DNA of 64,000 nucleotides, from assembly GCA_016841745.1 (NCBI GenBank), contig JAENYO010000005.1, positions 146,439-210,438 of the forward strand, written 5' to 3'. Numbering within the stretch: the stretch's first letter is position 1; each line of letters opens with the position of its first letter. Both the position numbers and the translations under genes were made by a program. Under the pieces are notes generated by a model, which saw only the letters and a program-made list of their open reading frames with translations, was not told the origin of the DNA and searched no databases. Shown one piece after another: positions 1 through 64,000 of this stretch. The stretch comes from Acetomicrobium hydrogeniformans (GTDB lineage Bacteria > Synergistota > Synergistia > Synergistales > JAFGMB01).

Positions 1-136
1 GAAGGTGCAGAGTTTCAAGGGTATTTGTCTTCCCTGAACCGTTCTCACCGATAAGAAGATTAAGCCCCATGGACCATTCAAGTCTCTGGGGCTTAAGATT
101 TCTGAAATTACGGTTTGCAGAAGATATGCAATACAT
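1..136 (-). CDS. recF: RecF, N-terminal fragment (gene runs off the left edge)
   Basis: About 45 codons of the N-terminus are visible, read on the minus strand from an ATG at 134-136. They include the ATP-binding P-loop GENGSGKT at about residues 31-38 and the preceding strand MGLNLLIG, as expected for RecF, the SMC/Rad50-like ATPase that helps load RecA at gapped DNA. The start lies 4 nt after the dnaN stop, so it is probably co-transcribed and translationally linked with dnaN. The order dnaA-dnaN-recF is the classic origin-proximal order. The rest of the gene is outside the window, so no comment on completeness is possible. Confidence 0.9.
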   Translation of the reverse strand, partial: MYCISSANRNFRNLKPQRLEWSMGLNLLIGENGSGKTNTLETLHL

Positions 137-140
137 CTTC

Positions 141-1319
141 CTATTCTGAAACTTCTCCTTCTTCAATGTCTTCTTCTATGGAGGAAATATCGCTGTCAGT
201 AAGTTTAATTGGCATAAGCATGTAAAGGAAATCATCCTTATTGGGTCTTAACATGGTCATCTGGCCTTCAGGTCCGTTAAATGTAAGATATACCCTTTCA
301 CCCTGTACAGCCTTCAGACCATCGACAAGGTAGCCAACGTTGAAGGCTATAACAAGGGGTTCACCATCGATGGCTGCATCTAGTACTTCCCTTGCCTCTC
401 CTATTTCGGGAGCCCTTCCGCTGAGAGTAAGGTCTCCTTCGGGAGACATTTTCATAAGTACCATTCTACTGAAATCTCTTACAACAATATCAACTCTCTC
501 AAGTGCTGATATGAATTCAGATCTCTTAATTTCCATACTGGAAGTGGTAAGAGGATTAAGTATCTTCTCATAATTGGGGAAAGAAGATTCTATCCTTCGA
601 ATGGAAAACTCAATTCCATCAAGCTGAAAATAAGCGAGAGAATTATCTATAAGGATCCTTACAGGAGCCTTTTCATCAATACTTCCAGCTATCCTGAGAA
701 GCTCCTTCAACCCGGTAAGGGGAAGGAGCATTTCACTATTATCGCCACATTCTTCAACCATGCATTTTGATAAAGATAATCGTCTGCCATCCGTGGATAC
801 TACCCTGACTTCTTTCTCCTTCAGCTGAATCAGGGCAGAACCAAGGTACTTTGGAAATTCTTCTCCTACTGAACCTGCAACAGTACCTTCGGTGAATATT
901 CTGATAAGCTCTGAAACTTTAATATCACAAAAAAGGTCTGCACTTTCGGATGAAGGAAGATTAGGAAATTCTTCAGGGGAATATGTGGTAAAACGGTATC
1001 TGTTCCTCCCGGCAATAAGAGTTCCCCTGCCATCCTTGTTTATATCGACTGAAAATGTCTGGGTAGGAGCTTTCTTGAAAAGCTCACCAACTACTTTTAT
1101 TGGAAAAACTATATCTCCCGCTTCTTCCACAACCACACCGGAGGCCCTGCATTTTACAGATGTTTTAAGGTCTGTAGCTTCAAGGGTCACTTCAGAAGCG
1201 TTTTTGTTGGCCCTGCAAAATATTCCGGCCAGACTGTTTATGGTACTTTTTGAGCTTGTTGCCCTTTCTGCAATCTGCCAACTTTTCATGAACGATGATC
1301 TTTCAACCTGGAGTTTCAT
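141..1319 (-). CDS. dnaN: DNA polymerase III beta subunit (sliding clamp)
   Basis: The 392-residue product has the usual length of bacterial beta clamps. It starts MKLQVERSSFMKSWQIAER and has three repeated clamp folds; stretches such as STDGRRLSLSK (domain 2) and the C-terminal LMPIKL are typical. It encircles DNA as a dimer and tethers polymerase III and repair factors. The start ATG at 1317-1319 has a strong Shine-Dalgarno GGGAGGGG a few bases upstream. It sits between dnaA and recF on the same strand. The acidic tail rich in D and E after LMPIKL is a small extension beyond the clamp fold. The call is secure. Confidence 0.97.
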   Translation of the reverse strand: MKLQVERSSFMKSWQIAERATSSKSTINSLAGIFCRANKNASEVTLEATDLKTSVKCRASGVVVEEAGDIVFPIKVVGELFKKAPTQTFSVDINKDGRGTLIAGRNRYRFTTYSPEEFPNLPSSESADLFCDIKVSELIRIFTEGTVAGSVGEEFPKYLGSALIQLKEKEVRVVSTDGRRLSLSKCMVEECGDNSEMLLPLTGLKELLRIAGSIDEKAPVRILIDNSLAYFQLDGIEFSIRRIESSFPNYEKILNPLTTSSMEIKRSEFISALERVDIVVRDFSRMVLMKMSPEGDLTLSGRAPEIGEAREVLDAAIDGEPLVIAFNVGYLVDGLKAVQGERVYLTFNGPEGQMTMLRPNKDDFLYMLMPIKLTDSDISSIEEDIEEGEVSE

Positions 1320-1556
1320 GTTATCCCCTCCCTTATTGCTTCTTTATCTTTTAAATATAAGTAAAATAGTAGTTCTAGTAGTAAGGTATGTGTATTTGTG
1401 GAAAACTATTGTTTCATATTGGTGTTACACGCTTTTTACTGTGAATAAATTTGTGATGAACCCTGCCGGGTTATACACACTATCCACATAGGAATTGTGA
1501 AAAAGTAAGTATTTCTTTAGTGTCCACAATCTATTTCCAGTAGAATCACCCTTAAA
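1320..1556. other. Probable oriC, unwinding side (dnaA-dnaN intergenic)
   Basis: This 237-bp gap holds DnaA-box matches (consensus TTATNCACA): 1397-1405 minus (TTTTCCACA, one mismatch), 1440-1448 minus (TTATTCACA), 1471-1479 plus (TTATACACA) and 1480-1488 plus (CTATCCACA, one mismatch). A further perfect TTATCCACA lies at 1576-1584 inside the dnaA 3' end. Left of the 1397 box, 1367-1386 reads TAGTAGTTCTAGTAGTAAGG. Read 3' to 5' away from the box this gives AAT, GAT, GAT, CTT, GAT, GAT, which resembles the DnaA-trio element of the bacterial basal unwinding system. Next to it is an A/T-rich stretch (1341-1366). The layout matches the B. subtilis arrangement, in which strand opening occurs between dnaA and dnaN. 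Function is inferred, not shown. Confidence 0.75.
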
Positions 1557-2891
1557 TCACAGTTTTTCCTCTATGTTATCCACAATTTTTTTAACTCTGG
1601 GCTGCTCCACCAGGAGTTTGTCCACTTTTCTCTGGGCATGGAGAACCGTGGTATGGTCCTTCTTGTTAAAGGCAAATCCTATCTGCTGAAGACTTGATTC
1701 AGTATGCTTTCTCGAAAGATACATGGCTATCTGTCTTGCAAAAGCTATCTGAGATGTTCTTTTGCTGCTTTTCAGGTCTTCTACAGTAAAGCTGAAATTC
1801 TCTGCAACTATCTGCTGAATTGTTTCAACACTTACCGGACCATGAGATACATGGCGGATAACATCTTTAAGCCATATGGCGGCATTATCCACAGTCATAG
1901 GTTCACTGTTGAGGGCAGAACAGGCTATTATCCTGTTCAGGGCTCCCTCAAGTTCTCTGATATTACTGGGAACATTGTTTGCCAGGAAATCTATTATTTC
2001 AGGAGGAATTGATGCATTACGGTTCTGAGCCTTGGTTTCTAAAATGGCCATCCTGGTCTCGAAATCGGGCAATTGAATATCTGTAACAAGTCCCCATTCG
2101 AAACGGCTTACCAGCCTGTCTTCTATGCTCTGGATATCCTTGGGAGGCCGGTCAGAACTTATGACTATCTGCTTTTTTGAGTTATGGAGACTGTTGAAGG
2201 TATGGAAAAATTCTTCCTGGGTACTTTCCTTGTTAGCCAGAAACTGAATATCATCTATAAGGAGAATATCTACATTACGGTATTTTGATTTGAATTCCTG
2301 TGTGCGGTTGTTTTTGATCGAAGTTATGAGCTCATTGGTGAACTTTTCAGAGCTTACATAGGTAACCTTGAGATTACTTCCCTTATTGCTGTCAAGATAG
2401 TAGTGTCCTATGGCATGCATCAGGTGGGTCTTTCCAAGACCTACACCTCCCCATATAAAAAGGGGATTATATGCTTCACCTGGAGTTTCGGCTACGGCAA
2501 GACTTGCAGCATGGGCAAGACGATTGGATTTTCCAACGACGAAGTTTCCGAAGACATAGCTGGGATTAAGACCAGATCGTGGATTTAAAACTGGCGAGGC
2601 TTGTGCGGCCTTTTCCGCTCTTTTCTGCTCGTCTTTCTTGGCTTCTGCGGCGACCTTCATCTCAATCCTTTCCGCAAAGCCCTTTTCTATGACGAGTTCG
2701 GTAAGGTCTTCCAGAAATCTGGAGGAGATCTGTTCTTTTACGAATACATTTGGTACATCAAGTAGAAGGATATTTTGCTCAATGGAAAGGGGAACGCATG
2801 TTTTAAGCCATATATCCGAAGCCCCTTTATCAAGTCTTTCTTCTGCGGTTTCCAGAATATCCTGCCATATTTCCTTTACGTTTTGCTCCAA
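1557..2891 (-). CDS. dnaA: Chromosomal replication initiator DnaA
   Basis: This AAA+ initiator binds DnaA boxes and melts oriC. Visible parts are domain I (EIWQDILETAEERL), Walker A GGVGLGKTH, Walker B ILLIDDIQF, the sensor region around SRFEWGLVTDIQLPDF, and domain IV with the DnaA signature KKDHTTVLHAQRKVDKL near the C-terminus. The frame stays open upstream to 2942, but I favour the TTG at 2889-2891 (about 444 aa). It lies 6 nt after AGGGGTG and gives a normal domain I; a GTG three codons further up is the alternative. DnaA boxes flank the gene on both sides, so autoregulation is likely. The gene name is certain and the start is provisional. Confidence 0.96.
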   Translation of the reverse strand: MEQNVKEIWQDILETAEERLDKGASDIWLKTCVPLSIEQNILLLDVPNVFVKEQISSRFLEDLTELVIEKGFAERIEMKVAAEAKKDEQKRAEKAAQASPVLNPRSGLNPSYVFGNFVVGKSNRLAHAASLAVAETPGEAYNPLFIWGGVGLGKTHLMHAIGHYYLDSNKGSNLKVTYVSSEKFTNELITSIKNNRTQEFKSKYRNVDILLIDDIQFLANKESTQEEFFHTFNSLHNSKKQIVISSDRPPKDIQSIEDRLVSRFEWGLVTDIQLPDFETRMAILETKAQNRNASIPPEIIDFLANNVPSNIRELEGALNRIIACSALNSEPMTVDNAAIWLKDVIRHVSHGPVSVETIQQIVAENFSFTVEDLKSSKRTSQIAFARQIAMYLSRKHTESSLQQIGFAFNKKDHTTVLHAQRKVDKLLVEQPRVKKIVDNIEEKL

Positions 2892-2942
2892 AACCTTCAC
2901 CCCTGATAACACAATCTTGATCACAAGCCAACTAATCCACAA

Positions 2943-3264
2943 AAGTTATCCACATATCCACAGTTATGCACTCGCTTTGTGTATAAATCTGACCGGCGAA
3001 GTTGCTGATTATAACAGCGTTTTGACAAAAAAAAATCCTGCTAAGGAATACTGATCAAGTTTCACCAAATGGGAATAGTGGTATTTTCACATATTTATCC
3101 ACATGATATTCACGGGGGTGGATAAATAGATATCCTCCGGGAGTATTTCAAGAATACAACAACAGGCGAACTCCAGAGGATTTTAGACAGTCCAGACTGA
3201 ATAATAACATAGGATAGGGCTCTTTTGTGTATAACATGTCAGGATTTTCCATTATGGTGGATAA
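2943..3264. other. DnaA-box cluster upstream of dnaA (second half of a bipartite origin / dnaA promoter region)
   Basis: Seven DnaA-box matches lie in about 320 bp: 2946-2954 plus TTATCCACA; 2954-2962 plus ATATCCACA (one mismatch); 2978-2986 minus TTATACACA; 3095-3103 plus TTATCCACA; 3117-3125 minus TTATCCACC (one mismatch); 3226-3234 minus TTATACACA; 3256-3264 minus TTATCCACC. No gene is evident between dnaA and the DHH gene. An open frame on the minus strand at 3148-3624 looks like chance: it runs through the boxes and into the DHH gene. The region should contain the dnaA promoter, but I cannot name its elements with confidence. Confidence 0.75.
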
Positions 3265-3351
3265 CTTACTACTTAAGGCCCATTTTTTAATATACAATAG
3301 CTTTACGAAATGAACAGAAATAGAAGAGAAAAACACCGAGGAGGTATATTC

Positions 3352-4365
3352 TTGAGTTTTCCACAGAACCTGCTTCACATAATCAGTCACACCGATCTGG
3401 ATGGAATTGTATCTGCGGCCCTGGCCTGGCATGTAAACTACGGTAGATATCCTCTGAAAGTAACCCTTGCGGGTTACGGCACGGTAGATAATCTCATACA
3501 GGAAAGTCTTCAGAAAGAAGAATCCTTTATGGTTCTCGACCTGTTCTGCCAGTATGACCGTACTGTAGACGAGATAGATAAACGTTTCCTTGAAGGAAGC
3601 CAGCCACTGGTCTTCGATCATCATGAAAGCAATTTTTCAAAATATTCCAACAGACCATGGCTTGAGCTTGATATAAATTACTGTGCAGCCAGGGTTTACT
3701 TTAACTGGGTAAGGTCTACATCTTCTGATCCCGGAACCCTTTCAAGGCTTAAAGATCTTGAAGCCATAACAGAGATAGCCAACGACAGAGATCTCTGGAT
3801 AAATTCCATCCCTGAAAGCAGGTTATGGCATGCCCTTGTGACCCTATGCGGTCCCTGGAGCGTTTTTACAAGACTTGTTGCAGATCCATCGGGAGATCTT
3901 AATTCCAATGAGAAGTTCATAGCCCGGGCTTTCGTGGAAGATCAGGAGAAGAGATTTATCAAGGCCGTCGAATCAATAAAGAGTAATGGCAGGGATCTTT
4001 CCTTTATCGGAGATGGGATCCTGGAATTTGGTGATGTATCGGATTTCGGAGGTCTTGTTCTTGACAGGATGGATTCTCCTCCCCTCCTTCTAGCCGTAGC
4101 GACAAAAAGGTTCAGGGGAGACTGGGCTGTTTCCCTTCGGAGCAGAGATGGTTTTGCCGGCAGAGTTTCGGCTATTCTGCAGGATGGGAAGAAAGTAAGG
4201 GGAGGAGGACATGAAAATGCTGCAGCCCTGTATTTCCCGCCTTCCTATTCTGAAACAAGGATCCGTGAAAGCCTCGAAACGGCACTTCATACCCTGAAGG
4301 AACAGGAAAAACCCATGGGAGCCACCCTGGGAGACTTGTTCAGGGATTTATCAAATAATAAATAA
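3352..4365 (+). CDS. DHH-family phosphoesterase (NrnA/NrnB-like)
   Basis: The product is a 337-residue DHH/DHHA1 phosphoesterase. The N-terminal metal site is visible as HTDLDG (about residues 13-18) and FDHHES (DHH motif, about residues 91-96). The C-terminal DHHA1 motif GGGHENAAAL lies near residue 285. Enzymes of this type use Mn2+ and two aspartate/histidine clusters to hydrolyse short oligoribonucleotides, pAp or linear cyclic-dinucleotide products such as pGpG. The length and lack of extra domains fit the NrnB/NrnA group rather than RecJ or GdpP. The chosen start is TTG at 3352, 7 nt after GAGGAGG. The frame extends 14 codons further to an ATG without a good ribosome site. The exact substrate is unknown. 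Confidence 0.85.
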   Translation: MSFPQNLLHIISHTDLDGIVSAALAWHVNYGRYPLKVTLAGYGTVDNLIQESLQKEESFMVLDLFCQYDRTVDEIDKRFLEGSQPLVFDHHESNFSKYSNRPWLELDINYCAARVYFNWVRSTSSDPGTLSRLKDLEAITEIANDRDLWINSIPESRLWHALVTLCGPWSVFTRLVADPSGDLNSNEKFIARAFVEDQEKRFIKAVESIKSNGRDLSFIGDGILEFGDVSDFGGLVLDRMDSPPLLLAVATKRFRGDWAVSLRSRDGFAGRVSAILQDGKKVRGGGHENAAALYFPPSYSETRIRESLETALHTLKEQEKPMGATLGDLFRDLSNNK

Positions 4366-4435
4366 AAGAAGCATGTACCATTGAAAAATATACGTTAATG
4401 AATAATTGACCTTATTCTGCTGAAGGAAGAATATA

Positions 4436-5419
4436 ATGCATAAAATACTTTTCTCTCTGTCTCTTATAATATCAGGAGTTTTTTCAGGCTATATTATTCA
4501 GTTTATGGTTCAAAGGGGAATCCTTCAGCTTCCCCTGGATCTTGCCTGTCTTAGAAGAAATATCCAGAAGGCAGTTATTCTATTTATTGTTCCGTTAACG
4601 GTCATAGGAGCACTCTGGAAAATAGAGTTTGATGATATAAGAGTGGCAGCCTTTCCCCTCATTGGAGCATGTCACTATGTTCTTGGCGGTATTTTTGCCC
4701 TTCTTGCTGCAAAACTTCTTAAACTGGACAGAAAAAAAACGGGTTCCCTCTTCTGCAGCGGTTTTTTCACCAACATTGGATCCGTCGGAGGTCTTGTTGT
4801 TTATACTTTCCTCGGAGAAGATGGATTTGCGCTGGTTCCTGTATATCATCTTTTCGGTCACTTTTTTTATTACACGTTGGGGTTCCCCATAGCAAGATTC
4901 TATAGCTCAAGCCAGAAAACGGGGGATCCCCTGCTTCCCGTGATAAGAAGAGTGCTTTCGGATAAATTTGTAAGGGCAACTGTAAGTGCCATAATAATAG
5001 GGAGCTTGCTTAACTTATCTGGAATAGAAAGACCAACTTTTTACGCTGTTGTCAATTCTATTTTCATTCCTGTTGCTGCTTTCCTGATGCTTGTATCAAT
5101 AGGACTGGCAATGCGTTTCAGCAAGGTATGGTCCTATCCCAGGGAATGTATGGCCATCGGGATCATTAGAATGATAATAATGCCCATGGTCCTTCCTATG
5201 ATAGCCTTTTTCCTGGGCTATCATACCCTTATGGGAGGAATTGCTTTTAAAGTGGTCTTGATATTATCCTTTATGCCGGTCGCTTTTATCGGGATGATCC
5301 CCCCCTCAATTTATGATCTCGATCTTGACCTTTCAAATTCATGCTGGCTTTTTTCTACGGCGAGCCTTATATTTGTTATTCCTGTTTTATTCCTTGTCCT
5401 TTCGGTTATCCCCTTTTGA
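4436..5419 (+). CDS. AEC-family permease, copy 1
   Basis: The product is a 327-residue, very hydrophobic protein with about ten predicted membrane segments. It resembles the auxin efflux carrier (AEC) family of bacterial permeases, with a glycine-rich centre (GFFTNIGSVGGLVVYTFLGEDGFAL) and the C-terminal half MLVSIGLAMRF ... VILSFMPVAF. Bacterial members export or import small organic acids or amino-acid-like compounds; the substrate cannot be told here. It starts ATG with SD-like GAAGGAAG just upstream. The next gene is a close paralogue of the same length, so this is a tandem duplication. The name AEC is a family-level inference from the topology and motifs. Confidence 0.75.
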   Translation: MHKILFSLSLIISGVFSGYIIQFMVQRGILQLPLDLACLRRNIQKAVILFIVPLTVIGALWKIEFDDIRVAAFPLIGACHYVLGGIFALLAAKLLKLDRKKTGSLFCSGFFTNIGSVGGLVVYTFLGEDGFALVPVYHLFGHFFYYTLGFPIARFYSSSQKTGDPLLPVIRRVLSDKFVRATVSAIIIGSLLNLSGIERPTFYAVVNSIFIPVAAFLMLVSIGLAMRFSKVWSYPRECMAIGIIRMIIMPMVLPMIAFFLGYHTLMGGIAFKVVLILSFMPVAFIGMIPPSIYDLDLDLSNSCWLFSTASLIFVIPVLFLVLSVIPF

Positions 5420-5471
5420 TGCAGGGGCTGTTCTGCAGGGTTTGAATTTCTGGTGATAGGGGAAAGATATT

Positions 5472-6452
5472 ATGCATAAAATTATTTTTTCGCTGGGGCT
5501 TATATTTTTCGGGCTTTCCTTCGGTTACAGCATTCAGGTCCTTGTAAGGACAGGTAAACTAAGACTTCCCATTCATATTGATCATTTGAGAAAGGGTATC
5601 CAGAAGGGAGTTCTTCTTTTTGTCGTTCCTGTTACTGTCATGGGAGCCATCTGGATAATGAACCTTGAAGACATGAGAATCGTAGCTCTTCCCTTTATGG
5701 GGGCATTCCATTTTCTTCTCGGAGGCACTATTGCCATCTTTGGCGCAAGACTTTTCGGACTCGATAAAAAAGAAACTGGTTCCCTTTTCTGTTGCGGTTT
5801 CTTCACAAATATAGGGTCGGTAGGAGGGCTGATAACCTACATGCTTCTAGGGGAAAAGGGATTTGCCCTTGTCCCCGTTTACAAGGTGATCGGAGATATT
5901 ATCTATTACGCAGTTGGTTTTCCGGTGGCAAAATTTTTCAGTACTTCTTCTGTAAAAAAAGAGTCGGTAGGGGCTGTCCTGAAAAGAGTAAGCAGGGACA
6001 TTTTTGTTATAGCTTCCCTGGTAGCTATAACCATTGGAACTGCTCTTAATCTCGCCGGCATTGAAAGGCCCTTCTTTTACACTAAAATTAATGCCCTCTT
6101 TATTCCTATGAGTGCCTTCCTGATGTTAACTTCAATAGGTCTTGCCATGAGCTTTGGCAAGGTTAAGAATTATAAAAGAGAATGTTTCCTTATCTCATGC
6201 ATCAAGTTTGTTATCATGCCGGTCGTTCTGGGATCACTGGCCCTTCTTCTTGGTTTTGGTGAACTTATGGGCGGTCTTGTGCTTAAAGTTGTGGTTATCC
6301 TTTCCTTCATGCCCGTTGCTTTTACGGCTCTTGTTCCTCCGTCGATCTACGAACTGGATCTTGACCTTGCCAATGCCTGCTGGCTCGTTACAACTTTGTG
6401 TCTGGTTTTTATTATTCCCTTTCTTTCAGTGGTTATGAATTTTTTATCCTGA
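5472..6452 (+). CDS. AEC-family permease, copy 2 (tandem paralogue)
   Basis: The 326 residues align end to end with the preceding gene. Both start MHKI and share LLFVVPVTVMGAIW / LFIVPLTVIGALW, CGFFTNIGSVGGL, IERPFFY / IERPTFY, MLTSIGLAMSF / MLVSIGLAMRF, and end in a VILSFMPVAF segment followed by PPSIYELDLDL. Both have about ten membrane segments. The 52-bp gap and same strand suggest one operon. Retention of two copies suggests either two substrates or a heteromeric or dosage role; nothing in the sequence decides this. The 144-bp gap after it may carry a promoter for the next gene (TACAAT at 6553-6558), but no good -35 was seen. Confidence 0.75.
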   Translation: MHKIIFSLGLIFFGLSFGYSIQVLVRTGKLRLPIHIDHLRKGIQKGVLLFVVPVTVMGAIWIMNLEDMRIVALPFMGAFHFLLGGTIAIFGARLFGLDKKETGSLFCCGFFTNIGSVGGLITYMLLGEKGFALVPVYKVIGDIIYYAVGFPVAKFFSTSSVKKESVGAVLKRVSRDIFVIASLVAITIGTALNLAGIERPFFYTKINALFIPMSAFLMLTSIGLAMSFGKVKNYKRECFLISCIKFVIMPVVLGSLALLLGFGELMGGLVLKVVVILSFMPVAFTALVPPSIYELDLDLANACWLVTTLCLVFIIPFLSVVMNFLS

Positions 6453-6596
6453 GTTGAACATGGAATTGGAGAAACCGGTTTATCTCCTGCTACGATAACA
6501 ATAAGGTGTCTTTTTCAAGATCAGGTATTCCATTTTACCCTTCAGATAATGGTACAATAAGTAATAATAATTATCACGAAAGGTGATGGTTCTGTA

Positions 6597-7778
6597 ATGG
6601 CTATATATCTTAATAATGCTGCCACTTCATGGCCCAAACCCGAGGTTGTTCCCAGGGCTATGTTCGATTTCCTGACAAGCAAGGGCGCAAATCTTGCCAG
6701 GGGAGCCGCTGCGAAGCGGGATCTCTGCACCATGGATATGGTTATGTGCTGCAGGGAGAATATTGCAAAGATATTTGATGGATTCCAGGATGCAGACCCG
6801 AGATATGTGACCTTTACACCAAACATAACTGAAGCCCTTAATGTCGTTCTTAAGGGCTATCTTAAACCTGGCATGAAGGTTGTCACATCGAGTATGGAGC
6901 ACAATGCATCCATGAGACCCCTGAGAAAACTGGAACAGAAGGGCGTAATAGAACTGACTGTGATCAAATGTGACAGGGAAGGGGTCCTCCATCTGGAAGA
7001 TCTCAACGCTGCCATGGAAAAGGATCACTTTGATCTCATGGTATTCACCCACGCGAGTAACATCTGCGGTACCGTCCAGGATCTGCCGGGAATCTCTGCC
7101 ATCTGTAACGGATATGGAGTACCCCTTGTTCTGGACAGCGCCCAGACTGCAGGCGTAATTCCCATTTCAGCTTCGGAGCTTAATCTTGCAGCTCTTTGTT
7201 TTACAGGCCATAAGGGCCTTATGGGTCCCCAGGGGATGGGTGGAATTTTATGGAGGCCCGATTTTGCCGGGGAAGTTGATTGCTTCATTGAAGGAGGAAC
7301 AGGAAGTTTTTCTCACCTGGAATTTCAGCCGGATATGATGCCAGACAAGTTTGAGGCCGGAACGCCAAATCTTCCGGGAATTGCCGGGCTTCTAGCTGCA
7401 ACAGAATGGCTTCTTGAGGAAAGCATCGAAAATATTCAATCCAGGGAATATGAACTTGGCAGCTTCCTTCTCCATGGGTTGAAGAAACTGCAAGGCCTTG
7501 AATTAGCTGGTAAAATGACCATGGAGGGGAGATTGCCGGTCTTCCCCATCAACTTCAAGGGACGGGATCATGCCGAAGTGGCAGCCCAGCTTGCTGATGA
7601 TCCGGGAATAGAGACAAGACCTGGTCTTCACTGTGCTCCAACAGCCCATAAAACCATAGGTACCTGGGGAAGCGGCGGAGCAATGAGAGTCAGCGTAGGA
7701 TATTTCAACACCGAGGAAGAGATAGAAATATTTCTAAAAGCCCTTGAGGGAATCCTTTCCATACCGGCAGAGGCATAA
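6597..7778 (+). CDS. Class V aminotransferase, cysteine desulfurase-type
   Basis: This is a 393-residue PLP enzyme. It begins IYLNNAATSWPKP, the usual start of the cysteine desulfurase-like family. It carries the PLP lysine in FTGHKGLMGPQG (about residues 202-213) and a C-terminal RPGLHCAPTAHKTIGT whose cysteine is in the expected position for the sulfur-accepting residue. Members remove sulfur from cysteine as a persulfide for iron-sulfur or other thio-cofactor synthesis. No iscU, sufU or other cluster-assembly partner is adjacent; a PLP-dependent ammonia-lyase follows. The ATG start has AAAGGTGATGG nearby. The subfamily is well supported, and the physiological sulfur acceptor is unknown. 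Confidence 0.88.
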   Translation: MAIYLNNAATSWPKPEVVPRAMFDFLTSKGANLARGAAAKRDLCTMDMVMCCRENIAKIFDGFQDADPRYVTFTPNITEALNVVLKGYLKPGMKVVTSSMEHNASMRPLRKLEQKGVIELTVIKCDREGVLHLEDLNAAMEKDHFDLMVFTHASNICGTVQDLPGISAICNGYGVPLVLDSAQTAGVIPISASELNLAALCFTGHKGLMGPQGMGGILWRPDFAGEVDCFIEGGTGSFSHLEFQPDMMPDKFEAGTPNLPGIAGLLAATEWLLEESIENIQSREYELGSFLLHGLKKLQGLELAGKMTMEGRLPVFPINFKGRDHAEVAAQLADDPGIETRPGLHCAPTAHKTIGTWGSGGAMRVSVGYFNTEEEIEIFLKALEGILSIPAEA

Positions 7779-7805
7779 ATCTTGATATAAGGAAGGTGAT
7801 CTCTC

Positions 7806-8777
7806 TTGGTTATTGATCCGACCATTACCGATGTTCTTTTAGCTTATCGTTTTCTCAAAAACAGGGTAAGACATACCCCAACAGAAAGATCCGTGCCCTT
7901 GAGCGAAAAACTTGGGACCAATGTTTTCATTAAGTGGGAGAACCAGCAGATAGCCGGATCATTCAAACTTCGGGGAGCTCTTAACAAAATGTTCAGCCTC
8001 TCCTGTGATGAAACAAAGCTTGGAGTAGTGACACCATCAAGCGGAAACCATGCCCAGGGTGTCGCCATAGCCGCAAAGATGCTTGAAGTTCGGGCCGTTA
8101 TCTGTGTTCCGGGTGTATGTCCCATGACCAAGCAGAAAGCCATAAAGATGCGGGGCGGCGAGTTTGTAGACCTGAGGGTCATAGGGCATTTTTACGATGA
8201 TGCAGAGGCAGAGGCAAAGAGACTTGCCCGTGAGGAAGGACTGACCTTTGTTTCATCTTACGAAGACCATTTTGTGGTGAGCGGTGCTGGAACATTAGGG
8301 TTCGAATTCATGATGGATGAGCCCGAACTCGATGTTCTTGTGGTTCCAGCCGGAGGAGGAGGTCTGTTAAACGGTATTGCAATAGCGGCCAAGGCATTGA
8401 GACCTCACGTCGAGCTATATGGTATCCAGTCTGTTGCATCCCAGCCATGGATAAAGTCCTGGCCTCTGGGTAAGGTCGTGGAAGTTGAATACGAAGATTC
8501 CCTTGCTGATGGACTGATGGGATCCATACCTCAGAGTCTGCTGGATCTTTCAAAGAAAAGGATCAAGGATTTCCTGGCAGTTACCGAGGATGATATTGCC
8601 CGTGCCATAGCCTTTCTCCATAATGAACACCACCAGGTGGTGGAAGGATCAGGAGCCATAGGTGTGGCGGCCCTCCTTGCGGGTAAAATACCTGTAGAAG
8701 GTAAAAATGTAGGAGTTGTTATTTCCGGAGGCAATATAGATAAAAAGAGGCTTATGGAGGTACTTAATAAATTTTAG
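7806..8777 (+). CDS. Threonine/serine dehydratase (ammonia-lyase), catabolic type
   Basis: This is a 323-residue fold-type II PLP enzyme with the PLP lysine in GSFKLRGALNK (about residues 46-56), SSGNHAQGVA (phosphate/substrate loop) and the glycine-rich PAGGGGLLNG. It lacks the C-terminal ACT-like regulatory domain of biosynthetic IlvA, so it is closer to TdcB-type catabolic threonine dehydratases; serine racemase is a related possibility. It would convert L-threonine to 2-oxobutyrate and ammonia, which would suit an amino-acid-fermenting anaerobe. The start is TTG at 7806, behind AAGGAAGGTGAT. It lies 27 bp after the desulfurase-type gene, probably in one transcript, and is followed by a strong terminator. 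Confidence 0.88.
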   Translation: MVIDPTITDVLLAYRFLKNRVRHTPTERSVPLSEKLGTNVFIKWENQQIAGSFKLRGALNKMFSLSCDETKLGVVTPSSGNHAQGVAIAAKMLEVRAVICVPGVCPMTKQKAIKMRGGEFVDLRVIGHFYDDAEAEAKRLAREEGLTFVSSYEDHFVVSGAGTLGFEFMMDEPELDVLVVPAGGGGLLNGIAIAAKALRPHVELYGIQSVASQPWIKSWPLGKVVEVEYEDSLADGLMGSIPQSLLDLSKKRIKDFLAVTEDDIARAIAFLHNEHHQVVEGSGAIGVAALLAGKIPVEGKNVGVVISGGNIDKKRLMEVLNKF

Positions 8778-8840
8778 ATTTACGATTTTGGATTTTGGAT
8801 TGAAAACAAGAACCGAAAAACATATGAGAGAGAAATACAT

Positions 8841-8868
8841 AAAGCCGGGCAGGATACTGCCCGGCTTT
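8841..8868 (+). terminator. Strong hairpin after the threonine dehydratase gene
   Basis: A perfect 12-bp stem, AAAGCCGGGCAG paired with CTGCCCGGCTTT, closes a GATA loop. There is no long T run after it on the plus strand, but the stem ends in TTT followed by AT. It lies 63 bp past the stop codon and could also stop transcription arriving from the minus strand. Just before it, 8774-8800 is low-complexity sequence with GATTTTGGATT repeated. Confidence 0.75.
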
Positions 8869-8885
8869 ATGTCGTGGAATGTTTA

Positions 8886-8996
8886 TCAGGCTTCAACTTT
8901 TTCGGTGCGGTCTCTTTCTCTTTCTTTTGCATGATAGAGAGCCTGATCTGCCCGGGAAAACAGGCTGGAATAAACTATACTAAGCACAAACTGTTT
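8886..8996 (-). pseudogene. C-terminal remnant of a GGDEF (diguanylate cyclase) protein
   Basis: Read on the minus strand, the 36 codons before the TGA at 8886-8888 include SRADQALYHAKERERDR followed by TEKVEA. This is the characteristic last helix of GGDEF domains (typically RADxALYxAKxxGRNR). Upstream of about 8970 the match is lost and a stop appears at 8997-8999. The catalytic GGDEF loop and everything N-terminal are missing, so this is a decayed or truncated gene end, not a functional cyclase. It lies between the terminator at 8841 and the transposase gene, which suggests the element or a linked deletion removed the rest. Confidence 0.7.
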
Positions 8997-9068
8997 TTAC
9001 TGAAAGTAATTTTACAGCATTTTTGAGATTTGACTGTACAGATAAGAACAAGTCTTGACTGAAAAGTG

Positions 9069-9914
9069 TTATTTCTTTTCGAATTCTTTGACTGCCTTGC
9101 TTACCGTTGAATAATGGACCCCGAAATGATTTCCAACTTCCTTAAGGGTGAACTGACCTGAAAGATATGCCCTTGCCATGGCTTCTTTGCGGTTCGAATA
9201 TTCAACATCAAAGTATTCGAAGGTTTTCATGGGATTTTTTTTCTGTTCCCATGGAATTTCTGAAAGATCTTTTCCAAAATTGTAGTTTTCCTGGAGTTCA
9301 GCAATAAATTCCGCACTTCCCAGGAAGATCTGGTGCCTTATCTCCTTATCCAGGTCTATTTCTAATTGTAAACTCTCTTCAACAAAGTCCATGTAAAGGG
9401 TTCTGGCCCGCTTCTTTGCTCTGCCAAAACATGAAAGGATCAGGTAAGGGTTGAGCCATTTCTCTCGGGCATCAAGTCCGGCAGTGGACCGGTAACTGCT
9501 CCATCGATAATCTTCGGCCTTTTCTGCTATGCCTGCCAGGACGGGGGTAAGGGCCACATACCGCGCAAGTTCTTTGAGGTAGGGTTTCTTTTCTACAAGG
9601 ATGGATTTGAATCTTCCCTGGAACAGATGCCCTGCCCCGTCATGACGACGGTTGAAGGTCTGTGTGTAGACTCCGTTAAGCAGGCGCATGCCTTTTGAGA
9701 GATTTGCCTCGGGGGTTTCAATGATCAGATGGTAATGGTCTATCATCAGGCAATAGCCGTGACATATCCATCCCATTCTTGAAATGGTATTGCCCAGGAT
9801 ATCAAGAAATACTTCCCTGTCCTCCTCATTCATGTAAATATCCTGTTTTGCGTTTCCCCTTGAGGTTATCAGATACAGGGCGCCTTTGAATTCAATTCTT
9901 AGTGGTCTGCTCAT
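9069..9914 (-). mobile_element. REP-associated tyrosine transposase (RAYT, Y1_Tnp family) gene
   Basis: The product is about 281 aa from the ATG at 9912-9914, beginning MSRPLRIEFKGALYLIT. The frame extends 16 codons further up without a better start. It has the Y1/HUH transposase features of the RAYT group: N-terminal YLITSRGN, HUH-type motif DHYHLIIETP (His-x-His) near residue 79, and GHLFQGRFKSILVE; the catalytic tyrosine should lie in the ELARYVALTP region. The C-terminus has a helix-turn-helix (LKEVGNHFGVHYSTVSKAVKEF) that probably binds DNA. RAYTs are usually single-copy, domesticated-like genes linked to repetitive palindromic sequences. The gene is complete. A 14-bp sequence just upstream recurs at 24382. 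Confidence 0.9.
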
Positions 9915-9946
9915 GGTTAAAGAATACATCAAGAATAATATTATTC

Positions 9947-9970
9947 CAAGACCTGACCCCAAATTGTCAG
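9947..9970 (-). repeat. RAYT-linked repeat end, copy 1 (GGGGTCAGGTCTTG core)
   Basis: Read on the minus strand, 33 bp upstream of the transposase ATG, the sequence is CTGACAATTT followed by the 14-mer GGGGTCAGGTCTTG. The same 14-mer recurs on the plus strand at 24382-24395, there followed by AATTGACAG. Sharing a 14-mer beside a CTGACAATT / AATTGACAG-like flank is unlikely by chance in 64 kb. I take it as the end of the mobile unit or a target repeat recognised by the RAYT protein. From memory, similar sequence is common next to such transposase genes in many genomes. Confidence 0.6.
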
Positions 9971-9996
9971 AGATAGGGGGATTGAAGTTTTATCGT

Positions 9997-10557
9997 TTAT
10001 TGTTCGTCTTCGGGCTTGTTCCAGAGGTTACAGCAGGCTTCCTTAGCGGCTTCCTGGTTCAGCCTCAGGGTTTCCAGCTTGAAGGCTTCTATGATCTTCT
10101 GGAAGTCTGGCATGAGGATGTTTTCTCCCTCCTGCTTAATAACGCAGATGAGGTTTTCCCCTAGAAATGTGCCCTTAAGAGTGGCGTCAAGCTGCTTTTC
10201 CGAGACGTTGTAGATCCTTCTCACGTTATCCACGGCAATGCCTGTCCTTATTCCCTGTTCCCCGAATTCAAGAATAATGAGCTTTTTCTGGTCTACGGAA
10301 AGAGATGACTCAATTTTCAGGAATTCCGCCAGGTCTATAACGGGCAGTATCTCGCCCCTTATGGTGGAGACTCCAAGCAGGGCGGCCGGTGTTTGGGGTA
10401 TGGCCCTCACTTCCTCAAGGCGTATTATCTCCCTGACGCTGCTCACATCGGCGGCAAAGACCTGTTCTCCAAGCTCAAATATCACCATCTGCATCATGGT
10501 TTCGCCCTGTTTTTGAATCTTCTCACTTTGTCCTCTTTCTGATGTAAGGCTTTTCAT
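9997..10557 (-). CDS. cheW: CheW-type coupling protein (first copy)
   Basis: The product is 186 residues with a full CheW fold starting near MVIFELGEQVFAADVSSVREI and including RGEILPVIDLAEFL and GIAVDNVRRIYNV. It couples chemoreceptors to the CheA kinase. A ~22-residue polar N-terminal tail precedes the fold, and about 25 residues follow it, including a cysteine pair (EACCNLW). The best start is the ATG at 10555-10557, with AGGGGG upstream; an internal Met-Met at residues 21-22 is possible. It is downstream of flgG on the same strand (36-bp gap), probably as the last gene of that operon. A second CheW lies at 19968, so the two may serve different receptors or arrays. Confidence 0.9.
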   Translation of the reverse strand: MKSLTSERGQSEKIQKQGETMMQMVIFELGEQVFAADVSSVREIIRLEEVRAIPQTPAALLGVSTIRGEILPVIDLAEFLKIESSLSVDQKKLIILEFGEQGIRTGIAVDNVRRIYNVSEKQLDATLKGTFLGENLICVIKQEGENILMPDFQKIIEAFKLETLRLNQEAAKEACCNLWNKPEDEQ

Positions 10558-10593
10558 CTTTCTTTACCCCCTGGTCAGGTTCCTATTAAAGGG

Positions 10594-11385
10594 TTATCCC
10601 TTTTTCATTGAATTAGCTATGGCAAGAAGGTCGTCGGCGGTCTGGATGGCCTTTGACCCGGCTTCGTAGGCTCTCTGGGCGGTGATCATGCTCACCATTT
10701 CCTCCACTACCTGCACGTTGCTTCTTTCAATGGTACCCTGCACTATAGAGCCAATTCCATCCTCGGAGGGTGTGGCCACTATGGGTGCTCCGCTTGCATC
10801 GGTCTCAAGGAACAGGCTTTTTCCTGTTGCCAGAAGTCCTGCCGGGTTAACAAAGCGGGCCAGTTCGATTTCCCCTATCTCCTGGAAGAGGGGATCGTCT
10901 GCTACTTTTACCGATACTATGCCTGTGTCGCTAATGCTTATCTCGGTGGCATCCTCCGGAATTGTCACGGCAGGTTCCAGAAGGTATCCATCAGATGTTA
11001 CCATCTGGCCTTCCCCGTCTATGCTGAAGGCACCGTTCCTGGTGTAGGCTATTGTTCCGTTGGGGAGAATGACCTGGAAAAAGCCGTCGCCCTGGATCAT
11101 AATGTCCGTGGGATTATCGGTGACCTCAGCAGTTCCCTGTCCCATCATTCGCGTGGTTCCCGTAACTCTGCTGCCAAGACCCACCTGCACACCGGTGGGT
11201 ACTGTGGAACCTGGCTCCACGGGTGCACCCGGCTCCCGGTCTATCTGGTAGAGAAGATCCTCGAAATCCGCACGCTGTTTCTTGAAGCCTGAGGTGTTAA
11301 CATTGGCAAGGTTGTTGGAAATGACGTCCAGATTCGTCTGCTGGGCTTTCATGCCAGATGCTGCCGACCAAAGGGCCCTGATCAT
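10594..11385 (-). CDS. flgG: Flagellar distal rod protein FlgG
   Basis: This 263-aa rod protein has the N-terminal rod/hook motif ([20 protein letters not shown], then [14 protein letters not shown]), a central [12 protein letters not shown] ... [10 protein letters not shown] segment, and the C-terminal helix [20 protein letters not shown]. FlgG forms the distal rod that spans the P and L rings. The ATG at 11383-11385 (MIRALW) sits 9 nt after AAGGGGA and is preferred over a GTG three codons upstream. flgG here is well separated from the other rod genes (flgF, flgC, flgB at 49.5-51.2 kb). It follows a YaaR-like gene and precedes cheW. The length matches the family, and the distinction from FlgF rests on the Ala/Met-rich N-terminus and length. 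Confidence 0.93.
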
Positions 11386-11419
11386 ATGCTTCACTCCCCT
11401 TTTCTTTATCGAGTCAATA

Positions 11420-11866
11420 TCATGCCAGGAGGGACAGGAGGCATCCCCGGATCTCCGTGGTTATACCCATGACCCTGCTTCTTTTTCCTTCCCGGCCTAT
11501 TGCCTCTTCAAGCTCGCTGAGTCCCTTGCGGGTCCTGTCGATCAGTAATCGGGAAGCTCCGCACATCATGGAAAAGTCCCTTCGTACCTCCAGCATGGCC
11601 TCCGCCTTCTGAAGTATCTGTCCCACAACGCTTCGGTATTCCTCCAGGACCTTGTCAGAAGGAAAGCGGAAAAGCTTCTCCGCCACAATCTCCAGGTCGC
11701 TCAGGATCTCCCTGGTCTCCACCCTCAGAAGATCTTCCTCGAAGTTTGTCTCTCCTGAAGCTTTTGTCTTTAACTGAAGTCTTCCGGCTTGGGCCCCCTT
11801 TGAACTTTCCATAAAGGGTTTTTCCAGAAATATCCCTTCAGCAACGCTGTTACCGGAAATGCTCAT
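11420..11866 (-). CDS. YaaR-family (DUF327) protein
   Basis: The product is a 148-residue soluble helical protein. The pattern of an N-terminal polar stretch, central helices ([27 protein letters not shown]) and a closing I-R-G-x-L-L-x-L-L-A motif ([11 protein letters not shown]) matches the YaaR/DUF327 family. Its biochemical function is not known; members are often found near flagellar genes. It starts ATG with AGGTGG just upstream, and Met-19 is an alternative start. It lies between an exported coiled-coil protein and flgG, 34 bp upstream of flgG, so a role in flagellar assembly is a reasonable inference from context. Confidence 0.65.
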
Positions 11867-11968
11867 TCACCGGGCCACCTTTCGGGAACTCGGCCCTTCC
11901 TGTAAAAGGGAAGGGACTCCTCATAGAGTATCGGTCTTCCCTCCCCTGCTCTTGAATGGAAAAGCAGG

Positions 11969-13135
11969 TTATTCAAGGGAGGAGATGTACCATCCGTTCT
12001 TCAGCTCCGAAAGCTTCAGGAGGACAGAACGGAGTGTTCGTACCACCAGCAGTTTATGGGCGAAGATCACTCTTGTCCCGCCCTTCTCGCCCTCATCCTT
12101 GAACTTTGAGTCAAGGGGAAGTTTTCCGGGCAGGGACTTACCCTTCAACAGGGTTTCCAGGTCTTTTGCGCTCTTTATCTCCTCCCGGAAGGCTGGCGAA
12201 AGGAATTTCAGCATCTCCTCTGAGTCGCCCTTTTTCCAGGCTACCAGGAAAAGTTTCACTACCTGGTTTCGACTGAAACCGGGAAGAATGGGAGCATGTT
12301 CTTCCATACGGGGGGGATAGCTCACCTCCGGAAGAGTCACTTCCTTCTGTTCAGCAAAAAGGGATTTCTGTTTCTGGGCCAGTTCCGCCAGGGTCTCATC
12401 GAGTCTCTGCCGAAGAAGGTTCTTCTGGGATGAGAGGGCCTCTATCTGTTGAAGCAGGCTGGTTTTCTCCTTCTCCCACTTTTTCTGATTTTCCTCCAGT
12501 TCCTTTTTCCGGACCTCCTTAGCCTGGAGCTGCATCTCCTGAACTTCTGCAACGGAGACCGCCTCAGACCTTTTCTTAACCTTTTCTGCAACTTCCTTCC
12601 TCAGCCGGTTGTCATGGTCCTCGGTAAACTCGAAGGTCAGCTCCTTTCCCCGGTCGGGAAGGAGCACCAGTTCAAAGGGGCCGTCCACAGAGGGAAAGAA
12701 GACCAGTCCCTGTACCAGTCCCGTTATGGGACTGTCGAAAAGGCTGTCGTAGGAAGTGGGAGCCAGTCTTTCCCCATCGGAGGTCTGGAGAAAGAACCTT
12801 TCCGATAGAGGTTTCAGTTCCATGGCCCTCTGCGTGTAGCTGTGAAAGGAAAGGAGAACCGGGGTGGACTCATCCATCTTCAGGGAGCTGCGGAAATCCT
12901 CCGCTATCTTGCCAGTGGGGTCCCCAGCTCCACTCGTGTTGGCTCTAACCCAGGGATCCACCACATCCTCCGGGTAGTGCACCGCCCATACCAGGAAGTC
13001 CCTGCCCCAGCGGAAGGCTGTCCTGCCGTCCAGAACGGTCTCCACCGAGTTAATCGCACCACTTGAGGGGGCACTGAAAAGTAACAGGATAAGGGCTAAT
13101 GTAACAATAACGAAGTTAAGGTTTTTTCGGATCAT
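11969..13135 (-). CDS. Exported coiled-coil protein of unknown function
   Basis: I do not recognise the family. The product is about 388 aa from the ATG at 13133-13135, which has AGGGAGG seven bases upstream; the open frame extends 36 codons further without support. It has an N-terminal signal peptide (basic MIRKN, hydrophobic VTLALILLLF, then SAPSSGA), a globular region to about residue 180, a coiled coil rich in E/K/Q at about 180-290, and a C-terminal region of about 90 residues (SRNQVVKLFLVAWKKGD to the end). Periplasmic location is likely. It is the first gene of the minus-strand group with yaaR, flgG and cheW and diverges from fliW, so a motility role is suggested only by position. Confidence 0.75.
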   Translation of the reverse strand: MIRKNLNFVIVTLALILLLFSAPSSGAINSVETVLDGRTAFRWGRDFLVWAVHYPEDVVDPWVRANTSGAGDPTGKIAEDFRSSLKMDESTPVLLSFHSYTQRAMELKPLSERFFLQTSDGERLAPTSYDSLFDSPITGLVQGLVFFPSVDGPFELVLLPDRGKELTFEFTEDHDNRLRKEVAEKVKKRSEAVSVAEVQEMQLQAKEVRKKELEENQKKWEKEKTSLLQQIEALSSQKNLLRQRLDETLAELAQKQKSLFAEQKEVTLPEVSYPPRMEEHAPILPGFSRNQVVKLFLVAWKKGDSEEMLKFLSPAFREEIKSAKDLETLLKGKSLPGKLPLDSKFKDEGEKGGTRVIFAHKLLVVRTLRSVLLKLSELKNGWYISSLE

Positions 13136-13327
13136 GTCAAACCTCCCTATTTTTTGATTTATGTAAAGTTTTTTGCAGGCATATACAAACTCACAAAAAA
13201 TATTATAATAATAAACGTTTATATGTCTACTATAAAATAGCACTTAAGATCTAGTCGTAAATTCAGGAGAAACATGGGGCTCCGTGTTTTGGAAGAGTCC
13301 CTTTCAGGAAGGAGCTGATCTGTACCA

Positions 13328-13819
13328 ATGACGGTAAGAATAAACACTCCCCTTATGGGGGAAGTGGACGTGGAGCAGAGGGACCTCATTTTTTTCCCGA
13401 GAGGCTTGCCGGGCTTCGAAAAAATGCACCGCTGGGTACTGGCGGGAGAGGATGATGACTGTATAAAGTGGCTTATCTCCGCCGACCTGGGGCAGATAAC
13501 ACTGCCGGTGGCGGACCCGGCCCTGGTGGACTCGAATTACTCCCCCTCCATTCCTTTAGAGGTTCTGGAGGAACTGGAGATAGGGAGGATGGAGGATGCC
13601 CTTCTGGTGGTGATCCTTAATATTCCCCGACAGGAACCATGGAAGGGAACGGCTAACCTTTTGGCACCCCTGGTGATCAACCCCGCAAGCCGAAGGGGCA
13701 GACAGGTGGTTCTTTTCGACGAACGCTACAGCGTCTATTCTCCCCTGATTTCCGAAAAGGAAGTGGCTCGGATAGAAACCGAAGAGGCAGACACTACCGA
13801 AGAAAAGGGGAATAACTGA
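13328..13819 (+). CDS. fliW: Flagellar assembly factor FliW
   Basis: The product is 163 residues. The N-terminal MTVRINTPLMGEVDVEQRDL, the signature FPRGLPGFE and the C-terminal NLLAPLVINPASRRGRQVVL are FliW landmarks. FliW binds both newly made flagellin and the RNA-binding protein CsrA; when flagellin is low it releases less and CsrA represses flagellin translation. It overlaps csrA by one base (TGATG), so the two are translationally coupled, and the flagellin gene follows directly. A tail of about 15 acidic residues after the fold is the only unusual part. The ATG start has GAAGGAG-like sequence upstream. Confidence 0.95.
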   Translation: MTVRINTPLMGEVDVEQRDLIFFPRGLPGFEKMHRWVLAGEDDDCIKWLISADLGQITLPVADPALVDSNYSPSIPLEVLEELEIGRMEDALLVVILNIPRQEPWKGTANLLAPLVINPASRRGRQVVLFDERYSVYSPLISEKEVARIETEEADTTEEKGNN

Positions 13820-14097
13820 TGCTTGTCCTCACCAGGCGCAAAGGTGAAAGCATAGTTCTGGATGTGGGTAACGGCATAGAGATAACCGTCATTGAGGCGG
13901 GCAACGGCTCCGTGAGACTCGGCATAGATGCTCCCCGGTCGGTGGATGTGTGGCGCAAGGAAGTGCTCCTCCAGGTGCGGGACTCCAACAGGGCCGCAGC
14001 CCAGTTGCCCGAAGAGGGCCTGGAGGGCTTGCAGAACCTCCTGAAAAAGTGCAGTCGTACCCAGGAAGGCGAAGGCCAGGACAATGGAAGCCCTTGA
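13819..14097 (+). CDS. csrA: Carbon storage regulator CsrA (RNA-binding translational repressor)
   Basis: The first ~58 residues are canonical CsrA ([41 protein letters not shown]). The protein binds GGA motifs in RNA hairpin loops and usually blocks ribosome binding. The product is 92 aa; a C-terminal extension of about 30 residues (rich in E, Q, G) goes beyond the usual 60-75 aa length. This is common in FliW-containing bacteria. The ATG overlaps the fliW stop. The flagellin mRNA leader just downstream contains a GGA hairpin and a GGA in its ribosome site, so this gene probably controls its own neighbour. Confidence 0.96.
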
Positions 14098-14271
14098 GGC
14101 TGTTGAAGCTCTGGAGGGAGTTGCCCAATCTGGCTCCTTCAGGGATGAAACCTGGCAGCAGTATGACCCTCAGAATCCCTATAAATATTTTTTTGTTTCC
14201 ACAACTCAAGACTCTTATATTTCTCCACGAGGGGCAGAGTCCAGCCGGCGGATTTTGCCCGGAAGCGTTTC

Positions 14272-14310
14272 GGATTCCACGGAAGGAATTTCACACAACT
14301 TACAAGGAGG
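14272..14310 (+). promoter_or_regulatory. Candidate CsrA sites in the flagellin mRNA leader
   Basis: ATTCC (14274-14278) pairs with GGAAT (14285-14289) to make a 5-bp stem, extended by one G-U pair, around the six-base loop ACGGAA, which presents GGA at 14281-14283. A second GGA (14306-14308) lies inside the ribosome-binding sequence ACAAGGAGG just 10 nt before the flagellin ATG. Paired sites, one in a hairpin loop and one over the Shine-Dalgarno, are the known CsrA arrangement in the B. subtilis hag leader. FliW and CsrA are encoded immediately upstream. This is a prediction from sequence and context. Confidence 0.6.
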
Positions 14311-14320
14311 TTTCAGCAAT

Positions 14321-16738
14321 ATGCGTATTTACCACAATATCAACTCTATGGTAACCCAGAATAGCCTCAAAGCTAACGACAGCTCCCTTTCCAAGTCTCT
14401 TACAAGGCTTTCCACAGGACTTCGCATCAACAGCGCGGCCGACGATGCAGCAGGACTGGCCATCTCCGAGAAGATGAGAGCCCAGACCTCCGGACTCGAT
14501 CAGGCAGTGAGCAACTCCCAGGACGGCATTTCCCTCATCCAGACCGCAGAGGGCGCCCTTAACGAGACCCAGTCCATCCTCCAGAGGATGAGAGAACTCT
14601 CAGTCCAGGCATCCAACGACACCCTTACTTCCAATGACCGCCAGGCCATCCAGGGTGAGATCGACCAGCTCACCGAGGAGATCGACCGTATTTCCGACAC
14701 CACAACCTTCAACACAAAGAAGCTTCTTGACGGTTCAGCCTCGGCCATAACCTCCACAGATAACGCTGACACAAGTGTTTTCGCCAGAGGTTCCGTAACC
14801 AACGAAGGAAACTACAAGATATCCGTAGATCTTCTTCAGGCCGGTGCGGGTCAGGTACAGCAGAGTGATACTTTCGTTATTGCTCAGGGTGAGAACAATG
14901 TTACAGATCTAACCATTGATTCTACCAGTGGTGTTACTCAACTCAAAGCCAATGACCTTCAGGCAGGGGATTATGGTATAAAAATTGACGCTGATCACGC
15001 TGCAAGAGCTGCAGCGAGTTTTACAGAAGTAAGTGCCGATCAGGATGCAGCATCTACGGCAGCTAGTTTTGTTGGAGGGGAAACTCTCACTGTAGGATCG
15101 GCAGCAGGAACTGATACAGGAACTCTAAATGCTTCATTGGTGTTAGAAGTAGCAAGTTTCGATGAAGCCGCTGATACTGTAACTTATAATGTTTCTGGAG
15201 ATGCTTATAAGCTGGATGGAACACACTTTAATGTTGCAGAAGGTACCACCATTACTTTCAGCTTGAATGGTCTCGATGATGCTGCAGTTGCAACACTTGA
15301 TAAATCCAGCCTGGTTCAGGACGATGGAACAACTGCCTCCCTTGAGGACATTGTGTTCAGCAATGATGGTGCAGCAACTGCTGATAGTCTGGCCGCCACT
15401 GATTTTACTGCTGGCGACAAATTTGTAGTCAACATCGTGGCTGGAGACGGAGCTACTGCAACAGATGACGTTGTTATTCAGCATGGTTACGACGGAACAG
15501 CCCCAGTAGATGACCCTGGAGCGGATAACGGTTCTCAGCTTTTTGCGTTTGCTTCCGGAACCTGGGACAATACAAGTACTGATCTTCAGTTCTCCACAGT
15601 CGGAGCTGACGCTAGTGGAACTACTTTTACGACTTATGAAGGTCAAGTCAGCCTGACTATTGGTGGTGCGACCGACTCCACTGAAGCTGTTGCATTAAGC
15701 TTTGGCGATGCTGTAGGTGAAGTTGCAACCTCTGCTACTAAACTTAAAGATATTGATAAATTTACCAATGCTAATGGGATCAACCTTCTCGATGATCCCC
15801 AGACTCTTACTATTGTTCAGGGTGATGGAACAAAGGCCTCAGTAACTCTTTATGCTGACGATACTTTGGGGGATCTGGAAAACAAGCTTAACGATGCAGT
15901 CTCATCGTTGCTTGGGCAAGACGCATATATTGCTAGTTCTGCGGATGAAACCAACATCGTACAATTTATTGATTCTGGAGAGATTACAGCCGATACAAAC
16001 TTCTCTGCTCAGGGAAGTTTCGTGATCAGCAGTGCCGTTACCGGAGCATCTGGTGAATTGAACTTTGTCGGTAGCGAAGGCATAATCAATGCACTTGGTC
16101 TCACCGAGGTCCAGGCCAGCCAGGAAAACCGTTTCTCCGTGGATGTGACCAATGCTAACACCGGTGCTTCAATTGCAAGTGACGTGGAGCTTACGAGCAA
16201 TACTCTTGTGGGTGTGGTAGATGCCAATATCGATGTCCAGTTCGACAAGATGGCAGCTACTGATGTTGCGTGGAATGCAACATCCAAGAGCTGGGACATG
16301 ACTGCCAGCAGCAGTTCCACAGACATCAACATCCACATCGCTGCCAACTCCACCAACTTCCAGATCGGAGCAAACCAGGGTGAGACCATGAGCATCGACC
16401 TGGGCAACATGTCAGCTTCCTCCCTTGGCGTTGACAATATTCTTATAACCGATACAGCCAGCGCTTCCCGTTCTATCTCTGTTCTTGACAGCGCTATCAA
16501 CAAGGTGTCCAACCAGAGGGCTGGTCTTGGTGCTTACCAGAACCGCCTTGAGCACACCATCAACAACCTGAGTACGGCCAGTACCAACCTCACCGCCGCC
16601 GAAAGCCGTATTCGCGACGTTGACATGGCCGCCGAGATGACCGAGTTCACCAAGAACCAGATCCTTATGCAGGCCGCCAACTCCATGCTTGGCCAGGCCA
16701 ACCAGCTTCCACAGCAGGTCCTCTCCCTCCTCAGGTAG
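14321..16738 (+). CDS. fliC: Flagellin, extra-long form
   Basis: The true start is the ATG at 14321, 10 nt after AAGGAGG; the frame is open for 79 codons further upstream, which is not coding. The product is about 805 aa, far above the usual 270-500. The N-terminal D0/D1 ([60 protein letters not shown]) and C-terminal D1/D0 ([57 protein letters not shown]) are canonical and conserved. The middle ~550 residues (about 150-700) are acidic, rich in A/D/T/S/G with few aromatic or charged clusters, and probably form a large surface domain. No sigma-28 promoter was recognised upstream. Expression is probably controlled by CsrA and FliW. A strong terminator follows. Confidence 0.95.
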
Positions 16739-16774
16739 TATCCCCGAACCGTAACCGTCAACAACTACAACCAC

Positions 16775-16807
16775 AACGAGGCGAGCCCACGGGCCCGCCT
16801 CGTTTTC
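16775..16807 (+). terminator. Intrinsic terminator of the flagellin gene
   Basis: AACGAGGCG pairs with CGCCTCGTT, with an inner GCCC/GGGC stem, one bulged base on each side and a two-base tip. The right arm runs directly into TTTT. It begins about 37 bp after the flagellin stop. It is a textbook intrinsic terminator and closes the fliW-csrA-flagellin unit. Confidence 0.9.
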
Positions 16808-17041
16808 CCCACCCCCCAACTTTCATACAACGAGGTTAAGCCCAACCTCCAATTCATCCAACATTTTTAAAGATTACTCTAAGTCTTTAAGGGAGAAATA
16901 TTAGTTCTTTTAAAGGGTTTTCAAAATCAAACAGTTTAAAGAGCCAAAAGGCTTGAAATTAATAGCTGTTGCTTTAGCAGAATGAAAGAAACCTGTTGAC
17001 AGTATATAGAGGATATGTTTAAGTTATAACACTAGATATGG

Positions 17042-17050
17042 TGATATGAT
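17042..17050 (+). promoter_or_regulatory. Candidate extended -10 for the riboswitch transcript
   Basis: TGATATGAT has a TG upstream of TATGAT (one mismatch from TATAAT), which makes an extended -10 and would place the transcription start near 17057, some 20 nt before the riboswitch. An alternative pair, TTGACA at 16996-17001 with TAAGTT at 17020-17025, is also plausible. Neither is conclusive. The rest of 16808-17040 holds no gene that I can support. Confidence 0.4.
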
Positions 17051-17077
17051 TTGCACCTTAGACAAAGTGAGAAAGTT

Positions 17078-17165
17078 GAAAAATGGCAAAACCGCCGAAA
17101 GACGGTGACGCAAAGCTGCGGGTCTAAAGCCTAAGGGTCATGATAGCCGGGTTGCCGAATATTAT
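17078..17165 (+). promoter_or_regulatory. Cyclic di-GMP-I riboswitch (GEMM class I)
   Basis: The sequence has the class I architecture: a P2 stem ACCGCCGAAAGACGGU with a GAAA tetraloop, then the junction GACGCAAAGCUGCGGGUC, CUAAAGCCUAAGG, and the conserved AUGAUAGCCGGGUUGCCG. The conserved ligand-binding and tetraloop-receptor bases of known c-di-GMP-I aptamers are present. It lies about 170 bp before an uncharacterised gene (17333) and is followed by a terminator hairpin and T7 run at 17183-17219, so ligand binding probably controls whether transcription continues. Whether c-di-GMP turns the gene on or off cannot be read safely from sequence alone. Confidence 0.93.
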
Positions 17166-17182
17166 GAAGAATTATGTTCGGT

Positions 17183-17219
17183 ACACCTTGGGGTTAATAT
17201 TTCTCGAAGGTGTTTTTTT
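17183..17219 (+). terminator. Riboswitch expression-platform terminator
   Basis: ACACCTT pairs with AAGGTGT, with a 17-nt loop, and the right arm runs into seven Ts. Base pairing of the left arm with the aptamer's end (TTCGGTACACC) could provide an alternative structure. It sits between the aptamer and the gene at 17333, as expected for a transcriptional switch. Confidence 0.75.
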
Positions 17220-17332
17220 ATTCATCCGGGAGCAAGAGAGAGAATTAAGTTGTTTTAAATAACGTTATTTATGTTACAATAAACTTCAAATGAATAATGA
17301 ACGATTTTTCAAACTCTAAGGAGGGTGAAATT

Positions 17333-17839
17333 ATGTCCATGTACTTTTATCCCGTCGGGCGATCTGTAAAGATCCCTCTTCTTGATCCAGACAACGATAT
17401 CTACATGGAAAGGGTTAGGCTTCTCGCTTTCTTTGTTTCTGAAGCAGTGGAAAAGTGGGAGCTCTTTTATGATCCATCTTTAACAAGTTCAAACCTGCCA
17501 AAACATCTTGCCTATGTCCTTCGCAAGCTTGCTGAAATGCTTCCCTCTGACGATATCGAAAGGATTCCCGAGCAGAATTTCTACAAAAAAGCATCTATCC
17601 TTCTGGATAATTCCAATGAGAATTGGGCAGAACAGGAAAAGGCGGAACAGGCTTTGAATATACTTTGCGCAGGTTTTTCAGGGATCCAGAACCGTCTGGA
17701 TCATGGACTTAAACCCTTTGAAAGCCGGATCCTTCCCATGGTAGAAATCCCGCAGACAGCAAAAAAAGGTTTCGATTCCGGAAAAATGATATCCTTTCTG
17801 GAACTGAAGGACGAACCCTCATTGCTTCTGGCCAATTGA
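17333..17839 (+). CDS. Uncharacterised protein controlled by the c-di-GMP riboswitch
   Basis: I do not recognise this family. The product is about 168 aa from the ATG at 17333-17335, which sits 8 nt after AAGGAGG; an upstream in-frame ATG lacks support. It has no signal peptide, membrane segment, cysteine cluster or known motif. It is mostly helical and acidic, with an opening MSMYFYPVGRSVKIPLLDPD and a central MERVRLLAFFVSEAVEKWEL. The perfect palindrome AAATAACGTTATTT lies at 17257-17270 in the leader after the terminator. The gene stands alone: the next gene is convergent. As the direct target of a c-di-GMP switch beside flagellin, it may adjust motility or attachment, but nothing in its sequence shows this. 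Confidence 0.8.
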   Translation: MSMYFYPVGRSVKIPLLDPDNDIYMERVRLLAFFVSEAVEKWELFYDPSLTSSNLPKHLAYVLRKLAEMLPSDDIERIPEQNFYKKASILLDNSNENWAEQEKAEQALNILCAGFSGIQNRLDHGLKPFESRILPMVEIPQTAKKGFDSGKMISFLELKDEPSLLLAN

Positions 17840-17867
17840 CGGGATAAAAGGAGAAAATATTTCTGTA

Positions 17868-17885
17868 AGGATATTTATTTATCCT
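17868..17885. terminator. Weak hairpin between convergent genes
   Basis: AGGATA pairs with TATCCT around the loop TTTATT, midway between the end of the riboswitch-controlled gene and the end of the convergent regulator gene. The stem is short and A/T-rich, so termination in both directions is possible but weakly supported. Confidence 0.35.
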
Positions 17886-17894
17886 CTAACGGCA

Positions 17895-18473
17895 TTACAC
17901 CCCGGAGCGCTTCTTTTTAGAGGCCCTGGCGGTTTTCTTTTCTCCTTCAATGGTGTTACCGGTTTCCCTGGCAAGGTCTTCGAGGAGGGACTTGTCCTCG
18001 CCTCCTGCTCCTCCGAGGAGATTTTCAAGTTCTCCACCGATCTCGTTCATAGGTGAAGGCAGGCCCCTCCGTTCCAGATCCTTATCAAAAAGGAGGGCGA
18101 AGAGAACGCTTACAAGGCTGCCCGAATTTATGACTCCCAGGAAGTCCGTCTCCATTTCCTTGAGGTAGGGAAGGTAATGAGGCAGTAGTTCATGGTCGGA
18201 TGCAAGCTTAAGATATTTGATAAGCTTCTGGGTTGAGAGGAATTTCGGATGGCGCATGGATTGCTTGAGAAGGGTTGTAAGATATTTATAATTAGGAAAA
18301 CTTGAACTCCTGGTACCGTCAAGGCCTGATTTTTCCCAGTTAGCCACGGTCACATTGCCCACTTCCATGAGTTCTGCGAACTGGAGCTGGGTAAGACCAA
18401 GGCTCAGCCTGAGTTTCCGTATATATTCTCCTGAAACAACGGGAGCAAACTTCTCTTTACCACTGTTACTCAT
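17895..18473 (-). CDS. XRE-type helix-turn-helix regulator
   Basis: The product is 192 residues. The N-terminal ~55 residues form a Cro/C1-like helix-turn-helix (EYIRKLRLSLGLTQLQFAEL, then MEVGNVTVANWEKSG), which is expected to bind DNA. The rest is unlike known effector domains: a helical middle (residues 60-150) and a lysine-rich tail with KKKR at the end. Similar tails can add nonspecific DNA affinity. Target genes are unknown. Candidates are its own promoter region, the riboswitch-linked gene or the flagellar units around it. It is convergent with the riboswitch gene; the 207-bp A/T-rich space upstream (18474-18680) must hold its promoter. Confidence 0.8.
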   Translation of the reverse strand: MSNSGKEKFAPVVSGEYIRKLRLSLGLTQLQFAELMEVGNVTVANWEKSGLDGTRSSSFPNYKYLTTLLKQSMRHPKFLSTQKLIKYLKLASDHELLPHYLPYLKEMETDFLGVINSGSLVSVLFALLFDKDLERRGLPSPMNEIGGELENLLGGAGGEDKSLLEDLARETGNTIEGEKKTARASKKKRSGV

Positions 18474-18680
18474 AGTTGTGTCACCCCCAGAATGATACCA
18501 CTCACTGAAACTATATCATAATAAACAAGTTATTTACACCTATATGCATACTATACCAACTAACCTTGGATTAATGCCACATTTTATCATATATATCCTC
18601 TAAATGGTGCAATATAGTCATCTTCCCTAATTACAAGTATAACAATAGAGGGTTCCCTAAAAACACTCATTATAATCAAT

Positions 18681-19256
18681 TTAAGAATTCTGATCAGTAT
18701 TTATTAATTGCATGAACTCATTTTCTTTGAGAGTTGAAAGGCTTCTGCAGATGAGGTCCTGCTCGGGAAAACGGAGGTCCTCCCGAAAGGCTGCAGTCCT
18801 GATGGAATTGAAGAGATCTGTTCGTACAGTTTCTTCAAGGGGAAAGAGTTTTCTGTCCCTGGTGAGGGCATATTGTTCGTAGGTCTTCAAGCATGCCCTT
18901 TTGCATTCCCTATTTTGGTTTCTGTAAAAGAAAAGGGCTTCTGTAGCTGAAAGGCCTGTTCTTTGAAAGACTTTCTCCAGAACATACACGTGATCCTCGG
19001 CAAAAAAGAGATCCCTGTCGATACGGGATGGGGCGAGAAAGAACCTTTCACCTGTCAGTTGCCTGAAAAGGAAGGCGAATTCCTTGAGGAAAATGTTGAA
19101 ATTCTCCAGGTCCCTGTTTCGAAGGGAGGCAAGCTGAACCTCTTTTTGCCACTCCTTCATCCTGTAACCTGGTTTCCTTCCAGATAAACTTTTACCCTTC
19201 TTATGGGGAGGGGTATTTTTACCCTTTATGTTTGGACGGTTCTCCGGATCTTTCAT
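18681..19256 (-). CDS. Uncharacterised basic protein
   Basis: No family is recognised. The product is 191 aa with a strongly basic, disordered-looking first ~45 residues (many K, G, P, R), then helical sequence with paired acidic/basic residues (DRDLFFAEDHVYVLEKVFQR) and two cysteines in a CKRACLKTYE stretch. There is no signal peptide or transmembrane segment. Together with the adjacent XRE regulator on the same strand it may form a two-gene unit with a 207-bp gap. The basic N-terminus could bind nucleic acid, but that is speculation. Confidence 0.7.
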   Translation of the reverse strand: MKDPENRPNIKGKNTPPHKKGKSLSGRKPGYRMKEWQKEVQLASLRNRDLENFNIFLKEFAFLFRQLTGERFFLAPSRIDRDLFFAEDHVYVLEKVFQRTGLSATEALFFYRNQNRECKRACLKTYEQYALTRDRKLFPLEETVRTDLFNSIRTAAFREDLRFPEQDLICRSLSTLKENEFMQLINTDQNS

Positions 19257-19364
19257 TGAGCGTACCTCCCTGCGGAAAAGATGAGTCCGTACCTTTGAGT
19301 ATCGGCTTTTAGATGAATAAATTTAAAGAAAAAAAAGATAGAGAACAGGAGTTTTTCCTTAATT

Positions 19365-19383
19365 CCGCCTGAGCTTCAGGCGG
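19365..19383. terminator. Hairpin upstream of the 19387 gene
   Basis: CCGCCTGA pairs perfectly with TCAGGCGG around a three-base loop (GCT). No T run follows on either strand, so it may be a structured leader or a factor-assisted stop rather than an intrinsic terminator. It lies between divergent genes, which makes a leader structure more likely. Confidence 0.4.
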
Positions 19384-19386
19384 GGC

Positions 19387-19896
19387 ATGGGAGGGAGGTC
19401 GGGCATATTGAAGGACAGAAATCATGTAATTGAGGATCTTGCTTTTGTGGATTCTTCCGGTAAATTCATAGACGGTGCGGATTTTGCAAATCTCAACCTG
19501 AAGTTTCCCAAGCTTGAGAGGCTGCTGGATGACATAATGAGCAGGAATGAATGGAGCCGCCTCATTTTCCAGTCCATAGAGGGCTTGGGGGATGTATGGA
19601 TACGAAGGCTTGACAGCAAGGGCAACTTCTGGAAAATATGGCAGGAAAAGGAGTTAGATGGAGAAACGGAGGAAAACCCCTCCATAAGATTCCTTTATCA
19701 TCCTGATCATGGTGTGATCCGCCCTGTGGACTATGCAGACCCCTTTGTCCAGCTCGACGGGAACAGGCGTACGGCTCAGCTTCTCATCTCGTCCTTCCTT
19801 ACCCATTGGCTTTCGGGAGTACTAGTGCTTGCCGAGGAAAGAGATACTTTCAGGGAACTTGAGGAAGTGGCCGAAATGGAGAGGGACCTGCTTTAG
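19387..19896 (+). CDS. Uncharacterised soluble protein
   Basis: No family is recognised. The product is up to 169 aa. The first ATG (19387) directly abuts a hairpin, whereas the TTG at codon 8 has GGGAGGGAGG some 12 nt upstream and is an equally good start (about 162 aa). Features: no signal or membrane segment, a central WSRLIFQSIEGLGDVWIRRL segment and WKIWQEKELDGE, and an acidic C-terminus. It is convergent with the second cheW; a 16-bp perfect stem between them ends both transcripts. Its location among chemotaxis and regulator genes suggests a motility connection only by context. Confidence 0.7.
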   Translation: MGGRSGILKDRNHVIEDLAFVDSSGKFIDGADFANLNLKFPKLERLLDDIMSRNEWSRLIFQSIEGLGDVWIRRLDSKGNFWKIWQEKELDGETEENPSIRFLYHPDHGVIRPVDYADPFVQLDGNRRTAQLLISSFLTHWLSGVLVLAEERDTFRELEEVAEMERDLL

Positions 19897-19904
19897 AAAA
19901 GGAA

Positions 19905-19943
19905 CTCCTGAAGAAGAAGGAGATATCCCTTCTTCTTCAGGAG
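19905..19943. terminator. Bidirectional terminator between convergent genes
   Basis: CTCCTGAAGAAGAAGG pairs perfectly over 16 bp with CCTTCTTCTTCAGGAG, with a 7-base loop. On the minus strand the stem is followed by TTCCTTTT, which makes that direction the better terminator. It lies 9 bp after the end of the 19387 gene and 25 bp before the end of cheW. Confidence 0.8.
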
Positions 19944-19967
19944 CTTAAAGAATTTCCTTGATGTTTT

Positions 19968-20429
19968 CTACACGCCCGAGGTAACTTCCTGAGCTTCTGT
20001 TTTATCTTCCGACATGATACTGTCTACATCCAGTATCACAACCAGGCCCTGAGAGGTTTCAATTACCCCCTTCAGGAGTTCTTTGGCGAAGCCTTTATCC
20101 ACAATGTTTTCTTCAAGGGGCTGAAGTTCATCCAGGGAAATCTCGGCTATGGAGGTAACCTCGTCCACGAGTATTCCCTGAACCTTGTTCTCCATGGAAC
20201 TGAGCACAATGATCCGCGTATCTTCCCGGTTCTCCATCTTTTCCATTCCAATGAAGCGTCTCAGGTTTATGAGGGAAATAAGCTCCCCCCTCACATTGAG
20301 AAAACCTTCAAAAAATGTCGGGGCTCCTGGTACCGGGGTCACTTCAGTACAGGGCATAATCTCCCGTACCTGTTCAATGGGAATTCCATATTTTCCCTCT
20401 CCAAGTCCAAACACAACTATATTGCTCAA
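19968..20429 (-). CDS. cheW: CheW-type coupling protein (second copy)
   Basis: The 153-residue product is a complete CheW fold: MSNIVVFGLGEGKYGIPIEQ, then VREIMPCTEVTPVPGAP, NVRGELISLINLRRFIG, and VQGILVDEVTSIAEI. It links receptors to CheA at the array. It lacks the polar N-terminal extension of the copy at 9997. It follows the sigma-factor gene on the same strand (58-bp gap), so a shared transcript is likely. The ATG has GGGAGGTGCC upstream. The call is secure; which receptor set each CheW serves is not known. Confidence 0.93.
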   Translation of the reverse strand: MSNIVVFGLGEGKYGIPIEQVREIMPCTEVTPVPGAPTFFEGFLNVRGELISLINLRRFIGMEKMENREDTRIIVLSSMENKVQGILVDEVTSIAEISLDELQPLEENIVDKGFAKELLKGVIETSQGLVVILDVDSIMSEDKTEAQEVTSGV

Positions 20430-20487
20430 TCATGGCACCTCCCAGTCTATTACCCTTTGCCGGGTTGATCTGCTTCATATTCCGGTT

Positions 20488-21507
20488 TCAGAAAATCTCC
20501 CAGGAATTGCAGAATTCCCTCAACTCAGGATTCTTTCTGAGTTTTTCCATGCTTCTGTTCACAATGCTACGGATATGTTCGGAGCTCTTTCCGTAGACCT
20601 CGGCGATGTCAGCCAGGGTCTGGCATCCATATCTCCCCAGGCCAAAACGCCTGCAAAGTACGTCGTATTCCTTTTCGTTGAGTTTGCTGCTCAAAAGTTC
20701 CAGAGCCTCCTGGCGGAACAGGTGTTCTTCATCCAGGGAGGTGGAAAAAGTTTCGCCGAAAGAATTCCCGTCCATATTGCTGCCTACTTTGTCCGAACTC
20801 AGAGAGAACAGGCCCTTTCCCGATTCTTCCGGGTAATCAATGGGAATAGTAGCAGCCGATATCCTTGCCAGGGCCTGGAGCCTGTCCAGGTCAACCTCAT
20901 GGGGAATGGATTCCAGTTTTCCCTCCTTGAAGGCATGGATATGTTCCGACATGGTGTGGACGGAAGTTCCGGCATATCCAGGAACGCTGAATCCGTGACG
21001 GTGCTGGACCAGGGCCATCCTTATGCGCTGGTATATCCAGGGGATGCCGTAGGTGCTGAACCTGGTGTTCCTTTTGTAATCAAATCTTCTTACAGCTGTC
21101 ATAAGCCCCAGAATGCCTTCCTGCACCAGATCCATGAAAGATAGTATGCTCTGGTGGCCCATGCGGTCCCTTATTTTTTTTGCGCAGGCTATGACCAGTC
21201 TGAGGTTGGCCAGGACGAACCTCTGGAAAGCTTCGCTATCGCCTTCCTCCTGGATGCGCCGTGAAAGTTCTTTCTCTTCCCTGGGGGTCAGGAGGGGGAT
21301 GCTTCCTATCTCGGCGTGAAAAAGCTCGTAGGCTGTTTTAAGGGTTTTCCAGTCTTCTTCCAGGTCTACGGTGATCTCTATGATATCCCCTTCATCGTTT
21401 CCAGGCTGAAGTTCCAGAGATGCATCTGTCCATGAGGAATCTGCCTTAAGGGGTTCCCTTCCCTTTCGAGGCAGTAATGATATGCTCCCTTGTTTCTTCC
21501 TTGACAT
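20488..21507 (-). CDS. Sigma-70 family RNA polymerase sigma factor, divergent (group 2-like)
   Basis: The product is 339 aa. After a ~60-residue acidic N-terminus there is region 1.2 (YELFHAEIGSIPLLTPREEK), region 2 with the core-binding FVLANLRLVIACAKKIRD and MDLVQEGILGLMTAVRRFDY, the promoter-melting segment RNTRFSTYGIPWIYQRIR, and region 4 (LNEKEYDVLCRRFGLGRYGC, then TLADIAEVYGKSSEHIRSIV). The segments that contact the -10 (region 2.4), the linker (3.0-3.2) and the -35 (4.2: SSEHIRSIVNRSMEKLR rather than TRERIRQIEAKAL) all differ from housekeeping sigma. It is therefore probably an alternative factor with its own promoter specificity. It heads a unit with cheW. A GCCGATAA element upstream suggests flagellar-type control. 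It is too large, and too like the primary sigma in architecture, to be FliA. Confidence 0.88.
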   Translation of the reverse strand: MSRKKQGSISLLPRKGREPLKADSSWTDASLELQPGNDEGDIIEITVDLEEDWKTLKTAYELFHAEIGSIPLLTPREEKELSRRIQEEGDSEAFQRFVLANLRLVIACAKKIRDRMGHQSILSFMDLVQEGILGLMTAVRRFDYKRNTRFSTYGIPWIYQRIRMALVQHRHGFSVPGYAGTSVHTMSEHIHAFKEGKLESIPHEVDLDRLQALARISAATIPIDYPEESGKGLFSLSSDKVGSNMDGNSFGETFSTSLDEEHLFRQEALELLSSKLNEKEYDVLCRRFGLGRYGCQTLADIAEVYGKSSEHIRSIVNRSMEKLRKNPELREFCNSWEIF

Positions 21508-21549
21508 TTTCTCGGCTCCTTCCCTGGATCCGTCATTGCTTTCTCTTAG

Positions 21550-21578
21550 TTATCGGCAGTAAGGAGGGGGGAATTTTA
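21550..21578 (-). promoter_or_regulatory. Sigma-28-like promoter element before the sigma-factor gene
   Basis: On the minus strand GCCGATAA (rc of 21550-21557) is a perfect match to the sigma-28 (FliA) -10 element. The only TAAA upstream (rc of 21575-21578) is 17 nt away instead of the usual 15, so the -35 part is imperfect. The inferred start would be about 36 nt before the sigma gene. Perfect -10 but off-spacing -35 makes this a moderate call. Confidence 0.45.
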
Positions 21579-21675
21579 GGTTATTTGCGTAAATACGTTT
21601 AAAAGAGCCCCCTTTTCCCTTCTTCGTTTATAGGTTAGATTATTAAAATGAATGTTAAAAAGGGAGGGATGAGAT

Positions 21676-21993
21676 ATGGATGGAACCGGAAAGGTGGGAA
21701 GAAAAATTCCTTCACCCGAAGCTCTGAAAACGGCCAGTGCCCTGTATGACAGAAAGGGGAATCTGGCACAGACAGGAGGGACCACCGAAACGGCGAACCT
21801 GAAGCATTTAGCTTACATGATGGAGGGACTGTCTGCCGTCTACGGAAGGATAGTGGAGACCAGGGTCTTTCCCGGGGAGATGGTGTTCTCAGACGAAGAT
21901 GGCGAACTTGCAAGGATCTCCGCAGCCAGGGCCCTCTCCATGTTAGAGGACATCCGTTTTCTCCTCTCCCCCATCCTTGACCGTAAGGTCTGA
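21676..21993 (+). CDS. Uncharacterised small protein
   Basis: No family is recognised. The product is 105 aa starting ATG at 21676, with GGAGGGATGAGAT upstream. It is a soluble, mostly helical protein with a Gly/Thr-rich stretch (AQTGGTTETANLKHLAYMME) and a helix-rich C-terminal half (AARALSMLEDIRFLLSPILD). It has no signal peptide. It is divergent from the sigma-factor gene, sharing a 168-bp promoter region, and is followed by a terminator, so it is monocistronic. Small soluble partners are common beside sigma factors, but no anti-sigma motif is evident. Confidence 0.7.
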   Translation: MDGTGKVGRKIPSPEALKTASALYDRKGNLAQTGGTTETANLKHLAYMMEGLSAVYGRIVETRVFPGEMVFSDEDGELARISAARALSMLEDIRFLLSPILDRKV

Positions 21994-22031
21994 ACTAATG
22001 ATTTTCACTTGATCATAAGTCAATATTCAGC

Positions 22032-22060
22032 GGGCGGTTCTCCGGAGCTGCCCATTTTTT
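22032..22060 (+). terminator. Terminator after the 21676 gene
   Basis: GGGCGG pairs with CTGCCC (one G-U pair), with an inner CTCCGGAG palindrome as the loop, followed one base later by six Ts. It lies about 40 bp past the stop and separates this gene from the MCP downstream. Confidence 0.75.
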
Positions 22061-22173
22061 GTGAAAACTCTTTTTGTAATGTATCAAGGAGGCCGACCTA
22101 TTAAACTTATCTCCTGAGAGGACATGTTCATGAAAAATGTAATGGACGGCAAGTCTGGAAGGAGGTAAGGGAT

Positions 22174-24306
22174 TTGAAAAAATTATGGCAGCAGACGGCC
22201 CTTTCGATAGTGGTATCTGGAGTGTTGGTGGCTCTGGTGGTGCTGGCCGTGGCGGGGTATACCGTGTATAACTCCGAGAAGGCCGGTACGGAAAAAAGGA
22301 TGGAGCTCGAAACGAAGATAATGGCCCAGGATCTGGATAAGATCCTTCAGGATGCAAGAACGCAGGTTGTGATGAGTTCTACGGTAGCCAAAAATGTTGC
22401 GACTGTTTCAAAATGGAAGATCATGCCTGACCTCCAGGACTTCTTCTGTTTCAAGATGGAAGAGCCTTTACTCAACCATGTGGAGGGAATTACATGGGGC
22501 GAAAACCTCTTTTTCTATTTTAACGCCTCCTACGTAGACTATGATCAGGCTACGGGTATTAATCTTTTCCGGAACAAGGAAGGTTCCTGGGAAACGGAAG
22601 TAGATACGGAGAAGACATTGAGTGAAAATGGTTTTACCAGCGAAAATAATGCCAATGATTGGTATTTTGGAACTCTGTCTGAGAAAAGGGAACGATGGCT
22701 GGAACCACAGGTCATAGATACAGCAAGGGGACTCCGTTACGTTATCCGTTATGTAATGCCCGTTCTGACCAGTTCCTCAGTAGAAGAGGTGAGCATGGGA
22801 GATCTGGAGGAAAAGGACAACGAGGTCACTCTGGGTGTTGCGGGTGCCGATTATTCTCTGGATATGATAAAAGGTTACATTGACAGTCTGGTCGATGAGG
22901 AAGGGACCTTTGCCTTCGTCCTATCACCTGGAGGTGCCATAATAGCCCATCCCGGCCTGAATACCGAAACGGGAGAAATGGATTCAGGGATGGCAGATCA
23001 GGTAGCTTCCTTCCTCAAAGGGTCAGAGGGAAAAACTGTCGGCTCAATACGGCTTGTGAATGGCTACTTTGCCGGAGTCCGTAAGACATCGGAAGGTTTC
23101 ATGGTAGGCTATGCCATTCCCGAATCCGTAGTGATGGCTCCTCTCTGGAGCACTATTCTACAGATCATTCTGGGGTCACTGGCGGCCCTAATAGTGGCTG
23201 CGGCTCTGGGAGTTGCTTTTGGTAAGCGCCTGGCCCGGCCAATTGTAGAAGTGGCAGGGGTGGCCAGCAAGATGGGAGAAGGAGATTTCAGGGAAGCATC
23301 CATGGGAAACTACTCGGGAGAGGAAGTCTCTACCCTGCAGGATGCCATAAAGCAGACTCTGGAAAATCTGGGAACCATGATAAAACAGGTTGGGAACCTT
23401 TCGGAACAGCTCGCAGCATCAGCTGAGGAAGTGGCGGCCGGTGCAGATGAATCGGGCCGGGGTGCGGAGAACAGCATGGAACAGGTTCAGAAGGTTGTTG
23501 ATGCCCTGGGGCTCCAGATTTCATCACTGGAGGAACTTTCCAGGTTCATCAGCCAGGGTGGCGACTTTGTTGACAGGTGTAAGGATCTCATGCAGAGGCT
23601 GGAAGAACGACATGACAAACAGCTTGAGGCTACCGGAGAGGGAGCAGGCCTTGCCCGTGAAAGCGGAGTGACTGTGAAGTCCCTGGAAGAGATATCTTCC
23701 GAAGTGAACAGCTCTTTCGCCGAAGTTACGGAGAGTATGGCCAAGATAATAGGAATGGCCGATACTATTTCCTCCATAGCAGACCAGACCAACCTTCTGG
23801 CCCTGAACGCGGCCATAGAGGCAGCAAGGGCGGGAGATGCGGGAAGAGGGTTTGCCGTGGTGGCAGAGGAAGTACGCAAGCTGGCCGAGGAGTCTTCTGA
23901 CGCGGCCCAGCAGATCCATGGATATATAAGCGAGATCCAGCCAAGGGTGAAGAAGGCTGAGGAATCCCTTTCGGAGGCTGACAGGACCACTTCTGAAGGT
24001 TCGGAGGTCATAGAAAGGACGATCAAGGCCTTTGAGGTAATCCAGGAGGCCGCACAGGCCGCCAGGGAGGAAGGTAACCAGGTTGCGGAGGTACTTGGAA
24101 GTCTGGCATCCATCTACGAGACCATAGAGGGCAAACTGGAAGAGGTCAACAAGGGCAGGGAGGTAATGAGTGAGTCCATAGAGCATCTCTCCGCGGCGTC
24201 GGAGGAACAGTCAGCCCAGGCTGAGGAGTTTTCAGCCTCAAGCCAGTCCCTGTCGGAGATGGCAGAGAAAATGACTTCAGAGATCGGGAAGTTCCGCACA
24301 GAGTAG
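22174..24306 (+). CDS. Methyl-accepting chemotaxis protein with a large periplasmic sensor
   Basis: This 710-residue chemoreceptor has a first membrane segment at about residues 8-30, a ~290-residue periplasmic sensing region (about 35-320; Cache-like by position and size), a second membrane segment at about 325-352 ([20 protein letters not shown]), a HAMP region, and a cytoplasmic signalling tip. The tip is [20 protein letters not shown] followed by [16 protein letters not shown] (residues ~540-575), which binds CheA/CheW. No C-terminal pentapeptide for CheR tethering is seen; it ends EIGKFRTE. The start is TTG at 22174, 6 nt after GGAAGGAGGTAAGG. The sensed ligand is unknown. It is followed by a terminator. 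Confidence 0.93.
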
Positions 24307-24321
24307 ATCGAAAAGGTAGAA

Positions 24322-24350
24322 CGGGGAGTCCTTCGAGGCTCCTCGTTTTT
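24322..24350 (+). terminator. Terminator of the MCP gene
   Basis: CGGGGAG pairs with CTCCTCG (one G-U pair) and runs directly into five Ts. It begins 16 bp after the stop codon. Confidence 0.8.
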
Positions 24351-24381
24351 GTATGGTTTGAGTAGAAAGGTTCATATCTAA

Positions 24382-24404
24382 GGGGTCAGGTCTTGAATTG
24401 ACAG
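24382..24404 (+). repeat. RAYT-linked repeat, copy 2 (GGGGTCAGGTCTTG core)
   Basis: This site carries the same 14-mer core as the sequence just upstream of the transposase at 9947, here followed by AATTGACAG. No transposase gene adjoins it. It appears to be a solo end or target-like copy. From memory, its reading in one minus frame (VNSRPDP) is a familiar trace of such repeats in many genomes. Confidence 0.6.
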
Positions 24405-24686
24405 TTTTTATTGCAATCAAAGTTAAAATAATTTTCACCGCGAAGATGCCAAGGATGCCAGGAAAACCTTGCAACCATATGATACTGTGCAAAATGAGAA
24501 CACATTTTGTACGATGAGAATCGGAACACCCAGAATTCCAAATGGATAAGCCGGGTTGATAACCTCTCCTAACGATCTGCTGATGAGATAAAATGCATGC
24601 GGTCTGTCAAAGGATGAAAGAGATTGATGTTGACAGGTGCTTTCTATGGACTTAGTCTTTCTTATATGAAAGGGGTGAAGTCCTTT
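24405..24686. other. Noncoding stretch after the repeat copy, no supported gene
   Basis: About 280 bp separate the repeat from the next gene. It contains CACCGCGAAGATGCCAAGG at 24438-24456, which resembles the accGCGAAGxxGCxAAG type of intergenic repeat. The minus-strand reading carries no conserved domain. Nothing suggests a coding region. A short unstable frame toward 24624 overlaps the true start of the following gene and is not supported. Confidence 0.45.
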
Positions 24687-25562
24687 ATGCCTGAAAGAAC
24701 AGTGGAAACGGGATCTGAATGTTTTCGCAGCGATCCTGAAATGAAGATCAGGGATCTCCTGCAGTCGGGCGGTTTGCCCATCTACAGACTTGAACGAATT
24801 GCCGGAGAAGAAGAGAAAGCCCGCCTGGAGCTTATTCTCTATTTCCCGGAACATATTGCGGCAGCCGAAGATCTGATAAGTAAGGAATCTGCCCCTTTAC
24901 CAGATTTTTCGCGAACCCCTGGCGACCGTCGTCATGGAGACCTTTCTCCCCTGGAATATGAATTTTCCCTGGAGGGCATTCCCGTTATCCTGAAGATGAA
25001 CACTCTTTTCGGACAGGCTTTTTACGCTGCCCTGTCCCATCTTGAGAGTGTTCGAGCATCCCTCTTGTCTAAAGAGATAGAGAAACTGAGAGAACGGGCG
25101 CTGAAACTGGAGGGAACCTTCTCTAAAATGGGTTCCCCTTCTCATGGAAAAAAGAAGTCTGTCCACAGAAAAAGCTCAGCCCTGTACAGTACCGGTACTC
25201 TTGATTATGAGGAAGACCTGATCAATGCATCGGAGGTTATGCTTTATTTCCAGATCCACCCTTCAACCCTGGAAAGGTGGACCTCCCTGGCTGAAGAGAA
25301 CGGCATATCCATTCTAAGGGACCCGGTGAATGCAGGAAGAGGAGATGAGCCTCCCGAGGGTCTTGTACTTCTCATGGAGGTACTCAGGGGCCTCAGGATA
25401 CGGGATTTTCTGGATCTGAAGGACTACATCTGCAGGAACCTTGAAAGCTGGGAAGACCTTTACGAAGCCTTCGAAACGGCCCGTTTTAGGGGGCTTTTAC
25501 CTTCGGGAAGGATTACACCCTTCAAGTTCGTCTGGGCTCTTCTGGAGGCCAGGAAAGACTGA
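24687..25562 (+). CDS. Uncharacterised protein with possible helix-turn-helix region
   Basis: No family is recognised. The product is about 291 aa from the ATG at 24687, which has AAAGGGG 11 nt upstream; an earlier in-frame ATG at 24624 lacks a ribosome site. The N-terminal half contains SPLEYEFSLEGIPVILKMN and a leucine-rich, coiled-coil-like segment (LSKEIEKLRERALKLEG). The C-terminal half has EVMLYFQIHPSTLERWTSLA, which looks like a helix-turn-helix, and a final helical stretch. There is no signal or membrane segment. It precedes cheB by 129 bp on the same strand, so it may belong to the chemotaxis unit, but I cannot assign a role. Confidence 0.7.
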   Translation: MPERTVETGSECFRSDPEMKIRDLLQSGGLPIYRLERIAGEEEKARLELILYFPEHIAAAEDLISKESAPLPDFSRTPGDRRHGDLSPLEYEFSLEGIPVILKMNTLFGQAFYAALSHLESVRASLLSKEIEKLRERALKLEGTFSKMGSPSHGKKKSVHRKSSALYSTGTLDYEEDLINASEVMLYFQIHPSTLERWTSLAEENGISILRDPVNAGRGDEPPEGLVLLMEVLRGLRIRDFLDLKDYICRNLESWEDLYEAFETARFRGLLPSGRITPFKFVWALLEARKD

Positions 25563-25691
25563 GCATTAAAACAAGGGACAGAAAAAGATGTTTGAGTGAG
25601 ACCCCATGATTAGACTTACATATATCTATTTGAAATACCAGCTGCCCTTTTTTCCCCAACTGTAGCGGCCGGTAAATCCCTGGAGGTTGCA

Positions 25692-26759
25692 ATGGCAGGA
25701 TCGACCAGAATCCGTGTTCTTATAGTCGACGATTCCGCCTTTATGCGGAAGTTCTTTGAAGATCTTCTGGCCTCCGTTCCTGATATGGAGGTCATAGGAA
25801 GGGCCCGAAACGGTTCGGAAGCCATACAAAAGATCAAGACTCTCAGTCCTGATGTGGTCATCATGGATGTGGAGATGCCTGTGATGGACGGACTGTCAGC
25901 CCTGGAAGTCATCATGAAGGAGCACCCTCTTCCGGTAATAATGGTGAGTACCCTAACCAGCCGGGGTGCCGAAGTGACCCTTAAATGTCTTGAAATGGGA
26001 GCCCTGGATTTCGTTCAGAAGCCGTCCAGCAGGGATTTGTCGCAGATATACAGGATCGGCAGTGAACTCCTTAATAAGGTTAGACTGGCCATTTCCTCAA
26101 AGCCGAGAGAGTTCCCCCTCAGAGGAAAGTCCCTTCTGGAGACTCAATGGAAAAAACAGGAAGGCAAACCATTGTCAAAGGGACCCTTCCACATCCTTCT
26201 GATCGCGTCATCCACGGGAGGTCCGCAGGCATTGAGCAGGCTCCTGCCGGAGATACCAGAGGACTTTCCGGTACCCATTGCCATAGTACAGCACATGCCT
26301 AAGGGGTTTACCTTATCCTTCGCCCGGAGACTTGACCAGTTGAGCCGGATCGATGTTGAAGAGGCTGAGCAGGGAATGAGCCTGCGTCCGGGAATGGCCG
26401 TAATTGCCCCTGGAGGGCTTCATCTGTTAATCAAGGGAAGCCGGGATGCTCTTTTCTGCAGTCTTTCCGATTCCCCTCCAGTGAACGCTGTCCGCCCGGC
26501 GGCGGATTGCCTTTTCAGCAGTACGGCCCTGATCCCGGAAATAAAAGTAGTTACAGTCATTCTCACGGGTATGGGAAAAGATGGTACTGCCGGGGCAAGA
26601 TCCTTGCGGGAAAAAGGAGCTTTCATACTTGCGGAATCCGCTGAATCCGCAGTGGTCTACGGCATGCCCAAATCTGCAAAGAATGCAGGACTGGTGGACC
26701 TTTCACTTCCTCTGGACCGTATGGCCGGAGAGATAATGCGAAATTTCCGGAAGCCCTGA
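25692..26759 (+). CDS. cheB: CheB, chemoreceptor methylesterase/glutaminase
   Basis: The product is 355 aa. The N-terminal receiver has the acidic pair in VLIVDDSAFMR, the phospho-acceptor Asp in VVIMDVEMPVMDG (about residue 60) and KPSS. The C-terminal esterase has the Ser in ASSTGGPQAL, His in VQHMPKGF, and Asp in LTGMGKDGTAGA. When phosphorylated by CheA it removes methyl groups from receptors. It is upstream of cheC and cheD in one plus-strand unit. The ATG start has TGGAGG upstream. No unusual features. Confidence 0.96.
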   Translation: MAGSTRIRVLIVDDSAFMRKFFEDLLASVPDMEVIGRARNGSEAIQKIKTLSPDVVIMDVEMPVMDGLSALEVIMKEHPLPVIMVSTLTSRGAEVTLKCLEMGALDFVQKPSSRDLSQIYRIGSELLNKVRLAISSKPREFPLRGKSLLETQWKKQEGKPLSKGPFHILLIASSTGGPQALSRLLPEIPEDFPVPIAIVQHMPKGFTLSFARRLDQLSRIDVEEAEQGMSLRPGMAVIAPGGLHLLIKGSRDALFCSLSDSPPVNAVRPAADCLFSSTALIPEIKVVTVILTGMGKDGTAGARSLREKGAFILAESAESAVVYGMPKSAKNAGLVDLSLPLDRMAGEIMRNFRKP

Positions 26760-26798
26760 TCCCCTGGGGCTTTATCTCTTTCAAGGAGGTTGAACTGC

Positions 26799-27410
26799 TT
26801 GAATTTCCTGCAGAAAGATGCACTTAAGGAAGTCGCCAACATCGGTACAGGAAATGCTGCAAGAGCCCTTTCGGAACTTATAGGAAAAAGAGTTGATATG
26901 AGTGTGCCTGAGGTGGAGATGCTTCCCCTGGAGGATGTAGCCTTTCACTTCGGTCATCCGGAGACTCCAGTTTGTGCCGTTCTCTCCACCTGTGACAGAA
27001 ACCTTGAGGCCAACCTGGTCTTCATAATGGCCGGAAAAGACGCAGAGAAACTTTCAGAGATGCTGCTGGACAAGATCTCCATACCCGTGGCCCCCTCCCG
27101 GATACCGGAACTCAGGGAGTCTGCCCTGGCGGAGGCTGGAAACATCGTTCTGGGTGCCTTTATAAGTGCCCTGGGAAACCTTATGAACCTCCAGCTGGAC
27201 CTTTCCGTTCCATCGGTGGCATTCGATATGCTGGGCTCCATTATGAACGTGATGGTGGCTATTTTCGGTGCCGCAGAGGATACGGCATTTCTTATCGACA
27301 CCCGGCTTTCCTTTCCCGAGGATGAAGATCATTTTTTTTCAGGAAGGATCATGTTCATACCTGGCCCAGGTTCGCTGGAAAGTTTTTTCAGTTTTCTAGG
27401 AGTGAGATGA
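26799..27410 (+). CDS. cheC: CheC, CheY-phosphate phosphatase
   Basis: The product is about 203 aa from the TTG at 26799, 9 nt after AAGGAGG; an in-frame TTG nine bases earlier lies inside the ribosome site. Two active-site helices of the CheC family are intact: DALKEVANIGTGNAARALSE and ESALAEAGNIVLGAFISALG, each with Glu and Asn three residues apart and a Pro about 20 residues later. It dephosphorylates CheY-P and is activated by CheD. It lies 30 bp after cheB and 6 bp before cheD. Confidence 0.95.
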   Translation: MNFLQKDALKEVANIGTGNAARALSELIGKRVDMSVPEVEMLPLEDVAFHFGHPETPVCAVLSTCDRNLEANLVFIMAGKDAEKLSEMLLDKISIPVAPSRIPELRESALAEAGNIVLGAFISALGNLMNLQLDLSVPSVAFDMLGSIMNVMVAIFGAAEDTAFLIDTRLSFPEDEDHFFSGRIMFIPGPGSLESFFSFLGVR

Positions 27411-27416
27411 CCATTT

Positions 27417-27929
27417 ATGATTGAGAAGATCCTTAACAGGCAGGAGAATTCTCTCTACGTGGGTATGGGTGACCTGGTAATGGGTTCCAGTCCTGATGTC
27501 TTCATATGCCTCGGGCTGGGTTCCTGCATTGCCCTTGTTATTTATTCCCCTAAAAGAAAGCTGGCGGCCATGGCCCATATCATGCTCCCTAAAAGCCCGA
27601 ATTCTGAAAAGGGAAAGCCTTTCAAGGCGGGGAAGTTCGCCGATCGGGCAGTGCCGGAAATGTTAGATATCCTGGAAAAGGAAGGGGTGGCAAGGAGCGA
27701 AGTCAGGGCAAAACTTGCGGGCGGTGCAAGGATGTTCGCCTTCTCTCCCTCTCCAATGATAGCTATTGGAGAACAGAACATTTTCAAGGTAACGGACCTG
27801 CTTGGTCAATATTCAATTCCCATTGAAGCCTGTGATACAGGGGGAAACAAGGGACGGAGCATAACTTTCCATACTGAAACATGTGCCCTGGAGGTCCGTG
27901 TCATGGGAGAAAGGACGAAAACCCTCTAG
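27417..27929 (+). CDS. cheD: CheD, receptor deamidase and CheC partner
   Basis: The product is 170 residues. The catalytic Cys is in GLGSCIALVIYS and the His in MAHIMLPKS, with LAGGARMF downstream, all as in CheD family members. It deamidates receptor glutamines and binds CheC to regulate its phosphatase activity. It is the last gene of cheB-cheC-cheD and ends 12 bp from the convergent flgN. Confidence 0.95.
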   Translation: MIEKILNRQENSLYVGMGDLVMGSSPDVFICLGLGSCIALVIYSPKRKLAAMAHIMLPKSPNSEKGKPFKAGKFADRAVPEMLDILEKEGVARSEVRAKLAGGARMFAFSPSPMIAIGEQNIFKVTDLLGQYSIPIEACDTGGNKGRSITFHTETCALEVRVMGERTKTL

Positions 27930-27941
27930 AAAGGATCGTTT

Positions 27942-28394
27942 TCAGGCCCTGGTATCGAGACTGACAGCGGCCGAGCCGGACCAGGCAAAGCGTTTGAGTC
28001 TTTCAAGGATCATTTCCGACAGGAAACGGTGTTCTTCAGCCTGCCTGGAGAGCGTGAAATTGATCTCCTTGATCGAGATGACGGCAGAAAGAAGACTTCT
28101 GGCGGATTCCTTGAGACGGCCGGAACTTTTGTCGTCCAGGGCGGTGCATATTTCCTTCACCATGGGATTACATCCGAGAGCCTCGGCGAGCTTGGCAGCA
28201 ACCCTGTTCCTTTCGGCCTCTGCCAGCATGGCCTTTCCCGAAACTTCCTGGAGACGTTGGAGCAGTCCGGGCAGGAGACGGGGTTCGCTCTTTCTGAGTA
28301 CTTCCTTCTCTTCCTTGAGAACTTCCAACAGATCAAGAAGGGCCTCTCTCTGGACATCGTTCTTTTCTATGAGGGAGTTCAGGAGTTCTTTCAT
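27942..28394 (-). CDS. flgN: FlgN-like export chaperone for hook-filament junction proteins
   Basis: The product is 150 residues, almost entirely helical. It begins MKELLNSLIEKNDVQREALL, and its last third (ISIKEINFTLSRQAEEHRFL) fits the FlgN C-terminal helix. Family members keep FlgK and FlgL unfolded for export. Its ATG lies within the flgJ end (ATGA overlap at 28391-28394), so the two are coupled. The call rests on position (end of flgA-H-I-J) and helical pattern rather than a strong motif. Confidence 0.75.
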   Translation of the reverse strand: MKELLNSLIEKNDVQREALLDLLEVLKEEKEVLRKSEPRLLPGLLQRLQEVSGKAMLAEAERNRVAAKLAEALGCNPMVKEICTALDDKSSGRLKESARSLLSAVISIKEINFTLSRQAEEHRFLSEMILERLKRFAWSGSAAVSLDTRA

Positions 28395-28753
28395 TTTGTT
28401 TCACCTCTCTGGGCCTGTACTTTCAGGCCATCCATTTGTTTTTTATATTCTCTTGATGCTTTTTCCTGCTTGAGGGTCTGGTATAGGTCCTTCCAGAGAC
28501 CAATCCCTCCATTTTCCTGTGAAGCCAGGCTTTCTCCAGTCATCTCAATGGTGAGTTCACGGAGGGATTCAAAGGGTCTGCTTCCTTTTTGTTCACTTTC
28601 TGCAGAGGAGGAACCCAGGGATTCCTTGAGCATGCTGGCAATGAAGATCCCCTCGAACTGCTTGCAGGCTCTCTTTAATTTCTGATCGTCCTTTTCAGGG
28701 ATGCGTTCCTGTTGTTGAATTCCCCGGACCTGATCTGAGTTACCTACCTTCAT
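28391..28753 (-). CDS. flgJ: FlgJ-type rod-binding protein (no muramidase domain)
   Basis: The product is 120 aa. It carries the rod-binding pattern KLKRACKQFEGIFIASMLKE followed by LTIEMTGESLASQENGGIGL, as in FlgJ N-terminal domains. It lacks the C-terminal peptidoglycan hydrolase domain of FlgJ in enterobacteria, and a lytic transglycosylase gene lies elsewhere (62770). It acts as the rod cap during assembly. The stop overlaps the flgN start. Confidence 0.85.
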   Translation of the reverse strand: MKVGNSDQVRGIQQQERIPEKDDQKLKRACKQFEGIFIASMLKESLGSSSAESEQKGSRPFESLRELTIEMTGESLASQENGGIGLWKDLYQTLKQEKASREYKKQMDGLKVQAQRGETK

Positions 28754-28765
28754 AAGCTATCCCTC

Positions 28766-29911
28766 CTAAAGGATGACCAGTTCGCCCTTAAGGGCTCCGG
28801 CCATGTCTATGGCCTGAAGGATGGTTATGATATCCCGTGGAGTTGCTCCAAGGGCATTAAGACTTTTTACAACGTCGTCCACCGTAGCCGATGTTTCGAG
28901 GTGGGCCAGGCTCCCTCTCTCTTCCTCCGCTGTGATCAGGGACTGTTCAAGCGTCACCGTTTCGCCTTCGGAGAAAGGGCGGGGCTGACTAACCCCCTTC
29001 TGCGTCGCAATGGTAACTGTGAGATTACCGTGTGCCACGGCTACTTCGCTGATCCTTACGTTGCCCCCCATGGCCACCGTTCCGGTCCTCTCGTTTATGA
29101 CCACCCTGGCTATAGTATCGGGTCTTATCTTCAATTTCTCCAGTGCTGCTATGAAGTGGGGAGTCCTTCCCCTGAAATTTGGGGGTATTTTTATTTCCAC
29201 GCATCCGGCATCGGAGGCATAGGCCACTGAACCGAACCGATCATTTAGGGCCAGGGCAACCCTGTCAGCGGTGGTGAAATCGGGTTCTCTCAGAAGGAAC
29301 CGTATGGTCTCCCCGTTACCGGAGTTCCAGGTAGTTTCCCTCTCTACCATGGCTCCTCCGGGGATCCTCCCCGTGGTGGAGATGTTCTTCGAAATGCTTG
29401 AACCGGAGGCACTGGCGGAGAAGCCACCGATGGAGATGGAACCCTGGGCTACGGCATAGATATTTCCGTTGGCCGCCTTGAGGGGGGTCTGCAGAAGCAC
29501 TCCTCCTGCCAGGCTCTTGGCATCACCCACAGCACTTACGGTGACATCGACCTTTTCCCCGTTCCTTGCAAAGGGAGGCAGTTCACAGGTCACTGTTACA
29601 ACGGCAGCATTCTTGCTTTTAAGGTCCTTCCGGCTCATGGATATCCCGAAATTCTGTGTGAGGTTACCCAGCATGGCTATAACCAGGTCTCCCTTATCGC
29701 CCGTCCCCTGGAGGCCCAGGACAAGGCCCATGCCCACAAGCTGGTTGGACCTTATCCCCTCCATTCTTCCCAGGTCTTTAAGACGTACTTCGGGATGGAT
29801 CTGGGCGGCAGGGGCCGCAGGAGAGGCAAGTAGGATGAAAACCAGGTTCCATAGCAGGATATTTTTCAATTTCAGACCAATTTTCTTAAGAAGTGGGCTG
29901 TAACGGTTCAT
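28766..29911 (-). CDS. flgI: FlgI, flagellar P-ring protein
   Basis: The product is 381 residues with a basic and hydrophobic N-terminus (LKNILLWNLVFILLASPAAP) that fits a Sec signal peptide, followed by RLKDLGRMEGIRSNQLVGMG and LVLGLQGTGDKG, the hallmark of FlgI. The C-terminus carries VVKSLNALGATPRDIITILQ. It forms the periplasmic ring around the rod. The ATG is preceded by GGTGAT. It lies in the flgA-flgH-flgI-flgJ-flgN unit. Confidence 0.96.
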   Translation of the reverse strand: MNRYSPLLKKIGLKLKNILLWNLVFILLASPAAPAAQIHPEVRLKDLGRMEGIRSNQLVGMGLVLGLQGTGDKGDLVIAMLGNLTQNFGISMSRKDLKSKNAAVVTVTCELPPFARNGEKVDVTVSAVGDAKSLAGGVLLQTPLKAANGNIYAVAQGSISIGGFSASASGSSISKNISTTGRIPGGAMVERETTWNSGNGETIRFLLREPDFTTADRVALALNDRFGSVAYASDAGCVEIKIPPNFRGRTPHFIAALEKLKIRPDTIARVVINERTGTVAMGGNVRISEVAVAHGNLTVTIATQKGVSQPRPFSEGETVTLEQSLITAEEERGSLAHLETSATVDDVVKSLNALGATPRDIITILQAIDMAGALKGELVIL

Positions 29912-29922
29912 TCTATATCACC

Positions 29923-30507
29923 TCAGAATATGGCATTGAAGAGACGGGTAAGCAGGCCGGGATTCTGGATATCGCTTATGGTGCCTATTCCCTCCACGCT
30001 GACGGTAATGTTGGCAAGTCTGTCGCTATGTATGGTGTTGTCCGGCCCTACATCCAGGGGTCTCAGAATCCCTTCTATCTGAAGGGTCATGTTTTCTTTA
30101 TGGGTCTGTATATTTTTACTTCCCTCTACTCTGAGGTTGCCTCCCGGAAGAACTTCCGTGACCGTACAGGTCACTGTTGTGGAGAGGTTGTGGGTCCTTT
30201 CAGTGGATCCGTCCCCTCCCATGGTGCTCTCCGTGGAGAAGCCCAGCTTCCTTATGAAATTCAGGATACCTACGCCATCTGAGGCTGTGCTGGAATTTTC
30301 TTTTGATATATCTGTGTTGGCTTCGTCTTTTGCTTTTGTTTTTTCTTCCACCAGAACGGTTACAATGTCGCCCACCTTTGAAGGCCGATGATCCTCCACC
30401 AGGGAGGGACCATCCACCCACAAGGACTGGCCCATGGCTGTCCCTACGAACAGGGAAAGAACCATTATTATGATGAAGCAGATCTTGATGGACCTCAAGA
30501 AGATCAC
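29923..30507 (-). CDS. flgH: FlgH, flagellar L-ring protein (no lipobox cysteine seen)
   Basis: The product is 194 residues with the FlgH landmarks SKVGDIVTVLVEEKTKAKDE and EVLPGGNLRVEGSKNIQTHK. It forms the outer-membrane ring and is direct evidence for a diderm envelope. The N-terminus has a signal peptide (IKICFIIIMVLSLFVGTAMG) whose only Cys lies inside the hydrophobic core; no [LVI]-x-x-C lipobox is seen at the cleavage region (GTAMGQSLW). E. coli FlgH is a lipoprotein, so this version may be held in the membrane differently. Gene order flgA-flgH-flgI is canonical. Confidence 0.94.
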   Translation of the reverse strand: MIFLRSIKICFIIIMVLSLFVGTAMGQSLWVDGPSLVEDHRPSKVGDIVTVLVEEKTKAKDEANTDISKENSSTASDGVGILNFIRKLGFSTESTMGGDGSTERTHNLSTTVTCTVTEVLPGGNLRVEGSKNIQTHKENMTLQIEGILRPLDVGPDNTIHSDRLANITVSVEGIGTISDIQNPGLLTRLFNAIF

Positions 30508-30520
30508 TTCCTTTCAGGGA

Positions 30521-31225
30521 TCATATCCCCTCTTTTACGAGAACCATGCCTGGCCCCACGATCATTGCATGAATGTCCTTTCGGTATTTCCCTAGCCTTA
30601 CCCTTATAGTGGATCCCCTGGAACCGGACTCAAGGGCAAGCCCCGGGAGTTTTGCCTCAACGCCACCGAATCTGGATATCACTGTTAGTCTGGCTCCCCG
30701 CTCTACCACCATTACTTTTTCCACGTCCCTTTCGGAAATAACGCTCCCCGATCCGATCCTCCGTTTTGCCCTTTTTCCGGTCAGGAGGGCCATAGCTGAA
30801 AAGGTATCTCCATAAGTCCGCTTATAGCAGGCTTCCCGAACATCCATATCTTCCGCTGAAATGATCTGTCCCCGCTGTATATTCCTGGCGGCAAAAACCA
30901 TAATGGCATTCCACTCCAGTCTGTAAACGGCGCTGAACTTTCTTGCACCTGACCGCAGCCTCAGTGTCAGTGATGGAATTCCCGGGTATATCCTCCGGGG
31001 ACTCTCAATCTCTCCGGTTATACCGAAATGACGTGGTTCCATGATTATGCTGGTCCATTTTATTCTGTGCCCATTCTCCTGCAGGAGGTCCAGAAATACT
31101 TCAGTTCCGTCTGCGCGATCCAGCTGAAGCCCCTCTATGGATATTGGGCCTGCTGCGAAGGCCGGGACAGTAGTCAGAAGCAACATCATAAAAAACAATA
31201 TAACCTTAAAGGCAGATCCAACCAT
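30521..31225 (-). CDS. flgA: FlgA, P-ring assembly chaperone
   Basis: The product is about 234 aa from the ATG at 31223-31225 (MVGSAFKV), 8 nt after TTGGAGG; an ATG eight codons upstream is also possible. A signal peptide is clear (VILFFMMLLLTTVPAFA). The C-terminal SAF domain contains AARNIQRGQIISAEDMDVRE and GSGSVISERDVE, and the end fits FlgA. It chaperones FlgI in the periplasm. It is first of the flgA-H-I-J-N unit, and the 183-bp divergent gap to flgK must hold promoters for both. Confidence 0.9.
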   Translation of the reverse strand: MVGSAFKVILFFMMLLLTTVPAFAAGPISIEGLQLDRADGTEVFLDLLQENGHRIKWTSIIMEPRHFGITGEIESPRRIYPGIPSLTLRLRSGARKFSAVYRLEWNAIMVFAARNIQRGQIISAEDMDVREACYKRTYGDTFSAMALLTGKRAKRRIGSGSVISERDVEKVMVVERGARLTVISRFGGVEAKLPGLALESGSRGSTIRVRLGKYRKDIHAMIVGPGMVLVKEGI

Positions 31226-31353
31226 GGATAGTTTCCTCCAATTACACATAATAACATTATAAACAACGTTTTTCCATATATATTTTTAAATAACAATGAA
31301 TGATCTTTTCATTATTTTTTTTACACAGGGAACTGTTGCTGAATGCTTGTATT

Positions 31354-31361
31354 CCCGATAA
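31354..31361 (+). promoter_or_regulatory. Sigma-28-like -10 before flgK
   Basis: CCCGATAA differs by one base from the GCCGATAA -10 of sigma-28 and lies about 48 bp before the flgK ATG. The -35 position has no clear TAAA. Together with the element at 21550 and the one before fliL at 39147 it forms a weak but repeated pattern. Confidence 0.35.
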
Positions 31362-31408
31362 CAGAATTAGATCTCCCGGATAATCCATTTAGAGATGGAG
31401 GTATGAAA

Positions 31409-33886
31409 ATGTCCAACACATTTTCGGGTCTTGAGATAGGCAGACGGGCCATGAATTATTTCAGACAGGGCATAGAGACCGCTGGTCATAACATGAGCAA
31501 TGCGGATGTTGAGGGTTATTCGCGCCAGAGCGTCGAGGCATCTCCTTCAACACCCTTCACTGCCCCGGGGCTCAACAGCGGAGGCCAACCCGGGCAGATA
31601 GGAACGGGAGTGGATATCGACGCCATTTCAAGGATCAGGGATTCCTTCCTGGATTCACAGTATTGTCAGGAATCCACTGAGGGAGGTTTCTGGGAGGCTG
31701 CCAGCAGAACAATGGAATATCTGGAGATGTTCATTGGAGAACCCTCGGACAGCGGCATTTCGGCGGCCATGGAGAACGTAAACCAGGCTCTGCAGGAGCT
31801 TCAGAAAATGCCTGATTCCAGCAGTACCAGGGAGTCCTTCATAAGTGAATTTGACAACCTCTGCAGCCTTATATGCCACACCTACGAGAACATGTCGGAA
31901 TATCGTGTTTCCCTCAACCAGGAGGTGGAGCTCAAGGTCCAGGAGGCAAATGACCTCATAGACAGTATCGCTTCACTCAACAGCCATATAGAGACGGTAA
32001 TGGGCATTGGAAATAACCCCAACGATCTTATGGATCAGAGGGACAAACTTGTGGAAGAACTTTCCGGGCTTATCGATATCTCCACATACACCAGCAGCGA
32101 TAACGGCACAGTGAACGTAAGCCTGGCTGGAAGGCTGCTTGTACAGGAGAGCCAGTCCCGCCATCTTGTTCTTGTCCCACAGGAAGGTAACTCCGGATTC
32201 TACGATGTGCAGGTGGAGGATAACGAATTCGACTCTTCAGCTCATCCTGAAACAGCTACAGCAGCCATAGGAAGAGAGGCCGTGGAGGGAGTTTACACAA
32301 TTGAGGTCAGCAGGCCTGCCACAGAGACCAGGTGGGCCATAGGAAACGGTTCTGACACCGGCATCTCTGATTCATCGGATACCGCTCTAGGCATGGAGGG
32401 TTCCTTTTCCCTCCAGGTGGGAGTGGATGGTTTCAAGGGAGTATCTTCAAGGATTTCGGGGGGTGCTCTTCTGGAAGCCCCTTCGGGGGACGAACCGCTG
32501 AACTACTCCTTCCGGATAGCTTCAGGTGCAGAGGAAAAGGTACTGAATATAAACTGGGACGATTCGGCAGCGCCCGCACATTGGACAATCGATGGGACTG
32601 ATTTAGGGAGTGAGCTTGATCTCACAGAACTGAGAGATTCCATAAATAGCCTTTCCGTGAACATTGAGGCCTCTCTGGATGCTTCGGGAGAGAAGATATC
32701 TTTTTCTGACAGTGATGGTTTCCTGGTTTCCCTGATGGACCTGGAGGGGAACCTGGTCTCCGGCATGGGTTTCGAAAAAACCTCTCCCAGTGTGGACATT
32801 AACATATCAGATACAGATTCACTTCAGACCATAGCTAACAAGATCAACGGCGCTTATGATACTAGTTCCAGCGGAGGCCCCGATTCCCCCGGTGAATGGC
32901 TGCATGCCAGCATTGAGGAGGCAAGGGACGGTTCTTTCTTCCTCATGCTCGAGAGCAATGCCGTGGGGGAGAGTTACAGGATAAACGTTGGTACTGCCGG
33001 CGGTGAAAGCCTTGAGACAGCAAAGCTTCTCGGTCTGGTTGATGTAAATGGCGCAACAAAGATAATCCAGAATTCAAATGATGCCCTTCTGAAAATGGAC
33101 GGCATGGAGTACCTTTCTTCAGTGAACTCTTTCTCGGAAGCACGCCTCATAACCTCTTTCAATTCCTACAGGGCAGATACCCTCCAGACTGTCATACAGG
33201 GTGTGAAACTGGACATAAAGGAAGGTTCGGCCGGATCTGCCACTGATATAAGGGTGGAGCGCCATGTGAATGGCGGTTTCATAGAGGGCCTGCTTCAGTC
33301 CAGGGATGATCTGGTAACAGGAGCCATGAATTTTCTCAACAGTTTTGCCATGTCCCTTTCAGACCAGTTCAATGCCGTTCATTATTCTGGACATGGATCC
33401 GGAAGCCAGAGCCAGACAACGGGAATATCGCTCTTTGAGCCTCTTTCATCTAAAAGTAACTTCGCTGAATTCCTGGCAGTAAATCCCGACCTTCTTGCCG
33501 ATTCCAACCTTCTTGCTGCTGCAGGAGACGATGGCCTGGGTTCAAGCCTGGGCAGCGGTGACGGATCCAGGGCCCTTCAGATGATCGGTTTCTTTTCGAA
33601 CCCTGTCTTTGACGGAGGTTCATCAACCCTGGATGAATACTATACCTCCTTCGTTGCATCCCTGGGATCCCAGAGTCGGCAGGCCAGTATCATGTGTGAT
33701 AACCAGCAGACCCTCATGGATCAGATATCTAACCAGAGGCAGTCTATATCGGGGGTAAATATTGACGAAGAGATGATGGATATGGTCCAGTACCAGCAGT
33801 CATATCAGGCAATTGCCCGGTACATCACGGTTCTGGATGAGATGCTGGGAATGGTTATCAACGGAATGGGAGTAGTGGGAAGATAA
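31409..33886 (+). CDS. flgK: FlgK, hook-filament junction protein 1 (oversized)
   Basis: The start is the ATG at 31409, 7 nt after GGAGG; an ATG six bases earlier is too close to that site. The product is about 825 aa, longer than usual for FlgK (about 450-650). The N-terminus (MSNTFSGLEIGRRAMNYFRQ, GHNMSNADVEGYSRQSVEA) and C-terminus (MMDMVQYQQSYQAIARYITV) are canonical. The extra length lies in a Ser/Asp/Gly-rich middle (about residues 280-560) that could be a surface domain. The gene is on the plus strand, convergent with fliS, and flgL is not next to it. A perfect stem-loop that overlaps the stop codon ends it. Confidence 0.93.
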   Translation: MSNTFSGLEIGRRAMNYFRQGIETAGHNMSNADVEGYSRQSVEASPSTPFTAPGLNSGGQPGQIGTGVDIDAISRIRDSFLDSQYCQESTEGGFWEAASRTMEYLEMFIGEPSDSGISAAMENVNQALQELQKMPDSSSTRESFISEFDNLCSLICHTYENMSEYRVSLNQEVELKVQEANDLIDSIASLNSHIETVMGIGNNPNDLMDQRDKLVEELSGLIDISTYTSSDNGTVNVSLAGRLLVQESQSRHLVLVPQEGNSGFYDVQVEDNEFDSSAHPETATAAIGREAVEGVYTIEVSRPATETRWAIGNGSDTGISDSSDTALGMEGSFSLQVGVDGFKGVSSRISGGALLEAPSGDEPLNYSFRIASGAEEKVLNINWDDSAAPAHWTIDGTDLGSELDLTELRDSINSLSVNIEASLDASGEKISFSDSDGFLVSLMDLEGNLVSGMGFEKTSPSVDINISDTDSLQTIANKINGAYDTSSSGGPDSPGEWLHASIEEARDGSFFLMLESNAVGESYRINVGTAGGESLETAKLLGLVDVNGATKIIQNSNDALLKMDGMEYLSSVNSFSEARLITSFNSYRADTLQTVIQGVKLDIKEGSAGSATDIRVERHVNGGFIEGLLQSRDDLVTGAMNFLNSFAMSLSDQFNAVHYSGHGSGSQSQTTGISLFEPLSSKSNFAEFLAVNPDLLADSNLLAAAGDDGLGSSLGSGDGSRALQMIGFFSNPVFDGGSSTLDEYYTSFVASLGSQSRQASIMCDNQQTLMDQISNQRQSISGVNIDEEMMDMVQYQQSYQAIARYITVLDEMLGMVINGMGVVGR

Positions 33887-33920
33887 TAAGAGGGCTCCTT
33901 AGGAGCCCTCTTATTATCTT
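33880..33920. terminator. Shared bidirectional terminator overlapping both stop codons (flgK/fliS)
   Basis: The 20 bases at 33880-33899 are a perfect reverse complement of 33901-33920, with one central base. The flgK stop (TAA, 33884-33886) and the fliS stop (TAA on the minus strand, 33919-33921) both lie in the stem. G/C-rich in the middle and A/T-rich at both outer ends, it resembles an intrinsic terminator read from either side. Confidence 0.88.
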
Positions 33921-34383
33921 AACAGGATATGTTCAGGTCACCGCCCACAAGTTCGAGTGGAGCGAATTTCCTCTCTTCCTCTGCAGAGAGGCTGCCCTCT
34001 TTCCAGAGCCCATCCAGAGCCTGCTGCCAGGTTTCAAAAAGCTCTCCAAGCATGGACATGACCCTTTCAATTTTCTCTTTATCTTTTTTGAGGTTTGCCA
34101 TGACAAGCTCGTTATGCATGAAGTCATAGAGCCGGTTAAGCCCATGGGACAGTTCTTCCGCCTTCTCAGGCCTGAGGGCGAACTGAAGTTCCCTTATGGC
34201 TCTCTGGGCTGTCTGGAGCCCTGCATTGGCTCCCTCCGCATTGCTCTCCTCTATGGACATTACGGCTTTGTTACAGGCACCGATGGCGATCTCATAGGTC
34301 AAGAGAAGGAGTTTTTCCCTGGAGGCGGTGAGAATCTCCTGGTGAAGATATCTGAGGCGAACGTTAGTGTCTTTTCCTTTCAA
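33919..34383 (-). CDS. fliS: FliS, flagellin export chaperone
   Basis: The product is 154 residues. It has the FliS helical bundle with YLHQEILTASREKLLLLTYE and KAEELSHGLNRLYDFMHNEL. FliS binds the flagellin C-terminus and prevents polymerisation in the cytoplasm. The start is TTG at 34383 with GGAGAGGG upstream. It is downstream of fliK on the same strand (23-bp gap) and ends in the shared terminator with flgK. Confidence 0.9.
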   Translation of the reverse strand: MKGKDTNVRLRYLHQEILTASREKLLLLTYEIAIGACNKAVMSIEESNAEGANAGLQTAQRAIRELQFALRPEKAEELSHGLNRLYDFMHNELVMANLKKDKEKIERVMSMLGELFETWQQALDGLWKEGSLSAEEERKFAPLELVGGDLNISC

Positions 34384-34406
34384 TTTGCCCTCTCCTTTCC
34401 AAAATC

Positions 34407-35864
34407 TCAGGCGATCCAGTGCAGAATGCCCTGTTCAAGGTCTATCCTGGCAAGGACGGTTCCATCCTCTTCCGGTTCGGGATTTTCGGGTTTCGATATT
34501 CCCTGTCCAGAAAAGGTATTTCTTTCTTTTCCAGAATAACTTTCTCTTCCACCATTTCCCACGTCCACGGCGAGGTCTCCAAGAGTCAGGCCCTGTCTTT
34601 TCATTGCATCCCTGAGTACGTCCTCCGAACTCTTTATCAGGTCCCCTGCCTCTGCCCTTTCCACTGTGAGATGGACCTGAACTTCATCATCGGAGGAGTT
34701 AATGACGATCCTGACCTTTCCCAGCTCGGGCGGTTCAACCCGAAGGACGCCCTTTCTGTCTCCCTTTTCATTTTTCAGAAAGGATACCATGTGAGCCAGT
34801 CCTTCCCCTATGGCCCTTTCGCCCGATGTCTCCAGGGGTATGCTACTATGGTCTCCTCCGGGAACAATTGTTCTCCGAAAGGGGATCGTTTCGAGCATGT
34901 TTGCAGGTATGGGCGAAAACTCACTTTCAGGATGTGTTCCTGGTTCTCCTTTCTGAAAGGGTAAATCCTCAAGCTGGTGTTTATTTTTCAGAAAGACCGG
35001 TTCTTTATTGAGTTTCCATTTAATTTTCTGAGGAAGCCTTTTTTCAGGAAAGGTTTTCTGTTCAGTCTTCTTATCCGGAGCTCCGGATATTTCCATATTT
35101 CCCTGTTTCTTTTTTTTCTCAGGCTTTCCCTTATTTTCCCGGAGGGTATCTGAGAGACGGGGGTCTTTCCCGTTTTCCCTTGCTGCTGGAACGACTTCTC
35201 CTGACAGGTCAGGTTCCGGATCCCCGGGTGTTCTGTTTTCAGTAGGAGTTTCCAGGGGCAGGAGAAGGATGTTCTCCTGAGGAGGGACACCGTATTGAGA
35301 AAGGTTTATCTCTTCGGAGGGGGAGAATTCTCTCCGTTCCTCAGATTCCATCATTTCCTCTTCCCCAACGTTTACAACAGGAGTTTTTGTGATGCGGGAG
35401 GTCATTGGTGCAAAGGGCGGCCTGCGGTTTTCATTAAGAACGGCCAAAGCCTTTTCCAGTTCCATCATTTCACCTGATGAAAAAGCCTCCCTGTAACCTG
35501 CAGATTTAGCAGGTTTGTAGGCTGACCCTGTAAAAGACCTATCCTTGCATCTTTGTTCAAGGCATGGAAGGGTTTCCGTCTCAGGAGAAAGTTCTTCAGG
35601 GAGTATCTCGCCGGTCAAAGCGCTCGGAAGGGGGAATCTTTCCGGGGTTGCCACTTTCGGAAGAGATTTGACCGGTGTTCCGGGATTGGGAAAAGATACG
35701 GTTTCCCCCTGCATTTCAAGTTTAAGTACCCTCTTGTCCAGAGCTTCTCCAAAACAGGTTTCTTCGTTCAAGCTCTCCAGAAGCGCTTCGCTTTCGGGAC
35801 AGGTGTTCCTGTTCCCCAAGGCAGGGTTGTTCTCCGCGAGCATTACGGAATTCAAAAGATCCAA
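34407..35864 (-). CDS. fliK: FliK, flagellar hook-length control protein
   Basis: The product is 485 aa. The C-terminal domain (LRVEPPELGKVRIVINSSDD, then DVLRDAMKRQGLTLGDLAVD) has the FliK signature, which switches export specificity from hook to filament proteins. The first ~330 residues are low-complexity, rich in P/E/S/K/T with no fixed fold, as expected for the molecular ruler part. The start is TTG at 35864 with GGGAGG upstream, an atypical start that the ribosome site supports. flgD and flgE are not next to it. Confidence 0.88.
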   Translation of the reverse strand: MDLLNSVMLAENNPALGNRNTCPESEALLESLNEETCFGEALDKRVLKLEMQGETVSFPNPGTPVKSLPKVATPERFPLPSALTGEILPEELSPETETLPCLEQRCKDRSFTGSAYKPAKSAGYREAFSSGEMMELEKALAVLNENRRPPFAPMTSRITKTPVVNVGEEEMMESEERREFSPSEEINLSQYGVPPQENILLLPLETPTENRTPGDPEPDLSGEVVPAARENGKDPRLSDTLRENKGKPEKKKKQGNMEISGAPDKKTEQKTFPEKRLPQKIKWKLNKEPVFLKNKHQLEDLPFQKGEPGTHPESEFSPIPANMLETIPFRRTIVPGGDHSSIPLETSGERAIGEGLAHMVSFLKNEKGDRKGVLRVEPPELGKVRIVINSSDDEVQVHLTVERAEAGDLIKSSEDVLRDAMKRQGLTLGDLAVDVGNGGRESYSGKERNTFSGQGISKPENPEPEEDGTVLARIDLEQGILHWIA

Positions 35865-36004
35865 GTCAAAACCTCCCGGCTGAAAATATGCCTGTGTTCC
35901 TGTTTATTTTTCGGCAATTTAAGGTTCCGGAAATAGAGAGAGCTTTAAAAAGGGAGACTCCTTCAAGATTGAATGAGTCCTCGATATCAAGCTGCCATGA
36001 ATTA

Positions 36005-37453
36005 TCAGGAGTTACTGGAGTAATCGTAGCTGGTAAGCGCCGAAAGGTATCCTGCTCTCTGGCTCATCTCTGCCAGGCTTGTCTCCATGTTGGCATAGAG
36101 GCTTTCCAGGGAGGCTTTTTCCATTGCGAGCCTGGCTTCCAGGTTTTCTATCCTCTCGTCGATGCTGTTTGAGTTTGTTTCCAGAGAATCAATGCGGTTG
36201 CTCAGGGAGCCTTCTTTTGCAATTGTACCTCCCACGCTAATGGAGGAATCAGAGATCATGCTCTCTGCAAAGGTCTTCATTTCTGAAGCGAAGGAATTCA
36301 TCAGTCCCTTCACAGCGGAGGGATCGCTGAGCATTGCCTCCATGAAAGCCGATTCGTCGAAATCCAGTTCCCCGCTCTTTCCGTAATTAGACGATTTGGT
36401 GGCGATACCTACGGATGAAAGGGTCTTGTAGTCCCCGTCCGCAGAAGAACTGTTTCTGACATCGCTGACGATATTTCTCATATTCTGTTTGGTACTCCAG
36501 AGCAGTCTATCCCCGTGAAGAAGGCCCCACCTGACTTCAAAGTCACTTTCGGCATCTTCATCCTCTTTTTCGTTGACACGGATGTTGATCCAGTCCATTG
36601 CGGCATTGTAGGCCTCCACCATGCTCTTAACGGATGTGACCGCCTTTTCAGCGTCCAGGACCACGTCCACGGAAGCGGATCCTTTTCCTGTTATTTCCAG
36701 GGTGAGTCCATCAATAAGGTCATCTATGGTGTTGGAGGAACGGCTAATCTCAAGACCGTCTACCTTGATCATAGCGTCCGCAGGTGCCTGAAGCTCCCTT
36801 GCAGGGTTCCCGGTTTCATCAAGCACCCCAAGACCCATGAGGATACCGTCATCGTCTGTGGTACCTATGCTGTAATCTTTCCCTGTGATATTGCTGGAGA
36901 GGATAAGGGTATTATCCATGATCTTTGCGGAAAGAGGATTCTGGATGTCTTCTTCCGAGGCTTTCTCCTGCACCGCACTGTTGATGGCTGAAGCCATATC
37001 GTTGAGACTGTCTCCGGATAAGATGTTTACGGTGACCTCGAAGTCTCCTACTGAGAGGGAAAAGTCTCCTGAAAGTTCAAGGTCGGCTGAAGTGCTGTCC
37101 ACACGGTTTCCTGCGATACTGTGGCTTTCAGCCACCGATAGGGCTTCCATGTCGTATTTCCCGATCTCGGCCTCTGTGGATGCTGTTATGGAGAAGAATT
37201 CCTCAGAACCTTCAAGGACATTGATATCCGCCGTTTTATCAAGAAAGGTGGATTCCATTTCAAGGGGATCCATGCTTTCCCTGAGGTCAGTCAGATAGTT
37301 GTCCAGTTCCTCGTAAAGAACCATTTTCCCCTGAATGTCCTCCTGTTCCTCAAGCCATTGGATCTCCACAGCCCTCTTGCTGTTCATCATGCTGTCGATA
37401 ATGCTTCCCCAGTCGATGCCCGAGGATATACCCGTGATCTGAAGGTCGGACAT
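36005..37453 (-). CDS. fliD: FliD, filament cap (hook-associated protein 2)
   Basis: The product is 482 residues, starting MSDLQITGISSGIDWGSIID, the usual FliD opening, with a C-terminal coiled-coil end (NRIDSLETNSNSIDERIENL). It caps the growing filament and helps flagellin fold into place. It lies between a possible 42-codon gene and fliK. A 140-bp gap (35865-36004) with no clear gene separates it from fliK, although FliD normally sits near fliS, which is here the gene after fliK. Confidence 0.93.
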   Translation of the reverse strand: MSDLQITGISSGIDWGSIIDSMMNSKRAVEIQWLEEQEDIQGKMVLYEELDNYLTDLRESMDPLEMESTFLDKTADINVLEGSEEFFSITASTEAEIGKYDMEALSVAESHSIAGNRVDSTSADLELSGDFSLSVGDFEVTVNILSGDSLNDMASAINSAVQEKASEEDIQNPLSAKIMDNTLILSSNITGKDYSIGTTDDDGILMGLGVLDETGNPARELQAPADAMIKVDGLEISRSSNTIDDLIDGLTLEITGKGSASVDVVLDAEKAVTSVKSMVEAYNAAMDWINIRVNEKEDEDAESDFEVRWGLLHGDRLLWSTKQNMRNIVSDVRNSSSADGDYKTLSSVGIATKSSNYGKSGELDFDESAFMEAMLSDPSAVKGLMNSFASEMKTFAESMISDSSISVGGTIAKEGSLSNRIDSLETNSNSIDERIENLEARLAMEKASLESLYANMETSLAEMSQRAGYLSALTSYDYSSNS

Positions 37454-37482
37454 ACCTGATGCCTCCTTTCTCCTTTAAGTAT

Positions 37483-37611
37483 TTAAGGAAAATCATATTT
37501 ATATTCTGAATCAGTTTCAGCATTGCAGATCTCTTTGCGGATCGTTTTAAGCTCCGGAAGAGATGGTTCTGATGCTGAATATTTCTTCAACCCAGGGTTT
37601 TTCTCTATCAT
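37483..37611 (-). CDS. Possible 42-codon gene coupled to fliM
   Basis: Its ATG overlaps the fliM stop (TAATG, 37609-37613 on the minus strand), with AGGA six bases upstream. The frame then encodes MIEKNPGLKKYSASEPSLPE and a C-terminal half with LKTIRKEICNAETDSEYKY. It has no known family. Its polar, helical character and the 'IRKEI...EYKYDF' end recall FlgM-like C-termini very loosely, but 42 residues is too short for a secure match. It could be a real coupled small protein or chance. Confidence 0.35.
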   Translation of the reverse strand: MIEKNPGLKKYSASEPSLPELKTIRKEICNAETDSEYKYDFP

Positions 37612-38606
37612 TACGTGTCCTGAGAAGAAGTCTCCGATGGGAGGATGTCCACTATGCTCGCACAAAGCCTGCCTCTGTGATTTGAACCGAAGGTGACATA
37701 GAATTTGGGTATTGGGCCTACATGCATGGTTCCTCCTTCAGTGATGGGTGTTCCCAGATTTATGACATCACCAGGAGAGAGTGTGCTGAGTTCCTCCAGG
37801 GTCAGGCTTGTACTTGTAAGTTCTGCCGTCAGGTCGATGGTGACCTTCTGGACCTTTCTGTTTAGTCTTGCCCTGTCCTCTTCGGAAAGGTATTTGTCCT
37901 TTGTTACGAACCATTCCTGGGGATTAAAACGTTCCATTACCGGTTCCAGGGTATGGAAGGGAAGGCAGAGATTCATCCTTCCTTCCACCATCCCCACCTG
38001 GGCCTTTATATTCACAAGAAGGACCATTTCGGCCTTTGGGACGATCTGGACGAAGAATGGGTTGCTCTCCTTACCGAAGAGACTGAAATGGATATTTTCT
38101 TCGATGGCTTTCCAGCTGTCGTCAAGCTCTTTCAGGATCCTTGAAAGAGTCCGGTCCACTATGACCCTTTCAAGGTCGGTGAACTCCCTTGCTGAATCAA
38201 TGGGAAGGCCCCTTCCTCCAAGCATCCGGTCTATGAGAGAGAACATCAGGAGCTGGTTCACTTCCAGTATGGCCTTACCGTTCAGGGGCGTTACATCCAG
38301 GATTGCAAGAGTGGTAGGGGACATGACGGATCTTACAAATTCTTCGTAGGGCACCTGTTCCACGTTGGATATTTCCACCGATACCATGGATCTTGTCATG
38401 GAGGACAGGGTGCTGGTCAGATATCTGGCAAAGCTTTCATGGAGCATCTGAACGGCCCGGATCTGGTCGCGGTTGAATTTGTTGGGCCTTCGGAAATTAT
38501 AGGTCTTTACGGCTTTTTCCGTATTTTCAGGTGCGCTGGAAACTTCTCCGGAAGCCAGAGCGCCAAGCAGTTTATCTATTTCAACCTGATTCAGTACATC
38601 AGCCAA
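37611..38606 (-). CDS. fliM: FliM, flagellar motor switch protein
   Basis: The product is 331 aa. The N-terminal ADVLNQVEIDKLLGALASGE is the CheY-P binding peptide (LSQxEIDxLL type), the middle is a CheC-like fold (LHESFARYLTSTLSSMTRSM), and the C-terminal FliN-like domain ends the protein. It receives phosphorylated CheY and changes rotor direction. The start is TTG at 38606 behind AAGGAGG. It lies 12 bp after fliL on the same strand. fliN is separate, at 48771. Confidence 0.95.
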   Translation of the reverse strand: MADVLNQVEIDKLLGALASGEVSSAPENTEKAVKTYNFRRPNKFNRDQIRAVQMLHESFARYLTSTLSSMTRSMVSVEISNVEQVPYEEFVRSVMSPTTLAILDVTPLNGKAILEVNQLLMFSLIDRMLGGRGLPIDSAREFTDLERVIVDRTLSRILKELDDSWKAIEENIHFSLFGKESNPFFVQIVPKAEMVLLVNIKAQVGMVEGRMNLCLPFHTLEPVMERFNPQEWFVTKDKYLSEEDRARLNRKVQKVTIDLTAELTSTSLTLEELSTLSPGDVINLGTPITEGGTMHVGPIPKFYVTFGSNHRGRLCASIVDILPSETSSQDT

Positions 38607-38618
38607 GAAAGTTCCTCC

Positions 38619-39095
38619 TTACTGCATTACGAAGGATTTGAGAAGAACCCTTCTTACCGGACTGGATACCTTTGGCAGGGTGGGCCCCACATTGTTAAGA
38701 CGTGTGGTAACTGATTCCGAGAGTTTCAGAAGTCCTTCAGGGCTTTGGAAAGCTTGCTGGCCATGGCTGAGGGATTCGGAAATGACCTCGTTCCTGAACA
38801 GGGCTTTCCAGTATTTCTCCGAATCCAGTGTTTCAAGCACTTTCTGGTTATGAAGTTCCAGGATCAGCTCGAAGCTTACCAGGCTTGGGTCGGTGAATTT
38901 ACCGCCCGGCAGGGAAAGCTTGAACTCCCCTAGCTCAAATATGGGAAATGCCCTTGTTTCCCTGGTTTTTGTTGATTCCTCTCCCATGCCTGCTGCCATG
39001 GTACTGAAGAAGATACCTCCTGCAAATCCCATGGCAAAGACAAGCAAAAGAAAGAGACCTCCAAGGACCATTTTTTTGAAGTTTAGCTTTAACAC
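38619..39095 (-). CDS. fliL: FliL, basal-body membrane protein
   Basis: The product is 158 residues with one N-terminal membrane segment (KKMVLGGLFLLLVFAMGFAG, residues ~8-27) followed by a periplasmic domain (FELGEFKLSLPG ... SFELILELHNQKVLETLDSE). FliL sits at the stator-rotor ring and supports torque. The start is GTG at 39095, with AGGAGGGG upstream. It is the first gene of fliL-fliM-x-fliD, and a GCCGATTA element lies about 52 bp upstream. Confidence 0.85.
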   Translation of the reverse strand: MLKLNFKKMVLGGLFLLLVFAMGFAGGIFFSTMAAGMGEESTKTRETRAFPIFELGEFKLSLPGGKFTDPSLVSFELILELHNQKVLETLDSEKYWKALFRNEVISESLSHGQQAFQSPEGLLKLSESVTTRLNNVGPTLPKVSSPVRRVLLKSFVMQ

Positions 39096-39146
39096 ATTAT
39101 CCCCTCCTGGAAAAGTGACACTCTTTCGCCTATACTTCTAGTATAA

Positions 39147-39154
39147 TAATCGGC
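39147..39154 (-). promoter_or_regulatory. Sigma-28-like -10 before fliL
   Basis: On the minus strand GCCGATTA differs from the sigma-28 -10 consensus by one base and lies 52 bp before the fliL start. A clear -35 (TAAA) at the right distance was not found. The neighbouring TATACTTCTAGTATA is an inverted repeat that could be an operator. Confidence 0.35.
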
Positions 39155-39200
39155 TTTCAAGCCCCCATTCATTAATGGAAACTGAAACAATATTTTTTAC

Positions 39201-40415
39201 ATGTCGGAAGGGAGATCGTCCGCCTTGCATCTGTCGCGAACTTTGTTACGGACTTTTTCAGGCTTTCTATTTTTTCTGTTCCTCCTTTTGCCGAGCTATG
39301 TTCTGGCAGCCGAAAAACACCCCCCAACAGATTCCCATAGATTAAAGGTGGCCTTCCTGGTGGATGAGAGTAAAAAGGGTATTGCCCTTTCCCAGGCAGC
39401 AAACCTTTTTCTGAATGAATTTCTTCGGGAGGGCGGCAACAGGTTAGAACCTCTTTTTGTGAGTATGGGCACATCCGGCAATACCTGTTCCTTTGAGGAG
39501 CTGCCGGAATTTCTTGAAGAAAAGGGGGTAGCGGCGGCAGTATCTCTTTTAAGAGGTCCTGGAAATTCCTGCTTCCATGAGGTGGGTGGCAGGATACAAA
39601 TCCCACTTTTAATGGCATGGTCAGAAAGGATAGACCTGTCAGGGCTTCGAGGTGATAACCTCCCCTTATTTTTTAGCCTTGATTTTCCGGAGTCATTCAG
39701 GGCTTCAGCCATAGCCCTGTGGGCAAAGTGTACTGAAGAGCAGAACTGGTCGATCTTTATGGATCATCTTGACAGAAGGTCAAAGAAGATGGGTAAATTG
39801 ACCTCAGACCTGTTCTTCGCTGAGAATATACGGTACAAGTCAATGGAATTTCTTCGCAACAGCAGATATGATTTCATCAATTCTTCCAGGGAGTGTGTCT
39901 GTTCCGGTTCAGAGAACCTCCTTTCCTGGCTTGCTCCCTCGGATACCATAAAACTTCAGGAAACTCTCTTCTCCCTTGGAGCCTGTAGGAAAAGGCTGGT
40001 TCATGGAGGTCAGAAAGAGGACATGTTGCTGGGAAATAACGGGATAACTGTCTTCAGCCAGGATCCCTTCCCGGAAAAGGAATTTACTGAGCGGATCAAG
40101 GACACCTTTCCTCAGAACCTGACGGACAGAATATCTCCCTCGGAACTGATCAAGGTAAAAGCCGTATTGCTATGGCTTTACACGGCTATGTCCGATCTTC
40201 AGGATAATGCTGTTACATCCGCGGATCTGGTCTCCTCTCTTGAGGAAGTAAGATCTCTTTCCCTGCCGGGTTTCTCAGTGGAATTTTCCAGGGGGCTTCA
40301 CCGGCCTGTGAGAAAGACCATATTCATCCTACGATCAAGGAATGGCCTGTGGGTGGAGGAAGAAAGTCTTTTAATGGAGGCGTCTCCAGACGGAACCTTT
40401 TCTATTGCCCCATGA
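39201..40415 (+). CDS. Exported protein, periplasmic-binding-protein-like
   Basis: The product is 404 aa with a signal peptide (FSGFLFFLFLLLPSYVLAAE at about residues 19-38). The mature part opens RLKVAFLVDESKKGIALSQA and continues ANLFLNEFLREGGNRLEPLF, which resembles the first beta-alpha unit of type I periplasmic binding proteins of the branched-chain amino-acid/receptor family. The later part has no clear family signature, and I cannot name a ligand. It is on the plus strand amid a minus-strand flagellar block and overlaps the convergent fliR by 14 bp. No ABC-transporter partner is near, so it may act as a solo receptor or structural protein. Confidence 0.6.
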   Translation: MSEGRSSALHLSRTLLRTFSGFLFFLFLLLPSYVLAAEKHPPTDSHRLKVAFLVDESKKGIALSQAANLFLNEFLREGGNRLEPLFVSMGTSGNTCSFEELPEFLEEKGVAAAVSLLRGPGNSCFHEVGGRIQIPLLMAWSERIDLSGLRGDNLPLFFSLDFPESFRASAIALWAKCTEEQNWSIFMDHLDRRSKKMGKLTSDLFFAENIRYKSMEFLRNSRYDFINSSRECVCSGSENLLSWLAPSDTIKLQETLFSLGACRKRLVHGGQKEDMLLGNNGITVFSQDPFPEKEFTERIKDTFPQNLTDRISPSELIKVKAVLLWLYTAMSDLQDNAVTSADLVSSLEEVRSLSLPGFSVEFSRGLHRPVRKTIFILRSRNGLWVEEESLLMEASPDGTFSIAP

Positions 40416-41184
40416 AGAGAGGTATCATTTCGAGAAACCTGTCCATCTCAAGGGGCAGAAGCTGCTTTACCATGGCAACGGCCAGGATGGAAAGCAGGAA
40501 CAGTGCAAGGAGGATCTTCACAGGAAAGCCAAGCATGAATATGTTCATCTGTGGTACTGTCCTTGCCATGAAGCCCAGTCCCATTTCCGCAAGGAAGAGG
40601 ACCCCGAAATAGGGAAGGACCACCTTTACTGAAAGAATGAAGAGTTCCCCTATCCATGTATAGATCCCCTCAATGGACAGCATGGAGATCATGGAGGTCC
40701 CTACGGGGAGTAAATTGAGACTTTCCACCACGGCCTGGGTCATGATCAGATGGCCTCCCAGATAGAACCAGAACCATGTCCCCAGAAGGTATTTGAGCTG
40801 CCCTATGATGGCCACCTTCTGCTGCGAAAAGGGGTCAAGGATCTCCGCCATGGCAAAACCCATCTGTTGGCTTATAAAGCGTCCTGCCATTTGAAGGGCG
40901 TAGAGAGGGCTGGATGCCAGCACACCCAGCATAAGGCCCACCAGTATTTCCCTTCCTGAGAAGATAAGAAAACCTGCAGTGGTGAGAATCTCCTTTATCT
41001 CCACTTCCGTGTTCTTCAATACGGGTAGACAGGCGAGGGCAAGGGTAAGGGACATCCAGAACTTCACCGGTGCGGGCAGGGAAGTTCCAGAGAAGAATAT
41101 GAGAGATGACATGAGTCCTAGAAATCTCAGTGAAGTCAGAAACAATATCAGGATAAAGGGAATAAGTTCGTTCTGAAATTCCAT
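40402..41184 (-). CDS. fliR: FliR, flagellar export gate component
   Basis: The product is 260 aa from the ATG at 41182-41184 (MEFQNELIPFILILFLTSLR); a longer open frame upstream (to 41406) is in the fliQ region and not coding. Several membrane segments and the FISQQMGFAMAEILDPFSQQ motif are FliR features. With FliP and FliQ it forms the export channel. It follows fliQ by 5 bp. Its 3' end overlaps the convergent plus-strand gene by 14 bp. flhB, usually next, is not present in the window. Confidence 0.93.
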   Translation of the reverse strand: MEFQNELIPFILILFLTSLRFLGLMSSLIFFSGTSLPAPVKFWMSLTLALACLPVLKNTEVEIKEILTTAGFLIFSGREILVGLMLGVLASSPLYALQMAGRFISQQMGFAMAEILDPFSQQKVAIIGQLKYLLGTWFWFYLGGHLIMTQAVVESLNLLPVGTSMISMLSIEGIYTWIGELFILSVKVVLPYFGVLFLAEMGLGFMARTVPQMNIFMLGFPVKILLALFLLSILAVAMVKQLLPLEMDRFLEMIPLFMGQ

Positions 41185-41189
41185 GGCCC

Positions 41190-41456
41190 TTATTTGACGA
41201 AAGCGTTGAGGTTCCCCAGGACATCCACCGACATTTTCCAGATGGGTCTGAAAAGGGTGGGGCCAAGAAGCAGGGTGGTCAGAATAACCACCAGTATTTT
41301 GGGAACAAAGGATAAGGTCTGCTCCTGGATGGATGTTGCCGTTTGGAGTATCCCTATAATCAGTCCTACCACCATTGCTGCCGTCAGAATGGGCAGAGCT
41401 GCCCATATGGCAGTCCAGACTGCATTGCTGAAGAGAGCTGCCAGGGAACCATCCAC
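41190..41456 (-). CDS. fliQ: FliQ, flagellar export gate component
   Basis: The product is 88 aa with two membrane segments and the signature GLIIGILQTATSIQEQTLSF. The start is GTG at 41456, 7 nt after AAGGAGG; the frame is open further up to 41504 but overlaps the fliP end. The usual length is about 89 aa. It lies between fliP and fliR in the order fliP-fliQ-fliR. Confidence 0.95.
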   Translation of the reverse strand: MDGSLAALFSNAVWTAIWAALPILTAAMVVGLIIGILQTATSIQEQTLSFVPKILVVILTTLLLGPTLFRPIWKMSVDVLGNLNAFVK

Positions 41457-41469
41457 GGGATCTTCCTCC

Positions 41470-42240
41470 TTAATTGAAACTCTTGACCAGGCTGACCACC
41501 ACAAGGTCCCATCCGTTTGCCAGAACGAAGAGAAGGACCTTGAAGGGAAGGGATACCAGCATGGGTGGCAGCATTATCATGCCCATGGACATGAGGATGC
41601 TGGAAACGATCATATCTATGACAAGGAAAGGAACAAAGATGACCACACCCATCTGGAAGGCTGTCTTGAGTTCACTGAGCATGAATGCGGGAAGCAGAAC
41701 CAGTGTGGATACATCCTCGGGAGTTCCTGGTCTTTCCATGTCTGATAATGAGATCATGAGCGATAGTTCTTCGTCCCGGGTCTGGGAAAGCATGAACTGC
41801 CGAATAGGCTGGAGGCCGCGGTTAAGGGCCAGCTCAGCCTGTATTTGACCTGACTGAAGGGGCTTGTAGGCTTCCAGGTATACTTCTTCCCAGACCGGCC
41901 TCATGACAAAAAGGCTCAGGAAAAGGGCCAGTGTGACCATAACCTGGTTGGGTGGAAGCTGTTGAATTCCCATGGCATTACGAAGAAAACCGAGCACCAC
42001 CAGTATGCGGGTGAAGCTGGTTACCATAAGAACCATGGCAGGTGCAAGGCTGAGCACTGTGATCAGAATAAGGATTTGAAGTGTTACGGAAAGCTGTTGC
42101 GGGTCCCCTGATTGACCAACGCTCAGATTTACCGAGGGAAGGGTCGGTAGGGAAACTTCCGCAGCAGAGGCTCCCCCTGCTACAAGACAAATAAAAAACA
42201 ACAGTATAGCTTTTAGAGGCCAGCCCTTTATCGGAACCAA
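41470..42240 (-). CDS. fliP: FliP, flagellar export gate component
   Basis: The product is 256 aa, starting with a signal-like hydrophobic segment (ILLFFICLVAGGASA) and then the FliP signature TSFTRILVVLGFLRNAMGIQ, FVPFLVIDMIVSSILMSMGM and the C-terminal LPFKVLLFVLANGWDLV. It is the core of the export channel. The N-terminal signal peptide and periplasmic loop are typical. It heads fliP-fliQ-fliR, and fliO was not recognised before it; the 96-bp gap upstream carries no gene. Confidence 0.95.
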   Translation of the reverse strand: MVPIKGWPLKAILLFFICLVAGGASAAEVSLPTLPSVNLSVGQSGDPQQLSVTLQILILITVLSLAPAMVLMVTSFTRILVVLGFLRNAMGIQQLPPNQVMVTLALFLSLFVMRPVWEEVYLEAYKPLQSGQIQAELALNRGLQPIRQFMLSQTRDEELSLMISLSDMERPGTPEDVSTLVLLPAFMLSELKTAFQMGVVIFVPFLVIDMIVSSILMSMGMIMLPPMLVSLPFKVLLFVLANGWDLVVVSLVKSFN

Positions 42241-42336
42241 CTCCTCCTGACAAATGTCAGATATTAATCATAATATTTATACTGTTGTTTATAATAAGAT
42301 AAAAAACACTATTTGTACAGATTGTCTTTCCTTTCC

Positions 42337-42834
42337 CTACTGGAAACCAAGTACGACATAGATGGTGTGCCCCTTTTCTCCCTGGAGGAGGATGGTGAAA
42401 TATTTGATCCCCTGGAGGTCGGATGGGACGGATCGGAGATTGTCCCCCGCAAAAAGCTGGGGAGGGGTTATATCGATCCTGACGGGGTGGAATTTTCCGA
42501 ATTCCTTTAGAGCAGTTCCGCAGATCATGTTTGCAAGTTCTCCCAGGGCGCTCATAGCAAGGGAGTCGTCCGTTTTCGGATCCTTGATCATTCCTCCGGA
42601 CATGGTGGTAATGGTTTCCTTGAACGTTCCATGGTCTGTGAGGATGGTGACGGATCCCTTCATATCATCTCCTATTACACCAATAAGAGCCGCAGCGCAG
42701 CTTGCGGAGGCTTTCATCCCAGGCCCGGTCCTTTTCCTGTCAAGTTTGAGGGGCAGACCGAGACCCTTTGTTACTGTCATGGTGGAGACTGTAAATGCCT
42801 GAACCATGGCAGTTAAGGTTTGTAAAGAAGTCAT
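42337..42834 (-). CDS. cheX: CheX, CheY-phosphate phosphatase
   Basis: The product is 165 residues. The single CheC/CheX active-site helix is present (SALGELANMICGTALKEFGK), with the Glu and Asn three residues apart; it resembles CheX of the T. maritima type rather than the two-site CheC. It removes phosphate from CheY. The window has both CheC (26799) and CheX, which is often seen in bacteria with this chemotaxis type. It stands alone on the minus strand, 96 bp upstream of fliP. Confidence 0.88.
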   Translation of the reverse strand: MTSLQTLTAMVQAFTVSTMTVTKGLGLPLKLDRKRTGPGMKASASCAAALIGVIGDDMKGSVTILTDHGTFKETITTMSGGMIKDPKTDDSLAMSALGELANMICGTALKEFGKFHPVRIDITPPQLFAGDNLRSVPSDLQGIKYFTILLQGEKGHTIYVVLGFQ

Positions 42835-42875
42835 CTCGCAACACTCCTTTCCTTATTTTTGTTATTGACCTTTGT

Positions 42876-42902
42876 TGCAAAGAAAAAACTTTTTTCTTTG
42901 CA
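42876..42902. repeat. 13-bp inverted repeat between cheX and the HD-GYP gene
   Basis: TGCAAAGAAAAAA and TTTTTTCTTTGCA are perfect reverse complements separated by a single C. The two flanking genes are divergent, so this is not an ordinary terminator. It may be an operator or an A/T-rich cruciform in the shared promoter region. Confidence 0.55.
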
Positions 42903-42946
42903 TTCAAAAAGTTTTTTTGTATTTATGTGTCCTCGGCCCAATCGGG

Positions 42947-42975
42947 TTGTTGTAAATGACGAACTATTCTATACT
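42947..42975 (+). promoter_or_regulatory. Sigma-70-type promoter of the HD-GYP gene
   Basis: TTGTTG (42947-42952) and TATACT (42970-42975) are separated by exactly 17 bp. The predicted start is about 37 nt before the TTG start codon of the HD-GYP gene. This is among the best primary-sigma promoter matches in the window. Confidence 0.65.
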
Positions 42976-43019
42976 AGATCAAAGAAACAGCTTATCACTT
43001 TTCCTGAGGAGAGATAACT

Positions 43020-44345
43020 TTGGCCACCATAGATGTTAAGGTGAAAACTTCGGAGCTAAAACCGGGACAGGTTCTTGCTGAGGATATTTACGATATTTAC
43101 GGAAGGCCTCTCCTTTATGCGGGAGTGGTACTCAACCCCACCATCATCAGAGGCTTGATCCTCAGGGATTATCTGGATTATGTAAAGATCCGCGTTCCCT
43201 GCGAGGAAGCCCCCCAGGGTCTTATCAAACCTGAGGAATCCGTAAAAGGAATTCCCAGGGGTATCCACAAGAAGATCGGGAATTTCTTCATCAGAGCCCG
43301 AGATGTTGATCGGGTCCAGGCCGAAGTGGTTGAAGAACTTTCAAAAGATGTGAAACCTGTGATAGATAATATTTTTGATTCGGAGCCGGCCATACTGGAC
43401 AGTCTCCAACTTCTCTCCAGTCATGATGACCATACACATCAGCATTCCTGGATGGTTATGCTTCTGACACTTTCTATCCTGCGAAATGCGGAACTTAAAG
43501 GCATTCTACAGCCCGATCCTTACGATAAGATGGACGCTGCACTTGGGGCTCTACTCCATGACATAGGTAAGACAAAGATCTCTCTTGAAGTCCTTCTCAA
43601 GCCAGGCAAACTGACATCAGAAGAATTCGACCTTATTCGTAAACACCCAACCTACGGGTATGAGATGGTAAAGGCTACACCAAATCTGATGCCCATTGCA
43701 AAGGCTATAATAGCCCACCATCATCGGTATCTCGACGGAAGCGGATACTCCGCCGAGGGGCTGCCTTTGCTTGAGCGGATACCTGATCTGATAAGAATCG
43801 TGACCATCGTCGATGTATACGATGCCATTGTTTCCGAAAGGCCTTATCACGTGGCTGCCCTTCCCTACCATGCTATTAGAATTCTTTTTCAAGGTGCTGG
43901 AAGCAGGTTCGATAAACGGTTCATTTCTCTTCTCGATGATATTGTTGCGGGCTTCCCCTTAAGCTGTTTCCTGCTCTTTTCCGGTGGAATAATCGCTCAA
44001 GTTGAAAAGATCGAAAAGGAAGATAAAGATAATCCTCAACTTAATATTATTGGGTCCTTTTCCCGAAAAGGGGCTCACCTTGTGGGAAGCAAATTTTATC
44101 TAAATTCTGACTCCTGGGGAATGCCCAGGGAAAAAAACCTCATCCTTGGTGCTTATTCAACCGAAAGTCTTGAGGCAAAAGTCAAAGGAGCCGTAAGCCT
44201 TGGCAAAAGTGCAGATGAGATAATAGGTCCGGAAGAGGAATATCACTTCAGCGCTCTTCCAATCTTTGAGGAGCCCCTGCAGAGGATCTTTTCGTTATTT
44301 AATGAAAAATCCCCGAAACCTGAATCATCATCCGTGATTAACTGA
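43020..44345 (+). CDS. HD-GYP domain protein (probable c-di-GMP phosphodiesterase)
   Basis: The product is 441 aa. The HD-GYP domain spans about residues 125-315: first metal-site His in DDHTHQHSWMVM, the HD pair in LLHDIGKTKIS, the HP in KHPTYGYEMV, and the signature HHHRYLDGSGYSAEGLP (the GYP motif reads GYS-x-E-G-L-P). IVDVYDAIVSERPYH follows as usual. Such enzymes degrade c-di-GMP to pGpG or GMP. The N-terminal ~110 residues have a small domain of the type often found before HD-GYP (LKPGQVLAEDIYDIYG) and are not a receiver. The C-terminal ~120 residues are unrecognised. The start is TTG at 43020. Confidence 0.85.
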   Translation: MATIDVKVKTSELKPGQVLAEDIYDIYGRPLLYAGVVLNPTIIRGLILRDYLDYVKIRVPCEEAPQGLIKPEESVKGIPRGIHKKIGNFFIRARDVDRVQAEVVEELSKDVKPVIDNIFDSEPAILDSLQLLSSHDDHTHQHSWMVMLLTLSILRNAELKGILQPDPYDKMDAALGALLHDIGKTKISLEVLLKPGKLTSEEFDLIRKHPTYGYEMVKATPNLMPIAKAIIAHHHRYLDGSGYSAEGLPLLERIPDLIRIVTIVDVYDAIVSERPYHVAALPYHAIRILFQGAGSRFDKRFISLLDDIVAGFPLSCFLLFSGGIIAQVEKIEKEDKDNPQLNIIGSFSRKGAHLVGSKFYLNSDSWGMPREKNLILGAYSTESLEAKVKGAVSLGKSADEIIGPEEEYHFSALPIFEEPLQRIFSLFNEKSPKPESSSVIN

Positions 44346-44369
44346 AAATCGCCTTTAATATTGCGATCA

Positions 44370-44732
44370 TTAAAAAACCTTGTTCACCGCTTCCAGGACC
44401 CTCTCGGGTTGAAATGGTTTTACAACAAAGTCCCTGGCTCCTGCCTTTATGGCCTGAACCACAATGTCCTGCTGTCCCATAGCGCTTACCATTATCACCT
44501 TCGCTGAGGGATCCAGCTTTTTAAGGGCAAGAAGAGTGTTGAGTCCGTCCAGTTCGGGCATGGTTATATCCAGGGTTACCAATTCTGGTTTCAGCCTGGT
44601 GTATTCAATAAGGCACTGCTTTCCGTCTTCGGCTTCGCCTACTACCTCATGATTTCCCTTGGTCAGGATATCCTTCATCATCATTCTCATGAAGGCAGCA
44701 TCGTCTACGACAAGAATTTTACCCACATCCAT
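44370..44732 (-). CDS. cheY: CheY, chemotaxis response regulator
   Basis: The product is a single receiver domain of 120 aa. The acidic pair is at D10/D11 (ILVVDDAAFMR), the phospho-acceptor is D55 (LVTLDITMPELDG), the switch Ser follows in MVSAMGQ, and the Lys is in VVKPFQP. The absence of an output domain and the Met-rich first helix fit CheY. It interacts with FliM at the rotor and is dephosphorylated by CheC/CheX. It is convergent with the HD-GYP gene. Confidence 0.95.
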   Translation of the reverse strand: MDVGKILVVDDAAFMRMMMKDILTKGNHEVVGEAEDGKQCLIEYTRLKPELVTLDITMPELDGLNTLLALKKLDPSAKVIMVSAMGQQDIVVQAIKAGARDFVVKPFQPERVLEAVNKVF

Positions 44733-44841
44733 ACCTCCAGTTCATTTTCAAGTTTAGAGTTCTCCCTGTTAAGGAAAAGTATAAGAGTTAAAGGGGGTCA
44801 TAAAACCATTTTTCTTTTCTTCCCTTACTGAATTGTCAGTT

Positions 44842-45273
44842 CTATTCGAATTGGAATAGAACATTCCCCTTCATTTTAGGAATGAGAGCTATATGGCAGA
44901 CAGAATGCTCACCGTCGGGAATGTTTTCCCTTGAACAGAGAACGGAAAAACCTTCATCTTCCTGCCTGATCCTCTTGATAACATAGCCTCCAAGCCCTTC
45001 GTCAGTGGCTCCTGTAACGAGGTAAAGGAGCATTTCTTCATGAAAGTTCACCTCGATTTCCAGGATATCCTCCAGAATTTTCGGAAAAAGTGCCATCAGT
45101 TCTGAGCCATCCTTAATGATGCCCCAGGCAGGGACCCTTACCTCCTGGCATTGTTCTTCCCAGATGATCTTCACGGGGTTTTCCTGGGAGACTTTTCCAT
45201 AAAACATTATCAGGAGAAATACGGTTAGGACCACCAGGGGCATGGAAAGGGACAGGATCTGAAATCTTCTCAT
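44842..45273 (-). CDS. Uncharacterised membrane-anchored protein
   Basis: No family is recognised. The product is 143 aa with an N-terminal membrane segment (ILSLSMPLVVLTVFLLIMFY at residues ~6-25) and a ~115-residue outside part (VRVPAWGIIKDGSELMALFP, VNFHEEMLLYLVTGATDEGL). No lipobox. It starts 5 bp after the end of the gene at 45279 (same strand) and lies between flhG and cheY, so it is likely co-expressed with motility genes. Function is not shown by the sequence. Confidence 0.75.
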   Translation of the reverse strand: MRRFQILSLSMPLVVLTVFLLIMFYGKVSQENPVKIIWEEQCQEVRVPAWGIIKDGSELMALFPKILEDILEIEVNFHEEMLLYLVTGATDEGLGGYVIKRIRQEDEGFSVLCSRENIPDGEHSVCHIALIPKMKGNVLFQFE

Positions 45274-45278
45274 GATCT

Positions 45279-45602
45279 TTAAATATCTCCAATGTATTTC
45301 CTGTCCTTTAAGCCATTTGTCAGTTTTGAAGAGGCCTCCCGAACTGAATCGGCATCTCCCCTGGCAAATGATTCAAGCATCTTCAGAAGGGTTTCTTCTT
45401 CCATCCTCAACCTGGCCATGACCCTGCTGTATTTCCTTATCAGAAGGGTATCTTTTTTTGGGGACCTGGGAACATCTCCCCTTAGGCTGGAGTAGTGATC
45501 CATTATTCTTTTTTCCAGTTCCTTCTTCCTGTGGGGGTCTCTAAAACAAGCAGCCATTTCTGCTGCACCGGGCAGCGAAGATCCCTTTTTTGCTGTCATC
45601 AT
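45279..45602 (-). CDS. Uncharacterised small helical protein
   Basis: No family is recognised. The product is 107 aa, charged and helical (PHRKKELEKRIMDHYSSLRG, VMARLRMEEETLLKMLESFA), with no signal or membrane segment. It follows flhG by 26 bp and precedes the membrane-anchored gene by 5 bp on the same strand, so the three are probably an operon. It may be a cytoplasmic partner of FlhG or of the membrane protein, by position only. Confidence 0.7.
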   Translation of the reverse strand: MMTAKKGSSLPGAAEMAACFRDPHRKKELEKRIMDHYSSLRGDVPRSPKKDTLLIRKYSRVMARLRMEEETLLKMLESFARGDADSVREASSKLTNGLKDRKYIGDI

Positions 45603-45628
45603 CTATTTTCTCTCCTCCCGGATAGGGT

Positions 45629-46624
45629 TCATTTCCTGGAGCCGAGCTTGCCGAGCATGGTTTTCAGAAGTCTTGCCATTGGGCCTTTCTGGTCGTCCCC
45701 AGGTTTCTCTCTGTCCTTTTCTTCAGGAACGGAGAGGATCTTCTCCGTCATATCCTCTATTCTCTTTACCAGAGTGCTTCTTGGATAAAGTTTGACCAGA
45801 GGACATCTTGCTTTGACAGCCTTTGAAACCCTCAGGTCGTATGGAAGGTAACCAAGGAAGTTCAATTGAAGGCCAAGGAAATGCCTGCTCGTGTGGATCA
45901 GCCTCTCTGCTCCGAGAATAGCCTCCTGTCTGGAGAAGGCCATGTTGATGACGATGTAAATTTCCTTTTCTTCAAGCTGTTCTTTTTTATAGCAATGAAA
46001 AAGGCTTTTGATCATACCGTAGGCATCTTTCAGTGCAGTGGGCTCAGGAGTAGTTATGAGAACAATAGCATCGGCGGCCATTGAGAAATCCCGTACAGTG
46101 GAATTGATACCTGCCCCTGTGTCTATCACTATTACATCAACCATATCGTCCAGAGCCATTATTTCGGGCAGAAGCCTGGCCCTGGTGTGGGGATCCATTT
46201 CGGCCAGCTCGGGGATGCCGCTCCCGCCAGGAACGAGCCATACCCTTTTCGAAACAGGAAGGGTTATTTCCCTCAGGGAAAGTTCTCCCCGGATCACGTG
46301 ATTGAGATTGAGCCTTGTATCCAATCCCAGGAGAACATCCGCATTGGCAAGCCCCAGGTCGGCATCTATGAGGGCAGCAGGTTTACTGAACTTCTCGCCC
46401 GTGAGGAGAGCGAGATTTAGTGCAAAGCTACTTTTGCCCACTCCTCCCTTGCCACTTATGACGGCGATGGATTTCTTGCCCTTCTGGCGGATCTTCTTAT
46501 TTCTTTCCCTACCTTCGGAGAGGGTTTTCTGTAATTCCTTGAGCTGAAGAGATTCGAAGCTGTAATCCTCTATATCTGAAGGGGAGTTGTCTCCCTTTGT
46601 AGGAATGACCTTGCCAAGCCTCAT
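45629..46624 (-). CDS. flhG: FlhG (MinD/ParA-type ATPase controlling flagellar number)
   Basis: The product is about 331 aa from the ATG at 46622-46624, which overlaps the flhF stop (ATGA). The deviant Walker A SGKGGVGKSSFALNLALL and the switch segments DADLGLANADVLLGLDTRLN and VIVIDTGAGINSTVRDF are diagnostic of MinD-like ATPases. The coupling to flhF identifies it as FlhG (YlxH). FlhG stimulates FlhF GTPase and limits flagellar number. The N-terminal ~60 residues are polar and may include the FlhF-activating segment. Confidence 0.93.
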   Translation of the reverse strand: MRLGKVIPTKGDNSPSDIEDYSFESLQLKELQKTLSEGRERNKKIRQKGKKSIAVISGKGGVGKSSFALNLALLTGEKFSKPAALIDADLGLANADVLLGLDTRLNLNHVIRGELSLREITLPVSKRVWLVPGGSGIPELAEMDPHTRARLLPEIMALDDMVDVIVIDTGAGINSTVRDFSMAADAIVLITTPEPTALKDAYGMIKSLFHCYKKEQLEEKEIYIVINMAFSRQEAILGAERLIHTSRHFLGLQLNFLGYLPYDLRVSKAVKARCPLVKLYPRSTLVKRIEDMTEKILSVPEEKDREKPGDDQKGPMARLLKTMLGKLGSRK

Positions 46625-47820
46625 CTTCCTTCTCTCCTGCCTAATATACAATCCATAATGAATTCGGGATCGGCGAAATTGATATCCCGGGGTACGTTCT
46701 GTCCAGTAGTTACGAAGGATAGCGGGAGATCAAAGGTCAGGGGCAGGGCCAGCAGACATCCAAGACCCAGGGTTTCGTCGGCCTTTGTTAGAAGCAGCCT
46801 GGAGAGTGGGACAGCGCCGCCTGTTTTTTCAATGGCAGCCCTGACATCACCGGGTCTGGCAGTGGCCGATACGGCCATGTGCACTGCCTGGGGAGAAAAG
46901 TTATTATATATGTTCTCTATTTGTACGATGCGGTCCCTTTCCCTGAAACCGTGTCCAGGCGTGTCCATAAGGATCAGGGTGTCCTCCGGATATTTTTTTA
47001 GCAGTTCAGGGATCTCCGCACCATTATTGACGGCTTCCAGGGGGATGTGAAGGACCCTTGCGAATGTTCTTATCTGGTCCACTGCAGATACGCGGTAGTT
47101 ATCTGAGGTGAAGAGGGCCACATCCCTTCCTTCCTGAACGGCTATGGCAGCGATCTTGGCGATGGTGGTAGTTTTGCCCACTCCCGTGGGACCAACGATC
47201 ATTACCCTGTTTCCTCCCAGAGCACTGGTGAGCATGTCCTTTCCGGGAGGAAAGCAGAGGTCTTTACATCGTATTTTCAGCCACTTTCGGAAAGAAAGTC
47301 CACTTTCAGGGGATTCAGAGAATTCGTTCCACAGCATTTCAGCATAATTTTCAGGAAGTTCGCTTTTCAGCAGTTCTTCCAAAGCAAGGGCCTTTTCAGA
47401 GAATTCCCCCTGTTCCTCTTCCCGGGATTTTCCAATCTCAGGTTTTGATGCAACCGGATTGGAACGTTGGTGGACCTTGATATCAACCTTGTCTTCCACT
47501 TCCTCAATGAGGCGTTCCTGAAGGTCTCCCGTACCCTCTTTCTGACCCAGGTTCTTTTTGTATTCCAGCAGGGCCTTGAAGACCTCCATCTGTCTCTTTT
47601 CAAGATCGGGGTCCCGTTTCTCCATCCAGGGTTTCTTTTCCTCCTCCAGGATGCCTGCTCTTACGACCAGTTCCTTCTTCCTGAAAAAGGGGAGGAAAGA
47701 GGGGGTTCTAACGGTTTGTATGGAAAGGATGATTCCGTCGGGTCCAAACTTCTCCCTTACCCGCTGAAAGGCCTCATTCTCGGTTTTTGCGCGGAACTCT
47801 ATTTCTTTAACCAGCCTCAA
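46621..47820 (-). CDS. flhF: FlhF, SRP-type GTPase for flagellar placement
   Basis: The product is about 399 aa from the TTG at 47820, giving LRLVKEIEFRAKTENEA, a typical FlhF N-terminus, 8 nt after GAAGGTG; the frame also has GTG and ATG starts 4 and 3 codons earlier. The NG domain is clear: P-loop VGPTGVGKTTTIAKIA, DNYRVSAVDQIRTFARVL and LMDTPGHGF. A charged B domain precedes it. It marks the site of flagellar assembly and partners FlhG. Its 5' leader contains a hairpin (47842-47861). Confidence 0.93.
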   Translation of the reverse strand: MRLVKEIEFRAKTENEAFQRVREKFGPDGIILSIQTVRTPSFLPFFRKKELVVRAGILEEEKKPWMEKRDPDLEKRQMEVFKALLEYKKNLGQKEGTGDLQERLIEEVEDKVDIKVHQRSNPVASKPEIGKSREEEQGEFSEKALALEELLKSELPENYAEMLWNEFSESPESGLSFRKWLKIRCKDLCFPPGKDMLTSALGGNRVMIVGPTGVGKTTTIAKIAAIAVQEGRDVALFTSDNYRVSAVDQIRTFARVLHIPLEAVNNGAEIPELLKKYPEDTLILMDTPGHGFRERDRIVQIENIYNNFSPQAVHMAVSATARPGDVRAAIEKTGGAVPLSRLLLTKADETLGLGCLLALPLTFDLPLSFVTTGQNVPRDINFADPEFIMDCILGRREGR

Positions 47821-47841
47821 TGGTAACATCACCTTCTTCTG

Positions 47842-47861
47842 TCTGATCCCGGGGGGTCAGA
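47842..47861. promoter_or_regulatory. Hairpin in the cheR-flhF gap
   Basis: TCTGATCCC pairs with GGGGTCAGA (nine pairs, one G-T) across a two-base loop. It is not followed by a T run in the flhF direction, so it is more likely a leader or RNA-processing structure than a terminator. The gap between cheR and flhF is 60 bp. Confidence 0.35.
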
Positions 47862-47880
47862 ATTCTATTTGGGTAATACC

Positions 47881-48744
47881 CTATCTTGCGTGCCGGAGAA
47901 CCTTTGTGATCCCCAGTGATCTTTTCTCTGTTAATTCAGTGGAGGTATCCTCTGAAGGTTTTCTGTAGAGGAAGGAGCCAGCAGCCTCGAACCCCAGTTT
48001 GCTGTAACCGAATATCTGTTCTGTGGACCCGACCATGAGATAACCGCCCGGGGCAAGGCAGTTAAAGAAGCCTTCGTAAAGCTTGGCTTTCGTCTCTGCT
48101 GAAAAGTAGATAACCACGTTTCTGCAGAGGATGAGGTGCTGATCTTTGAGGAAGGGGTCCTTGAGGAGATTGAAGCGTCTGAAGAATACATTGTCTCTCA
48201 CCTTTCGAGTGACCTGGAACATTTCATTCCCGGCGGGTCTGAAGTACGACTCTCGAAGTGTTTCCGGAATTTTTTCGAGCTGACTGGCAGGGTAGATCCC
48301 TTCCTGTGCTTTTGCCAGGGCTCCTTCATCAACGTCAGCGGCAATAAGCTTGAAGTGGAGTCCTGATTCCAGGGCCAGAATGGCAAGAGAATATGCTTCC
48401 TGACCCGAAGAACACCCTGCGCTCCAGATGTTGATGGTCCGAATGCCCCGTTCCATCAGGGATGGAAGGACCTTCTCCTTCAGAGTTCGCCACCTTTCAG
48501 GGTTTCGGAAGAATTCGGTGACGTTTATGGTGATGTAGTCAAGGAAGTCCCTGCGTTTCTGCAGGTTCCTCAGAAGTAGATCATAGTATTCCCTGTAATT
48601 GGAGATCTTCCAGTTCTTCATAAGGGTATGAACTCGGCGATGGATCTGGTATTTGTACATTCCCAGATCCACTCCGGTTAGATGGGCAACATTTTTTTTG
48701 AACTCTTCGTATCCGGGCCCGGCCGGATATATTTTCTCACTCAC
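47881..48744 (-). CDS. cheR: CheR, chemoreceptor methyltransferase
   Basis: The product is 287 aa. It has the N-terminal CheR helical part (QIHRRVHTLMKNWKISNYRE), the SAM-binding IWSAGCSSGQEAYSLAIL and the catalytic-face motif LILCRNVVIYFSAETK. It adds methyl groups to receptor glutamates using SAM. It lacks a C-terminal TPR. It lies between fliN and flhF in the same minus-strand run, separate from cheB. Confidence 0.95.
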   Translation of the reverse strand: MSEKIYPAGPGYEEFKKNVAHLTGVDLGMYKYQIHRRVHTLMKNWKISNYREYYDLLLRNLQKRRDFLDYITINVTEFFRNPERWRTLKEKVLPSLMERGIRTINIWSAGCSSGQEAYSLAILALESGLHFKLIAADVDEGALAKAQEGIYPASQLEKIPETLRESYFRPAGNEMFQVTRKVRDNVFFRRFNLLKDPFLKDQHLILCRNVVIYFSAETKAKLYEGFFNCLAPGGYLMVGSTEQIFGYSKLGFEAAGSFLYRKPSEDTSTELTEKRSLGITKVLRHAR

Positions 48745-48770
48745 AAAAGTTCTCCAACAGGCTTCTACGA

Positions 48771-49457
48771 TCAGGCCCCACTGGTAATGGCCTGTTCACT
48801 GCGGCAATTACCAACAAGTTCTGTAATCCTGATCCCGAAGTTTTCATCTATTACAACCACTTCGCCCTTGAGGATGAGTTTGCTATTGGCAAGTATCTCC
48901 ACTGGTTCTCCCACAAGTGTGTTTAGCTCCACCACTGTTCCTGGTTCAAGGGAAAGAATATCACCGATGGTCATCTGGGCCCTTCCAAGAACCACGGATA
49001 TTTTTATGGGTATATCCATAAGCAGGTTCATCCCCACTCCATCCATGGTCGAAGAGAATGGGGGTGTTTCCATATTGTCGATCTGGGGAAAGCTTGCCGG
49101 TTTTGCCTGAGGCTTATCTACCGGAGAAAATGATGGAGTCTCTAAATTGAAGCCTGAAGAAGATTTCACGCTTGCGATTATGTCATCGATAGCTGAAAGG
49201 TTTTCTCCTTCGCTTGCAGATTCAAGTCCCATCCGTTCAAGGTCTGGAATGTCAGGGATGCTTTCGGTGATGGAGTCCAATCCTTCAAGACCTTTGGCAA
49301 TAGCATCGGCTTCCTCGGGGCTTATGCCCGAATCATTCCAGTTTTCAACTGTTTCAAGCTGTTTCAAGTTCTCCTCCTGAGAAGGGACGGTTCCTTCTGA
49401 ACTTGCATGGTTTTCCAACGTGGGTTGTCCATTCATTATTGTTTTCTCTTCGGACAT
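48771..49457 (-). CDS. fliN: FliN, flagellar motor switch protein with long N-terminal extension
   Basis: The product is 228 aa. The last ~85 residues are a classical FliN/SpoA domain (ISVVLGRAQMTIGDILSLEP, VVELNTLVGEPVEILANSKL, GEVVVIDENFGIRITEL). The first ~140 are acidic and low-complexity, with no second CheC-like fold, so this is not FliY. It builds the lower C-ring with FliM and FliG; fliM is 10 kb away (37611) and fliG is outside the window. The start is ambiguous: no strong ribosome site before Met-1 or Met-8. Confidence 0.93.
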   Translation of the reverse strand: MSEEKTIMNGQPTLENHASSEGTVPSQEENLKQLETVENWNDSGISPEEADAIAKGLEGLDSITESIPDIPDLERMGLESASEGENLSAIDDIIASVKSSSGFNLETPSFSPVDKPQAKPASFPQIDNMETPPFSSTMDGVGMNLLMDIPIKISVVLGRAQMTIGDILSLEPGTVVELNTLVGEPVEILANSKLILKGEVVVIDENFGIRITELVGNCRSEQAITSGA

Positions 49458-49518
49458 GATAAAGGGTAACCGCCTGCCGGCAGTTCACCCTCACCTCCTT
49501 CTGTCAGCCTTTTTTCTT

Positions 49519-50286
49519 CTAGGACCCGAAGGCCTCGATCATTTTTCTTGCAGATTCAGAACCGGATTCGAAGGCCTTTGAGGCAGCTTCGTAAGCTCGG
49601 CTAGCTTCTATCATTCTTGTCATTTCTTCCACAATATTTACATTTGAGCCTTCCAGGGCTCCCGTAAGCAGGTCCACATCTTCTTCGTCAATCTCTTCGG
49701 GAGGGCCGGATGGACCTGTCTCGGAAAGGAGGGTACTTCCCCTTCTCATAAGGTAAGAGGGTGATGTGAAACGGTACAGGGATATCTTCCCTATCTCCGT
49801 ACCTTCAGCCAGGACGGACCCGTCAGATCTTATCTCTATGGTCGAAGCCTCTCCGGGGGTGATGGGGCCGCCATTGCCCATGATGGTCATGCCCGATGGT
49901 GTGACCAGGTTGCCTTCGGAATCCAGAGAGAGGTTCCCCGCCCGGGTATAGTAATTGTTCTTGCCGTCGGAGACCTGGAAATAACCCTCTCCCCTTATGG
50001 CACAATCCAGGGGATTTCCTGTTTCCCTGATGGTACCGGGTTCAGTGTTAACTGCAGTTTCGGAGAGGATCACCCCTAGTCCGACAGTACCCACTATCTC
50101 TTCAGAGATGTCTCCGGAACCTGGATTTTCGTTTCGAAAAAGCTTTACTTCGGGAAATGCTTTTGCCACAGCCAGGCTTTTGGAAAAACCGGAGGTATTG
50201 GCATTGGCAAGGTTATTGGATGCCACATCCACTGCTTTTTCCTGAACCAGCATGGCTGCAACACTACCATAAATTCCTCGAAACAA
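49519..50286 (-). CDS. flgF: FlgF-type proximal rod protein
   Basis: The product is 255 residues with the rod family N-terminus (VDVASNNLANANTSGFSKSL), the central PLDCAIRGEGYFQVSDGKNN / YYTRAGNLSLDSEGNLV and the C-terminal GSNVNIVEEMTRMIEASRAY motif. The N-terminal MFRGIYGSVAAMLVQEKAVD and length fit FlgF better than FlgG, which is at 10594. The start is TTG at 50286, 9 nt after AAAGGGG. It is next to flgC and flgB, giving flgB-flgC-flgF. The assignment between FlgF and a second FlgG-like rod protein is by similarity and position. Confidence 0.8.
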   Translation of the reverse strand: MFRGIYGSVAAMLVQEKAVDVASNNLANANTSGFSKSLAVAKAFPEVKLFRNENPGSGDISEEIVGTVGLGVILSETAVNTEPGTIRETGNPLDCAIRGEGYFQVSDGKNNYYTRAGNLSLDSEGNLVTPSGMTIMGNGGPITPGEASTIEIRSDGSVLAEGTEIGKISLYRFTSPSYLMRRGSTLLSETGPSGPPEEIDEEDVDLLTGALEGSNVNIVEEMTRMIEASRAYEAASKAFESGSESARKMIEAFGS

Positions 50287-50308
50287 GAGATCAGCCCCTT
50301 TCCACTAT

Positions 50309-50728
50309 CTATCCCTTAAGGAGATCTGTGGCGGCTTCCCACATGGACCTGGCTGTCTGGACAACCTCGAGATTGGCCTCGTAGGCTCGGCTTGCTGCCA
50401 TCATGTCAGCCATTTCCCTGACCACTGATACGTTGGGATATGCCACGTATCCCTCTTCGTTCGCGTCGGGGTGACCCGGGTCGTATTCCATGCGGGGAGG
50501 GGAATCGTCCAAGTCGACCTCCTTGACTATAACCCCCGCGGATCTCCCTTCGTCACCCATGGCTTCCTCCAGCCTCTCTTCAAAGACAGGGATTTTTCTC
50601 TGGTAAGGGCCCCCATTTTCTGTCCGGGTGGTGTTTACGTTGGCCAGATTCTCCGCAATGGTGTCCATCATGGTCCTGTGGGCGGTAAGGGAGCTGCCGG
50701 CTATGTCCATGTTCTTGAAAACGCGCAT
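50309..50728 (-). CDS. flgC: FlgC, proximal rod protein
   Basis: The product is 139 aa with the FlgC pattern MDIAGSSLTAHRTMMDTIAE and NLANVNTTRTENGGPYQRKI (YxRK segment) followed by YVAYPNVSVVREMADMMAAS and RAYEANLEVVQTARSM. It lies directly after flgB (2-bp gap) and before flgF. fliE, which often follows flgC, is absent here. Confidence 0.96.
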   Translation of the reverse strand: MRVFKNMDIAGSSLTAHRTMMDTIAENLANVNTTRTENGGPYQRKIPVFEERLEEAMGDEGRSAGVIVKEVDLDDSPPRMEYDPGHPDANEEGYVAYPNVSVVREMADMMAASRAYEANLEVVQTARSMWEAATDLLKG

Positions 50729-50729
50729 T

Positions 50730-51152
50730 CTACTTGCCTCCCATGGCTGTTTTTATCATGTCGGCCCGCTTTGCCATCATCCTGAGAATTCCGTTGTAGG
50801 CCATCTTTGTTTCTGCCAGCTTTGCCATTTCGATCTCAGGGTCCACGTTGTTTCCGTCAAGGCGATAGATCCCTTCATCGTTGGTTATTTCCTCAACCTT
50901 GAAACCATCAGTTCCCTTTCCCCGGAAATTGGGGCCAAGGTGTTTTTCATCGGTGGTCTTAAGGGTCAACTTTCGGGAGGAGCAATTATTTTCAAGGGCT
51001 GATCGAAGATTGTCCTCGAAAGAAATTTCTTTTTTCTTGTAGGCTGGAGTGTTTACGTTTGCCAGATTCTCCGCCACTGCCCCGAATCTCCTGGCAAGGG
51101 CTGAAGCTCCCAGCTTGCCGGCCATCCATGTCTTATCATTCATTGGATCCAT
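50730..51152 (-). CDS. flgB: FlgB, proximal rod protein
   Basis: The product is 140 aa. The FlgB features are ALARRFGAVAENLANVNTPA followed by YKKKEISFED near the start, and DPEIEMAKLAETKMAYNGIL with MMAKRADMIKTAM at the end. It forms the cell-proximal rod. Two ATGs (residues 1 and 4) are possible. It is preceded by a 68-bp gap and a MotE-like gene. Confidence 0.96.
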   Translation of the reverse strand: MDPMNDKTWMAGKLGASALARRFGAVAENLANVNTPAYKKKEISFEDNLRSALENNCSSRKLTLKTTDEKHLGPNFRGKGTDGFKVEEITNDEGIYRLDGNNVDPEIEMAKLAETKMAYNGILRMMAKRADMIKTAMGGK

Positions 51153-51220
51153 TCACCCTCTCTTCAAGGTGGCATTTATTATTCCTGAACATATTTTTCC
51201 TGGAATTATCTGATCTGCTT

Positions 51221-51835
51221 CTAAGTTTTTTCGGTCTCTATCCTTGCGAACCTTACAAGCCTGGCAGCAGATTCGGGATTCATCTTTCCCAGGACCTGGG
51301 CTCGCTGCTCCGAATCCATAATTTCCAGCAGGGAGGCGGCTTCCTCCAGTGGAAGAAGGGAGATTATCCTGGCAGCTTTTGAAGGAGGCATCTCTGCAAA
51401 ACTTTCGGAAACCAGGCCGAAGAAAGCGGGACCCCCTTCTTTTTGAGCCTTTTCTTCCTTGATCTTATCCTGGGCTGCAAGCTTTTCCTCAAGGAGAGCC
51501 TTGCTGGTCCTGATTTTTTTCTTCTCCTCTTCAAGGCGGGCTCTCTCTTCTTCCAGGGCCTTACTTCTTGCCAGGAGATATTCCTCCTTCTCCTCAAGTT
51601 CCAGGAGGCGGCGTTCGTAGCCAGTTACAGGAGGCGATATCCTTTCAAGGAGCGGATAGACTTTTCTGCCTATGAGGGGCACTTCCTCCACCCATGGTGC
51701 TATCCTGTCAGCGATCACATATATCCCACCACCCATGAACAGTCCTGCAATTATGCCTGTTAAAAGGACAAGAAGGAGCAGAAGGATCTTGAACAGTTTA
51801 AAGAAATTTCCTAATCTTCCGGTGCTGGCTTCCAT
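51221..51835 (-). CDS. MotE-like / MgtE-N domain protein
   Basis: The product is 204 aa with a membrane segment near the N-terminus (KILLLLLVLLTGIIAGLFMG at residues ~16-35), a coiled coil at about 70-135 (LLELEEKEEYLLARSKALEE and on), and a C-terminal domain (MPPSKAARIISLLPLEEAAS, IMDSEQRAQVLGKMNPESAA) resembling the MgtE N-terminal/FliG-like helical repeat. This architecture matches MotE, a stator-associated protein of some bacteria, and related flagellar proteins. It is just upstream of flgB. The MotE name is used loosely: the architecture is seen, function is inferred. Confidence 0.65.
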   Translation of the reverse strand: MEASTGRLGNFFKLFKILLLLLVLLTGIIAGLFMGGGIYVIADRIAPWVEEVPLIGRKVYPLLERISPPVTGYERRLLELEEKEEYLLARSKALEEERARLEEEKKKIRTSKALLEEKLAAQDKIKEEKAQKEGGPAFFGLVSESFAEMPPSKAARIISLLPLEEAASLLEIMDSEQRAQVLGKMNPESAARLVRFARIETEKT

Positions 51836-51853
51836 TTTCTTCTCCTTGTTCCG

Positions 51854-52210
51854 TCAGTAGATCTCGGTACGGAAGATCTTGCAGAGGTAATTTTTGTCCG
51901 TGCTGAGATAGATTTCAAGCATCTTGCCGTCCTGATCATCCTCCCTGAAACAGTTTATCCAGTCGGCAGGGATAAAACTGCCGTCCAGCATAATGTCACG
52001 GGCCTTTTCGAATGTTCTGCATACGAAGGTTCCAAGGTTAACCAGGGGTTCTCCGTTTAGGGAAAGGGCGCTTTTCATCCAGTCCCTTTCCTCTTCCTCC
52101 TCCTCTGAAAGGAAGGGGGAACTATGAAAAGGAGCAGGGATCTCAACAATCCTGCAGGAACATGACTCTATTTCAAAGATCTGAAGGACGTAGCATCTCT
52201 CCATATACAC
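51854..52210 (-). CDS. Uncharacterised small protein
   Basis: No family is recognised. The product is 116-118 aa: the first codon is GTG and an ATG follows two codons later (52204). It has a run of acidic residues (SEEEEEERDW) and several cysteines near the N-terminus (ERCYVLQIFEIESCSCRIVE). There is no signal or membrane segment. It lies 10 bp after the gene at 52221 on the same strand, so they form a pair. Function is unknown; position before the MotE-like gene suggests a motility link. Confidence 0.6.
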   Translation of the reverse strand: MYMERCYVLQIFEIESCSCRIVEIPAPFHSSPFLSEEEEEERDWMKSALSLNGEPLVNLGTFVCRTFEKARDIMLDGSFIPADWINCFREDDQDGKMLEIYLSTDKNYLCKIFRTEIY

Positions 52211-52220
52211 AAAAACTTCC

Positions 52221-52892
52221 CTAAAAGACTCTCCAGGTCTGTTCTCCCATGTCCTGGTTGTGTACGAGTTCTGCAGAGAAGGAACTGTATTTTTTCAGAA
52301 GACAATGGTTGAGACCTTTCAGAGCATTCAGATCCGGTTTGTAAGGATCGATCTGCAGGAAGGCTCCGATCATCTCCTCTATTGTCCCCTGTGGCTTTCG
52401 GTCTATTTGCCAGAAATGTTTTGCCTCCGCAAGGGTAAGGGCTACCTGAAGGGTATGGGAGAGATTCGCCCTGATCTGACCTTCAGGAAATGAACGGTCG
52501 ATGAGATCGAGCTTTTTCTCTATTTCCTTTCGGTTTTCCTCGGGGCACCTTTCCTTCATGAGGGCATCGGCGAACCAGAGCCTTGACACACAGAAAATGG
52601 GCCATATGTGGTTTTCAAATACGCTTTCCGGCATGGCTTCCGGACCCTCAACGACAACAGCAGAAAAGAGGGGGTGAACCATTTCCGCAAGGAGTGCCTG
52701 GCAGAGGCATCTCATAAACTGGGAGTTATTCCGGCTTTCCCCTTCCGGAAAGAAGAATATGTGCTTTTTCTCTTCAGGATCGCAGGAGGCCTCACAGAGA
52801 TCACCGTCGGCTTTTCGGATCTCCAGGGGCCATTTCAGTTCTTCTTGCAGTTTTCTGATAGCTTTATCCAAAATTATTGCACCTCTTTTCAT
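52221..52892 (-). CDS. Uncharacterised protein, first of a minus-strand run
   Basis: No family is recognised. The product is 223 aa from ATG at 52892, or about 215 aa from the TTG at 52868, which has GAGGTG eight bases upstream. It is soluble, with a Cys-containing segment CEASCDPEEKKHIFFFPEGE and a helical body (QFMRCLCQALLAEMVHPLFS, KEIEKKLDLIDRSFPEGQIR). It is divergent from motA across a 156-bp gap and is followed by genes for another unknown, the MotE-like protein and flgB-C-F. Function is unknown. Confidence 0.65.
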   Translation of the reverse strand: MKRGAIILDKAIRKLQEELKWPLEIRKADGDLCEASCDPEEKKHIFFFPEGESRNNSQFMRCLCQALLAEMVHPLFSAVVVEGPEAMPESVFENHIWPIFCVSRLWFADALMKERCPEENRKEIEKKLDLIDRSFPEGQIRANLSHTLQVALTLAEAKHFWQIDRKPQGTIEEMIGAFLQIDPYKPDLNALKGLNHCLLKKYSSFSAELVHNQDMGEQTWRVF

Positions 52893-53048
52893 AGTAAAGG
52901 GAGACTTCCTTTTCTAGAATCGGTAATCTACGGCCGGGAAAATAGGGGGTCTTTCCTGTTTTTTACTTTTTTCCCGGGACTCCGGCTAACATACTTAAGA
53001 ATAGATATTTAATCGCTTGTTTCACCTCCGGGGAAAGGAGGTCCATGG

Positions 53049-53885
53049 ATGGACATATTAGCCCTGTCAAGTCTTTTGGCAACAGTAGCCCTGGTAGTGG
53101 GGAGCATCATACTGGGAGGTTCCCCAGGAGCCTTTTTTAACTTGCCTTCCATAATGATCGTTGTGGGTGGAACCCTGGGTGCCATCGGTTTTGCAACGCC
53201 CAAGGATGAGCTTATGGTGCTCCCTCAAACGCTTAAGAAGGTTTTTGCCCGGGAGGAGAGCCTGGATATCTCACGCGTGATCACCACAATGATGTCCATG
53301 GCAAAGAAGGCCAGATCCGAAGGACTTCTCGCCCTTGAAGAGGAATTGGTAAAGGTTGATGACGGTTTCATCCGTAAATCGACCCAGCTGGTTATAGACG
53401 GTACTCCTCCGGAACTCGTAAAATCCATCATGGATGTAGAAATAGATCTCATGGAAAGACGTTACGATGATTCCAAAAAAGTATTTGACCTCATGGCGGA
53501 ACTTGCTCCCGCCTTTGGAATGATGGGTACCCTCATAGGACTGATCCAGATGCTGAGGAACCTTGATACTCCCGAAGCCCTGGGGCCAGGAATGGCTGTG
53601 GCCCTGATAACCACCTTTTACGGAACTTTCATCTCCAATGTATTCGCCATACCTGTCTCTAAAAAACTGGTAACCAGAAAGGTCAATGCCATCACTGGAA
53701 TGGAGATAGTGGTGGAAGGGATCCTGTCCATACAGGCTGGTGATAATCCCAGACTGGTGGAGGAGAAACTGAAGGTTTTCCTTTCACCTGAGGAGAGGAG
53801 AAGGTTGCAGGAGCGGGAAAATCGCTCCTTAGAGAGAGACAGGCCAGGAGTGAACCTATCGGAGGAACCTGTCGTTCAGCCGTAA
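53049..53885 (+). CDS. motA: MotA, stator ion-channel subunit
   Basis: The product is 278 aa with four membrane segments and the MotA signature LMAELAPAFGMMGTLIGLIQ, plus FYGTFISNVFAIPVSKKLV. With MotB it forms the ion-driven stator; whether protons or sodium is not decided here. The ATG has AAGGAGG seven bases upstream. It is alone on the plus strand, with unknown genes diverging on the left and a TPR/propeller gene converging (6-bp gap) on the right; motB is 4.4 kb away on the other strand. The C-terminal ~30 residues are a charged extension. Confidence 0.95.
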   Translation: MDILALSSLLATVALVVGSIILGGSPGAFFNLPSIMIVVGGTLGAIGFATPKDELMVLPQTLKKVFAREESLDISRVITTMMSMAKKARSEGLLALEEELVKVDDGFIRKSTQLVIDGTPPELVKSIMDVEIDLMERRYDDSKKVFDLMAELAPAFGMMGTLIGLIQMLRNLDTPEALGPGMAVALITTFYGTFISNVFAIPVSKKLVTRKVNAITGMEIVVEGILSIQAGDNPRLVEEKLKVFLSPEERRRLQERENRSLERDRPGVNLSEEPVVQP

Positions 53886-53891
53886 AACTCC

Positions 53892-55697
53892 TTATCGGGG
53901 AAAGGGCAGAAAACCGTTCCAGAAGAGGATACGGCCCTTCATGACCATTGTCCCGGCCCTTCCCGTAATGAAGAGCCCTGCGGCCTTGGGATTTCCGGGC
54001 AGTCCCAGGGATGGTTTAAGAGCTATTCTCAGGTTGAATGACGGACATGGTCTTAAATCAGGTATTTGTTCTCTCGAAAGGATCATCCTTCCACCTGTGG
54101 CCTCCGAGAGCCTTAATTGATGAAGGTCTGGAATTCCTTTGTCAGCCAGAAGATGGATTACAATGCCGTTGGAGAGAGCATATCCTCCGAAGACGGTGAG
54201 GGACGCCAGATCCCGGGGAATGTCACAGGGATCAAGTAGAAGTTGCATTGCAGGTCCTCTAATGAATTCCTCATCTGCAGGATCGGGAAGACTGGACGTT
54301 TCAAGGGGAGTACTCCCGGAAGCTATCTCAGTCTCTACAACTTCGGTCAGGTTCCCTCCAAGTATGCCCTGGAATATCTTGTCATCAGTTCCGGAGGGGG
54401 TGCCCAGGGGGTGAATCAACCTTGCCTCTACGATCCAGTTATGGCGATTTGTTCTCTTTGCAGGAACAGGTCTGGGATATTTCAGGGCCAGAAAACCTCT
54501 TTCAGTTTTGGCCTTTATAATGTTGTACCTGTATAGACGGGTGTCGGTTACTAAAATTTCCCCCTGACCGTTACGGAAAAGGAACCATGCCTCGGGGAAT
54601 GATTCACCAAGACTGGAGTTTTGGCCATTCTTCAGGGATACTTCGAATAGTCCCCTTTCTTCGGTAAGGACTATAAATTTTTCCGAATTGAGCCATTCAA
54701 CCGATCGGGGATGTCCTGGAATACTGAAATTAGCCATCTCTTTACCTTTTTGAATGTCCAGGATGAAAACCCTGTTTCCCCTTCTGTCCGCCACTGCAAG
54801 CAGGGGACCAAGGGATGCCAGGGATACGGGTTCGAAGTCTGATGAGGAAGGATGCCATGAGTAGAGGGTCTTTCCATTGGAGATGTTCACGATGAAGATC
54901 CTGCCCATAACCCTTTCGGCCAGGGCCATGAGTTCAGCTCCTGCAAAGCATGCATCTGATATTGAACGGCCTTCCGAATTTCCCCGGAAGGTTTCTGAAA
55001 AAGCTTTACGGTTAAAGCTTCCCCTAAGGAAGGTGCCATCGGAAAACACCAGGATCAGATTATTTCCTCCTGTTGGAAGTGCCCGCACGATCTTACCTTC
55101 GGTCTGATCGGAATAATATCTGCTCCAGTCTTTTTCGTTTTTTCTGTAAATCCAGACCTTTCGGTTTATGGTATCGCAGATGGCAAGAATATTTCCCATG
55201 AGAGTCGGACGGCCCGGCATGGAAATGGAGGATCCCCAAAGAAGGTCCAGTCCGAATTCATCCCTTAAATTGCTGAGATCTGACATTTCAACCCTGCTGT
55301 TTATGCCTGAAGACAGGCTTTCCTCAAGATAAACCTTTCTATCTTCAATTTCCTGGAGAAAACCCACGGCGAAAGGGTCATCAGGCTTTACTTCAAGATA
55401 GAGTTCCAGGTTCCGCCTGGTTTCTGCATAATTGCCTAGAAGGGAAAAACAGTAACCTCTCAGAAGGTAGTATGAAATCAGGTAGGGGTCGTATCTCAGG
55501 GCCTCCTCCAGTTCTCCAAGAGCCCTGCCTACCTTTCCCTCCAGAGCCTTCCGATAGGCGGAGGCGAAGAGGGCTTCACCGTACATGTGTTCCGCTGTTG
55601 GGAGGAAAATATGGGGTTCAGATGCATGTACAAAGGCGGGAATCATAAGCAGAGTTCCCACCAGGAGATACAACATGAACTTATTCACCTTTTTCAA
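53892..55697 (-). CDS. Exported TPR plus beta-propeller-like protein of unknown role
   Basis: The product is about 601 aa from the TTG at 55697, with GGGGGA upstream; the frame extends 44 codons further into cheA and is not coding there. A signal peptide (KFMLYLLVGTLLMIPAFVHA) is followed by TPR-like helices at about residues 35-110 (ALGELEEALRYDPYLISYYL). Next is a propeller-like region (~140-400) with repeated beta-strand/turn patterns (GNILAICDTINRKVWIYRKN, LILVFSDGTFLRGSF). The C-terminal ~170 residues include ALSNGIVIHLLADKGIPDLH followed by SEATGGRMI, which recalls the end of von Willebrand A folds. It follows cheA (50-bp gap). It may be a periplasmic scaffold; no function can be assigned. 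Confidence 0.6.
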   Translation of the reverse strand: MKKVNKFMLYLLVGTLLMIPAFVHASEPHIFLPTAEHMYGEALFASAYRKALEGKVGRALGELEEALRYDPYLISYYLLRGYCFSLLGNYAETRRNLELYLEVKPDDPFAVGFLQEIEDRKVYLEESLSSGINSRVEMSDLSNLRDEFGLDLLWGSSISMPGRPTLMGNILAICDTINRKVWIYRKNEKDWSRYYSDQTEGKIVRALPTGGNNLILVFSDGTFLRGSFNRKAFSETFRGNSEGRSISDACFAGAELMALAERVMGRIFIVNISNGKTLYSWHPSSSDFEPVSLASLGPLLAVADRRGNRVFILDIQKGKEMANFSIPGHPRSVEWLNSEKFIVLTEERGLFEVSLKNGQNSSLGESFPEAWFLFRNGQGEILVTDTRLYRYNIIKAKTERGFLALKYPRPVPAKRTNRHNWIVEARLIHPLGTPSGTDDKIFQGILGGNLTEVVETEIASGSTPLETSSLPDPADEEFIRGPAMQLLLDPCDIPRDLASLTVFGGYALSNGIVIHLLADKGIPDLHQLRLSEATGGRMILSREQIPDLRPCPSFNLRIALKPSLGLPGNPKAAGLFITGRAGTMVMKGRILFWNGFLPFPR

Positions 55698-55747
55698 AAC
55701 AAATCCCCCGTTCATGACCGGAAGCAGGGTTCCTCCGGAAACCTGTA

Positions 55748-57706
55748 CTATGAAGTTTCTTCGACGGCGGCAGGGTCGATGATGAGAGCTACACTTCCAT
55801 CTCCAAGGATGGTTCCTCCAGAGAACCATTTGATCCTTGTCGTTCCTGTATTTCCAAGGTTCTTTATGACTATTTCCTGCTGTCCAATAAAATCATCCAC
55901 TATGAAGCCTATACGTCGGAATCCGGTACGCATTACCACAACGGAAAGGTTATCCTGTTCCTCCCTTTCGGGAATTCCGTAGAATTGTCTGGCATCTATG
56001 AGGTTGAGAATTGAACCCCTCAGCATTGTGACAAGACTTCCGTTAACGACCTTGGCCTGTTCCCGGTCAACCTTGATGGTTTCGTCCACGCTTTCAAGGG
56101 GAATGGCGTAGACCCTGCCATCGATCGTTACCAGTAGGGCCAGTACTATGGCAAGGGTTATGGGAAGTTTTATCTTGACCGATGTTCCTTCTCCGTTGTC
56201 AGATTCTATGTACATGCGTCCGCCCAGGGACTCCACCTTGCTTTTGACAGCGTCCATACCCACACCTCTGCCTGAGATGTCGGATATGGTATCAGTGGTA
56301 CTGAAACCTGGAATGAAGAGGAACTGAAGAGCCTCCCGGTCGGTTGCCTTTTCTGCCTGTTCTTCTGTTATGATCCCCTTTTCAATTGCCTTGGCAACTA
56401 CCTTGTCCCTGTCAATGCCCTTTCCGTCATCCTCTACTGCAACCACAACGCTACTCCCATCCTGGTAAGCCCTTACCTTTAGCCGTCCGGTCTCGCTCTT
56501 TCCTGCTGCAAGCCTTTCCTCGGAAGTTTCTATGCCGTGGTCAAGACTGTTTCGGATGAGATGGACCATGGGATCCCCTATCTCGTCTATTACTGACCTG
56601 TCCAGTTCGGTCTCCCTTCCCTCCAGTTCAAGGGAAACCTTCTTTTCCAGGGTGTGTGAAAGATCTCTTACCAGCCTTGGAAAGCGGTCAAAGATGAAAC
56701 TGATGGGCAGCATACGCAGTTTTGTGACCAGTTCCTGTATATCCTTTGAAATTCTCCCGAGCTGCATGATGGGTTCTTCGAACTCTTTGAAATCAACATC
56801 CCTGGCGAGCTTCTCTATTCTTGATCTCCCGATAACCAGTTCTCCCACAAGGTTCAGAAGTTTGTCCAGCCTCTGGACATCCACCCTTACGGTCTGGTTG
56901 GTCTTGCGCTGGATGGATTTGACGGCATCGGTTACTTTCTCTTCCTCGCTTTTTGCATGTCCCTTTCTGGATGAACCCTGAACTTGACGGGAGGACTTGT
57001 CCTTTCTGGAGGTGCCATGTTCTTCTACTGTGCAGGAGAGGACTTCGCCGACACTCTGGACTGCTTCCCTGATGTCTTCGTCAGATACCTGGGTTTTCAC
57101 AAGAATGGAGAACTCATTGCCGGAAAATTTCCCTTCCAGGATGGTCTCCATGGACGGATCGGCGAATTCAACCCTCCCGATAGAGGAGATCTCCTCCACT
57201 ACCATCATTGCCCTGGCTCCCTTTAGCATACAGTCCTTCCGAAGTGCAACCTTCACATTCCTGAGCCCGTGATCGCAAATTTCCTCTTTGTCTACGGAAG
57301 AAGTCTCCAGGGCTGTTTTTTGCTCTTCGATCTGAAGTATCCTTACAAGTTTTTCCTTTATTTCCGTGGTATCAACCTTAACGTCTCCCTTGCCTTCCTT
57401 TATATCCTCCAGGAACTGGTTAAGCGTATCCAGGCATTCGAAAAGAAGAGAGATGTCTTCTTCCCTCCTGAGGTAGAACTTACCGTTCCTTACTCCGTCA
57501 AGTACGTCTTCCATGGTATGGGTAAGTGACGCCATGTTACTGAAACCCATGGTCCCCGCCATTCCCTTCAGGGTATGGGCAACCCGGAAGATCTCGTTGA
57601 TCACATTTTCATTGCCCTCTTCAAAGGCCAGAAGATATTCGTTCAGCCTCTGCAGATTATCTTTGGTTTCATCGATAAAGGGCCCGATATAATCATTAAG
57701 GTCCAT
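55748..57706 (-). CDS. cheA: CheA, chemotaxis histidine kinase
   Basis: The product is 652 aa. The Hpt domain has the phospho-acceptor His44 in FRVAHTLKGMAGTMGF; a variable P2 region and linker follow. The P3 dimerisation helices are VDVQRLDKLLNLVGELVIGR; the kinase shows the N box HLIRNSLDHGIE, G1 DDGKGID, and G2 SGRGVGMDAVKSKVESLGGR; the CheW-like C-terminal domain ends the protein. It phosphorylates CheY and CheB. The ATG has GGAGAGG upstream. It follows the YvyF-like gene (75-bp gap). Confidence 0.97.
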   Translation of the reverse strand: MDLNDYIGPFIDETKDNLQRLNEYLLAFEEGNENVINEIFRVAHTLKGMAGTMGFSNMASLTHTMEDVLDGVRNGKFYLRREEDISLLFECLDTLNQFLEDIKEGKGDVKVDTTEIKEKLVRILQIEEQKTALETSSVDKEEICDHGLRNVKVALRKDCMLKGARAMMVVEEISSIGRVEFADPSMETILEGKFSGNEFSILVKTQVSDEDIREAVQSVGEVLSCTVEEHGTSRKDKSSRQVQGSSRKGHAKSEEEKVTDAVKSIQRKTNQTVRVDVQRLDKLLNLVGELVIGRSRIEKLARDVDFKEFEEPIMQLGRISKDIQELVTKLRMLPISFIFDRFPRLVRDLSHTLEKKVSLELEGRETELDRSVIDEIGDPMVHLIRNSLDHGIETSEERLAAGKSETGRLKVRAYQDGSSVVVAVEDDGKGIDRDKVVAKAIEKGIITEEQAEKATDREALQFLFIPGFSTTDTISDISGRGVGMDAVKSKVESLGGRMYIESDNGEGTSVKIKLPITLAIVLALLVTIDGRVYAIPLESVDETIKVDREQAKVVNGSLVTMLRGSILNLIDARQFYGIPEREEQDNLSVVVMRTGFRRIGFIVDDFIGQQEIVIKNLGNTGTTRIKWFSGGTILGDGSVALIIDPAAVEETS

Positions 57707-57781
57707 AATGGAATCCTCTCCTTTTCACTGGAAACTGGAAAAGCAATTCTTTCCCCGGAAAATAAAGACAGCTGAATGTCC

Positions 57782-58168
57782 TTATATGTTTTTTCTTTCC
57801 CGTCTCTCGCCAATGAACATCCTGCCCGGGTTCGAGTCTTCGGGGGCGCCCCTCTGCTCAATCTTTCTAAGCTCCGATGCAAACTGGTCTGCCAGGTCTC
57901 TTCTGGAAGTCGTATATTCTGACGATGTCTCTTCTTGTTCAAAGAGGCCTTCCTCTGCAAGTATCCGGATGTAGACATGATCCACATCCAGCCTTTCAGA
58001 GAGTTTCAGGCTGTCGAGCCTCTCACCGGGAGGAGTGTTACGGATCTCATCCCTGGCTCTGAAATATATCTCGTCGAGGTCATCCCTGCAGCCAGTACAA
58101 ATCTGGGGGCCGTTGAGATGCAGATACACTTTTCCGCAAATCCTGCAATTTCTCAAAGAATTTTCCAT
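57782..58168 (-). CDS. YvyF-like flagellar protein (zinc-ribbon)
   Basis: The product is about 128 aa from the ATG at 58166-58168 (MENSLRNCRICGKVYLHLNG); the frame continues upstream without a start. Two CxxC pairs (CRICG and CTGC) suggest a zinc ribbon, and a helical region DSLKLSERLDVDHVYIRIL (winged-helix-like) follows. This layout matches the YvyF/TIGR03826-type flagellar proteins, which are linked to flagellar operons in Firmicutes, with uncertain function. It lies between motB and cheA on the same strand. The ribosome site is GGGAGGG 11 nt upstream. Confidence 0.65.
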   Translation of the reverse strand: MENSLRNCRICGKVYLHLNGPQICTGCRDDLDEIYFRARDEIRNTPPGERLDSLKLSERLDVDHVYIRILAEEGLFEQEETSSEYTTSRRDLADQFASELRKIEQRGAPEDSNPGRMFIGERRERKNI

Positions 58169-58279
58169 CTTGACAAGTTCCCTCCCATCTGGACGATCCA
58201 CAATACAAAGTATAAAAGTATGAGATGCAGCAAAAACAGGATAAGCCCTTAAAACCCGGGTTATAGTCATGTCTCTTTC

Positions 58280-58999
58280 TCAGGAAAGAATGACCAGGTC
58301 CACCCTCCTGTTCATCTGCCGGTGATAATCTGTGTCGTTGGGCATGATAGGTCTGGATTCCCCATATCCTACAGACTGCAGTCTGCGGGGAGAAAGATCC
58401 GCAGACCCCGAGAGAAAGGACACTATTCTTGAGGATCTGAGAGCGGAGAGGTCCCAGTTGTCCCTGATGATCCCTTTCCCGTTTACAGGGATGCTGTCAG
58501 AGTGTCCTTCGGCGGAAATATCGTTGGGTATCTCCCTGAATATCTCTCCAAGGATAGACAGGACTATTTTCCCCTCGGGCAGGAGCTCATATTGCCCTGC
58601 CTGGAAAAGCAGTCCCTCCGAAATGGAAACCACCACTCCCCGCTGGTTGATGGACACATTGACTTCCTTTTCCAGTCCATGTTTCCTTATTATGGATTGT
58701 ATCTTCCTGGCCACCTTCGTGCTGTCCATGGTCTGTTTCCTTGAGCTGCCCGCATCCTCCATGGTCTGGCCCGAAAATACTTTCTGGTCCTCCTCGAAGG
58801 TCTTACCCCCATCGATAACACCGATGGCTCCCCGGAATGAGAAAAGCATTTTCTGAAACTTCATAACGTCTATGGTGGAGAATGAATAGAGGAGGATGAA
58901 AAAGGTGAGGATAAGGGTGACCATGTCGCCATAGGTGGTCATCCAGTTCCCTCCAGACTTGGATTCTTCACTTTTCCTCTTTTTTCTTGCCAATTCCAA
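58280..58999 (-). CDS. motB: MotB, stator peptidoglycan-binding subunit
   Basis: The product is 239 aa. The single membrane segment carries the conserved Asp25 in TTYGDMVTLILTFFILLYS. The C-terminal OmpA-like peptidoglycan-binding domain contains ISAEGHSDSIPVNGKGIIRD and VGYGESRP. It anchors the stator to the wall and forms the ion channel with MotA, whose gene is separate (53049, opposite strand). It is 15 bp after flhA on the same strand. Confidence 0.95.
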   Translation of the reverse strand: MELARKKRKSEESKSGGNWMTTYGDMVTLILTFFILLYSFSTIDVMKFQKMLFSFRGAIGVIDGGKTFEEDQKVFSGQTMEDAGSSRKQTMDSTKVARKIQSIIRKHGLEKEVNVSINQRGVVVSISEGLLFQAGQYELLPEGKIVLSILGEIFREIPNDISAEGHSDSIPVNGKGIIRDNWDLSALRSSRIVSFLSGSADLSPRRLQSVGYGESRPIMPNDTDYHRQMNRRVDLVILS

Positions 59000-59014
59000 T
59001 CTTCCTTTCGTGCC

Positions 59015-61138
59015 CTATTCTACGATCCCTACGGTCTTTATCCTGGTATCGCCGGGAAGCTCGCTATATCCCATGACCGCTACGTTGGGGAAGGTCCTTT
59101 CTATGATCTTCCTCACGAAAAGCCTGACGTCCGGATGGACAATGAGCACCTGGGGCAGCCCTTCCCGCAGAAGATTTTCTGTGGCTGAACCCACAGCATG
59201 GATGAAACTCTGCATATCTTTCGGATCCATCTTTATGCGCCATCCCTCCACCAGGTTGCCCTGTACAGATTCTTTGATCATCTTCTCCCTTTCTGGTGAG
59301 AGGGTCACTGCCGTAAGTTCTCCCGAAGTTTCATTGATATAAAGGGAAAGGATTATCTTTCCCAGGGCTTCCCTGGCTTTCTCAGAGAGAAAATCGGAAT
59401 TCTGTACTGACTTGCCGTAATCTGCAAGAGTCTCGAAAATACCAGCCAGGTCCCGGATGGGTATCTTTTCCCTCACCAGATTCTGAAGCACTTTCTGAAT
59501 ATCTCCCAGGCTGAGGCATCTGAGCATTTCCTCCACCACCGCGGGAGCGCTGTCCTTGACCATGTCAACCATGTTCTGAACGGTTTGCCGGGTTAGGAGA
59601 TCCGCCGCATTGGCCCGGACCACCTCAGAGAGATGGGTGGCCAGAACGGAAGGAGCATCCACCACGGTGTACCCAAGTTCCTCGGCCTTGGCTCTCAGTT
59701 CCGGAGTTATCCACAGGGCATCCAGGTTGAAGGTGGGTTCCTTTGTGGGTATGCCCACAAGCTCGCCCTTTGTGTCTCCTGTGTCGATGGCAAGGAAATG
59801 ATCGGGCATGAGCTCAGCAACCTTTTCGGGGACTCCCCTGACCTTGATCGTATAGGATGTAGGTTTGAGCTGGAGATTATCCTTGATCCGTACCGGAGGT
59901 GTGACAACACCCATTTCAAGTGCCAACTGGCGCCTGAGGGTCTGGATCCTGTCAAGAAGGTCTCCTCCCCTGGAAGGCTCGATCATGGGAATAAGTGCAT
60001 ATCCGACTTCCAGTTCCAGCGGGTCCACGGCGAGGAGCTTCATGACGTTGTCAAAACTGCCGCTGTCCCCCCTGGACTGGGCAGGTTCGGATGGTGCAGT
60101 ACCTGTCTGTTTCTTTGGACTCTTTGAAGTCTGCGGAGGTTGTTCCTCCGCCTCTTTTTTGCTTTTGAAGACCCAAAAACCCAGCATACCCAGGAATGAA
60201 GCCAGAAGAATGAAAGGAATCCTGGGAAAACCGGGTATCAATGCAAGGGCAAGAAGAAGAATGGATCCTACCCACAGAGGTCTGTAATGGTTTATCAGCG
60301 ATTTTGTTATGTCTCGCCCGAGGTTGCTTTCTCCTGCAGAGCGGGTGACCAGAATACCCGTAGCCGTTGAAAGTATAAGGGCTGGTATCTGTGCCACCAG
60401 ACCGTCTCCAACGGTGAGGAGGCTGAATTTCTGGGTTGCCTGTGAAAGGGTGAGGCCCTGCTGGAACATCCCTATGCAGATTCCTCCGATGATGTTTATG
60501 GTCGTTATGATGAGGCCTGCAACGGCATCTCCCTTGACGAATTTTGATGCTCCGTCCATGGCTCCGAAGAAATCGGCCTCTCTCTGGACTGTCTTACGTC
60601 TCTCCCTGGCTGTATGCTCGTCTATAAGGCCGTTACCGAGATCTGCATCAATGGCCATCTGTTTGCCCGGCATTCCGTCGAGCTGAAAGCGTGCCTGGAC
60701 TTCCGCAACCCTTTCTGCACCCTTGGTTATTACCAGGAACTGGATAAGGACCAGGATGAGGAAAACTATGCCTCCCACCAGGTAGTTCCCGCCCACCACA
60801 AAGTTTCCGAAGGCGGTGATGAGTTTTCCCGCGAAGCCATGAAGAAGTATAAGACGGGTGGTGGATACGTTCAGGGAAAGCCTGAAAAGAGTAGCTACCA
60901 GAAGTATGGAGGGGAAAGCGGCGATCTCCAGAGCATTATGGATGTAGAAAGTGGTGAGAAGGATGATAACTGCAAATGTGATATTCAGGGCCAGAAATAC
61001 GTCCAGAATGATGGTGGGAAGGGGAATTACCATCATGGCCACAATGAGGATCACCATGAAGGTGATACCCATGTCTGAGTAGTTCAATATTCTTTCGATG
61101 GGATCAATTTTTGCTGCCTTAGCTCTTGCCATTGCCAT
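59015..61138 (-). CDS. flhA: FlhA, flagellar export apparatus protein
   Basis: The product is 707 residues, close to the usual ~690. The N-terminal half has eight or so membrane segments and the FHIPEP-type motifs (QARFQLDGMPGKQMAIDADL, then GNGLIDEHTARERRK). The C-terminal cytoplasmic half ends in VAVMGYSELPGDTRI. It forms the ring that selects export cargo. Two ATGs (residues 1 and 3) are possible. flhB and fliPQR, which often adjoin it, are not next to it; fliPQR is at 40-42 kb. Confidence 0.96.
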   Translation of the reverse strand: MAMARAKAAKIDPIERILNYSDMGITFMVILIVAMMVIPLPTIILDVFLALNITFAVIILLTTFYIHNALEIAAFPSILLVATLFRLSLNVSTTRLILLHGFAGKLITAFGNFVVGGNYLVGGIVFLILVLIQFLVITKGAERVAEVQARFQLDGMPGKQMAIDADLGNGLIDEHTARERRKTVQREADFFGAMDGASKFVKGDAVAGLIITTINIIGGICIGMFQQGLTLSQATQKFSLLTVGDGLVAQIPALILSTATGILVTRSAGESNLGRDITKSLINHYRPLWVGSILLLALALIPGFPRIPFILLASFLGMLGFWVFKSKKEAEEQPPQTSKSPKKQTGTAPSEPAQSRGDSGSFDNVMKLLAVDPLELEVGYALIPMIEPSRGGDLLDRIQTLRRQLALEMGVVTPPVRIKDNLQLKPTSYTIKVRGVPEKVAELMPDHFLAIDTGDTKGELVGIPTKEPTFNLDALWITPELRAKAEELGYTVVDAPSVLATHLSEVVRANAADLLTRQTVQNMVDMVKDSAPAVVEEMLRCLSLGDIQKVLQNLVREKIPIRDLAGIFETLADYGKSVQNSDFLSEKAREALGKIILSLYINETSGELTAVTLSPEREKMIKESVQGNLVEGWRIKMDPKDMQSFIHAVGSATENLLREGLPQVLIVHPDVRLFVRKIIERTFPNVAVMGYSELPGDTRIKTVGIVE

Positions 61139-61158
61139 ATTCTCGGTTCAACTCCCCG

Positions 61159-62739
61159 CTATTCTTCAAGTGAAACGATCTTCACTCTACCGTCCTGGTA
61201 GATAAACCGAACTTCTTCCAGGGTTTCCCTCACCAGAAGGGTGTCCTGCCTTATGGAAACGGTAACGCCGGGGTAACATAGACCTCTTACTTTAACGGTT
61301 CCCTGGAGTTTTGCCCGATCTATTGCCTGATCTATCCCCTGCTGAAGGGCCTCTATCCTGGACAGTTGTTCCTGAAGTACAGGATAGAGTTCCAGGTACC
61401 TGGCGGCCAGGGCCTTCTGATTTGCGTCGAGGCCCCTTTCTTTCAATGTTTTTGACAGGTAGAGAATGTTCTTTTCCAGTGTTTTAAACTTGGCCAGAAG
61501 ATCATGCTTCTTTGCCAGGAGATCCTTCTTCTGATCGAACAGTTTTGGCGATACTCCTACGTGAAGTGAGGTTCTGGTTCCCATCCTGGTACCCAGGGTG
61601 ACACATTCGATTTCCAGGCCTGCCCTTAATGTGCCTCCTGCAATGAGACCCTTTCCTCCCCCGATTAAATGGATCGTTCCTTCCGCTTCCACTTCGCAGT
61701 GCATCAGAGCCTTTTTAAATAAAAGATTTCGCCCTACTTGTATTCTGCACTGGTCCATATATTCTGCATTAAGGTCGTTATTGCACTCGATAAAACCCTT
61801 TCCCATTCCCCTAACGCTGGACCTCAGGATCATGTTTTTGCCTGAGAAAAGATAAGCGCCCTCCACTACTCCCTTGATCTCCATGTTTTCGTGAGCCTTG
61901 AGGGAAAAATCGTCCCTCACCGAGCCGGAAACGGTGATGCTCCCGAAACACTCAAGGTTACCAGTACCGTAGTCAATATCACCCTGGACCTGAAAAACTC
62001 TTTCCACGGAAAACCTGTTGCCATCCCTTAAAAGATGGCCCCCCGCTATGGCTTTGAGCTCCAGCCCGTCACTTGAAAGACTGGTGTGGGGACCGGCCTT
62101 TATAGTGATATTCTTCGCCTTGCGCGCCTTGACGGATTTTCCCGTAACATCCATTCCGTCAAGGCCCTCCTGAAGGGGGGTCTTTGTGACAATGAGCTGT
62201 TTTTCCCGGATACTATTTATGATCCCCAGGTTCTTCAGATCCACCTGGACCGCATCGTCGGAGTTAAGGGGGGTATTCCTTCCTGTATCCACCAGGACAT
62301 CTAAAGAGGCATCTATCCCGTCCACGGGGGGGGTTCCCCTGGCGATCACCATCCACTTTCCAGAGAGTGCGGCTCCTTTTTTCTGAATTTTGTCCAGGAG
62401 TCCTTCATCCAGACCTTCAATAACCCCATTTTCTTCAAGAGCCTTCCTGATGTTGTTCATTGCGGGTATTTCGTCCGATTCTGAAAGGTTCAGAAGGATC
62501 TCAGCCCTCATTCGATCCGGGCAAATGCGGACCTGCATTTTCCCATCGTCCTTTCCAGTCATCCGGACCCATTCCCCGGATACTCCTGCAATTACCTCTT
62601 CCACCTTTTCCAGTGAAGCCTTTACTCCCTTGTCTTTCAGGGATTCTAGGATCATGTGTGGGTTTATATCTGCGTCGAAGACCCTTAAAAAAACCTCTCC
62701 AGATTCCTTTTTCAACTCGTAGGGTTTTTCGTGATCCAT
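61159..62739 (-). CDS. FapA-family (DUF342) protein
   Basis: The product is 526 aa. The layout matches the FapA/DUF342 family: an N-terminal KH/Jag-N-like segment (VKASLEKVEEVIAGVSGEWV), central DUF342 pattern (NITIKAGPHTSLSSDGLELK, ERVFQVQGDIDYGTGNLECF), repetitive beta structure (GSITVSGSVRDDFSLKAHEN), and a C-terminal coiled coil (LLAKKHDLLAKFKTLEKNIL). Its role is not settled; a link to polysaccharide/cell-envelope or motility control has been suggested for some. It lies between flhA and the lytic transglycosylase gene. Confidence 0.8.
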   Translation of the reverse strand: MDHEKPYELKKESGEVFLRVFDADINPHMILESLKDKGVKASLEKVEEVIAGVSGEWVRMTGKDDGKMQVRICPDRMRAEILLNLSESDEIPAMNNIRKALEENGVIEGLDEGLLDKIQKKGAALSGKWMVIARGTPPVDGIDASLDVLVDTGRNTPLNSDDAVQVDLKNLGIINSIREKQLIVTKTPLQEGLDGMDVTGKSVKARKAKNITIKAGPHTSLSSDGLELKAIAGGHLLRDGNRFSVERVFQVQGDIDYGTGNLECFGSITVSGSVRDDFSLKAHENMEIKGVVEGAYLFSGKNMILRSSVRGMGKGFIECNNDLNAEYMDQCRIQVGRNLLFKKALMHCEVEAEGTIHLIGGGKGLIAGGTLRAGLEIECVTLGTRMGTRTSLHVGVSPKLFDQKKDLLAKKHDLLAKFKTLEKNILYLSKTLKERGLDANQKALAARYLELYPVLQEQLSRIEALQQGIDQAIDRAKLQGTVKVRGLCYPGVTVSIRQDTLLVRETLEEVRFIYQDGRVKIVSLEE

Positions 62740-62769
62740 TTTTCTGGCCCCTCTCTCAGGGAAAAATCT

Positions 62770-63336
62770 CTATTCTCCTCTTGCTCTGCTGGTCATGGCA
62801 AGAACGCACTTCACATAATGCTTCACCTTCGGGTGGGGTGGAATGCCCCCATACCGGTCTACCCGGGAAGGTCCGGAGTGGTAGGCTGCAAGGGAAAGGT
62901 CCTCTCTCCCTTTATACCTGTCAAGAAGTGTTTTCAGGTACCGGATGCCGCCGTCCAGATTCTGCTCCGGATCATAAGGGTCCTTAACTCCCAGCATCTC
63001 TGCTGTGGAGGGCATGAGCTGCATCAGGCCCATGGCTCCTGCCTTGGAAGTGGCCCTCGGATTTCCTCCCGATTCCATCTTTATCACAGATCTGACCAGA
63101 TCCTCGTCAACTCCGTATCTGTGGGCCTTTTCGCTGATCAGGGAGTCCAGGTCTGATGGTTCAAGCCTCGTGTCAAGACTCTCATGGGAAAGTGCAGTGG
63201 GTCTCTTTTCCTCGTTCCTGCTCTTTCCGGGGATCGTGATATCCTTATTTGCATTAATTTTTTCCAGCACATGCACGAATTTGCGTTCGGGTTCCGGCTT
63301 CTCAAGTCCGGAGAAGCGGTTCCGTATCTCCTCCAT
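62770..63336 (-). CDS. Lytic transglycosylase (SLT family)
   Basis: The product is 188 aa. The SLT domain (about residues 70-180) has the catalytic Glu in SVIKMESGGNP, SKAGAMGLMQLMPSTAEMLG, NLDGGIRYLKTLLDRYKG and AAYHSGPSRV, all diagnostic. It cuts peptidoglycan between MurNAc and GlcNAc, probably to let the rod pass the wall; FlgJ here lacks its own hydrolase domain. No signal peptide is visible at the annotated start, so it may be exported by the flagellar system or the start lies further up. Confidence 0.9.
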   Translation of the reverse strand: MEEIRNRFSGLEKPEPERKFVHVLEKINANKDITIPGKSRNEEKRPTALSHESLDTRLEPSDLDSLISEKAHRYGVDEDLVRSVIKMESGGNPRATSKAGAMGLMQLMPSTAEMLGVKDPYDPEQNLDGGIRYLKTLLDRYKGREDLSLAAYHSGPSRVDRYGGIPPHPKVKHYVKCVLAMTSRARGE

Positions 63337-63406
63337 TCTGGACTGGACCTTTCTCAGATTGGAATAACCTGGTCCTGCAAAATTCTTCAGGGTACGTCAC
63401 TCCCGT

Positions 63407-63853
63407 CTATTTCCCGAAGGACATGAGAATCAGTTCGTCAAGCTCCTTCTGCTCGTCCTTCAGAAGCTGTTTCCGTAGTTCTCTGTTACTGTTCTCAAGA
63501 AATATTCCTGCCAGCTTCACGTCGCCATGCTTTTTTCTCAGGTCTTCTCTTATGGATTCAGCATCCTCGCTGACTTCCACAATGAGGCGATCAACCTCCC
63601 TGATGTTCTCTTCAAGGAAATCTATGTCGTCCCTTATCCACCAGAGCTCTTCCGTTGTGATATTCCCATTCCCGCATTTGTTACGGAAAAGTCCCATGAC
63701 ACCTTCCCGCCTGCATCCCAGGTCAAGAGACTTTTCCTTGAGGGATCTCTTTTTCTCCTGCACTTCTTCGAGACGGATCCTTGCTTGATCCCGGATCTTT
63801 TCCCTGAGGTCTTTAATGCGTTGAAGTTTTTTAACTTTTTTATGAGCTGTCAT
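63407..63853 (-). CDS. fliJ: FliJ-like export chaperone
   Basis: The product is 148 residues, almost entirely a charged coiled coil (KVKKLQRIKDLREKIRDQAR to the end), the usual size and character of FliJ. Its ATG overlaps the fliI stop (ATGA, 63850-63853), as often seen. FliJ connects the FliI ATPase with the FlhA ring. Primary sequence is poorly conserved in this family, so position carries most of the weight. Confidence 0.8.
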   Translation of the reverse strand: MTAHKKVKKLQRIKDLREKIRDQARIRLEEVQEKKRSLKEKSLDLGCRREGVMGLFRNKCGNGNITTEELWWIRDDIDFLEENIREVDRLIVEVSEDAESIREDLRKKHGDVKLAGIFLENSNRELRKQLLKDEQKELDELILMSFGK

Positions 63854-64000
63854 TTCGGATCATCCTCCCAAAGAGGTAAAGCCAGCATAGTTTTTTTCGT
63901 TTTATCGAAAGTGGAACATTCGTCGATGGGCTGCTTTAGGAAGGACTCTATCTCCTCCCTCGAATTTACCGCAAAATCAAGTTTCGGATTGCTCCCGGCC
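63850..64000 (-). CDS. fliI: FliI, C-terminal end (gene runs off the right edge)
   Basis: The last 49 codons of a frame open at the window edge read GSNPKLDFAVNSREEIESFL and on to LWEDDPK before TGA at 63850-63852. This is the end of the flagellar ATPase FliI, whose helical C-terminus typically has a Y..GSDPxxDxAI..x.xIxxFL pattern. It overlaps the fliJ ATG by four bases. The catalytic part is outside the window. Confidence 0.8.
   Translation of the reverse strand, partial: AGSNPKLDFAVNSREEIESFLKQPIDECSTFDKTKKTMLALPLWEDDPK

Follow-up and report, generated by a model that had tools for sequence, protein, structure and literature searches.

Candidate two-site CsrA control of flagellin in a member of the Synergistota, with a hairpin that covaries across the phylum

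Does the flagellin gene of Acetomicrobium hydrogeniformans, which lies directly behind fliW and csrA, carry in its leader the double CsrA site known from Bacillus subtilis hag and Campylobacter jejuni flaA? To address this question we analysed a 64,000-nt stretch of contig JAENYO010000005.1 (the window; all coordinates refer to it) together with flagellin leaders from the same phylum. The locus very probably encodes a FliW-CsrA-flagellin homeostasis circuit of the kind described in these two species, a reading that draws on sequence comparison.

The three genes follow one another on the forward strand, as an earlier note on this DNA had described, and Pfam confirms their families. The features of the locus are as follows:

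13328-13819, + strand: fliW, encoding the CsrA antagonist (163 aa); Pfam FliW, E 1.3e-33; phmmer to 5dmb_A FliW, E 2.2e-14.
13819-14097, + strand: csrA (92 aa); Pfam CsrA, E 6.3e-21; 5dmb_D, E 7.8e-11; equivalents of R44, V51 and N55.
14193-14221, + strand: possible flagellin promoter, TTGTTT-N17-TATATT; like hexamers in leaders L106, L112 and L116.
14273-14290, + strand: hairpin, candidate CsrA site 1, with loop ACGGAA at 14279-14284; fold, covariation and a held-out model match at 14266-14313.
14302-14311, + strand: candidate CsrA site 2, ACAAGGAGGU over the Shine-Dalgarno sequence; sequence and ACANGGA conservation.
14321-16738, + strand: flagellin (805 aa), ATG at 14321; Pfam Flagellin_N, E 3.6e-49, and Flagellin_C, E 1.3e-31.

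The fliW stop and the csrA start share one base. The genome from which the window comes (3.04 Mb in 15 contigs) has a single fliW, a single csrA and two Flagellin_N genes, the second copy being FlgL-like. Hexamers resembling TTGTTT and TATATT, at equal spacing, were recognized by eye 5′ of flagellin in the nearest relatives of the window (L106, L112 and L116), and weakly suggest that flagellin has a promoter of its own at 14193-14221. A frame in phase with flagellin is open on the forward strand from an ATG at 14084, inside csrA, to 14320, and the corresponding upstream frame is open for 65-104 codons in the same three relatives. We rejected this frame as an N-terminal extension of flagellin or a leader peptide by a codon-position test: over 85 codons of the upstream frame, L106 and L112 differ 27, 23 and 27 times at codon positions 1, 2 and 3, which gives no sign of coding constraint.

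Elsewhere in the window, a c-di-GMP-I riboswitch (Rfam RF01051, 79.4 bits, E 5.4e-15) lies at 17075-17159 on the forward strand, a short way 3′ of flagellin, and precedes an ORF at 17297-17839 (180 aa) that has no Pfam or NCBIfam match. A gene resembling REP-associated tyrosine transposases occupies 9069-9902 on the reverse strand, with an NCBIfam NF047646 score (65.3 bits) below the cut-off of 80.

Within the flagellin leader, the two GGA trinucleotides begin at 14281 and 14306, a distance of 25 nt. The predicted fold of RNA 14272-14310 closes the ACGGAA loop by a 6-bp stem (14273-14278 paired with 14285-14290) and leaves site 2, in the Shine-Dalgarno region ACUUACAAGGAGGU, outside the small hairpin; the loop and the overlapping GGA that the earlier note had pointed out are thereby confirmed. 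Taken alone, the hairpin is statistically unremarkable: of 200 shuffled versions of the 39-nt piece, 21 reach an equal or better fold (z −1.35). In a longer context, with the leader taken from −95, the predicted fold has the loop GGA paired to a UUUCG further upstream in place of the hairpin. Since the hairpin in the single sequence is not significant and a competing fold exists, the case rests on the comparison of leaders. A search of 12000-18000 of the window against Rfam, with E up to 5, returned no family matching the flagellin leader. A second, longer hairpin, GGGCAGAGUCC-AGCCGGC-GGAUUUUGCCC, lies at 14232-14260 on the forward strand, closer to where the leader probably begins; at the equivalent place, L106 and L112 likewise form a hairpin containing GCCGGC.

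For this comparison, 147 distinct flagellin leaders, about one to two per genome, were chosen from the many flagellin genes in the phylum, and eight FlgL-like leaders among them were set apart as controls, leaving 139 for motif counts. A strict hairpin, with an ANGGAN hexaloop closed by at least 3 bp, is present in 67 of the 139 leaders, compared with a mean of 2.8 after dinucleotide shuffling and with none of the eight controls; it is missing from the other 72. The stretch from −150 to −76 of the same 139 leaders contains 32 strict hairpins, which are partly second hairpins further up. A relaxed scan (−3.5 kcal/mol or better) finds the hairpin in 90 of 154 leaders, a set that includes two from a record labelled Leptospirillum, against 13.2 in shuffled sequences and 0 of 9 controls. 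At the Shine-Dalgarno position, ACANGGA occurs in 73 of the 139 leaders and in 0 of the 8 FlgL-type controls. The two GGA are 20-25 nt apart in 29 of the 56 leaders measured (range 20-59 in all). CsrA bridges sites 10-63 nt apart, with an optimum above 18 (PMC7652899), and the 25 nt of the window fall inside this range, a spacing compatible with bridging by one CsrA dimer. Several flagellin-family genes in the collection (L232, L241, L251, L253 and L277) have very long frames of about 1600-1980 codons.

To examine the stem in a manner blind to pairing, each leader was anchored at its 3′-most ANGGA in the interval −62 to −24, which retained 91 of the 139 leaders, or 84 after clustering at 80%. 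Stem positions 1 to 5 are paired in 77, 75, 71, 60 and 74% of the clustered leaders, versus 60, 49, 42, 38 and 43% after partners have been reassigned at random, and registers slid by 1-3 positions pair less, except for a tie (77%) at position 1 with a slide of −3. In 24 leaders with a clear stem, both partners have changed in 6 of 7 pairs, and covariation scores 0.923 compared with 0.209 (0 of 500 shuffles), with slid controls at 0.339 or below. Of all cells in these rows 92.5% are paired, a percentage inflated by the choice of rows for a clear stem; the joint change of stem letters is unaffected by that choice. The nearest relatives illustrate the pattern: in the window the stem AUUCC/GGAAU encloses the loop ACGGAA, in L106 UUUUCC/GGAAAA encloses AAGGAU, in L112 AAUUCC with GGAAAUU encloses AUGGAU, and in L116 AUCC/GGAU encloses AUGGAA. 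The alignment among relatives that the earlier note had proposed as a check thus finds hairpin and GGA conserved: the stem shows strong covariation among the phylum's flagellin leaders, and the ANGGAN loop and the Shine-Dalgarno site are fixed.

A covariance model (R2) built on 19 training leaders, none of them from the window's family or two related families (f1, f2 and f10), recovers the element independently. Its sole match at E ≤ 0.01 in the 3.04-Mb genome of the window is the flagellin leader (25.3 bits, E 6.1e-4), and matches at this threshold occur in 78 of 185 genomes. At E ≤ 1e-4, 41 of 43 matches lie directly 5′ of a flagellin gene, as matched by eye, 19 of the 43 being training rows; the remaining two are a site without a clear gene (L325, in G160:C109) and one with a secreted substrate-binding-like protein (G134). 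Flagellin and other sites are mixed among the matches with E between 1e-4 and 0.01. R2 is a covariance model able to find such leaders from sequence alone.

Two further sites deserve mention. The second-best match of model R1 in the window's genome, at 21538-21493 on the reverse strand (19.9 bits, E 0.048), falls at the start of a sigma-70-family gene (ORF 20488-21507). We do not claim it as a double-site message, as its hairpin sits on the Shine-Dalgarno region and its second GGA is inside the coding region; the site is absent from the R2 matches at E ≤ 0.01 in this genome, and the R1 match may be due to chance. In family f5, L341 and L342 (from two related genomes, G024 and G021) both read GGCGC-AGGAA-GCGCC and then CCACAAGGAGG, a double-site-like arrangement before a gene of 395-397 aa, whose product we take to resemble a flavodiiron-type protein.

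The proteins encoded upstream of the leader fit the same reading. Among the 185 genomes, csrA is found in 116 and fliW in 115, with both in 114 (lists compared by eye), and the csrA start lies on the same strand as fliW, at a median distance of −1 nt from where the fliW frame ends (116 loci). Coupling of this type is expected where FliW and CsrA need balancing (PMC6529632), and in the window the FliW-family protein is likewise encoded with CsrA in a coupled arrangement. The best alignment of the window's CsrA is to the CsrA of crystal structure 5dmb, a FliW-CsrA complex (PMC7829508). The 92-aa protein has a long C-terminal extension and equivalents of V51, N55 and R44; in the 118 CsrA rows from the phylum, which count the window twice and include two that are truncated at the start, R44 and N55 are present in 118 each and I/V51 in 116. 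V51 and N55 bind FliW in C. jejuni, as does N55 in B. subtilis (PMC7829508). The presence of csrA in a genome does not separate leaders by hairpin status (hairpin in 62 of 92 genomes with csrA versus 8 of 13 without), an association blurred because the assemblies are incomplete. Two genomes that have neither csrA nor fliW, G095 (98% complete) and G103 (90%), together provide 5 leaders, of which none has the hairpin or ACANGGA; as natural knock-out evidence for the link to csrA this is only suggestive.

The closest known systems include those of B. subtilis and C. jejuni. In B. subtilis, FliW and CsrA are encoded together and the hag leader has two CsrA sites, one of them on the Shine-Dalgarno sequence (PMC7652899, PMC6529632). 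The B. subtilis CsrA shares the C-terminal extension and N55. By contrast, the organism belongs to a different phylum, the window's flagellin directly follows csrA, an order seen by eye at 12 of the csrA loci examined in the phylum, and the leader letters, compared without alignment, are unrelated to hag outside the motifs. C. jejuni flaA shares the Gram-negative setting, FliW as antagonist, ANGGA loops of which the second covers the ribosome-binding site, and a leader structure with compensatory changes (PMC4894983). There, both sites lie in stem-loops of a 45-nt leader (PMC4894983), whereas site 2 of the window is predicted outside a hairpin; the adjoining fliW, csrA and flagellin genes of the window are a further difference. 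The earlier note had set weight on a diderm host. An outer membrane is indicated in this organism only marginally (LptD_N 20.6 bits, cut-off 20.4), and the claim to novelty falls away because the flaA leader of Gram-negative C. jejuni has two GGA stem-loops and FliW as antagonist (PMC4894983). A similar layout beyond the phylum is that of the Leptospirillum-labelled record (L259), in which csrA, fliW and flagellin are consecutive and the flagellin leader combines a GGUCC-AUGGAUA-GGACC hairpin with CCCAAGGAGGG at a GGA-GGA distance of 25 nt; unlike the window, it has csrA before fliW, a 7-nt loop and an R2 score of only 10.8 bits.

By analogy with B. subtilis and C. jejuni, one pocket of a CsrA dimer would hold the ACGGAA hairpin loop and the other the Shine-Dalgarno GGA 25 nt away, and CsrA on both sites would keep ribosomes off the flagellin message. 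Cytoplasmic flagellin would sequester FliW; once flagellin is exported, free FliW would bind the long C-terminus of CsrA, CsrA would be released, and flagellin would be made. Leader conservation, covariation, fliW-csrA coupling and the CsrA extension with its contact residues all argue for this two-site scheme, which the earlier note had put forward.

Lineages within the phylum have altered the element in different ways. In genus g18, flagellin paralogues beginning MRIYHNIPAL have the hairpin without the loop GGA and GCAGGAGGC at the Shine-Dalgarno position, and copies beginning MVIQHNIP retain both sites; some leaders therefore lack the strict motif by real loss. The leaders concerned are:

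L156, L181, L185, L186, L202-L204, L208, L210, L212 and L214: g18 leaders without loop GGA, Shine-Dalgarno region GCAGGAGGC.

Having lost the ACA preceding the Shine-Dalgarno sequence as well as the loop GGA, this class would escape CsrA. In family f11 (L004, L005, L007 and L008), each leader has three GGA sites between −88 and the start codon, and a possible helix of 8-10 bp, joining the Shine-Dalgarno region to the 5′ arm of the hairpin at site 1, excludes this hairpin in the predicted fold; in L004 the helix pairs AAGUCCUCAC with GUGAGGACUU, the latter comprising the Shine-Dalgarno sequence and the nucleotides ahead of the start codon. For L004, L005 and L007 the fold with the long-range helix is predicted to be more stable by about 1-4 kcal/mol, for L008 it is not, and variation among f11 leaders is too small to prove the helix. 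One may speculate that lineages have rewired the double site, as an RNA element present throughout the phylum, and that it acts as a module deciding which flagellin copies obey the export checkpoint, with f11 CsrA choosing between two folds and the g18 class freed from CsrA, but we consider this extended scheme unlikely.

Some of these variants bear on how the element is to be read. The leader might serve mainly as a sponge on an abundant flagellin mRNA that draws CsrA off other transcripts, with its own repression being secondary; C. jejuni flaA mRNA, together with FliW, does titrate CsrA (PMC4894983), and some leaders in the phylum have three GGA sites. However, one site sits on the Shine-Dalgarno sequence itself, as direct repression requires, and the window's genome has one csrA only and few other double-site messages, so that we regard a role chiefly as a sponge as improbable. 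The g18 paralogues that retain a hairpin without the loop GGA would suit a structure kept for message stability or ribosome standby and unrelated to CsrA. Against such a function, it is the GGA loop in its ANGGAN form that is conserved and not the stem letters, and the Shine-Dalgarno sequence bears an ACA extension that it does not need for its own purpose and that FlgL-type controls lack; this explanation appears very improbable.

A Shine-Dalgarno sequence always contains GGA and short hairpins are common, and the single-sequence z-score of just −1.35 is in keeping with a coincidence of the two. Conservation, covariation and the held-out model match speak against coincidence, to which we give hardly any credence. 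FliW-CsrA control of flagellin translation thus stands as the preferred reading.

In titles and abstract openings of the open literature, we found no report of CsrA control of flagellin in Synergistetes or Synergistota. The phylum-wide covariation, the lineage variants and the like layout in the Leptospirillum record are what the analysis adds. The known mechanism is unchanged; evidence from covariation extends FliW-CsrA-flagellin control to one more phylum, and the natural variants, namely three-site leaders and paralogues that lack sites, can be used for testing the contribution of each site.

Follow-up and report, generated by a model that had tools for sequence, protein, structure and literature searches.

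The class I c-di-GMP riboswitches tested in Clostridioides difficile, that of the flgB operon included, are OFF switches (PMC6200980). In the flgB riboswitch, Cd1, the aptamer and the terminator do not overlap, whereas in pilM, an ON switch of the GEMM type whose aptamer is highly homologous, the two are mutually exclusive (PMC9262584). The locus described here, which lies in a 64 kb window (the whole stretch of DNA analysed), shares with Cd1 the aptamer family, a downstream non-overlapping terminator and a location at flagellar genes (PMC6200980, PMC9262584). It departs from Cd1 in that the latter controls an early flagellar operon, whereas the target here, orf168, is a single gene of uncharacterised function that follows flagellin, and in that the direction of switching was tested in C. 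difficile but is only modelled for orf168. The riboswitch class and logic type are already known; what is new, within the searches made, is the orf168 protein family, the association of all three of its members with the riboswitch, and its position at flagellin. Our literature search returned no publication on control by c-di-GMP riboswitches in Synergistota. Riboswitches of this kind offer one of the few sequence-only routes to unknown players in the choice between swimming and settling, and this one marks a protein family without known relatives, beside flagellin.

At the upstream end of the locus, fliW (13328-13819, Pfam FliW) and csrA (13819-14097, Pfam CsrA) precede a flagellin gene (14327-16738, + strand, Pfam Flagellin_N/C) whose frame is open from 14084 and whose start was chosen by eye. 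The FliW-CsrA-flagellin homeostasis module therefore lies immediately upstream, but orf168 is neither FliW nor CsrA and there is no evidence of its participation. A GC-rich inverted repeat followed by a T run (16776-16806, +), recognized by eye and missing from the terminator scanner's list, is a probable flagellin terminator dividing two transcripts; given this repeat and the convergent orientation of the next gene, orf168 is plausibly monocistronic. That next gene (17895-18473, - strand, Pfam HTH_3) encodes a regulator with a conserved C-terminal region, so that the reported placement of orf168 next to flagellin and regulators holds, and it is followed by a gene for a conserved 191-aa protein with a basic GRKPGYRM motif and no Pfam match (18681-19256, -). 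In each of the three genomes that carry orf168, synteny places the HTH gene next to it and the 191-aa gene next to the HTH gene. The 191-aa family (GRKPGYRMxxWQK) and a 169-aa family (19387-19896, +), both conserved and without a Pfam match, are encoded beside CheW and a sigma-70 factor, an arrangement common to the source genome, Thermovirga and a further genome, G005. Elsewhere in the window are a FliS-like gene (33919-34383), named by eye and not by family search, and a gene for an HD_5 (HD-GYP-type) protein (43020-44342, +). The latter confirms the HD-GYP enzyme of the preliminary description; it has HDIGK, with GYS replacing GYP, and is thus HD-GYP-like but altered in its signature. The lost GGDEF gene also attributed to the window was not confirmed, as no GGDEF domain was found in the 64 kb and the 10 GGDEF proteins of the source genome are all encoded outside it. 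These ten are a plausible source of ligand for the riboswitch.

The aptamer itself (Rfam RF01051, c-di-GMP-I/GEMM-I), located by cmscan at 17075-17159 on the + strand, is the sole Rfam match in the window. It passes the curated cut-off over the whole model (79.4 bits, where the gathering score is 35; E 5.8e-14; model positions 1-87), which rules out a chance match or a wrong family and bears out the clear class I aptamer first described. The G at position 20 of the Vc2 aptamer selects the ligand, and an A there shifts preference to cGAMP. Our aptamer reads UGGCAAA and has a G at the position that, by way of the CAAA motif, we take to be equivalent to Vc2 G20. A class I GEMM riboswitch with the G20A change binds cGAMP (PMC6274999). 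The RNA at 17075-17159 is a putative c-di-GMP binder. Between the aptamer and the gene, a hairpin (ACACCUUGGGGUUAAUAUUUCUCGAAGGUGU, 17183-17213) followed by seven U, with a folding energy of ~-12 kcal/mol, forms the presumed expression platform, an intrinsic terminator (17183-17220, +) that had likewise been correctly placed before the gene; its absence from the pattern scanner's list is probably explained by a 9-nt loop that exceeds the scanner's 8-nt limit.

Aptamer and terminator have no bases in common and can form together, which is the Cd1 architecture (PMC9262584) and one reason why we favour an OFF switch. Just before the aptamer, a leader segment reading GCACCUU...UGAGAAA (17053-17074, +) is complementary to the 3' arm of the terminator (17200-17213) and is a candidate antiterminator decoy: the duplex of its GCACCUU and UGAGAAA blocks with the terminator 3' half reaches -13.7 kcal/mol (P ~0.014 by dinucleotide shuffles). 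When the leader is taken to begin at 17030, the modelled terminator probability rises from 0.20 in the free RNA to 0.99 once the pairs and the pocket of the aptamer are enforced; the corresponding values are 0.68 versus 1.0 from 17040 and 0.92 versus 1.0 from 17075. The model thus predicts an OFF switch whose strength depends on the transcription start chosen, and the direction stays a modelled result because that start is not fixed and the promoter is ambiguous. A possible promoter region read from the sequence (16996-17030, +), with TTGACA at 16996-17001 and a weak, ambiguous -10 element at 17019-17030, falls below the scanner threshold. Pairing of the aptamer's apical stem (17129-17137) with the terminator 5' arm was considered as another antiterminator and rejected, the best upstream pairing being no better than that of shuffled arms (fraction 0.26). 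Equilibrium folding gave no switching signal for most other terminator-type riboswitches of the source genome, and we therefore assign them no direction.

Profile searches recovered orf168 from 3 of the 188 Synergistota genomes, namely the source genome and two Thermovirga genomes (G177 and G178), which together span two taxonomic families and whose copies are 24-31% identical to orf168 at the protein level. An aptamer stands directly upstream in every case (78.4 and 81.3 bits in Thermovirga, loci L021 and L022), within the same order of flagellin, riboswitch, orf168, convergent HTH gene and 191-aa gene. In G177 two transposase-like genes (L067:6325-8899) separate flagellin from the riboswitch, leaving the riboswitch-orf168 unit intact. 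The preliminary description had weighed whether the riboswitch travels with homologues of the protein or whether these occur widely without it and in unrelated contexts; it travels with all three, each of which also has flagellin and the HTH gene nearby, and as far as computation goes orf168 is supported as a candidate new c-di-GMP response gene. Each Thermovirga genome has three class I aptamers, one of which sits at the orf168 homologue in both, a coincidence with a chance of ~6e-8 (300-nt same-strand slots, three aptamers per genome), read with the proviso that the two genomes are related to each other and hence do not represent two independent events. Either the association is older than the split from the lineage of the source genome, or it moved as a unit. 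Expression platforms differ, with a terminator at orf168 in the source genome and, apparently, Shine-Dalgarno sequestration in Thermovirga: in G178 the Shine-Dalgarno sequence can pair with CCUCCUC just 3' of the aptamer and is modelled as less accessible once the aptamer is enforced, and in G177 CCCCCU at the same place could pair with AGGGGG, with no modelled change on enforcing the aptamer. Since the aptamer was retained despite these different platforms, what appears to have been conserved is the c-di-GMP link itself and not just a piece of DNA, making this a clean, testable case for selection on the signal and not on DNA context.

In the search for homologues beyond Synergistota, two scans of genome contigs gave only Thermovirga; the scan over 84,980 species returned a single named record with an orf168 homologue, Thermovirga sp. 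GB_MAG10_013, these scans relying on short peptide patterns that distant relatives may escape. Plasmids and viral contigs yielded no homologue. A weak candidate in genome G159 (E 0.003, within a 512-aa frame) was lost with the profile search and was dropped. A flagellin-type N-terminal domain is encoded by 128 of the 183 genomes of the order, 125 of which are missing orf168; because most flagellated Synergistota do without the gene, it is an accessory and not a core flagellar part. The sole other genome of the source's family (G117, 86% complete) has 14 aptamers, no detectable flagellin and no orf168, and two genomes of the Thermovirga family (G181 and G182) have aptamers but no detectable flagellin and no orf168; this comparison of relatives speaks for a flagellar link, though the sample is small.

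The orf168 frame is open from 17297, and the ATG start was placed at 17333 on the basis of the Shine-Dalgarno AAGGAGG (~17320; AAGGAGGG at 17320-17327, +) and the N-termini of the homologues, which, with a stop at 17839, gives a gene (17333-17839, +) for 168 aa. The product is acidic (pI 5.0), has no segment hydrophobic enough to span a membrane or serve as a signal peptide, and matches nothing in Pfam (up to E = 1), NCBIfam (above cut-off) or PHROGs, in agreement with its original description as a soluble protein of about 168 aa with no known family. AlphaFold2 models of two family members have a common layout of a beta hairpin plus a helical bundle, in which a long helix is followed by three to four helices, with a core pLDDT of ~85-95 and an unreliable final 35-40 residues. 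A three-row profile compared with PDB sequences had a best E of only 0.2, and Foldseek with the two models found no match at E <= 0.001 in the PDB or viral models, the underlying family alignment being a thin one of three sequences with which a fold relationship could be missed. The flagellin chaperone FliS is small, cytosolic and largely helical. The orf168 protein would resemble it in these respects and in its link to flagellin, but has an extra N-terminal beta hairpin and occurs in a genome that already has a FliS-like gene. Similarity to FliS in sequence or fold was rejected on an hhalign Prob of 1% to the genome's own FliS-like protein, together with the absence of a Pfam match and of a PDB fold match at E <= 0.001. 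The HTH and 191-aa proteins were also discarded as relatives of orf168, as there is no profile similarity.

The best explanation of these data, to which we would give about even chances, is a Cd1-type transcriptional OFF switch under which orf168 is made at low c-di-GMP and serves the flagellar programme. At low c-di-GMP, the leader at 17053-17074 and the 3' strand of the aptamer would keep the terminator arms apart, and RNA polymerase would read through into orf168; at high c-di-GMP, the ligand would lock the aptamer, the terminator at 17183-17213 would form and transcription would end. The protein would then be produced in the motile, low-c-di-GMP state together with flagellin, and would act for the flagellar programme as a small cytosolic helical protein, most likely by binding or chaperoning flagellin or a flagellar regulator. 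Computation shows the aptamer, the terminator, the ORF and the joint inheritance of riboswitch and gene order, and it models the OFF direction, whereas we infer both the activity of the protein and its flagellar role; Foldseek against the PDB and viral models gave no fold match in support of a chaperone, and most other class I targets in the source genome are secreted and not flagellar, which speaks against the flagellar reading. On balance, orf168 is probably a new motility-linked c-di-GMP target in Synergistota. A bolder and less likely version is that orf168 founds a new protein family that controls flagella under c-di-GMP gating, confined to a few Synergistota and acting directly on flagellin or its regulators, in which sensing at the RNA level replaces a protein receptor such as the PilZ brakes. 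Such proteins would be an analogous c-di-GMP-flagella link to the PilZ brakes YcgR and MotI but, unlike in these, control of orf168 would act through RNA and not through a protein that binds the ligand, and no PilZ domain was found in it by Pfam up to E = 1.

The opposite polarity is rather unlikely: an ON switch would make orf168 a c-di-GMP-induced flagellar brake, an anti-motility factor produced on settling. A place beside flagellin suits a brake no less than a helper, a highly homologous GEMM-type ON aptamer exists in pilM (PMC9262584), and the targets in the source genome include many surface proteins, possibly expected to be induced at high c-di-GMP. However, the mutual exclusion of the pilM type is missing, there being no overlap between aptamer and terminator and no ligand-driven terminator-breaking element that we could find; the leader model gives OFF, and the Shine-Dalgarno sequence in Thermovirga G178 is further occluded, in the model, on forcing the aptamer.

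It is unlikely that orf168 instead works with the HTH and 191-aa regulators, perhaps by antagonizing the HTH protein, and touches flagella only indirectly. In all three genomes both genes lie next to orf168, and the block of 191-aa, 169-aa, CheW and sigma-factor genes stands in G005 without orf168, the HTH gene or a nearby aptamer. Yet three genomes have the HTH gene but not orf168 and G005 has the 191-aa gene but not orf168, the convergent orientation means that there is no co-transcription, and the families have no profile similarity.

That the aptamer is a general-purpose regulatory cassette, landed by chance ahead of a gene irrelevant to flagella, is very unlikely: 18 aptamers in the source genome and 14 in G117 do indicate an element spread within the family, but Thermovirga, with three per genome, has one at orf168 in both and the aptamer was retained though the expression platforms differ.

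Class I aptamers were found in 23 of the 183 genomes of the order. The source genome (3.04 Mb, 15 contigs) has 18, so that control of orf168 by such a riboswitch, as one of 18 such targets, is unexceptional there. Most of the 18, judged by eye from translations and gene order, precede large genes whose products start like signal peptides; the others include proteins of sensor or GGDEF type (in the L015 aptamer target the GGDEF domain, at C14:412737, is more than a by-eye assignment), one threonine-dehydratase-like gene and two paralogous soluble proteins. Both terminator-type and short Shine-Dalgarno-type platforms are present in this genome: across loci L010-L020, at least nine aptamers have terminator platforms and in about four the leader is short and carries a UAGGGGAGGU Shine-Dalgarno, in most of them after a CCUA complement. 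The paralogous soluble proteins (L014:2390-3007, -; L017:787-1332, +), also found at L070 and L075 in G117, share a C-terminal motif like MKKSIRIRKNGEQVNVRVFVGEEEFCGM and, encoded directly behind c-di-GMP-I aptamers in two genera, constitute another uncharacterised c-di-GMP target family. In Thermovirga and genome G004, tandem c-di-GMP-I aptamers (L065, L066 and L079) precede the gene for a secreted protein that starts with CTLWAATGSAT..AKNRDW and by eye resembles C45/choloylglycine-hydrolase-type enzymes. The aptamer before the threonine-dehydratase-like gene (L020:3566-3703, -) has an unusually long insertion, giving a 138-nt match, and a similar one occurs in G117 (L077).
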